A model generated the notes under the pieces. The model had not been told where the DNA came from and made no database searches. It saw only the letters and a program-made list of their open reading frames with translations. Positions 1-37,145 of a stretch of 37,145 bases of DNA are shown here, piece after piece; the stretch's first letter is position 1; the number at the start of each line of letters is the position of its first letter. The translations under genes were made by a program, and so were the position numbers. This DNA comes from Caldilineaceae bacterium SB0662_bin_25 (lineage in GTDB: Bacteria > Chloroflexota > Anaerolineae > Caldilineales > Caldilineaceae): positions 1 to 37,145 of the forward strand of contig VXOE01000084.1 in NCBI GenBank assembly GCA_009840225.1, written 5' to 3'.

Positions 1-197
1 CGGAGCCCCCGCACAAGGGAGGGCCGAATAGGCCCGACCGCCCAGAACTGCAGTAACTGCAGTAGTTAGTAGTCAGTGGTCAGAGGAGGGGTCTTGCCTA
101 AAATAGAGTTGTAGGCGTACTGGACTGTGCTCCATTGCTAACCGAGGGAAAGGAGTATTCGCCCCATTTTTGGGATGCACGCAACTGACAGGCGGAT
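1..197. other. window edge, no gene recognised
   Basis: No reading frame here looks like a protein. The only structure seen is a 9-base unit (aactgcagt) repeated in tandem at 46-54 and 55-63, followed by AG/GT-rich sequence, and a short GGGCC/GGCCC inverted repeat near the start. The stretch precedes the lysine operon promoter and may be the tail of an upstream intergenic region cut by the window edge. Confidence 0.5.
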
Positions 198-226
198 TTG
201 ACTTTGTCGTCTTTGTTCAGTACTAT
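198..226 (+). promoter_or_regulatory. candidate sigma-70 promoter of the lysine operon
   Basis: TTGACT (198-203) and TACTAT (221-226) are separated by exactly 17 bases, a near-consensus -35/-10 pair. Transcription would start near 233 and give a leader of about 245 bases before the homocitrate synthase gene. That leader holds the short Lys-codon ORF at 305-370 and the terminator at 414-447. Promoter by sequence match only. Confidence 0.55.
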
Positions 227-304
227 TGAGCCTTGTTGGATATCTGCAGGAAGGAAGAGGCCGCGTAGCGTTTGCGGCCTGACTGGCAATCAGACTTACA
301 ACCG

Positions 305-370
305 ATGAGAAACACGGATATAGTGTCCCTGTTGACCTGCATAAAGAGCAAGAAGCGGAATCCAGACTGA
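305..370 (+). CDS. candidate lysine-codon leader peptide (21 aa)
   Basis: A 21-codon ORF lies between a good promoter and an intrinsic terminator, upstream of the first lysine gene. Residues 13-18 read IKSKKR, so three of the last eight codons are Lys (AAG at 344, 350, 353), followed by Arg. The stop codon is at 368-370. A sequence just after it, CCTGTCTG (371-378), can pair perfectly with CAGACAGG (425-432) inside the terminator, or partly with CAGAC (363-367) inside the ORF. A ribosome stalled on the Lys codons would leave 371-378 free to block the terminator; one reaching the stop would cover it. This matches classical attenuation. Against it: no clear Shine-Dalgarno sequence precedes the ATG, and three Lys codons is a modest signal. 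Confidence 0.38.
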   Translation: MRNTDIVSLLTCIKSKKRNPD

Positions 371-413
371 CCTGTCTGTTGTTTGCGCCTGCTCAGACGA
401 TGCAACCGTAGCG

Positions 414-447
414 ACCGGCCAATCCAGACAGGGTGGGCCGGTTTTTT
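414..447 (+). terminator. intrinsic terminator / attenuator before the lysine operon
   Basis: ACCGGCC (414-420) pairs perfectly with GGCCGGT (436-442) around a 15-base loop and is followed by a run of six T (442-447). It lies 31 bases before the homocitrate synthase start and downstream of the operon promoter. A conditional terminator (attenuator) is therefore more likely than the end of an upstream gene; no upstream gene is visible. Confidence 0.72.
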
Positions 448-477
448 GTTGCCAGAAAAATCGCCGGGAGTGCGAGT

Positions 478-1635
478 ATGAGTCTTGAACAGTTCTCGAT
501 AATCGAATCGACACTGCGTGAGGGTGAGCAGTTTGCCAATGCATTTTTCGACAGCGGGCAAAAGGACGAGATAGCACGCCTGCTGGACGCCTTTGGCGTC
601 GAGTACCTGGAGTTGACGTCGCCGGCAGCCAGCCCGCAGAGTCGCGCCGATTGTACGCGCATTGCCGGGTTGGGGCTGAGGGCGAAGCTGCTTACCCACA
701 CCCGTTGCCACCTGGACGATGCCAGGCTGGCGGTGGACACGGGCGTTGACGGAATCGATGTTCTTTTTGGGACCAGCAGCTATCTGCGTGAGTTTTCGCA
801 TGGCAAATCGATCCGAGAGATCATTGACAGCGCGGTGCAGGTTATCGAATTCATCAAGAGCCAGGGATTGGAGGTTCGGTTCAGCAGCGAGGATTCATTC
901 CGCAGTGACCTTGTCGATCTATTGACTGTTTACCGCGAGGTGGACCAGATTGGCGTAAACAGAGTCGGGATCGCCGACACGGTGGGAATTGCCACGCCTT
1001 TGCAGGTTCACGACCTGGTGCGGACGTTGCGGGGGGTTGTGTCCTGCGATATCGAGTTTCACGGTCACAACGACACGGGCTGCGCTATCGCTAATTCATA
1101 TTGCGCGCTGGCGGCGGGCGCGACCCACGTGGACACGTCGGTGCTGGGGATCGGGGAGCGCAACGGGATCACACCGCTGGGGGGCCTTGTGGCGCGCATG
1201 TACGCACTCGACCCGGAGCAGATTCGCAGCAAGTATAATCTGCCGATGCTGCGCGAGGTGGAGAACTTTGTGGCAGAGATTGTGGGGGTCGACGTACCGT
1301 TTAACAACTACATTACGGGTTACACGGCGTTCACGCATAAGGCGGGGATTCATGCCAAGGCGATCCTGAACAACCCCGACACGTACGAGATTCTGGACCC
1401 AGAGGATTTCGGGTTGACGCGCTATCTGCACATTGCGCACCGACTTACCGGCTGGAACGCGGTCAAACAGCGTGCTGAGCAGCTGCAGCTGGACCTGACC
1501 GATCCTCAGGTGAAAGAGGTTACGGCGCACATCAAGGAGGAGGCGGACCAGCGTAAGTTGAGCCTGGACGATGTTGACGTTTTGCTGCGCGAGTACCACA
1601 GCCGGGCAGTGACGGTACCTTCGCCGCCTGTGTAA
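478..1635 (+). CDS. hcs: homocitrate synthase
   Basis: Condenses acetyl-CoA with 2-oxoglutarate to homocitrate, the first committed step of the alpha-aminoadipate lysine pathway. The protein has 385 residues. The HMG-CoA-lyase-like barrel begins with the STLREGEQF motif, and the metal-binding HGHND motif is at residues 195-199, followed by the glycine-rich GIGERNG loop. Length and sequence resemble Thermus-type homocitrate synthase; the long C-terminal regulatory domain of LeuA is absent. I chose the ATG at 478 because the conserved domain begins a few residues later; an in-frame start at 433 lies inside the terminator hairpin. The homoaconitase gene starts 11 bases downstream. Assignment over isopropylmalate or citramalate synthase rests on sequence resemblance and on the LysWXY neighbours, with a separate leuA at 18313. 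Confidence 0.9.
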
Positions 1636-1646
1636 GGGGACTGGAG

Positions 1647-3014
1647 ATGGGCAAGCATTCTACTACCCAAAAAACGGTGAGCGAGGCGGATTCTGGCGGC
1701 AAAGAAGCTCAGACATTCGCACAGAAGGCGCTCGCGCGGGCTGCCGGGTGTGAGACCGTAGAAGTCGGGGAGGTCGTGGACGTGCGCCCTGACGTCGTGT
1801 TGAGCCACGACAACACGGCTGCGATCCGGGAGATATGGCAACAGTTCGGTCTGGAACAGGTAGTGATCCCGGAGAAGCTGGCGATCACGCTGGACCATGC
1901 CGTTCCTGCGCCGACGACACGACACGCGCAGAATCACGCTGAGATTCGAGAGTTTGTGCAGGAGCAGGGCATTCGCCACTTTTTTGAGGTGGGGAGGGGG
2001 ATTTGCCACCAGGTCCTGAGTGAGGAGGCGCTGGTTCTGCCGGGGCAGACGATCCTAGGCGCGGACAGTCATACGCCGCACTTCGGCTGGCTGGGGGCGT
2101 TCGGCGCCGGCATCGGGCGCAGCGAAGTTGCCGCTCTTTGGGCGACGGGGGAACTGTGGCTGCGGGTGCCGGAGTCGATCAGGATCGTGCTGGAGGGCGA
2201 ACTGCCGAAGGGCGTTACGGCGAAAGATTTCGCATTGCGGATTATCGGTGACTGGGGCGCGGACGGCGGGTTATACAGTTCAGTCGAGTTCAGCGGCAGC
2301 GGTGTCGGGGCATTGAGCATTGATTCGAGGATGGCCCTGGCCAATATGATGGCCGAATTCGGCGCCAAATCGTCATACATCCCTCCGGACGGCGAGACGC
2401 GGTCCTATTTGAAGTCCGCCCTGGAGAGGAGGGAGACGAGGGAGAAGGATGCGGGAACTGTTGAAGACAGATCGCCTGGTATTGCTGAATCGCAGCTTTT
2501 TCCAGATGAGGGGGCCATGTACGGCGCCATCTACAGTTACAACGCCGATGACCTTGAGCCGACCGTATCATGCCCGCACACTGTGGACAACGTGGCACCG
2601 TTATCGGCTGTGGCGGGGACAGTGGTGCAGCAGGCGTTCATCGGGACATGCACTAACGGGCGACTTGAAGATTTGGCTGAGGCTGCGGAGATGGTGCAGG
2701 GCCGCCAGGTAGCCGCCGGTACACGACTGCTGGTGATTCCCGCTTCGAGCCTGGTGTTGCAGGAGGCCTTGGAGCGGGGTTACATTCAGGCGCTCGTTGC
2801 TGCGGGCGCCGCGATTGGAACGCCGGGGTGCGGACCTTGCATGGGTAACCACATGGGTGTGCCGGCAACGGGGGAAGTGACGATTTCGAGCGCCAACCGC
2901 AATTTTCGCGGGCGCATGGGCACGACGGAGGCCGAGATCTATCTGGCGAGTTCGGCGGTGGTGGCGGCGTCGGCGGTTGCGGGCAGGATTGCTGATCCGA
3001 GGGACATATTGTAA
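1647..3014 (+). CDS. lysT: homoaconitase large subunit (aconitase family)
   Basis: Large subunit of the dehydratase that converts homocitrate to homoisocitrate through cis-homoaconitate. It has 455 residues. The [4Fe-4S] ligands are visible: C335 in GTCTNGR, and C395 and C398 in GCGPCMG. The family motif [12 protein letters not shown] is present at about residue 135, and the C-terminal [12 protein letters not shown] signature is intact. A true leuC is present separately at 29582, so this copy most likely serves lysine synthesis; sequence alone cannot exclude isopropylmalate activity. It follows hcs by 11 bases and precedes the small subunit by 85 bases. An insertion of about 30 residues rich in Glu/Arg (around residues 255-290) separates two conserved blocks. 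Confidence 0.86.
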
Positions 3015-3099
3015 GTAGAGCCAGGGTGAGCAGGATAGTCTCTCAGGTGGGAGCGCCAGAGTGGGTCGCTAGTCGTAACGCGACGGATGGAGGAAACAG

Positions 3100-3603
3100 G
3101 TGATTCGGGGCAGGGCCTGGAAGTACGGGGACAACGTCAATACTGATGTACTGTTTCCGGGCAAGTATACGTATACGGCCAAAGGACGGGACGAGATTGC
3201 CAGTCATGCGCTGGAGGACCTGGATCCTGATTTCGCCTCCAACGTGGGCGTAGGGGACGTGATCGTAGGCGGCCGCAATTTTGGTTGCGGGTCCAGCCGT
3301 GAGCAGGCGGCGACATGCCTGGTCTACAACGGGGTCAGCGCGGTGATTGCGGAGAGCTTTGCGCGGATTTTCTATCGCAACGCCATTAACAACGGGTTGC
3401 TTGCAATCGTCTGCCCTGAGGCCGCGCAGGCGATCCAAGGGCAGGAGTACGTCTCGGTTGACCTGGAGGGGAGGGTAATCGAGTGCGCCTCCGGCCGGTT
3501 TGCGTTCCCGCCGCTGAGCGCTACCGTGCAGGAGATTCTGGAGGCAGGGGGCCTGGTCGAACAGGTCAAGCGGAGACTTGCGTCGGCGCGTTCGGCTTCC
3601 TGA
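3100..3603 (+). CDS. lysU: homoaconitase small subunit
   Basis: Small (swivel-domain) subunit partnering the preceding large subunit, 167 residues. Recognisable motifs are [10 protein letters not shown] near the N terminus, [13 protein letters not shown] in the middle, and [14 protein letters not shown]. It starts at GTG, chosen because a GGAGG ribosome site sits 6 bases upstream at 3089-3093. The loop after GKY contacts the substrate tail in this family, and here it reads TYTAKGR; I cannot assign homocitrate versus isopropylmalate specificity from it alone. The hcs/lysW context supports homoaconitase. Do not confuse the symbol with the E. coli lysyl-tRNA synthetase gene of the same name. Confidence 0.82.
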
Positions 3604-3639
3604 GCCAGTTCGAGTGGAGTCTCAGGATCCGGAAGCGTA

Positions 3640-4110
3640 TTGTTGCCAATGCAGTTGCCAAAGTTAGCAAGGTTTCTGCATTTCGTTCAACGGCTGCGGT
3701 GGCGACTGGCTAAACCAACGACTGTGGGCGTGAGGCTGCTGGCGGTCAAGGAAGGAGAGGTTCTACTGGTCAAGCACACCTATCTTGACGGTTGGTATCT
3801 ACCCGGGGGCGGTTTGCAGCCAGGAGAGACCTTGCGAGATGCCATGGCACGGGAGGCTGCCGAGGAGGCCGGTGTTGAACTGCAGGCGCTACGGCTCTTC
3901 GGCGTTTATAGTAGTTTTCTTGAAGGGAAGAGCGACCATATTGTCGTCTTTGTGTGCGAGGCGTTTACCTGGAGAAAGGTTAATAACCGGGAAATCGAGA
4001 GCGTCGACTGTTTCGCTCTTGGCGAACTGCCTGAGGGAATCTCCCCCGGCACGCGCAGGCGAATCGCAGAGTATGCGGCCGGCGAGAAGGCCGTTTCGGC
4101 GCCCTGGTAA
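3640..4110 (+). CDS. Nudix hydrolase
   Basis: A 156-residue protein with a complete Nudix box running from the GGGLQPGE segment through AREAAEEAGV, fitting the consensus G-x5-E-x7-REUxEExGU. Such enzymes hydrolyse nucleoside diphosphates linked to another moiety; the substrate cannot be read from sequence. The start is uncertain: TTG codons at 3640 and 3643 and an ATG at 3649 are in frame, with GGAAG at 3631-3635 as ribosome site. It lies between lysU and lysW on the same strand with short gaps, so it is probably co-transcribed. A role in lysine synthesis is not known for this family; it may be a passenger or a metabolite-cleaning enzyme. Confidence 0.82.
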   Translation: MLPMQLPKLARFLHFVQRLRWRLAKPTTVGVRLLAVKEGEVLLVKHTYLDGWYLPGGGLQPGETLRDAMAREAAEEAGVELQALRLFGVYSSFLEGKSDHIVVFVCEAFTWRKVNNREIESVDCFALGELPEGISPGTRRRIAEYAAGEKAVSAPW

Positions 4111-4171
4111 GCAATCATGAGTTGGAACTCATTTCAGTCAGAGGAATCAGACACAGATCAGGAGAAGTAGC

Positions 4172-4357
4172 ATGGCAGTTCAAACCGTTACCGCTGTGGC
4201 CGAATGTCCGGAGTGCTTCGGCGAGGTCGAACTCAACGACGTGATGGAGAACGAAATCGTCCAGTGCGGCGAGTGCGGGGTGGACCTGGAGGTTATCGGG
4301 CTTGACCCCGTAGCGCTGGATATGGCGCCCGAAGAGGACGAAGACTGGGGAGAATAG
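4172..4357 (+). CDS. lysW: amino-group carrier protein LysW
   Basis: A 61-residue acidic carrier protein. Its C-terminal glutamate is joined to alpha-aminoadipate (or glutamate) so that later steps act on a protected amino group. The zinc-ribbon cysteines are C12/C15 (CPEC) and C32/C35 (CGEC), and the protein ends in the diagnostic EDWGE. A good AGGAG site precedes the ATG. lysX begins 5 bases after the stop, with its ribosome site in the lysW 3' end, so the two are translated together. Carrier, ligase (LysX) and reductase (LysY) in a row make this the surest functional assignment in the operon. Confidence 0.95.
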
Positions 4358-4362
4358 GACCG

Positions 4363-5241
4363 ATGAGAGTTGGCATCCTTTACAGCCGTGTGCGCGCCGA
4401 GGAGAAGCTCCTATTTGAGGAGTTCACACTGCGGGGCGCCGAATTCGATCTGCTTGACGACCGCAAGCTGATCTTCGACATTTCCGGCGGGTCGGATTCG
4501 ACGTGTTACGAAGACTACGATGTGATCGTCGAGCGCTGCATCCATCACGGGCGTGCGCTGGTCAGCCTGCGGATTCTCAACGATCGCGGCATTCCGACGG
4601 TAAACTCTGTGCAGGTAGCGGACGTGTGCGGCGACAAACTACAGACGACGAGCGCGCTGACGGCGGCCGGCATTCCATCACCGCGCACGAAGGTGGCCTT
4701 CACGGCCGAGAGCGCACTGGAGGCGATGGAGGAGCTGGGGTATCCGGTTGTGATGAAGCCTTCGATCGGGTCGTGGGGGCGGCTTTTGAGCAAGATTAAC
4801 GACCGCGAGGCGGCGGAGACTGTTCTGGAGCACAAGGAGGTGCTGGGTACGTACCATCACAGCATTTTCTACGTTCAGGAATACATCGAGAAGCCGGGGC
4901 GCGATATCCGCGCGTTCACGGTCGGCAGCGAGACGATCTGCGCGATCTACCGGGATTCGCCTCACTGGATTACGAACACGGCGCGCGGCGGGCAGGCGTC
5001 GGTCTGCCCTGTGACAGCGGAGTTGAACGACATTTGCGTACGGGCTGCCAAGGCCGTTGGCGGCGGGTGTGTCGCCATCGACGTGCTCGAAGACCCGGAC
5101 CGGGGGCTGCTTGTGAACGAGGTCAATTACACGATGGAGTTTCGCAACAGTGTGCAGCCGACCGGTGTGAATATTCCGGGCCGGATCGCAGATTTTGTTC
5201 TGCAGGTGGGGGCGGATGGCTGGGAAGCGGCAAACAGTTGA
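4363..5241 (+). CDS. lysX: LysW--alpha-aminoadipate ligase LysX (ATP-grasp)
   Basis: A RimK-type ATP-grasp ligase of 292 residues. It uses ATP to link the alpha-amino group of L-alpha-aminoadipate to the C-terminal glutamate of LysW. Visible features are the N-terminal pre-ATP-grasp domain ([15 protein letters not shown]), the ATP-binding lysine in [12 protein letters not shown] (K132), and the metal-binding [12 protein letters not shown] segment near the C terminus. Its position directly after lysW and before lysY supports the call. In some organisms a homologue (ArgX) or a bifunctional LysX acts on glutamate for arginine synthesis. No separate arginine gene is seen here, so dual use remains possible. 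Confidence 0.92.
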
Positions 5242-5268
5242 CCCCGGGGCGGTGGCGTTGTCAATAGG

Positions 5269-6372
5269 TTGAGCGTGAACGGGACGATGGTGGTGGAAAA
5301 CGGTAGAGAGTCGAAGTCATCAGTATCTATCCTTGGCGCCAGCGGCTATGCCGGAGGCGAGCTGCTGCGTCTGCTGCTGGACCATCCTCACGTCGAGGTG
5401 TCCCAGGCGACGAGCGAACGAAACGCGGGATCGTTCGTCCATTTCACGCATCCAAACTTGCGCGGGCGAACGAGGCTGAAGTTTGTCAGCGCGGCGGAGC
5501 TGGAGCCCTGCGACGTGCTTGTATTGGGACTTCCTCACGGCGGGGCGATGGGGCGCATTGACGAGTTTGCAGGGCTGGCGGATCGCATTATCGATCTGAG
5601 CGCCGACTTTCGTTTGGCGGATGCGCAGGCCTACGTGGATTGGTATGGCAAGGAGCATAGCAAACCTGACTGGCTCGGGAGATTCGTCTATGGTTTGCCG
5701 GAGTTGTTCCGTCAGCAGATATGCGGCGCCCGCTATGTGAGCGGGGTCGGGTGCAATGCGACCGCGAGTGTGCTGGCGGTGTGGCCGCTGTTTGCGGCTG
5801 GGCTGGCTGACCCGGGGCGAGACTTGATCTGCGAGGTAAAGGTCGGGAGCAGTGAAGGCGGCAATCGCTCCGGTGACGCGACTCACCACCCGGAGCGGGC
5901 GAGGGCGATGCGCAGTTTCGCGCCTACAGGTCACCGACATACGGCAGAGATTCTGCAGGCCCTGGCACTGTCCGAGGCTGATGACTACGGGGCTGTAGCC
6001 GCCCACATGAGTGCGACTGCGGTCGACAATGTGCGAGGTGTGCTGGCTACGGCGCATGTTTTTGTGAAAGATGGCGTGAGCGAGCGGGATCTCTGGCGGG
6101 CTTACCGTCAGACGTACCGGGGGGAGCCATTCGTACGGATCGTCAAAGAGAAGACCGGCATCTACCGTTACCCGGAGCCGAAGATTCTGAGCGGTAGCAA
6201 TTACGCAGACGTTGGGTTCGAACTGGATGAACGGACGGGGCGTGTGGTTGCGCTTTGCGCCATTGACAATCTGGTCAAGGGGGCGGCGGGCAGCGCCCTT
6301 CAGAGCCTGAATCTGATGTGCGGATGGGATGAGGCGACGGGATTAGGTTTCCCGGGTTTGCACCCGGTCTAG
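5269..6372 (+). CDS. lysY: LysW-gamma-aminoadipyl-6-phosphate reductase LysY (ArgC family)
   Basis: Reduces the LysW-linked acyl phosphate to the semialdehyde with NADPH. It is an ArgC-family protein of up to 367 residues: the nucleotide-binding SILGASGYAGGELLRLL is near the N terminus, and the catalytic cysteine is in GVGCNATAS (C162 counting from the TTG at 5269). The VGSSEGGNRSGDATHHPER segment and the C-terminal DNLVKGAAG motif are intact. The start is ambiguous: TTG 5269, GTG 5275 and ATG 5287 are in frame, and none has a strong ribosome site. The kinase (LysZ) that would make its substrate is not in the window and must lie elsewhere. It is probably the last gene of the lysine operon. 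Confidence 0.88.
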   Translation: MSVNGTMVVENGRESKSSVSILGASGYAGGELLRLLLDHPHVEVSQATSERNAGSFVHFTHPNLRGRTRLKFVSAAELEPCDVLVLGLPHGGAMGRIDEFAGLADRIIDLSADFRLADAQAYVDWYGKEHSKPDWLGRFVYGLPELFRQQICGARYVSGVGCNATASVLAVWPLFAAGLADPGRDLICEVKVGSSEGGNRSGDATHHPERARAMRSFAPTGHRHTAEILQALALSEADDYGAVAAHMSATAVDNVRGVLATAHVFVKDGVSERDLWRAYRQTYRGEPFVRIVKEKTGIYRYPEPKILSGSNYADVGFELDERTGRVVALCAIDNLVKGAAGSALQSLNLMCGWDEATGLGFPGLHPV

Positions 6373-6455
6373 GCCTGACAAAGTCAAGGGGGAAAAACGG
6401 GTCGGATTCCGGGAAAGGGGGAGAAGCCTCTACCTCATTTGCGCCCGTTGGCGGC

Positions 6456-7049
6456 ATGAGTGTTCAGGTACGCACGATCATGACGGAGAGGAAGTCGGTC
6501 GTCTCTTTACTGTGGACGCCCAGCCGTAGACGGGTCACGCTTTCGCTTGATGGAGACGCGGAGGCCGCGGTGCGGCGCCTTGAGGATGAGCTGAGCTCCA
6601 GCGAGGAAGTCAGCGGACGTGTAGCGGAACGAGCGGTGAAGATCAGACGTCCTCCGAGAAAGTCCGCCGTCAAGGGCATTTTCGCGACGTACCTTTACGC
6701 AGTTGTCCAGGAAGATGGTGAGAACTGCCGTCTGGTGGGTCACTTCCAGTGGCACCCGGTCGGGCGCATCTATGCCGCCGCCTGGATGGTGCTGAGCGCC
6801 GTGATTCCACTGGCGTTCCTGGTCGCGGGGGTCTTACGCGGGACACCGGAAAGCACGGCTCGAGACGCGCTGCCCTACCTGATTCCGGTGCTACTGCCTT
6901 TGCTTCTCACAGGACTTCTCTACGTACAGCGCAGGCGCGATTTGCCTGACGAAGAGGCGATACGCGGCTGGCTCGGAGGATTGAGAGCGGGCTGGCAAGA
7001 GGTTGAAACGGAATCCACAGCTTCCAGTGAGCGAGAGTCCACGGGCTAA
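6456..7049 (+). CDS. small membrane protein of unknown function
   Basis: A 197-residue protein that I do not recognise. The N-terminal ~95 residues are soluble and rich in charged residues. Two hydrophobic segments follow, around residues 105-128 and 139-156, separated by a short charged loop. The C terminus is charged and probably cytoplasmic. An in-frame ATG at 6480 is an alternative start; neither has a clear ribosome site. It lies 84 bases after lysY and 29 bases before the MOSC gene, in the same direction, so it may be read with either. No function is proposed. Confidence 0.62.
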   Translation: MSVQVRTIMTERKSVVSLLWTPSRRRVTLSLDGDAEAAVRRLEDELSSSEEVSGRVAERAVKIRRPPRKSAVKGIFATYLYAVVQEDGENCRLVGHFQWHPVGRIYAAAWMVLSAVIPLAFLVAGVLRGTPESTARDALPYLIPVLLPLLLTGLLYVQRRRDLPDEEAIRGWLGGLRAGWQEVETESTASSERESTG

Positions 7050-7078
7050 CCCGCTGGGAACAGAAGAGGAGTAGATCG

Positions 7079-7624
7079 ATGTCAACGGTAACTCATCTGG
7101 AAATGGCGGAACTGGAACAGAATCTGGACGAGATCCGGGATTCACCCAAGGAAGAGGGCAAGCTGGCCCTGATCGTTAGACGGCCCCAATCGGGGGAGCG
7201 GGAGGTGATCGAAGCCGGCGAACTCACGGTGGCCGAGGGGCTTGCCGGCGACAACTGGAGTACGCGCACTCCGGATGTTCCCCTTGAACCGGAACGGCAG
7301 CTTACGATTATGAATTCGCGTGTTGCGGGGCTGCTGGCGCAGGATGAGGACCGCTGGGAGCTGTTCGGGGATCAGCTCTACATCGACCTTGAACTGAGCG
7401 AGACGAACCTGCCCGTTGGTACGCGCCTGGAATTGGGTGGAGCGGTGATCGAAATGACGCCCATCGACCATACCGGTTGCAAGAAGTTTGCGGAGCGGTT
7501 CGGCGTTGACGCGGTGAAGTTCGTCAGCACTCCGGAAGGCAAGGAGATGCGGCTGCGCGGGATGTATGCGAAGGTGGTCCAGCCCGGACCGATCAGGGCC
7601 GGTGACAGGGTCCGGAAACTCTGA
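7079..7624 (+). CDS. MOSC-domain protein
   Basis: A stand-alone MOSC domain of 181 residues. The conserved cysteine is in DHTGCKKFAERFG (C134), preceded by conserved PERQLTIMNSR and DLELSETNLPVG blocks. MOSC domains handle sulfur for molybdenum cofactor or reduce N-hydroxylated compounds in YiiM/mARC-type proteins. Which applies here cannot be told. An AGAGGAG ribosome site sits just before the ATG. No molybdoenzyme is seen nearby. Confidence 0.8.
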   Translation: MSTVTHLEMAELEQNLDEIRDSPKEEGKLALIVRRPQSGEREVIEAGELTVAEGLAGDNWSTRTPDVPLEPERQLTIMNSRVAGLLAQDEDRWELFGDQLYIDLELSETNLPVGTRLELGGAVIEMTPIDHTGCKKFAERFGVDAVKFVSTPEGKEMRLRGMYAKVVQPGPIRAGDRVRKL

Positions 7625-8028
7625 AGGCTCGCGTCCGCTGCTATGCCATCCTATCGAATTGCACTGGGATGGAGCCTTTGTCCATTCCTTGCGCGGACGG
7701 CGCCGCACGGCAGTGGCCGCAGATCCAACCCAGCGCCAGCTGGAGTTTGAACCGAATCTGTCGGTGAACACGATGGATTTTTCCCTTTCCAGGTTTGTAT
7801 TTTAGTGTCAAATCACTTTCTGGCAGAGGCCGCCGAAGCCATCTGCCTGTCAAAGGAGTTTCGACTCGATTCGCCTTTCTCCGAGCAGGCTTGTCTCACC
7901 AGATTCATTGAAACTACCGTGCGACCGGAAGCAATGGGACCCGGCGAGGCGCGCTGGCAATAGCGCCAATACAAGTGAATATGATACACTGGTTTAGCTG
8001 AGCACCATTACTAAACCGGATTTGAAGA
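7625..8028. other. 404-base intergenic region, no gene seen
   Basis: Short frames here have no recognisable product. A TATGAT at 7980-7985 could be a -10 element for the ABC exporter genes (start 8029), but I see no convincing -35 at a normal spacing. No hairpin followed by a T run was found. Confidence 0.4.
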
Positions 8029-9810
8029 ATGGCTACCCTTTCCGAGAATCTGGCGAGACTCTCCAGCTCGAGCCAGAATCGCCACTTCTTATTGCGTGGT
8101 CTTAAGCGCCTTCGACCTTACTGGCGTTTGACGGTCGCCGCGTACGTTGCCCTACTCGGCACAACTGCAATTCTCCTTGTGACGCCCCAGTTCATTCGCT
8201 GGATTGTCGACCGAGGAATCCGCCAGAACGACCTTCAGTTGCTGACCTGGTCGGTCGTGGCGCTGTTGGGGCTCACAGCCTTGCGCGGTCTGCTCACATT
8301 CTTTTCCAGCCTGTTTGCAGAAACGGCTTCACAGGGCGTGTCCTATGACCTTCGCCGCGAACTGCACGCAAAGCTCACTGAACTCTCATTTGCCTACCAC
8401 GACCGGACCGAATCGGGTCAACTCTTGTCGCGGTCGATGCAGGACGTGGAAAGGCTGCGCATGTTAACCGGCCGGTCGGTCCTGGGGCTGGCGAATGGGG
8501 TTGTTCTGCTCATCGGCTCGGCTGTGGCGCTTATCCTCATGAACCCCATTTTGGCCGTACTGGCCATGCTGACGATGCCGATACTGGCGCACCGCGCCAT
8601 GAGTTTTGGCGCCTTATACCGGCCCTTGTCAATGGAGATACAGCAGCAGCTGGCCGTGCTCACGACCCGGCTGGAGCAGAATTTACGCGGCGCGCGGATT
8701 GTCAAAGCGTTCGCCCAGGAAGATGCCGAGATCGACCGATTCGAGACCGAGAATCAGAAGTGGTTCGGACTGGCCGCGGCAACTGCCAAGCTGACAGCGT
8801 TGAACATCCCCATGTTGGACCTGATTGCCAATCTCGCAACCGTGATCATCATCTGGCTGGGGGGTTTTCTGGTAATCCAAGGGTCATTGACGCTGGGCGA
8901 GCTTGTGGCATTCATTACCTACCTCGCGCAGTTGACGTCTCCGATCAGGAGGCTCGGTTTTCTTATTCCTTCCATTGCTATGGCGGGTGCCTCGGCAGAG
9001 CGCGTGTTTGAGATTCTAGACGAAGAGACGCAGGTAGAGGAGGCGGTTGACGCCACTCCTCTGGGAACGATTCGCGGCCATTTGCGGTTTGAAAATGTCT
9101 CGTTCAGCTACGCCAGGCCCCACAATGTGCTGCGCGAAGTATCTTTTGAAATTGAACCCGGCCAGATCCTTGCTCTGCTCGGCCCGACGGGATCGGGAAA
9201 GTCTTCGATCATAAACATGATTCCGCGCTTCTATGACCCGACAGAAGGGCGTATTCTGCTAGACGGCCAAGATATTCGGGGCGCAACGCTGAATTCACTG
9301 CGAAACCAGATTGGAATCGTTCTTCAAGAGTCCACTCTATTTGCTACCACCATCCGCGAAAACATTGCTTTTGGGCGGCCCGACGCCAGTGACGAGGAGG
9401 TGTTTGAAGCGGCCGAAGCGGCACAGGCCCACGAGTTCATCGAGAGTTTTCCGGACGGCTATGATACCAGAGTGGGGGAGCGAGGGGCAACCTTGTCCGG
9501 TGGACAGAGACAACGCGTAGCCATTGCCCGGACGCTGCTTACCGATCCGCGCATTCTCATCCTCGATGACGCTACTTCCAGCGTGGACACCCAGACCGAG
9601 CACCTGATCCAGAAGGCGCTGTCAAATCTGATGAAGGGGCGTACATCGGTCATCATTGCCCAGCGTCTCAGCACAGTACGGCAGGCCGACCAGATCCTTA
9701 TGTTGGAGAAGGGTCGAATTGCGGCGGCAGGCAAACATGTGGAGCTGTTCGAAAGGTCGGACCTGTATCGCAAGATCTACGAGGAGCAGTTGGAGAAAGC
9801 CGAGTTGTAA
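8029..9810 (+). CDS. ABC exporter half-transporter, degenerate ATP-site subunit
   Basis: A 593-residue membrane half-transporter: an exporter-type transmembrane domain (about residues 25-330) followed by an ATPase domain. The ATPase has Walker A GPTGSGKS (385-392) and a perfect signature LSGGQ (489-493). Its Walker B ends ILILDD, with Asp (D514) where the catalytic Glu should be, and the switch histidine is replaced by Gln (Q545 in IIAQRLST). That pattern marks the non-catalytic partner of heterodimeric exporters such as TM287/288 or BmrCD. The true partner is the next gene, 45 bases downstream. Together they would form one consensus and one degenerate site. The substrate is unknown; drugs or lipids are usual for this family. 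Confidence 0.9.
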   Translation: MATLSENLARLSSSSQNRHFLLRGLKRLRPYWRLTVAAYVALLGTTAILLVTPQFIRWIVDRGIRQNDLQLLTWSVVALLGLTALRGLLTFFSSLFAETASQGVSYDLRRELHAKLTELSFAYHDRTESGQLLSRSMQDVERLRMLTGRSVLGLANGVVLLIGSAVALILMNPILAVLAMLTMPILAHRAMSFGALYRPLSMEIQQQLAVLTTRLEQNLRGARIVKAFAQEDAEIDRFETENQKWFGLAAATAKLTALNIPMLDLIANLATVIIIWLGGFLVIQGSLTLGELVAFITYLAQLTSPIRRLGFLIPSIAMAGASAERVFEILDEETQVEEAVDATPLGTIRGHLRFENVSFSYARPHNVLREVSFEIEPGQILALLGPTGSGKSSIINMIPRFYDPTEGRILLDGQDIRGATLNSLRNQIGIVLQESTLFATTIRENIAFGRPDASDEEVFEAAEAAQAHEFIESFPDGYDTRVGERGATLSGGQRQRVAIARTLLTDPRILILDDATSSVDTQTEHLIQKALSNLMKGRTSVIIAQRLSTVRQADQILMLEKGRIAAAGKHVELFERSDLYRKIYEEQLEKAEL

Positions 9811-9855
9811 GGCTTAGCAGAGCTGCCACTCTACAGTAAGCGGCAAACAGCGAAG

Positions 9856-11673
9856 ATGTCTATTTCAATAGGATCATCCGGACGCAGCGGCGGACCCCAG
9901 AGCCTTTTGCGGAATATGGCAAACGAGGCCGATGGCAAGGCCTTCGATGGTCAGGTGGTGGGCAGATTGCTGACCTATCTGCGGCCGCACCGGGCGAAGA
10001 TGCTGGCCGCCTTTGCGCTGATGCTTGTTGTCACAGGTACAACTCTGGGCATTCCCCTTCTGCTCAAGGTGGCGATCGACCGTTACATTGCCTCCAAAGA
10101 TCTGGGCGGACTCGCGCAGATATCGATCGTTATGGCGGTCCTGTTTCTGGCGTTGTTTGGCGCAGCGTCAGGCCAGCGTTTTCTGTTGTCGTGGGTAGGG
10201 CAGAGGGTGCTTTCCACTCTGCGCGGGCAACTGATGCGACATTTGCAGGCCCTTTCGCTGGGATATCATAGCCGCCATATCGTAGGGGTGACGATTTCGC
10301 GGGTCATTGGCGACGTGGCTGTGATCAACGAGCTGCTGTCGCAGGGGTTGATCACTCTCATCGGCGATGTTCTGGTCCTGGTCGGGATCATCGTGGTGAT
10401 GCTGGTCCTGAGTCCTTCGCTCGCCCTTATGACGTTCAGTACCATCCCGCTGATGTTGGCGGCCACGTACTTCTTTTCTCGGAAGGCTAAGGTCGCGTTC
10501 CGGCAGACGAGAAAGAGCGTGGCTGGCGTTGTGGGTACGCTTGCCGAACACCTGGCCGGGATGCGAGTCATACAGGCTTTCGCGCAGGAAGAGGCGATGC
10601 GCGATCGCTTTGATGACGCCAACCAGGCAAACCGCATCGCCTATGTCGAGGCGATGTCGCTTTCCTTCATTTTTCTGCCAACCGTAGAGTTTCTTGCAGT
10701 TCTGGCCACTGCCATCGTGCTGTGGTTCGGAGGCCGGGCTGTGGCGCAGGGGGAGGTGGAAATCGGTGTGCTGGTGGCCTTTCTGGCCTACGTCACCCGT
10801 TTCTTCCAGCCGATCCAGGAGTTGAGTCAGTTGTACACGACGATGCAGTCGGCGATGGCCGGTGGCGAACGTGTGTTGGAGCTGCTGGATGCCCGCCCAG
10901 AGGTTGCCGATCCTCCGGACGGCAAGGAGATGCCAACGATACAGGGGCGCATTGAACTGCGTCGGGTTCACTTTTCTTACGGCAGCGACGTGCCGGTGTT
11001 GCACGCTGTAAACCTGGTGATCGAGGCCGGGCAGACGGTCGCCCTGGTTGGACCGACCGGCGCGGGAAAATCGACTATCGCAAATCTGGTGGCCCGGTTC
11101 TATGATGTCAGCAAGGGAAAGGTGCTGATCGACGATATTGACGTGCGAACAGTGACGCAGCAGTCGCTGCGCCGGCAGACCGGCATTGTGTCGCAGGAGC
11201 CGTTTCTGTTCGCAGGAACCGTTCTCGACAACATTCGCTTCGGTCTGCCGGACATCGAAGCCAAGGCCGTAGAAGAGGCGGCCATGCAGGCCAATGCGCA
11301 CGAGTTTATCGCGGACCTGCCAAACGGCTACGAGACGGCAATCCTTGAGGGCGGGGCCAACCTGTCAATGGGCCAGCGGCAGCTGATTTGCATTGCCAGG
11401 GCAGTGCTGGCCGATCCTCGAATCCTCATTCTGGACGAAGCCACCGCCAGCGTGGATACTGCGACCGAGGCGCTAATACAGGAGGCTCTCGACCGGCTGC
11501 TGAGCAGTCGTACCGCCATCGTAATCGCCCACCGGCTGAGTACGATTCGCAAAGCCGACCTGATCTGTGCGATGCAGGAGGGGAGAATTGTCAGCCGGGG
11601 AACGCACGACGAGTTGCTGGAGGAGGGAGGACTGTACGCTACCCTGCACCAACGGCAATTCATGGAACAGTAA
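9856..11673 (+). CDS. ABC exporter half-transporter, catalytic ATP-site subunit
   Basis: A 605-residue partner of the preceding gene with the same architecture. Its Walker A is GPTGAGKS (399-406), Walker B ILILDE carries the catalytic Glu (E528), and the switch His is present (H559 in IAHRLST). Its signature is the weakened LSMGQRQL (503-507), as in YheH/TM288-type subunits. The defects of the two proteins are complementary. The working ATP site uses this protein's Walker motifs with the LSGGQ of the first; the other site is degenerate. The first ~35 residues are a soluble extension. No regulator or accessory export protein is encoded beside the pair. Confidence 0.9.
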
Positions 11674-11783
11674 TGACAAGCACGTGAGAACAAAGTTCCT
11701 CGCTCGCCGAGTACGTGGTACGTCCGCCTAGACCTCAACGGAATTTCCAAAATCCGCCAATTGCAAGTGGGAGCGGGTGACTT

Positions 11784-13130
11784 ATGTCAACACGGCCCAA
11801 TGTTCTTTTCCTCATTGCTGACGACCACCGCGCTTCAGCTATCGGGGCTTATGGGGATCTCACGGTACGGACGCCGACGCTGGACCAGCTATGCGCCGAT
11901 GGGGCTTCCTTCCGCCGGAATTGCCACATGGGGGGTTTGAGCGGGGCTGTCTGCGTACCGACACGGGCCTGCATTCACACCGGAGCGCATGTGTTTCGCG
12001 CCTCAGTCGGCAACGATCTGAACGACCGCGATACTCTAAGTGCTCTGGATCCAGGACATACGTATCTGGCCGAACTGTTTCGCCAGAACGGGTACACGAC
12101 TTTCGCCACAGGGAAATGGCACAATGATGCGGCCAGTTTTGCCCGTTCTTTCGGCGAGGCAGAAAGTGTGTTTTTCGGGGGAATGGACAGTCATTTCGCG
12201 GTACCCGTTCAGGATTTCGACCCGACCGGCGTCTACGACAAGAGCCGACAGCGGATAGGCGACCAGTTTTCGACCGACCTGTTCGGAGATGCCGCTATTC
12301 GCTTTATTGAGCGGCAGGACGGGAGCCGCCCGTTCTTTTTGTACTGTGCATTCACGGCGCCCCACGATCCGCGTACGCCGCCGCAGGACTGGGATGGGGT
12401 TTACAGGGCCGAAGCGATGCCCCTGCCCGTCAACTTCGCTGGGATACATCCGTTTGACAATGGGGAGATGTGGGTACGCGATGAGAAGCTGGCCGAATTC
12501 CCGCGTACTGCGGAGGACACGCGGCGGCATATTGCCGAGTATTACGGCATGATCTCCGATATGGACGAGAAGATCGGTGAGATGCTGGACACACTGGCCC
12601 GCAAGGGGTTGGCGGAAGATACGATCGTCGTTTACACCGCCGATCACGGGTTGTCCGTCGGCCAGCACGGTCTTTTGGGAAAGCAGAATCTATATGATCA
12701 CAGTGTGCGCGTGCCACTGATTCTGCGCGGGCCCGGCGTGCCTGGGGGCAAGCAGATAGACGCGCTCAGCCATACCTATGATGTGTATCCGACTCTTTGT
12801 GAGCTTGCGGGGCTGGAGATTCCTGCGAGTGCGGATGCGAAATCGCTCGCGGCGCTGATGGCGGGGACTGCTGAGGAAACTCGACCTTACCTGCATTCAG
12901 TCTACAAGCATGTGCAGCGAATGACTCAGGACCGGGAGTGGAAGCTGATCACTTACAAGCGTGATGGAGACCAAGGCAGCGATCGAACTCAACTCTTTCA
13001 CCTGGCTTCCGACCCCTGGGAGCTGAATGATCTTGCGGAAGACGCGTCTGTCGCGCCAGAAAGGGAGAGACTAGAGGAGGAGCTGGCCCGCTGGCAAGAG
13101 GAGACGGGGGATCCCGCGCTCACGTCATAG
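11784..13130 (+). CDS. sulfatase (type I, formylglycine-dependent)
   Basis: A 448-residue hydrolase of the alkaline phosphatase/sulfatase superfamily. The expected catalytic residues are in place: metal ligands D13/D14 (FLIADDHR), C57 in CVPTR (the CxPxR motif whose Cys becomes formylglycine), K111 in TGKW, H194 in APHDPR, D287/H288 in TADHG, and K300 in LGKQN. No signal peptide is seen, so a cytoplasmic enzyme is likely. It could cleave a sulfate ester or, as in some relatives, a phosphonate or phosphate ester. No sulfatase-maturing enzyme or sugar-uptake gene is nearby. GGGAG at 11769-11773 is the ribosome site. The 3' end overlaps the end of the minus-strand pseudogene by 11 bases. Confidence 0.86.
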   Translation: MSTRPNVLFLIADDHRASAIGAYGDLTVRTPTLDQLCADGASFRRNCHMGGLSGAVCVPTRACIHTGAHVFRASVGNDLNDRDTLSALDPGHTYLAELFRQNGYTTFATGKWHNDAASFARSFGEAESVFFGGMDSHFAVPVQDFDPTGVYDKSRQRIGDQFSTDLFGDAAIRFIERQDGSRPFFLYCAFTAPHDPRTPPQDWDGVYRAEAMPLPVNFAGIHPFDNGEMWVRDEKLAEFPRTAEDTRRHIAEYYGMISDMDEKIGEMLDTLARKGLAEDTIVVYTADHGLSVGQHGLLGKQNLYDHSVRVPLILRGPGVPGGKQIDALSHTYDVYPTLCELAGLEIPASADAKSLAALMAGTAEETRPYLHSVYKHVQRMTQDREWKLITYKRDGDQGSDRTQLFHLASDPWELNDLAEDASVAPERERLEEELARWQEETGDPALTS

Positions 13131-13832
13131 CGTCCGTTGGGAACCCGTTGCTTCCTTGCGGCATGCGCCCAGTTGACATTACAAGCCGGTAACCACTTTC
13201 AAGTACTCTCTCTTGCACTGCAGGTCGGATCCTGTAACAGAAGCAGACCGGAACGACTTCACCGTCCAGATGTGAGCGGGTACGGGCCACCAACCTGGAG
13301 AAACGGTCCAAGTCGCGCATTGTCAGGTTAAACTTCGCCTCTCCTACGATCCAGAGAGTTGAATCCGGTCGAGACGGGTCATAGGCTTTGCCAAAGGCGT
13401 CGATCTCCTCATCAACTCCGTCCCTGGTCTGCCAAACTCGTCTCAACTCCTCGACCTTCCAGCCCAACTCACGATGCAACGCGCCCTCGATCACGATTGC
13501 GGCAACGTCTTCCAGGTCGCCGCCAAACTGTTTCTTCAAACTGTCCACTTCCCGGGCCAGACTCTGGATAGCAGTTTCGGTTCGTCGTATTACATCTCCC
13601 AATTCTTCAACTCCTTGCTCCATCCTCTTTTGCGCCTCTGCCAGCGCCTCGACGTCTTGCTCAGTGCGCTGTTGCGTTTCTGCCTAATCGCGACGATCTC
13701 CTTGAATTCAGTAAAGTCCTCGGGACGCACAAAGTCGTTGCAAGAGCAGTGGAATACATCTGCCAGTTCTTGCGGCTAGTTTTGGTCAAAGACAGTTGAG
13801 AGTCGTTCTAACATACGAATTCGGTCTGCCAT
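13120..13832 (-). pseudogene. broken coiled-coil / PD-(D/E)XK nuclease-like gene
   Basis: An intact 167-residue frame (13623 to 13120) ends in a likely restriction-nuclease-like fold, with DEEIDAF and VGEAKF giving the E...D...ExK pattern. It begins with a heptad-rich coiled coil. The coil continues upstream without a start codon (AEAQKR, then TEQDVEAL) until a TAG at 13684-13686. In a different frame, an upstream segment from the ATG at 13832 reads MADRIRMLERLSTVFDQN, a TAG at 13776-13778, then PQELADVFHCSCNDFVRPED. That second piece matches how such proteins usually start, from memory of Chloroflexi/cyanobacterial homologues. So the gene carries one in-frame stop and one frameshift near 13686, or the sequence has errors there. 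The function of the intact family is unknown. Confidence 0.62.
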
Positions 13833-13880
13833 CTGATACAGTCACCGTAGCATTTCCCTGGCGGTGCTTCACCGTAGAGG

Positions 13881-13889
13881 ATTATAGCA
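13881..13889 (-). promoter_or_regulatory. candidate extended -10 element for the minus-strand pseudogene
   Basis: On the minus strand this reads TGCTATAAT, a perfect -10 hexamer with the TG extension, about 50 bases before the ATG at 13832. I see no good -35, which an extended -10 does not strictly need. It suggests the broken gene may still be transcribed. Confidence 0.35.
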
Positions 13890-14140
13890 CATACGCTCGA
13901 TTGTTGTTGGATCTCATCTGCTGCCTCGCAAGGCCAAGGTTGAGACTTTGTGAGGGAGGCTTGAGGACAACTGGATCTGACGTAGTGCGGGAGTCTTGGC
14001 ACTCTTGCGATGAATCAGAGACCGCACCGCGGGGTAGTTTACGTGTTACGGCTGCGAAACAATGAATGCCGATTGGTTCCTCGGTTTGGCAGTGTGTGCG
14101 GGCAGTTGCAGGCGTTTGCGTTCATTGCACAAATCAGAAG
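13890..14140. other. intergenic region between divergent transcripts, no gene seen
   Basis: No supported coding frame. The stretch separates the leftward pseudogene promoter from the rightward ilv promoter. Confidence 0.4.
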
Positions 14141-14168
14141 TTGCATAACTCCTCGAAGTGCTTATAAT
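14141..14168 (+). promoter_or_regulatory. candidate promoter of the ilv-leu operon
   Basis: A perfect TATAAT lies at 14163-14168, with a weak -35 (TTGCAT, 14141-14146) 16 bases before it. Transcription would begin near 14175, about 45 bases before the Leu/Val/Ile leader ORF. Confidence 0.5.
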
Positions 14169-14220
14169 AGGGGCGAAGATATTTGCTAACAACTGCATTT
14201 GCAGCACTAAGCGGCTGAAA

Positions 14221-14313
14221 ATGAGTAGTATTTCTGTGTTGAACCTGCTTATTAGCCTTAGAGTCCTTCTTCTCGGCCTTGTAGCCCTTCTTGTAAGCGG
14301 CTCTCGGCCTTGA
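14221..14313 (+). CDS. ilv operon leader peptide (30 aa, Leu/Val/Ile-rich)
   Basis: A 30-codon ORF in which 16 residues are branched-chain amino acids: ten Leu, four Val, two Ile. The core, residues 15-25, reads VLLLGLVALLV. An in-frame TGA lies 6 bases before the ATG, so the ORF cannot be longer. It sits between a perfect -10 box and a terminator, upstream of ilvB, exactly where attenuator leader peptides occur in enteric and actinobacterial ilv operons. Its role would be to measure charged Leu, Val and Ile tRNA: ribosome stalling in the core decides whether the downstream terminator forms. No clear Shine-Dalgarno sequence is visible. Confidence 0.8.
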   Translation: MSSISVLNLLISLRVLLLGLVALLVSGSRP

Positions 14314-14391
14314 ATGGTTGGCGAAGGCAGGAGTCCAGAACATCGGACTCCATGCTCAGGTCAGTGCAGACCCTTCCTCAACCGGGAAGGG
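14276..14391 (+). promoter_or_regulatory. attenuator: alternative RNA stems before ilvB
   Basis: Three competing pairings can be drawn. Protector: GCCTT (14276-14280) and GCC (14284-14286), inside the leader core, pair with AAGGC (14324-14328) and GGC (14320-14322). Antiterminator: GGTTG..GAAGG (14316-14327) pairs with CCTTC..CAACC (14372-14383), ten of twelve positions. Terminator: 14371-14377 with 14385-14391. A separate hairpin (GGAGTCC 14330-14336 with GGACTCC 14345-14351, extended by GCA/TGC) sits in the antiterminator loop. A ribosome stalled in the Leu/Val codons breaks the protector and permits antitermination. One that reaches the stop at 14311 covers the antiterminator arm, so the terminator forms. 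Confidence 0.65.
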
Positions 14392-14400
14392 TTTTTCTTT
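14371..14400 (+). terminator. intrinsic terminator of the ilv attenuator
   Basis: CCCTTCC (14371-14377) pairs with GGAAGGG (14385-14391) around a 7-base loop and is followed by TTTTTCTTT. It lies about 140 bases before ilvB and 57 bases after the leader peptide stop. Confidence 0.82.
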
Positions 14401-14539
14401 AGTAGGAGAGTGTGTGTCGGGGAACAACCGGGGACTGCGGAGCATCTTAGGAGTGCGAATGCAGGAGCGCGGGAGCCCGGCCAAGTAGGTCTGACAGACG
14501 ATTTCAACAGAATGGGAGCCAGGAAGCAGGAGGCGACGG

Positions 14540-16330
14540 ATGGCACTTGCGAAGAGAGAACCGAAAAACAGCGGATACGACCTGGGCCCCCAGGAGATGA
14601 CCGGTTCAGAGATGATCTGGGAATCGCTTTTGAGGGAGGGCGTTCAGATTGTTTTCGGCCATCCGGGCGGAGCGATTTTGCCGGCTTACGACGCTCTGGC
14701 TGAGTATGAGGCGGACGGCCGCATCCATCACGTACTCGTGCGACACGAGCAGTGCGCGGCGCACATGGCCGACGGTTTTGCCAGGGCCACGGGCGATGTA
14801 GGCGTATGTATTGTGACGAGCGGTCCGGGGGCGACGAACCTAGTCACCGGGCTGGCGACGGCCCAGATGGACAGCGTGCCCGTAGTAGCGATCACGGGCC
14901 AGGTCCCGACAAGCTTGTTGGGTACGGACGCGTTTCAGGAGTCGGACGTTGTGGGCGTCTCACAGCCGGTGTGCAAGCACAACTATCTGGTGACGGATAT
15001 TGCGGAGCTGCCGTTGGTGATGAAAGAGGCGTTTTACATCGCTCGCGAAGGCCGTCCGGGCGTTGTACTGGTCGACATCTGCAAGGATGTTCAGATTGAG
15101 TCCGGGACATTTCGCTATGATTTCGAGATAAACCTGCCCGGTTTCGAGCCGTGGCCGGAATACAGCCCCGATGCCGTGCGTGAGGCGGCTGACCTGCTGA
15201 ACGAGTCCGAGCGTCCGCTGATTCTTGCGGGACACGGGATTCACCTGTCAAACACCAGTGACGAGCTGCTGCAGCTGGTCGAGAAGGCCGGAATACCGGT
15301 GGTGACGACGCTGCTCGGTACGGGCAACATTCCTGAGACGCACCCGTTAAGCCTGGGAATGGGCGGAATGCACGGTGAGGCATTCGCAAACCAGGCTGTT
15401 CAGGCCTGCGACGTGCTGGTTGCCATGGGCATGCGCTTCGACGACAGAATCACGGGACGGCTCGACCGATTCGCGGCCAACGCCAAGATCATTCACTTTG
15501 AACTCGACCGGGCTGAAGTCGGCAAGAACATCGTTCCCGATGTTGCCGTCGTAGGGGACCTGGCGGAGACGCTTCCGGCTTTCCTCCCTCAGGTCGAAGA
15601 GCGTCGCCACCAGGAATGGGTAGATACGCTGAACGGGTGGCGTTCTGAGACCGATGAGGCCGATATTATTCAGTTTGAAGTCGAAGAGCTGATTCCGCCC
15701 TTTGTGATTCGTCAATTGTGGCATGCTACAGAACAGACTGAGAAGCGTGTCATCGTCGTCACCGACGTTGGCCAGCACCAGATGTGGGAGAGCCAGTACT
15801 ATATTCATGAACACGCCGGGATGCTGCTCACGAGCGGTGGCCTAGGCACGATGGGCTATGCACTGCCGGCGGCACTCGGTGCGCAGATGTCCGACCCGGA
15901 GGCGCTGGTGTGGTGTGTTGCCGGTGACGGCGGGTTCCAAATGACTTTGCAGGAACTGGCCACGATCCAGCAGGAGAAGCTGCCAGTCAAGATTGCCATC
16001 ATCAATAACGGATTCCTGGGCATGGTGCGCCAGTGGCAGCAGATATTCTATGACAAGCGCTATGTGGGGACACCGATACTTTCCCCTGATTACGTCAAGC
16101 TTGCCGATGCTTACGACATCCCCGCTGCAGTGGTGCGACATCCCAGCGAGGTTGTGCCGGTGCTGGAGCAGGCGCACGCCACCGATGGGCCGTTCCTGGT
16201 TGATTTCCAGGTGAAAGAGGAAGTTAACGTCTATCCGATGGTGGCACCCGGCGCCGCGGTGGACGAACTGATCCGGCGACCGAAGCCGGGCTATGTTCAG
16301 GGATACAGCGGCGTGCAGCCGAGTTGGTAG
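14540..16330 (+). CDS. ilvB: acetolactate synthase, large (catalytic) subunit
   Basis: A thiamine-diphosphate enzyme joining two pyruvates, or pyruvate and 2-oxobutyrate, to the acetohydroxy acids of valine/leucine and isoleucine synthesis. It has 596 residues. The cofactor-activating Glu is E70 in [17 protein letters not shown], and the ThDP/Mg motif starts GDGG at 462-465 and ends in IINN. The C-terminal [14 protein letters not shown] segment matches true acetolactate synthases. An AGGAGG-like site (14528-14533) fixes the ATG. The N-terminal ~20 residues are a short extension. It is the first gene of the attenuated operon; the regulatory subunit follows after 91 bases. Confidence 0.96.
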
Positions 16331-16421
16331 TGTAATGCCGTTGATGCGACGGCAGGTTGCGAATGCCCGGCCAGTTGAGGCCATCTGAATCTAAGGAGCA
16401 GAATCGCCACAGGGGAGACCA

Positions 16422-16982
16422 ATGCAATACACACTTGTCGCCTGGATGCGCGATAAGCCCGGCGTCCTGAATCGGGTGTCCGGAATGCTGCGCAGGCGAA
16501 ACTTCAACATCGACAGTCTTCAGGTCAGCCATAGCGAGACGCCCGGCATCAGCCGCATGACCTTTGTCGTGGATGGCGACGAACGGGTGGCCGACCAGGT
16601 CGTCAAGCAGCTGCGGAAGGTAGTAGACGTCACCGCGGTGGAGGACATTACAAACCGGCTAGCCATCTTGCGTGAGCTGGCCCTGATTCGAGTCCGGACG
16701 ACTCCGGCGACGCGCGGGGAGATCATGCAGTTTGCCGAGATCTACCGGGCCCAAATCGTGGATGTCAACGCTGAGAATCTGGTCGTGCAAGCGGTTGGGA
16801 CGGAAGACAAGGTCGATTCGCTGATTGAACTGCTGCGCCCCTTCGGCATCGAGGAGATGGTGCGGACGGGCCGCGTTGCGTTGTGTCGCGGTGACGAGCG
16901 GCCCAAGCGGACCAAGCCGGCGACGTCGATATTCAAGGCGGCGGCAAGCCTCAATGGCAGTGGACACGGAGACCCAAAGTAG
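16422..16982 (+). CDS. ilvN: acetolactate synthase, small (regulatory) subunit
   Basis: A 186-residue regulatory subunit with an N-terminal ACT domain (about residues 1-80) that binds valine for feedback inhibition. Conserved stretches are [19 protein letters not shown] at the start and [10 protein letters not shown] near the end of the family domain. A C-terminal tail of about 30 residues is basic and poorly conserved. It stands between ilvB and ilvC, as in most bacterial ilv operons. The start is the ATG just before QYTLVAWM. Confidence 0.94.
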
Positions 16983-17131
16983 AATTCGAATACAGGTTGA
17001 AAGGGACTGGCCTGTGGCTTGCGTGGACGCGGTGAACAGGTCGTGTTGTGGTCCTGCGGCGACAGGCGCGGCAGCAGTGAGCAGCAAGGAAGCAGTTAAG
17101 ATACCAGAAACTAAGATTCTCGGAGGGGAAT

Positions 17132-18133
17132 GTGGCAACCATCTATTATGAGAATGACGCTGACCTAGCGCGATTGGAAGGCAAGAAGATCGCGGTGATC
17201 GGCTACGGCAGCCAGGGCCATGCCCACGCTCTGAACATGAAGGACAGCGGCCAGGACGTACGGATCGGGTTGCACGAGGGCAGCCGCAGCAAGGCGAAGG
17301 CCGAAGCCGATGGTTTGCGGGTCGTAAGTGTGGCGGACGCGGCTCGCGAAGCCGATATGATTATGGTCGTCATCCCCGACCCGATCCAAGGCAAGGTATA
17401 CGAGGAGCAGATTCAACCCAATCTGGAGGCCGGCAACACGCTGATGTTCGCGCACGGTTTCAACGTACGCTACGGCTTTATCGTGGCACCCGATGACGTT
17501 GACGTGTCGATGGTAGCACCGAAAGCCCCCGGCCACAGGGTGCGGGAAGTCTTTACCGAAGGTTCAGGTGTGCCTGCGCTGGTTGCCATCCATCAGGACG
17601 CCTCCGGGAACGCGCTGGCCAACGCGCTCGCCTACGCCAAAGCGATCGGTTCGGCACGTGCAGGCGTATTGGAGACGACGTTTGCCGAGGAGACGGAGAC
17701 CGACCTGTTTGGCGAGCAGACGGTCCTTTGCGGCGGTGTCAGCGAACTGATCAAGGCCGGCTTTGAGATTCTTGTCGATGCCGGTTACCAACCTGAAATC
17801 GCTTACTTCGAATGCTTGCATGAACTTAAGCTGATTGTGGATCTTATGTATCAGGGCGGGTTGAACTACATGCGGTACAGCGTCAGTGATACTGCGGAAT
17901 GGGGCGACTATAAGAGCGGTCAACGCGTCATTACCGACGAGACCAAAGAGTCGATGCGGAAGATTTTGGCGGACGTCCAGTCGGGGGCTTTTGCCGAAGA
18001 GTGGATGGACGAGTACCACGGCGGCGGCAAGGTGTACTACGAGAGGCGCCGCAACGAGCAGAATCAGCAGTTGGAGAACGTGGGCAAGGAGTTGCGAAGG
18101 ATGATGACTTTCCTGGACGCAAAGGAAATCTAG
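17132..18133 (+). CDS. ilvC: ketol-acid reductoisomerase
   Basis: Isomerises and reduces acetohydroxy acids with NADPH and Mg2+, the second common step to valine, leucine and isoleucine. It has 333 residues, the usual class I length. The nucleotide-binding [10 protein letters not shown] is at residues 24-33, and the magnesium ligands D191 and E195 lie in ETDLFGEQ. The conserved C-terminal block includes [14 protein letters not shown]. It starts at GTG, fixed by GGAGGGG at 17122-17128. The 149 bases between ilvN and ilvC hold no gene that I can support. Confidence 0.96.
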
Positions 18134-18172
18134 GCGTTTGGCGACAGGTCTCGTTTGAGAGGAAAGGGGGTG

Positions 18173-18316
18173 ATGAACATGGATGACGGCCTTAGTGACC
18201 TTATTTTGCGCGCTGCGTCGTACTCCGCGCTCTCTACGTCCCCCGCCGCTCTGAGCGAGGGAGGACGAAACTGTCATCTGTTGAACAGATTCACCTCCGG
18301 AGGCATCTTGCCATGA
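18173..18316 (+). CDS. 47-aa ORF translationally coupled to leuA
   Basis: A 47-codon ORF preceded by a very strong ribosome site (AAAGGGGGTG directly before the ATG). It ends in TGA overlapping the leuA start as ATGA (18313-18316). It begins [17 protein letters not shown] and ends in a Gly/Ile/Leu tail; I recognise no family. Eight residues are Leu, not clustered enough for a confident leader-peptide call. The leuA ribosome site GGAGG (18299-18303) directly follows its complement CCTCC (18294-18298). That CCTCC could instead pair with an upstream GGAGG near 18270 inside this ORF. Translation of the ORF may therefore govern access to the leuA start. It could also be a chance frame. Confidence 0.5.
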
Positions 18317-20085
18317 CCAACACAATTGACGCACAGCAACCGGACGGGGCTCCCGAAGAGGACTTCTCGCCGATCGACATTGAACAGTTCCGATTGGGCG
18401 ACGTCGAACATTGGGCGAAGGGAGTTGCCCACGGCAATACGGTTCTCGTCTTTGACACGACGTTGCGCGATGGAGAGCAGTCGCCCGGCGCCACGTTGAA
18501 TGAGCAGGAGAAGCTTGAAATAGCCCGCCAGCTGGCTCGCCTGGGAATCGACATTATGGAGGCCGGTTTTCCGGCTGCCTCACCCGGCGACCTAGCCGCT
18601 GTGAAGCGCATCGCAGAAACTGTAGGCCGGTCTCCCCGCAGGGACGACGACGGCAATGTAGGTGCGCCGCCTATCATTGCCGGCCTGGCCAGGGCGAATA
18701 AGGACGACATAGACAAAGCCTGGGAAGCGGTACAGGGGGCGGTTCGACCCCGAATCCATACGTTTCTCGCCACCAGCGACATTCACATGCAGCACAAGCT
18801 GCGTATGTCGCCCAACGAAGTGCTGGAAACCGTGGGGGACATGGTGCAGTATGCCCGCAGCCTCTGCGAGAACGTCGAGTTCAGCCCTGAGGATGCTGGC
18901 CGGAGCGACCCGGCGTTTCTGGTAAAGGTGTGTAGCGTTGCGGTACAGGCGGGCGCCACCACACTGAACATCCCGGATACTGTTGGCTACACAACGCCGG
19001 AGGAGTTTGGTGACCTGATCGAGTATCTGCGCGAGAACGTGGAGGGCGGCAAGGACGTAATCTTCAGCGTTCATTGCCACAATGACCTGGGGCTGGCGAC
19101 GGCAAATACGCTGGCCGGTGTGCAGAACGGCGCCCGCCAGATCGAGGTAACCATTAACGGTATCGGCGAACGGGCCGGAAATACGAGCCTGGAGGAGACG
19201 GTGATGGCGTTGTATACACGCCAATCCGTATTCGACCTGCGCACCAATATCCGCAGCCAGGAAATCCATCGCAGCAGCGACATGGTCAGCCGGTATACCG
19301 GTATGGTGATCCAGCCAAACAAGGCGATCGTTGGGACCAACGCGTTTGCGCACGAGGCGGGCATCCACCAGGACGGTATGCTGAAGAACAAGCGCACCTA
19401 CGAAATCATGGACGCCGACACGATCGGATTGCACCAGAGCCGTCTGGTGCTCGGCAAGCATTCGGGCCGCCATGCGCTGGGCGTGCGCCTGCAGGAGATG
19501 GGCTACCACCTGGAACGGGAAGAGTTGAACGAGGTGTTTTCACGTTTCAAGGACCTGGCCGATAAGAAGAAGACGGTCACCGACGCAGACATCGAGGCGC
19601 TGGTGGCGGATGAACTGTATCAGCCGATAGAAATTTGGGAGCTAAAGGGGATACAGGTACAGTGCGGGACAAATATGACGCCGACTGCTGTGGTTACTCT
19701 GCGAAATAACGAGACAGAAGAGGAGATCACTGAGGCCAGCTTTGGGGCGGGTCCGGTGGATGCCGTCTACAGTTGTATAGATAAGGTCGTGCAACAGCCG
19801 AATGAGCTGACAGAGTTTCTGGTGCAGGCGGTGACTGAGGGGATTGACGCCAATGGCGACGTGACTGTCAGAATCGAGGCGCCGGAGAGCCGGGGTCATA
19901 GCAGGACGGCGCAAGGGCGTCCGCGACGGCGGCTTTTCAGTGGGCGCGGGGTTGACACGGATATTATCGTGGCGAGTACGAAGGCCTACCTGCAGGCGTT
20001 GAATAAGCTTTGCGCGGCTGATGAGGATGACGCTGAGGTTGCGATCGCGGCGGGTGATTCAGAGGTGGCTACGGTAGGTATCTAA
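18313..20085 (+). CDS. leuA: 2-isopropylmalate synthase
   Basis: Condenses acetyl-CoA with 2-oxoisovalerate, the first committed step to leucine. It has 590 residues, longer than the common ~515. The catalytic barrel opens with [13 protein letters not shown] at about residue 50, and the metal ligands are H254 and H256 in HCHND. The [14 protein letters not shown] motif follows. The C-terminal ~130 residues resemble the leucine-binding regulatory domain, so feedback inhibition is expected. Extra length comes from a ~45-residue acidic N-terminal extension, a short insert near residues 110-120 ([10 protein letters not shown]) and an acidic tail. The ATG overlaps the end of the 47-codon ORF. A strong terminator follows. 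Confidence 0.95.
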
Positions 20086-20104
20086 AGAGAGTAGGTAACG
20101 AACA

Positions 20105-20137
20105 AGCGGCGATTGGGCAATCCCAGTCGCCGCTTTT
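20105..20137 (+). terminator. intrinsic terminator after leuA
   Basis: AGCGGCGATTGGG (20105-20117) folds onto the sequence ending TCGCCGCT (20127-20134), giving a 13-bp stem with a single G-T wobble and a 4-base loop. Four T follow. It lies 19 bases after the leuA stop and should end the ilv-leu transcript. Confidence 0.9.
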
Positions 20138-20569
20138 GCAGTTAGAGCACTAACACTGAGGTGAATGCAAAGCGACGAATTTGGACCTTGGGAGAAAGTT
20201 CAAGCGCCGGGACATGATCTTCTTGAATGGGAAGGCTATGAAGTATGCTTTTGCACGCTCTGGCAGCAGTCCAAAGGATTTCGCGAACTCCAAGAGCGAC
20301 CTCTGTCCGCCCCATTCTCAAGACAGGGGGAAACAAGGCGTGAGATGTCGTTTCATAGCGGAAACTCTAACGAGGAAGTTGTCGTATCAGCACTCAGGAA
20401 GGTATGTTCCGTTCTGATTGGGAGCCCTGCCAAATGACCGTGCGGACCCGCTGGGGTGAGGGTGTCGAGATTGACTGGATGTCCCGGTAGGTCTGTGTTG
20501 AGTGGCAAGGCACAAAGAGAAGCGGCCGAAGTAACTTACGTTGGGGTCTTCCAGCCTTTGATTCTCACG
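20138..20569. other. unassigned region, possible small ORF or relic
   Basis: This stretch holds overlapping short frames on both strands, the longest a 90-codon plus-strand frame at 20165-20437 with GAGGTG just 1 base before its ATG. None is recognisable and they contradict one another, so I do not call a gene. Composition is more AT-rich than the biosynthetic genes, as in the following two genes. Confidence 0.3.
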
Positions 20570-22573
20570 ATGAAAACTCACCATAAGAGATTCCTGATAG
20601 CGAGTCGTCTTGGCGGCGTTTTCGGCAAAATCTCACGCTATGCCAACACAGTCCTCATTGCTCTCCTAATCACCTCGACAATACCGGCGCACACTATCTT
20701 CGCGCAGGAAACGCCTCCTGTCACTTACACCTTTCAGGAGTGTGACCAGATCGAAGAGGCTCGTTTGCGGGATGAGTTGAACTCCATTACCCAGTCCATT
20801 TTCGAGCCCGAAAAGATACGTTTGGAGATAGAGGCGATTGTCGATCGCAAATGGGCGGAGTTAGACCTTGATTCCACGGTTGATGCGGCTGTGGACGCGG
20901 CCGTCGAAAAGGCACGTAGCGAAACTGACTGGTGGGAACGAGTTAAATCCAATTGGTCGGCGGATACGACCAAGGAGTTAACAGAAAAGGTTGCCACATA
21001 CGCTTTTGGCTCTGATAGTTTCGCGAACGCCGTCAACCTACTGTCCGAGGACATCGCCAGTGAACTGTTGGATGAACTTCGGGTGATGACTGCCAAGTCG
21101 GCTTCTTCAGCGTTGCAATGTGTACAGGCGTTTATCGGCGACACGTTCTCTCAGACTATGGCGGCAGTATTAGATGAACATATTCAAGAGAGAATCGACG
21201 AGATCGTAGTTGACCCGGATCCCGAGAGTGCAACTATCCTGGATATTTTAGAGTTGCACCCAGAGCTCTTGAGTGGCGTTGCGGTCATAGTAGGGACTCA
21301 GCTTGCAAAGCAGTTTGCAGCTAAGATGGCCCAAAACATCGCCGGAAAGATCGTAGTGCGTATTCTGGGGAAGTTGGCCACCTCGGCAATTCCTCTTGTC
21401 GGCTGGATTATCGGTGGGGGTCTCATCGTATGGGATGTGATCAACGCGGGCGAGGGTGCCTTCCCACAGATCCGGGCTGCACTCCAGGAGGACCAGACAA
21501 AGGCTGAACTTCGCAAACAGATTGCCAGCGAAGTGCACGAAGAGCTTCTTGCTGAACTGGACTTAACAGAACTGTCCCGTTCTGTTTCCAACGATGTATA
21601 CAGCCAGTGGCAGGGATTCCGCAGTAAGTATGGACGAGTGCTGGAGCTCGCCGAAACTAACTCCCGATTCCAAGGGCTTCTAGATGATACCCCCGTGGAA
21701 GATGTAAAAAAGTTGGCTGATTTCGTTTCAGTGGTGGAGGCAAAGCTCGGCTCGGAAAGATTGGAGAGCCTGCTCGATAAGGGACAGTTTGAGCGACTGC
21801 TTGCTCTTCCTCAAGAGGTTCTTGAGATGCTCGAATTAGGCGTTGATCCCGACGTCGTAATCGAATGGGCAAATCTGGCTGGAGAATCAGTTGTACTACT
21901 CGTCGCGACGGAACTGTACCGCGTTGCATCTCCTTCTGACTTCAGGGATCGGGCAGATCTGGAACGGGTTTTAGTTCTGGACGATGCTGAACTCATTCAG
22001 AAGGCGATGCTTCTTGAGCGGGAAGAACGGGGTGCTGTATTGGCATTGCCAACCGTACATATCAAACAGGTCTTGGAGGCGCTCTCGCCAGACGAGCTGT
22101 CCTGGCTGGCCAAGGCGTATCTGACCAAACTGAATGCACAGGAGAGAAACGTCCTTGTTGACCGAATTCTTCGCGAGCCGAAGTTGATCACTGAACTGGG
22201 AGTCGAGTTTGTCCAGGTGACCTTGTTGAAAAGCCAAGATTTAGAAGAGACTCTTGACTATATTGCCCTGAAAACGAGAGACAGACTGTGGGTCAGTCAA
22301 GTCTTTGACATGCTGTCATCGATTAGGCCAGCTCTTTCCGGTGAATTGTCCTGGTCTCTGTTCTGGCACTATGAGGGGCCAATCCTGAGGAATTCCTTAT
22401 ATTTGCTGGCGGGACTAATCGTTCTTGCGATTTTCTGGAGCAGGATAAGGTCTCGCCGCCAACGTCAGGACGTGAATGTGACGTTAGTACTTCCAGAGGG
22501 CAGCGTTGGCAGCGGAAGTGACGCCGATTCTCAAGATAGAGAAGGCAAGAGAGACGGAGAGAGCGGGCAGTGA
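20570..22573 (+). CDS. large exported/membrane-anchored protein of unknown function
   Basis: A 667-residue protein that I do not recognise. The N terminus looks like a signal sequence: a basic start (KTHHKRF), a hydrophobic core around residues 27-40, and possible cleavage after A45 (IFA-QE). A long acidic helical region follows. A hydrophobic block at about 235-296 contains [18 protein letters not shown] and could insert in or span the membrane. A Leu/Glu-rich helical domain comes next, then a C-terminal membrane helix (about 606-628) and a charged tail ending in Gly/Ser/Asp-rich sequence. I took the ATG at 20570 because it places the signal sequence near the start; no ribosome site is clear. 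Its last bases overlap the next gene as GTGA, implying joint translation. Confidence 0.72.
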
Positions 22574-22899
22574 CCCTGATTGCACTTGACGGAACACACC
22601 GCAGCGACGTCGAGGTAGGCGAACTGCTGGTTGTCGTCGTCGTTTACGCCGCCAACATCGTGAAGGATGTGAGGGAGAACATCCGCAATCTTGTCGGCGG
22701 GCGTATGACCCACTACGAGACCTTGATAGCTAAGGCAATTGAACAAGGACTAGCCGATCTCGAGGAGAAGGCCTCTGCCAAGGGTTATGACGGCGTCCTA
22801 GGCGTCAAGATCAGCCATCCCGTGGTTGTAGACGGGGGCGTGGAAGTAATCATTTATGGGAATGGCTACCACTTGTCAGCAAGGGTGCCGGAAAGTTGA
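22570..22899 (+). CDS. YbjQ / UPF0145 family protein
   Basis: A 109-residue protein matching the YbjQ (UPF0145, heavy-metal-binding-domain) family. The diagnostic part runs from [18 protein letters not shown] through [21 protein letters not shown] to the [13 protein letters not shown] strand. Known members form small symmetric oligomers; their function is not established. It starts with GTG, overlapping the stop of the preceding gene by four bases. The first ~25 residues differ from the usual YbjQ start. Pairing with a large membrane-anchored protein suggests the two work together, which is inference from the overlap only. Confidence 0.78.
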
Positions 22900-23027
22900 C
22901 GAACCGGTAGTTCTCGTGTAAATTATGCGAAATGATGGCGGGATTATGCCGCCAGAATTTCATCTGTTTGCAAGGTTTTCGCGGTACGACAACGATGTCA
23001 TCCGGTCTTTGCATACACTCTTCCTTC

Positions 23028-23089
23028 GCATACGGAGCGGATTGAAGCCGCTCGGATGCAGAGTAGTTACCCCCTAACCAACTACTCTG
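23028..23089 (+). promoter_or_regulatory. two tandem stem-loops in the gltB leader
   Basis: The first stem is GAGCGG (23035-23040) with CCGCTC (23048-23053), extended by GCAT (23028-23031) with ATGC (23056-23059). The second is a perfect 10-bp stem, CAGAGTAGTT (23059-23068) with AACTACTCTG (23080-23089), around an 11-base loop. No T run follows, so these are not simple terminators. They lie 45 bases before gltB and may regulate its message or bind a protein. The rest of the 22900-23133 gap shows no gene and no convincing promoter. Confidence 0.5.
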
Positions 23090-23133
23090 AAAGTACTTCG
23101 CGAAACGGAAGACATACTTGAGGAGATGTCGTT

Positions 23134-26100
23134 ATGTCGGAAAAGCAACTTACTCCTTCTTGTTGTCACCATCACACGCCCCATGCACAACCCGGTCTGC
23201 CGGCCAAGCAAGGTCTGTACGACCCGCGCTATGAGCACGACGCGTGCGGGGTTGGATTCGTGGTCAACATCAAGGGAGAAAAGTCGAACGCCATCGTCAC
23301 TCAGGGGCTGGAGGTACTGCTTAACCTTGCGCATCGGGGCGCGTGCGGATGCGAGCCGAACACGGGTGACGGAGCCGGTGTTCTCATGCAGATGCCGGAT
23401 AAGTTCATGCGGCGGGTCGCCGAGGAGGAGGGGATCGACTTGCCTCCAGAGGGCGACTACGCGGTTGGGATGATCTTTCTTCCCCCGAGAGGGGATTACC
23501 GCTTCCTGTGCGAGCAACTTTTTGAAAGGATCATCCGCTCGGAAGGACAGACTGTTCTCGGCTGGCGCACGGTTCCGACGGCCAATGATGAGCTGGGCCA
23601 CACGGCTCGCATCGGCGAACCGGTCGTGCGGCAGGTTTTCATCGGGCGCAACTCTAGTCGGTTGACTGGAGACGACGACCTTGCATTCGAGCGCAAACTA
23701 TATGTGATTCGAAAGCAGGCGGAAAACCGGATCCGGTATTCCCAGTTGCGCGAAGGCGACGCGTTCTACGTTGCCAGCCTCTCATCGCGCACAGTCGTTT
23801 ACAAAGGCATGTTGATGGCGCCGCAGGTCAAGGGATTTTACCCTGATTTGCTGGATGGGGATATGGAATCGGCCCTGATCGTCATTCACTCGCGGTTCAG
23901 TACCAATACCTTCCCCAGTTGGGAGCGTGCTCACCCTTACCGATACATGATTCACAATGGTGAGATCAACACGCTGCGCGGGAACGAGAACTGGATGTTC
24001 GCCAGACAGTCCCAGTTTGAGAGCGAGTTGTTTGGCAGCGACATCAAGAAGATTCTGCCGATCATTCACGATGACGGCAGCGACTCGGCTAAATTCGATG
24101 AAACGCTTGAGTTCCTTTATCTGTCCGGGCGGACGCTGCCGCACGCGATGATGATGATGATTCCGGAGCCGTGGTCGCAGCATGAAACGATGAGCGACGC
24201 CAAGAAGGCTTTCTACGAGTACCACAGCACCATGATGGAGCCGTGGGACGGGCCGGCCTCCATGGTCTTTACCGACGGTACAATTGTAGGTGCGGTGTTG
24301 GACCGCAACGGGCTGCGTCCCTCGCGCTACTGCGTCACCAAAGACGACATGGTGGTGATGGCATCTGAGGTAGGCGTACTGCCGATGGAGCCGGAGCGCA
24401 TCGTCAAGAAGGCGCGCCTGGAACCGGGCCGGATGTTCCTGGTCGATACTTCGCAAGGCCGCATCATTTCCGACGAGGAGCTCAAGGAGACGATGGCCGG
24501 CGCGCATCCTTACCGCGAGTGGCTTGACGAGCACCTGGTCAGCCTGGATGAGCTTCCCGAGCCGGAGGCGGAAGTACCGGGTGTTAACCACGGTACCATG
24601 CTCGAGCGGCAACAGATTTTCGGTTACACATTTGAGCAGCTGCGTATACTGATGGCGCCAATGGCCACCGACGGGGTCGAAGCGTTGGGCGCCATGGGCA
24701 ACGACACGCCGGCGGCGGCTCTGTCCAACCACTCTCAGCTGCTTTACAACTATTTCAAACAGCTCTTTGCCCAGGTGACCAACCCGCCGATCGACGCGAT
24801 CCGCGAGGAACTGATCACCGCCACCGAGGTAATGATGGGCACCGAGTTGAACTTGCTTGAGACCAAGCCGGAGAACTGCCACCAACTCAAGCTCAGACAG
24901 CCCATCCTCACCAACGAGGAGCTGGCAAAGATCCGGCACATTGAGAGCAGCGGCGCCGAGGGCTTCCGCACCAAGACTCTTCCGATTCTCTTCGACGTAC
25001 ACGGCGGAAGGGATGCGCTGGAACAGGCGCTTGAAGACCTGTTTCAGACGGCGACCGAGGCAATCGAAGAAGGGTATAATATCCTGATTCTTTCGGACCG
25101 TGGCGTTGGTCCCGGCATTGCGCCGATCCCGGCATTGCTGGCTACGTCAGGGTTGCACCACCATCTTATCCGCAATGAGACACGAACGCGCACAGCGCTG
25201 GTTGTGGAGTCGGGCGAACCGCGTGAGGTTCACCACCTTTCTCTACTCATTGGATTTGGCGCCACGGCGGTCAATCCATATCTGGCGCTGGAGACACTGG
25301 ACCAGATGATACAGGACCGGCTTCTCGTCGATATCGACCACGACACCGCGATTTACAACTACGTTAAGGCGGCGATGAAGGGTGTCGTCAAAGTGCTTTC
25401 AAAGATGGGCATCTCGACCATCCAGAGTTACTGCGGCGCTCAGATATTCGAAGCACTTGGGTTGAGCCAGAGATTGGTAGACAAGTATTTTACCTGGACT
25501 TCCAGCCGCGTAGAGGGTATCGGTCTCTCCGAGATCTTCGACGAAATAAAGATTCGGCACGACAGGGCCTACCCTGTTCGCCTGTACGCTCAGTCTGAAT
25601 CCAACGGGCACGGTCTGGTTCCTTTGAAGCCGGAAGTGTCTGCTGCCAACGGTAACGGGCACGGCGGCCAGCTGCTCTCCCCCGGCGGCGACTACCAGTG
25701 GCGCAAAGATGGGGAGTTGCACCTTTTCAATCCACGTACGGTACACCTGCTGCAAAAGGCGACTCGCGACAACGACTACGCGTCCTTCAAGGCGTACACG
25801 AAGGACATCGACGAGATGAACAAGGAGTGGTGCAACCTGCGGGGCCTGCTGGAGTTTGATTTTGAAGGCACCGATAGTATCCCGATCGATGAAGTTGAGC
25901 CGGTGGAGTCGATCTGCAAACGCTTCAAGACCGGAGCCATGTCTTACGGCTCGATCAGCAAAGAGGCGCATGAGACTCTTGCCATCGCGATGAACCGCAT
26001 CGGGGGGCGGAGCAACACGGGCGAAGGCGGGGAGGATCCGGCCCGATACATCCTTGAGCCGAACGGTGATTCGAAGAACAGCGCCATCAAGCAGGTGGCA

Positions 26101-27954
26101 TCTGCCCGCTTCGGGGTGACCAGCAACTATCTTGTCAATGCGAGGGAGTTGCAGATCAAGATGGCGCAGGGGGCCAAGCCAGGCGAAGGAGGCCAACTGC
26201 CTGGGAAGAAGGTCTACCCGTGGATTGCGGAAGTGCGGCACTCGACGCCCGGCGTGGGATTAATCTCGCCGCCGCCGCACCATGACATCTATTCGATCGA
26301 AGATCTGGCCGAGCTGATTCACGACCTGAAGAACTCGAACCACCACGCACGAATCAATGTGAAGCTGGTGTCGGAAGTTGGTGTGGGCACGGTTGCGGCC
26401 GGTGTAGCCAAGGGCCATGCCGACGTTATCCTGATCAGCGGCCATGACGGCGGGACCGGAGCTTCGCCGCAGACCAGCATCAAACATGCGGGCCTGCCCT
26501 GGGAGTTGGGTGTTGCCGAGACTCACCAGACTCTGCTCATCAACAATCTGCGCAGTCGCGTCGTCGTGGAGACCGACGGACAGCTCAAGACAGGGAGAGA
26601 CCTCGCAATTGCGGCTTTATTGGGCGCTGAGGAGTTCGGGTTTGCCACAAGCCCTCTGGTTGCGTTGGGATGCATCATGATGCGAGTCTGCCACCTGGAC
26701 ACCTGCCCTGTCGGCGTCGCCACGCAGAACCCCGAGCTGCGAAAGATGTTTACGGGCGACCCGCAGCACGTGGTCAATTTCATGTACTTTATCGCCCAGG
26801 AGTTGCGGGAGTACATGGCAAAGCTCGGCTTCCGAACGGTGAACGAGATGATTGGGCGAACCGACCGTCTGGAGGCACCGCACTCGATCGAACACTGGAA
26901 GGCACAAGGCATCGACTTGACCGCAATCCTGCATCGACCCGACGTGCCGGAGGATTGGGGGCGCTACTGCCAAATAGACCAGGACCACGGGCTGGACAAA
27001 GCACTGGACAATACGGCACTGCTCGAACTTTGCATGCCGGCACTCGAAAACAGTGTGGAAGATGTGCAACAGGCGCACGCCGCCCAGAGTGGCGACGGAG
27101 TGGAGAGTTCTCTGAAGCGAGTCAAAGTGTCACTGCCTATCCACAACACGAACCGGGTTGTGGGTACCATTACCGGCAGTGAGATCACGCGCCGTTTCGG
27201 ACCGGAAGGGCTGCCCGAAGACACGATTCAACTGCACTTCCAGGGCGCTGCCGGCCAGAGTTTCGGCGCATTCATTCCCAGAGGCATGACGCTCGAACTC
27301 GAGGGTGATGGCAACGACTATTTCGGGAAGGGGCTCTCAGGGGGAAAGATTATCGCCTACCCGCCCTACGGCTCAACTTTCAAGGCTGAAGACAACATTA
27401 TTATCGGCAACGTCGCCTTCTACGGGGCGACCAGCGGCGAAGCTTACATTCGCGGCATGGCGGGTGAGAGATTCTGTGTTCGAAATTCAGGCATGCACGC
27501 TGTCATCGAGGGCGTAGGCGACCACGGCTGCGAATACATGACTGGTGGCCGTGTGGTCGTATTGGGACGCACGGGAAGAAACTTTGCAGCAGGCATGTCC
27601 GGCGGCATCGCCTATGTCCTGGACGAGAAGCCTGTGGACGGCGTACACTTCGACAGACGGGTGAACCTGGAGATGGTTGAGATCGAGAAACTCGAAGATA
27701 CGGATGAGATTGCCGAAGTTCAAGAGATGGTCCAGCGCCACTATGCTTACACCAACTCGGAAGTGGCCGGAAGGATTCTGTCGGATTGGGACGCTTACGT
27801 TGGCAAGTTTGTCAAAGTGTTACCGAAAGATTATAAGCGCATGCTACAGTGTCTCGCCGAAGTAGAGGCCATGGGTCTAAAGGGGGCGGAGGCGATGATG
27901 GCCGCGTTCGAGCGCAACAGCCAGGACCTGGCGGCGCGGGTGAGCGGGAACTAA
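23134..27954 (+). CDS. gltB: glutamate synthase, large (alpha) subunit
   Basis: A 1606-residue glutamate synthase: it takes ammonia from glutamine and transfers it to 2-oxoglutarate through an internal tunnel, giving two glutamates. The glutaminase domain begins at C38 (HDACGVGF), so a 37-residue propeptide must be removed to free the nucleophilic Cys. The FMN-binding synthase domain covers about 850-1240, with SYGSIS and NTGEGGEDP. The [3Fe-4S] ligands C180-type are C1180, C1186 and C1191 in [13 protein letters not shown]. The C-terminal beta-helix occupies about 1335-1580. A Gly/Asn/His-rich linker (around 830-850) precedes the FMN part. GAGGAG lies upstream of the ATG. gltD follows after 77 bases. 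Confidence 0.97.
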
Positions 27955-28031
27955 GCATTGCGAGAGGGAGTGCATCGACCCGGTATTGCGCGTTGACCCT
28001 TTCCACGCAATACGCAGTCAGGAGATTTCGA

Positions 28032-29531
28032 ATGGGTAAACCAACCGGCTTTCTTGAATTCGAGCGGCAGCCATTTCCGGAACGCGCGGCCCTTGAACGG
28101 ATTCAAGATTGGAATGAATTTCACCTTCATTTGTCGACCGAGGCTCTACAGGAGCAGGGCGCCCGATGCATGGACTGCGGCATTCCGTTTTGCCACACGG
28201 GTACGATGCCGGAGGGCGGCTGCCCCATCAACAACTTGATCCCTGAGTGGAACGATCTCGTCTATCAGAATCGCTGGCGCGAGGCGTTGGACAGGCTGCA
28301 CGCAACCAACAATTTCCCTGAATTTACCGGCCGCGTCTGCCCAGCCCCGTGCGAAGGCTCTTGCACATTGGGCATTATCGATCCACCGGTAACGATCAAG
28401 AGCATCGAATGCGCGATCATCGACAGGGGATTTGAAGAGGGTTGGGTCATAGCACAACCGCCCGTAGTGCGCACGGGCAAGAAAGTAGCCGTAGTCGGAT
28501 CGGGGCCGGCCGGACTTGCCTGCGCCGACCAACTCAACACAGCCGGCCATACGGTCACCGTATATGAGCGGGCCGACCGTATCGGCGGGCTACTGATGTA
28601 CGGCATCCCCAATATGAAGCTGGAAAAGGAGCGGGTCGAGCAGCGCGTCGACCTGATGCGCGCTGAAGGCGTTACCTTCATTACAAACTGTGAAATAGGG
28701 AAAGACATTCCGGCTGACAGTCTTCTCGAAGAAAACGATGCGATCGTACTCTGCGGAGGCGCCACCAATCCCCGCGATCTACCAATCGAGGGCAGGGAGC
28801 TGGAGGGCATCCACTTTGCCATGGAGTTCCTTCATGGCAATACGAAGCAGCTGCTCGATAGCAAGTATGGTGAAGTTCCAGGGGAAGGCTTCAGTTATCC
28901 GTTTATCTCGGCTGAGGGCAAAGACGTAATCGTGATTGGCGGCGGCGACACGGGAAACGACTGTTTGGGTACGTCGATGCGACACGGGTGCAATAGTGTC
29001 AGCATGTTTGAGATTTTGCCGCAGCCGCCTCCAGAACGGGCTGCAAGCAATCCGTGGCCGGAGTGGCCGAACATTTTCCGCGTGGACTACGGCCATGCCG
29101 AAGCGGCAGCCCGCTTTGGCGCAGACCCGCGCACGTTTGAGATCAGCACCAAGAGGTTCGTAGGCGACGAAAACGGCCGTCTGAAGGAACTCCACACTGT
29201 CCTCATCGAATGGCTGCCGAGCGTAAACGGCGCTCGCCCCGACATGCGCGAGGTGCCCGGCAGCGAAAAGGTGTGGCCGGCCCAGTTGGTATTGCTGGCG
29301 ATGGGCTTCCTAGGCCCGGAGAATCCGGTGCTGGATCAGTTGGGCGTGGAGAGAGATGCCCGCTCCAATGCCCAGGCCGAGTACGGCAAGTTCGCCACCA
29401 ACGTTCCCGGCGTATTTGCCGCAGGCGACATGCGCCGCGGGCAGAGCCTGGTCGTTTGGGCGATCAACGAAGGTCGCGGCGCGGCGCGAGAGTGCGACCG
29501 TTTCTTGATGGGCGAGACGAGCTTACCTTAA
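28032..29531 (+). CDS. gltD: glutamate synthase, small (beta) subunit
   Basis: A 499-residue NADPH-oxidising subunit that feeds electrons to GltB. Cysteines for iron-sulfur clusters lie at C46, C49, C54 and C64 (CMDCGIPFC...GCP) and at C103, C107 and C111 (CPAPCEGSC). The FAD site [10 protein letters not shown] is at about 156-165, the NADPH site [11 protein letters not shown] near 300, and the C-terminal [17 protein letters not shown] is intact. The start at 28032 is set by AGGAG at 28020-28024. The frame is open further upstream, but that part overlaps gltB and lacks family character. Confidence 0.96.
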
Positions 29532-29581
29532 GCAGGCCGACCCCCAGGAATTGCAACATAACAGAGGCTAGGAAAGGTAGA

Positions 29582-30985
29582 ATGGGAAAGACGCTATTCG
29601 AAAAGATTTGGGATGCGCACGTGATTGCGCAGGATGAAGGCGCGCCAGCCGTGCTCTACATCGATGCCCACCTGGTTCACGAAGTCACGTCCCCGCAGGC
29701 GTTCGCCACACTTCGCGAACGGGGCCTGCCCGTGCGTCGGCCGGACAAGACTTTCGCCACCATGGACCACGCCATTCCCACTCGCATCGGGGCCGTGGAG
29801 GTCGACTGGCCGGACGATGCGGCCACCCAGGTTCGCGCCCTCCGAACAAATTGCGCCGACTTCGGTGTTCCACTCTTCGATATAGAAGGTGACATCCAGG
29901 GCATCGTGCATGTCATCGGGCCCGAATTGGGGATCACCCAGCCGGGCATGACGATCGTGTGCGGCGACAGTCACACCAGCACGCACGGCGCGTTCGGTGC
30001 GCTGGCGTTCGGTATTGGGACCAGCGAGGTCGGGCACGTTTTGGCGACGCAGTGCCTGATGCAGAAGCAGGCGAAGACGTTCGCAATCAACGTGGAGGGT
30101 TCCCTTGGACATGGTGTGACGGCCAAAGATATCATTCTCGCGATCATCGCCAAGAACGGCGCCGGCGGCGGCGTGGGCTATGTTTTCGAATATCGCGGCG
30201 AAGCGATCCGGGCCCTCGACATGGCCAGCCGCATGACGATCTGCAATATGAGCATTGAGGGGGGTGCGCGGGCGGGGCTGATCGCCCCTGATGAGACTAC
30301 ATTTGAGTACATCAATGGGCGTACGTACGCGCCCAAGGGAGATGCCTGGGACAAGGCCGTTGCTCACTGGCATACGTTGAAGACAGACGATGACGCTGTC
30401 TTTGACCGGGAGTTGACGCTGGACGCGACCGCGCTGGAGCCGATGGTGACCTACGGAACCAATCCCGGCCAAGGCGTGCCCGTCACCAAAAGGGTACCCA
30501 AAGCAAGTGATCTGGAGGACCCGGCGGAAAGACGCAGCCTCCAGAGCGCGCTCGAGTACATGGGCCTGACCGAAGGTCAACCGATAGAAGGACAGCACGT
30601 CGATATTGTTTTTATCGGCTCGTGCACCAACAGCCGCATTGAAGATTTGCGCGCCGCGGCCGCCATTGCCAAGGGCCGCCGCGTATCGAGCCATGTGGAG
30701 GCGCTGGTCGTACCCGGTTCCAAGGCGGTCAAGGCCCAGGCCGAGGCAGAAGGACTGGACCGCATTTTCAGCGAAGCCGGTTTTGAGTGGCGCGGGGCAG
30801 GGTGCAGCATGTGTCTGGCGATGAACGATGACAAGGCCGGCGAGGGCAAGTATGTCGCCAGCACCAGCAACCGAAACTTCATGGGCAGACAGGGCCCGGG
30901 GAGCCGTTCCCTGTTAATGAGCCCGATCATGGCCGCAGCAGCCGCAGTCAACGGCCGCGTCACCGATGTGCGGGAGATCCTCTGA
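29582..30985 (+). CDS. leuC: 3-isopropylmalate dehydratase, large subunit
   Basis: Isomerises 2-isopropylmalate to 3-isopropylmalate with an iron-sulfur cluster. It has 467 residues, the standard bacterial LeuC length. Cluster ligands are C348 ([11 protein letters not shown]) and C408/C411 (GCSMCLAMN), which agree with the family numbering. [13 protein letters not shown] and the C-terminal [15 protein letters not shown] signature are present. The ATG is set by AGGAAAGG upstream; an upstream open frame overlaps gltD and is rejected. The stop overlaps the leuD start (TGATG). This is the second aconitase-family pair in the window, clearly of the E. coli LeuCD type, unlike the homoaconitase pair at 1647-3603. 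Confidence 0.97.
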
Positions 30986-31602
30986 TGCAACCCTTCACCA
31001 CCCTGACATCGACCGCACTGCCGTTGCGCACAGAAAACGTTGACACCGACCAGATCATTCCGGCCCGATATCTCACTGCCGTCACCCAAGAGGGGATGGG
31101 CGATGGACTGTTCTCATGGTGGCGCTACGCCCGTGACGGCAGCCCCAATCCAGACTTTGTGCTCAATCAGCCCCAATACCAAGGGTCCGAGATACTTGTG
31201 GCGGGCCGCAATTTTGGCATCGGGTCCAGCCGTGAACATGCCGTATGGGCGCTCACCCAGTACGGTTTCCGAGCCGTTATTTCGCCGGCGTTCGCGGACA
31301 TCTTCTACAATAACAGCCTGAAAAACGGACTTCTGCCAATCAGGTTGCCTGAAGAGACGGTCGGCCGGCTGCTCGATCTGGTCGAGGAAGTTCCGCATAC
31401 CAGCATGTGCATCGACCTGCCAAGCCAGACGGTGACACTGCCGAGTCTTGACAGCGGCGGTTCGGGAGAGCCGGAAGGTCCCTGGACATTTGACATCGAT
31501 CCCTTCCGCAAACATTGTCTCCTGCGCGGTCTGGATGACCTCGGCTATCTTCTGGACAAGGAGGAGCAGATCAGCGCCTTTGAGGCCGCGGCGTCATACT
31601 GA
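30985..31602 (+). CDS. leuD: 3-isopropylmalate dehydratase, small subunit
   Basis: The 205-residue partner of LeuC. Key segments are ENVDTDQIIPARYL at the N terminus, GRNFGIGSSREHAVWAL in the middle, and FADIFYNNSLKNGLLPI. The one-base overlap of its ATG with the leuC stop implies coupled translation in equal amounts. It is longer than the small subunit at 3100, carrying the C-terminal extension (PFRKHCLLRGLDDLGYLL) of the E. coli class. Confidence 0.97.
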   Translation: MQPFTTLTSTALPLRTENVDTDQIIPARYLTAVTQEGMGDGLFSWWRYARDGSPNPDFVLNQPQYQGSEILVAGRNFGIGSSREHAVWALTQYGFRAVISPAFADIFYNNSLKNGLLPIRLPEETVGRLLDLVEEVPHTSMCIDLPSQTVTLPSLDSGGSGEPEGPWTFDIDPFRKHCLLRGLDDLGYLLDKEEQISAFEAAASY

Positions 31603-31682
31603 CGGTTCTTGATTTCAAGCTGCCCGTGCCGCGAGGACTGGTTTCGGAAGCAGCCTATCGGGAGCTGGCGAATGGAAGGGGG

Positions 31683-32498
31683 ATGAATCGGATGACAACG
31701 GGCGCGCTTCCGGCGGACGGCAAGAGTGCAGTGTGGAAGAACCCCTCGCTGGTCGACGATTTCCTCAAGAGAGTGCGCAAGGGCGTCCCCCTTTCCCAGA
31801 TTCAGTTGGACGTAATGATGCGGGTGATCGCCGGGCCAGAGGAGGATCAGGCCCAAGGCGAGCGTCCGGTAAACAATTTCCTGGACCTAGGTTGCGGCGA
31901 CGGAATTCTGGCGGCAGCGATCCTGGAGAAGTATCCGCGCGCCAGAGGGACGTTGGTCGATTTCTCCACGCCAATGCTTCAGGCTGCCCTGAGCAACCTG
32001 GAGGCCTATAGCAAGTCGCTTCACGTCTCTTCTGCAGATTACACCGACCCATCCTGGTTCGACATCATCTCGGCGCACGCGCCCTTCGACGCGATTGTTT
32101 CCGGCTTTTCGATTCACCACCAACCGGATTCAATCAAACGACAGGTTTATGTCGATGTTTTCGACTTGCTGACGCCGGGCGGTGTCTTTGTGAACATTGA
32201 GCATGTATCTTCGGCGACGCCTCGAATCGAGGCGCTGTATGATGATTATTTCATCGACACGCTTTGGGCAAGCCAGCTGACAGACGGCGAGGGCCAGACT
32301 CGCGATCAGGTGGCGGTTGCATATCACAGCAGGGAAGATAAACAGGCCAACATTCTAGCCCCGGTGGAGTCGCAATGCGATTGGCTTCGCGAGATTGGCT
32401 TTGACGACGTGGACTGCTACTTCAGGATTTTTGAGCTGGCAGTTTTTGGAGGCAGACGGCCATTGACATTGGATGACGACATCGAATTCGCGGATTAG
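31683..32498 (+). CDS. class I SAM-dependent methyltransferase
   Basis: A Rossmann-fold methyltransferase of about 271 residues. The SAM-binding glycine motif is FLDLGCGDGILAAAI, followed by an acidic strand end in GTLVDFSTPM and the motif IV region DAIVSGFSIHHQ. The acceptor is unknown. The start is uncertain: ATG 31683 and ATG 31692 (preceded by GGAAGGGGG at 31674-31682, ideally spaced for 31692) are both possible, and a GTG at 31626 is less likely. It sits between leuD and leuB, 80 bases after leuD, and is not a known part of leucine synthesis. Confidence 0.85.
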   Translation: MNRMTTGALPADGKSAVWKNPSLVDDFLKRVRKGVPLSQIQLDVMMRVIAGPEEDQAQGERPVNNFLDLGCGDGILAAAILEKYPRARGTLVDFSTPMLQAALSNLEAYSKSLHVSSADYTDPSWFDIISAHAPFDAIVSGFSIHHQPDSIKRQVYVDVFDLLTPGGVFVNIEHVSSATPRIEALYDDYFIDTLWASQLTDGEGQTRDQVAVAYHSREDKQANILAPVESQCDWLREIGFDDVDCYFRIFELAVFGGRRPLTLDDDIEFAD

Positions 32499-32571
32499 CC
32501 GCAGGAATGAAGGATCGCATCGGGCAACAGCGACGAAATCCGAGTATCTTTGGAGGCCAGAAAGGGTAGTG

Positions 32572-32600
32572 TTGACCGGCCGGGTTTTAGGCAGAATACT
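32572..32600 (+). promoter_or_regulatory. candidate promoter of leuB
   Basis: TTGACC (32572-32577) and AATACT (32595-32600) are separated by 17 bases, about 105 bases before leuB. A 14-codon frame (32657-32701) ends 3 bases before leuB but has no ribosome site and no unusual codons. Confidence 0.42.
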
Positions 32601-32704
32601 GCAAAACTGAGAATCTCACAGCAGATCCAGTAGTTTCCGACATTCGGCCCCCTTGAATGGAGCAGGCCGAGACAGAGACCCCATTTGAGAAGGAAGAATG
32701 ACGA

Positions 32705-33793
32705 ATGGATGCAACGATTGTTATTTTGGATGGTGACGGAATCGGTCCTGAAGTCACGGCGGAAGCCAAGAAAGTCCTGGCAGCGGTGGCCGACCGTTTC
32801 AGCCACAGTTTCGTCTTTGATCATCAGCAGATCGGCGGGCGTTCCATCGATGAGTTGGGCACCAGTTTGCCTGACGAAACGGTTGAGGCGGCCTCCGCGG
32901 CGGAGGCAGTCCTGCTTGGCGCCGTAGGCGGGCCGAAGTGGGACGACCCCAGCTTGCCCGACAGACCAGAACGCGGCGTCCTTGCTCTGCGAAAGAGCCT
33001 GGACCTTTTCGCCAACCTGCGCCCGGTAAAGCTGCAACCAGAGCTGCTCTCCGCGAGTACCATAAAGGAAGAGACGCTGGAAGGCGTAGACCTTCTGGTG
33101 GTACGGGAATTGACCGGGGGCATCTACTTTGGCGAGCGCAAAGAGCCGGACGACAACTTCGAAGCCTACGACACTATGCTGTACACCAGGCCGGAGATTG
33201 ATCGCGTCGTCAGGCTGGCTGCGGACTCGGCGATGGAGCGCAAGCGCCGCCTCGCCAGCGTGGACAAGTTTAACGTTCTCGCCTCCTCGCGACTCTGGCG
33301 CAGCGTGGCGACTGAGGCTCTGGCCGACTACCCAGAACTGGAGGTCGAGCACATTCTGGTCGACGCCATGGCCATGCACCTGATTCGCAGACCGGCTGAC
33401 TTCGACGTGATCGTTGCCGGCAACCTGTTTGGAGACATACTCACCGATGAAGCTTCGATGCTGGCCGGGTCGATGGGCATGTTGCCTTCAGCCAGCCTAG
33501 GTGATGTCAGCAACCGGCACAATCTGCCGCTCGGACTGTATGAGCCGATTCACGGCAGTGCACCCGACATCGCCGGACAGGGGATCGCCAACCCTCTGGC
33601 TGCGATTCTGAGCAGTGCGATGCTTCTTAGGCATAGCCTTGGATTGGAGAAGGAGGCTGCGGCGGTGGAGGAAGCAGTAGATGCTATCCTGGCTCTTGGT
33701 GTACGGACGCCGGATATTGCCCAACCGGGAACGGAGACAGCGGGAACAGAGGTCCTCGGTGATCTCGTCGTGAAGGAGATTCGGGACGCTTAG
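32705..33793 (+). CDS. leuB: 3-isopropylmalate dehydrogenase
   Basis: NAD-dependent oxidative decarboxylation of 3-isopropylmalate to 2-oxoisocaproate, the last leucine-specific step before transamination. It has 362 residues, the usual length. Typical IPMDH segments are [11 protein letters not shown] at the start, [20 protein letters not shown], and the metal/cofactor region [39 protein letters not shown] lies near the end. It looks like a true LeuB rather than a homoisocitrate dehydrogenase. Since no other member of this family is in the window, some activity towards homoisocitrate cannot be excluded. AAGGAAG precedes the ATG. Confidence 0.96.
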
Positions 33794-33854
33794 CTTAAGG
33801 CATCCCAGGGAACTCTGAAGCAGAGCCTTTGCGGTACTGCAGTTGGTACATTTT

Positions 33855-33864
33855 GGAACGTTCC
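33855..33864. promoter_or_regulatory. 10-base palindrome upstream of ppc
   Basis: GGAACGTTCC is a perfect palindrome 43 bases before the ppc start, in a 114-base gap. It could be an operator. With a single copy and no known matching regulator this is only a note. Confidence 0.2.
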
Positions 33865-33907
33865 CGTTTTGGACAGTTGCTGAAGGAATAGCTGTAGGGG
33901 CACCTGA

Positions 33908-36829
33908 ATGGTTACCCGGCCCAGGCAGGGTCAAATCGATACAGACGTTGATCCCGAGAAAAGCAGCGAACCGGCGCGGAGGGATGCGGACCGCCAGTTG
34001 CGGCGGACGGTCCGCCAGCTTGGCAACGTACTTGGCGAGACGATCGTCGAGCAGGAGGGCCAGGCAATTTTTGACCTTGTCGAAGAGTTGCGGGCACTGA
34101 CGCGGGCTCAGCGGCAGGGGGACCGAGACGCCGGAGCCCAGATCGAGCAGCTGACCTCGGACCTGGTCAGTGACTTCGACAGCACGTTGGGCGTGTTGAA
34201 GGCCTTTACTACCTATTTCCAGCTCGTAAACCTGGCAGAGGAGCAGCAGCGTGTGCGGGTCATTCGCCAGCGGACGGCAGAGGCGGAAGAGACTGATCGC
34301 CACATGCCTGAGACCATTGCGGCAGCCGTCACGAGGCTGCGAAAGGGGGGAACGCCGGCTTCTGAAGTGGGACGCCTGCTTGACGAGATGCTGATCAAAC
34401 CGGTCTTCACCGCCCACCCTACCGAGGCCAAGCGCCGCACAATTCTCTTGAAGTTGCTCGACTTGACCCGATTGCTGCGTGAGCTAGACATCAACGTACT
34501 CTTGCCTAGTGAAGAGAGGGATAACTGGAATCAGATCCGTGAGATCGTTGTCTCACTGTGGCAGAGCGACGTCAATCGAGACCGACGTCCGGACGTGTTG
34601 GACGAGGTGCGCGAGGGGCTCTATTTCTTTGATACCACACTGTTTGATCTGTTGCCGGAGATCTACGGCGAGTTGGGTCACGCGATAGAAAGGGAATTTC
34701 CTGAAGGTATTCTTGGTGAAGACGACGAGGCGGGTTCAGACCGACTGCCCACTTTTCTGCGCTACGGTTCGTGGATCGGCGGAGACAGGGACGGCAACCC
34801 ATTTGTAACACAGGATGTCACCGAAGACGCCTTGCGCCAGCAGAAAGAGCAGGCACTCGAGCTCTATCGCCGTACTGTGGTCGGCATGTACGGGCATCTC
34901 AGCGTGGCCAACACACGCGGGGCCTTTTCGCAGGCGTTTTTAGAGAGTTTGGCCGGGGACCTAGAGAGTGCACCACCGAGCGACAAAGCTCGCCTAGAGC
35001 GCTTTTCGCTGGAACCGTACCGCCAGAAGATGATCCTGATCTACCGGAGGCTGGGCGCGACCCTGGCCCAGAACAGGGAGGCGTGGCAAGCGCAAAGACC
35101 TGACCCATGGGCGTACTCCAATGCCGACGAATTCATCGCCGACCTGGAGCTTATCCAGGAAAGTTTGCGCGAGAACAGGGGAGGCCGGCTGGCCGAAGGG
35201 CGCTTCGCCCGTCTGGTACAGCAAGCACGTATTTTTGGCTTCCATCTGGCTTCAATGGACATTCGCCAGCACTCAGAGCGCCACTTCGAGGCGGTCGCCG
35301 AACTGGTGAACCGCTACTACAGGGCGCAAGATCCTGATTTCGACTATCTGGCTCTTTCTGAAGATGAGCGGACGCGGCTCCTGGTCGAAGAAATCGAGAG
35401 TCCGCGCCCGCTAACGGCCCGGCTGCTCTACAGCAATGATACCAACGAGACTGTCGCCCTTTTCCGGCTCATCCGTCAGGCCCATGAGCGGATTGCACAG
35501 CAGGCCATAGGCGCATACATCATCAGCATGACCACTTCCGTCAGCCATGTATTGGAGGTCCTACTGCTGGCCAAGGACGCGGGCCTCTTTGGCCGGATTG
35601 ATATCACGCCCCTTTTTGAAACGATTGACGACCTGGTCCGGGCGCCAGATGTGATGAGAGCGTTGTTCGAGTCTCCGATCTACCGCAAACACCTAGCGCA
35701 GCGGGACAACTGCCAGGAGATTATGATCGGCTACAGCGACTCCAACAAGGACGGCGGCTATCTGCGCTCCAGCTGGTCGCTGTACCAGGCCCAGGAAAGA
35801 CTGGCCCAGATTTGCAGCGCCTACGATGTCAAACTGATTCTCTTCCATGGGCGGGGCGGCTCGATCGGACGCGGCGGCGGGCCGGCCAATCGCGCCATTC
35901 TTGCGCAGCCGCCGGGGTCGGTCCAAGGGCGAATCAAGCTGACCGAACAGGGGGAAGTGATCAGCGCCCGCTACAGCAACCGTGCCATTGCCAAGCGCCA
36001 TCTTGAGCAGCTGGTCAACGCCGTACTGATTGCAAGTTGTGGTTCTCATCATGACGTCCTGAGCGACAGTTCAGGGAGCGAGAACTTCTTGCACTCTGTC
36101 AGTGAGGACTGGGTGAGGATTCTGGAGGCGACCAGCGAACTCTCTGAGCGGAAGTACCGTGCACTCGTAGAGAAACCTGCTTTCCTGAGCTACTTTCACG
36201 AGGCGACGCCGATCGAACAACTGGCGCAGATGAACATCGGTTCGCGGCCAGCCAAGCGCCGCCAGACATCGGACATCTCAGACCTGCGCGCGATTCCGTG
36301 GGTATTTGCCTGGACCCAGAGCCGGGTAAACCTGCCTGGCTGGTACGGCCTAGGTACGGGATTGCAGGCAGAATCGGCTCATCGCATGGGAGTCTTGCGG
36401 GAGATGTACCACAACTGGCCCTTCTTCCGTACCGTCATAGACAGGGCGCAGCTCTCGATGCGCCGCGCCGACATGCAAATTGCCTCGCTCTACGCGTCTC
36501 TGGCGGCGGATGCGACGCGCACTGCGATTTTCGGCGAAATCATGGAGGAGTTTCGTCGCACTGAACGGATCATATTGGAGATAACCGGCCAGGCGGCACT
36601 CCTTGACAACGAGCCATGGCTCCAACGCAGCATCAACCTGCGCAATCCCTATGTGGATCCGCTCAACTATATTCAGGTCGCGTTGCTAAGCAAGCAGCGA
36701 ACCGGCGGAGAGCAGCAGTTGAATGACGGCCAGGCAGGTCGCGATGGGACCAAGGAAGACCCCCGCTTACGACAGGCGATCCTGCTGTCGATCAATGGAA
36801 TCGCTGCTGGTTTACAGGCGACGGGCTGA
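33908..36829 (+). CDS. ppc: phosphoenolpyruvate carboxylase
   Basis: Carboxylates PEP with bicarbonate to oxaloacetate, refilling the citric acid cycle. It has 973 residues, slightly longer than E. coli Ppc because of a charged N-terminal extension of about 25 residues. The catalytic histidine is H170 in VFTAHPTEAKRR, GYSDSNKDGGYL is at about 607-618, and the glycine-rich FHGRGGSIGRGGGP at about 646-659. The protein ends INGIAAGLQATG, the family C terminus that in E. coli includes an aspartate-binding Asn, so allosteric control is plausible. The oxaloacetate it makes leads to 2-oxoglutarate, used by GltBD and by homocitrate synthase. Confidence 0.97.
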   Translation: MVTRPRQGQIDTDVDPEKSSEPARRDADRQLRRTVRQLGNVLGETIVEQEGQAIFDLVEELRALTRAQRQGDRDAGAQIEQLTSDLVSDFDSTLGVLKAFTTYFQLVNLAEEQQRVRVIRQRTAEAEETDRHMPETIAAAVTRLRKGGTPASEVGRLLDEMLIKPVFTAHPTEAKRRTILLKLLDLTRLLRELDINVLLPSEERDNWNQIREIVVSLWQSDVNRDRRPDVLDEVREGLYFFDTTLFDLLPEIYGELGHAIEREFPEGILGEDDEAGSDRLPTFLRYGSWIGGDRDGNPFVTQDVTEDALRQQKEQALELYRRTVVGMYGHLSVANTRGAFSQAFLESLAGDLESAPPSDKARLERFSLEPYRQKMILIYRRLGATLAQNREAWQAQRPDPWAYSNADEFIADLELIQESLRENRGGRLAEGRFARLVQQARIFGFHLASMDIRQHSERHFEAVAELVNRYYRAQDPDFDYLALSEDERTRLLVEEIESPRPLTARLLYSNDTNETVALFRLIRQAHERIAQQAIGAYIISMTTSVSHVLEVLLLAKDAGLFGRIDITPLFETIDDLVRAPDVMRALFESPIYRKHLAQRDNCQEIMIGYSDSNKDGGYLRSSWSLYQAQERLAQICSAYDVKLILFHGRGGSIGRGGGPANRAILAQPPGSVQGRIKLTEQGEVISARYSNRAIAKRHLEQLVNAVLIASCGSHHDVLSDSSGSENFLHSVSEDWVRILEATSELSERKYRALVEKPAFLSYFHEATPIEQLAQMNIGSRPAKRRQTSDISDLRAIPWVFAWTQSRVNLPGWYGLGTGLQAESAHRMGVLREMYHNWPFFRTVIDRAQLSMRRADMQIASLYASLAADATRTAIFGEIMEEFRRTERIILEITGQAALLDNEPWLQRSINLRNPYVDPLNYIQVALLSKQRTGGEQQLNDGQAGRDGTKEDPRLRQAILLSINGIAAGLQATG

Positions 36830-37145
36830 CAGGCGTGTATCCCATCTTGGTGTGAAAATAGTCTGGCAGGGAATCAGTGCCAGCTTCGGCTGGAATTGTT
36901 TACTGTGCTTTGGCTAGACGCAGGGCAGGTACAAGGCCGGCACCTGCGGGGATCTGATGGGACTGGGGGGGCCGGTCTGGCTGGACGCCTTCGAATAGGG
37001 ACCTGTTACGAATATCGACACCCGGTCGAGTAGGCCGTAGGGGGGGCGTTGGGGGGGGGGGGCGGCCGCCCCCCCCGGCGGGCCCCCAACCCCCCCCCCC
37101 CCCACAAAACAGTAAAATAAAAAAAAAAAGCCCCCCAAACCACAA
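36830..37145. other. region after ppc, ending in low-complexity sequence
   Basis: No gene is supported here. The first ~200 bases are ordinary intergenic sequence with no clear terminator. From about 37040 to the end the sequence is dominated by runs of G, C and A (for example 12 G at 37051-37062 and a long C run near 37091-37103), unlike anything else in the window. This looks like an assembly or read-end artefact; short frames over it should not be annotated. Confidence 0.7.

Follow-up and report, generated by a model that had tools for sequence, protein, structure and literature searches.

The ilvB locus and its leader ORF

We analyzed a 37,145-nt stretch of DNA (the window) held in a MAG of 5.6 Mb. 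The original prediction, made from the letters alone, had raised the possibility of a Chloroflexota-like genome, and the closest named genomes by IlvB indeed belong to the Caldilineaceae, phylum Chloroflexota. The features found upstream of and within the branched-chain amino acid gene cluster are as follows.

14141..14168, + strand: promoter, read from the sequence (weak -35 TTGCAT, 16-nt spacer, -10 TATAAT)
14221..14313, + strand: leader peptide ORF, 30 codons with 16 Leu/Val/Ile (ATG at 14221, TGA at 14311-14313)
14368..14399, + strand: intrinsic terminator (3:4) and U-run, from a terminator scan (stem at 14368-14394, then the U-run)
14540..16330, + strand: ilvB, acetolactate synthase large subunit, the regulated gene (TIGR00118, E value of 1.5e-215)
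16422-16982, + strand: ilvN, presumed to be in the same operon as ilvB
17132-18133, + strand: ilvC, presumed to be in the same operon as ilvB
18313-20085, + strand: leuA, presumed to be in the same operon as ilvB

Cotranscription of ilvB-ilvN-ilvC-leuA is presumed from gene order and spacing, and these downstream genes make the same amino acids that enrich the leader ORF. In the putative promoter, the -10 TATAAT lies at 14163-14168 and the -35 TTGCAT at 14141-14146; the latter has only three of six consensus matches and was too weak to be called in a consensus promoter scan. The motifs GTTGCA and TATAATA were kept across 16 genus members in the genus alignment.

The leader ORF, which encodes the 30-amino-acid peptide MSSISVLNLLISLRVLLLGLVALLVSGSRP with 16 Ile, Leu, or Val (ILV) residues, is present as originally described, between the TATAAT box and the intrinsic terminator and 5′ of ilvB, and the terminator separates it from this first structural gene. 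When positions 14141-14539 were dinucleotide shuffled, an ORF with at least 9/12 ILV appeared in 5 of 3,000 shuffles, and 0 of 3,000 gave an ORF with 16 or more ILV at a density of at least 50%; only the leader ORF reaches such an ILV density among the 539 small ORFs in the window. A chance origin of the ILV-rich ORF is improbable, and its conservation in relatives puts the leader far beyond chance.

Competing RNA structures around the stop codon and the terminator

Besides the terminator, five RNA elements were delineated in and behind the leader ORF.

14275..14309, + strand: P1, in-ORF hairpin of ILV codons (GGCC..GCC / GGC..GGCC)
14316..14327, + strand: arm 2, the antiterminator 5′ arm GGTTGGCGAAGG, just 3′ of the stop codon
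14330..14351, + strand: hairpin GGAGTCC..GGACTCC between arms 2 and 3 in the window genus (predicted probability, about 1.0)
14359..14372, + strand: P3 hairpin GGTC-AGTGCA-GACC, which stacks in the antiterminator; its 3′ strand is common to the terminator base
14372..14383, + strand: arm 3, the terminator 5′ arm and loop CCTTCCTCAACC, partner of arm 2 (from pairing and compensatory changes)

P1 was more stable than codon-order shuffles (z < -1 in 47/49 leaders; mean z, -3.1), and its 5′ and 3′ strands covary, with 0/5,000 permutations as good. The sequence CTCGGCCTTG is present twice in the leader ORF, at 14274-14283 and 14303-14312, the second copy extending into the stop codon, and P1 therefore pairs GGCC with GGCC in the window genus. 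The stem at 14330..14351 is largely retained, with changes, in the genus alignment. In folds of nascent RNA ending after arm 3, P3 had a probability of 0.96-0.99; it gives no covariation information, because three of its four pairs are invariant in 32 sequences.

In the antiterminator (2:3), arm 2 is base paired with the loop and 5′ arm of the terminator (3:4), and the two structures are mutually exclusive. Compensatory changes between arm 2 and the terminator loop were found across the Anaerolineae (A-U in L073, U-A in L080, U-A and C-G in L159, and C-G in L179), at loop positions that pair solely in the antiterminator. Among the Chloroflexota leaders, arm 2 matches the arm 3 of its own leader better than those of other leaders (24/20,000 permutations as good), and with Armatimonadota leaders added, 0/20,000 permutations fit as well, the arms for this test having been chosen by position and by hand. 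Within the Caldilineaceae alone, we found no double changes in the 2:3 helix; the pairing is kept there, with one-sided changes only. Because the region is G-rich, no information could be drawn from z-scores comparing the energy of arm 2 with that of shuffled sequences.

These changes bear on whether the hairpin is a plain constitutive terminator behind an unrelated small gene, with ilvB transcribed from its own downstream promoter. The approximately 140 nt from the terminator to ilvB would leave room for another promoter, but no promoter-like site was found on the + strand in this gap, and a plain terminator would have no use for an arm 2 that is conserved, complementary to its loop, and subject to compensatory changes. 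We regard this explanation as scarcely credible.

The original prediction had drawn protector, antiterminator, and terminator stems. The latter two held up, and the protector (1:2) did not: pairing of the P1 5′ strand with arm 2 was matched by 475 of 5,000 permutations and is thus unsupported. The protector pairing GCUUCU/AGAAGC, plausible by eye in some relatives, failed the permutation test.

Conservation of the leader and its distribution

The leader, arm 2, P3, and the terminator were kept in 16/16 genus members compared and are also conserved in about 50 Caldilineaceae/Anaerolineae leaders, so that the ILV-rich ORF and the competing stems persist both in the genus and across the Anaerolineae; the lack of conservation that would have refuted the original prediction was not seen. 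In the genus alignment, the promoter, the ORF, GGTTGGCGAAGGC, AGGTCAGTGCAGACC, and the terminator change little; the first half of the ORF drifts. Leader peptides elsewhere in the Caldilineaceae/Anaerolineae differ yet are ILV-rich (e.g., MKSHSDSLLSVVVSGLVVVLVDDLGLCPVGEESRAL and MIFALVLISLLIVELLVIVRREPILVGRLMR), and most of them carry V-G-E or V-G-R near the C terminus, which corresponds to arm 2 as codons (V-G-E in relatives with the ORF running on). Most members of the window genus have an earlier stop codon, with the same arm 2 retained immediately 3′ of it, and the constraint there is therefore on the RNA and not on the peptide.

The conserved motifs near the C terminus, LVALLVSG in the genus and P-x-x-V-G-E/R in the family, would speak for nascent-peptide arrest, i.e., a conserved C-terminal stretch that stalls the ribosome and senses something besides tRNA charging. 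However, V-G-E/R is explained by arm 2 pairing and is kept as RNA behind the stop in the window genus, and the remaining peptide varies but stays ILV-rich, which makes arrest of this kind highly improbable.

A Shine-Dalgarno-like sequence was sought at 14175-14220 and before the leader ATGs of relatives, and none was obvious in the window or in most relatives; ilvB, unlike the leader ORF, is preceded by GGAGG. Translation of the leader is therefore assumed. The ILV-rich reading frame is kept in relatives even with no obvious Shine-Dalgarno sequence before the leader start, and no third-position excess was found in the first 18 codons of the leader among the 11 closest species (changes, 9, 6, and 8). 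The missing Shine-Dalgarno sequence, together with the strong conservation of P1, P3, and arm 2 as RNA in the genus, synonymous positions included, would suit a riboswitch or protein-controlled leader, where the choice between antiterminator and terminator is made by a ligand or an RNA-binding protein and the presence of the short ORF is incidental. Yet the ILV-rich frame is kept in nearly all leaders while the sequence changes freely, arm 2 stays near the stop codon, and no Rfam riboswitch matched. We consider such control very unlikely.

The distribution of the element was assessed with a covariance model, which spans only the stretch from the end of P1 to the U-run, so that most leader ILV codons fall 5′ of it. 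It matched 76/298 genomes of the class Anaerolineae, in 53/186 genera. An ILV-rich leader ORF was found in 29 of the 40 class matches inspected; the other 11 lack an ILV leader and were set aside as chance matches, so that at this threshold the number of true cases is at most 76 genomes. No second copy was detected above noise in the genome of the window, which gave a single match. Outside the class, the model returned essentially nothing: the sole match, L183 from another Chloroflexota class, is a chance terminator with neither an ILV leader nor an ilv gene. As this match is false, we make no model-based claim beyond the Anaerolineae. A scan of the genome for His-run leaders gave nothing interpretable.

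The downstream genes, where readable, were ilvB or ilvD (five were matched to NCBIfam and the others called by eye, with six left out of the tally). In many other Anaerolineae families, ilvD, not ilvB, follows the element (L142, L145, L146, L147, L152, L155, L171-L176, and L178). Six loci (L144, L148, L151, L156, L159, and L179) have a clear ILV-rich leader and attenuator, and the next gene was not recognized as ilv in the stretch read; they are possibly other members of a branched-chain amino acid regulon, or their contigs are too short to tell.

ILV-rich leader ORFs without an Rfam match were also seen at ilvB loci of Armatimonadota located by way of IlvB (L097, L098, L101, L104, L105, and L107). 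At most a few bases 3′ of the stop codon, these leaders carry a CCGGGAAG-like arm with complementarity to the loop and 5′ arm of the terminator, which suggests a separate-looking ilvB attenuator.

Proposed mechanism of attenuation

We modeled the effect of ribosome position by folding nascent RNA whose 3′ end lay just behind arm 3. For ribosome positions as far as codon 27, the probability of the antiterminator was ~0.88; it fell to 0.49 at codon 29 and to 0.00 once the stop codon was reached. In 49 of the 49 leaders folded in this way, the antiterminator formed with the ribosome at the ILV codons and was lost at the stop codon, although the flips are partly built in, since the model assumed the footprint and barred RNA upstream of the ribosome from pairing. 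When full-length transcripts were folded at equilibrium, the terminator was favored over the antiterminator for almost all ribosome positions; readthrough (the ON state) must therefore be kinetic.

The observed and computed features, i.e., the ORF, its conservation, the competing pairings, the compensatory changes, the position relative to the stop codon, and the gene context, are best explained, with very high probability, by ribosome-mediated attenuation that controls transcription of the branched-chain amino acid synthesis genes. This is in line with the classical attenuation before ilvB originally predicted, whose ORF, antiterminator, and terminator are all conserved. From these features we infer translation of the ORF, ribosome stalling, termination in the cell, and a role for P1. 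When charged Leu, Val, or Ile tRNA is scarce, the ribosome would stall on ILV codons, at about codons 13-25, leaving arm 2 (14316-14327) free to pair with the emerging arm 3 (14372-14383), stacked with P3. With arm 3 engaged by arm 2, the terminator could not form, and ilvBNC-leuA would be transcribed. When amino acids are plentiful, the ribosome would reach the stop codon at 14311-14313 with its footprint covering arm 2; arm 3 would then pair with arm 4, and transcription would end at about 14396-14400.

According to the fold models, the terminating ribosome itself probably masks arm 2, doing the job of a protector stem. In leaders with arm 2 starting 25-34 nt before the stop-codon end, some of this arm may become exposed again at the rear of the ribosome. 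P1 probably pauses RNA polymerase or keeps the ribosome and polymerase in step.

Relation to known leader-peptide attenuators

No Rfam leader or riboswitch family reached its gathering score when the window and 18 related loci were searched; rnk_pseudo and Phe_leader hits were far below threshold and overlapped only the region around the terminator. According to Naville and Gautheret (2010), the only demonstrations of such leaders known to them prior to their own case in Firmicutes came from Proteobacteria and Actinobacteria (PMC2965389). We found no earlier report of leader-peptide attenuation in Chloroflexi in the literature searched, which did not cover the survey Lopatovskaya 2010, and a prior mention is possible. 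Together with the lack of an Rfam match, this indicates a known mechanism in a lineage for which no earlier report was found.

It appears reasonably likely that the element represents an undescribed RNA family, a widespread branched-chain amino acid attenuator of Anaerolineae in which the stall codons form their own hairpin, the last leader codons (V-G-E/R) are the antiterminator arm, and the terminating ribosome replaces the protector; the similar, separately arranged leaders of Armatimonadota would then point to an old device, or one that evolved repeatedly, beyond the phyla in which it has been described. The comparative evidence is strong enough for defining a new RNA family, and leader-peptide attenuation of branched-chain amino acid genes is extended to the Chloroflexota, class Anaerolineae. 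A largely uncultured class thereby gains a regulatory readout, from a small ORF of the type that gene callers tend to miss.

The enteric attenuators, such as those of ilvGMEDA, ilvBN, leu, and trp in Escherichia coli, have a leader ORF with many codons for the regulated amino acids, upstream stall codons, an antiterminator competing with an intrinsic terminator, a biosynthetic operon as the target, and a 1:2 protector stem. The Anaerolineae leader shares the ORF with the regulated amino acids, the stall codons, the antiterminator versus terminator choice, and the biosynthetic target. It differs in that arm 2 coincides with the last ORF codons or follows them directly, no 1:2 protector is supported, a separate in-ORF hairpin (P1) is present, and no Rfam leader matches. 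The 1:2 protector stem is not treated here as essential to the class of ribosome-mediated attenuators.

Among the motifs upstream of ilvB in other bacteria, ilvB-OMG and the Leptospira ilvB motif likewise have uORFs rich in branched-chain amino acids; compared by description only, they are threonine-rich too, unlike the Anaerolineae leader (PMC10272879). Actinobacterial ilvB candidates also combine an ILV-rich ORF with a terminator before ilvB, but their ORF overlaps the terminator, the authors left open how they are regulated, and codon replacements in Streptomyces coelicolor were without effect (Seliverstov 2005, PMC1262725); in contrast to these, the Anaerolineae leader has a conserved antiterminator. 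The Corynebacterium ilvB-II motif/ilvBNC uORF, whose reporter responds to rich versus minimal medium, resembles it in the ILV-rich uORF before ilvB and in the terminator and antiterminator (PMC10272879). However, the Corynebacterium antiterminator uses part of the loop of its own P1, whereas arm 2 of the Anaerolineae leader, from another phylum, lies 3′ of P1.
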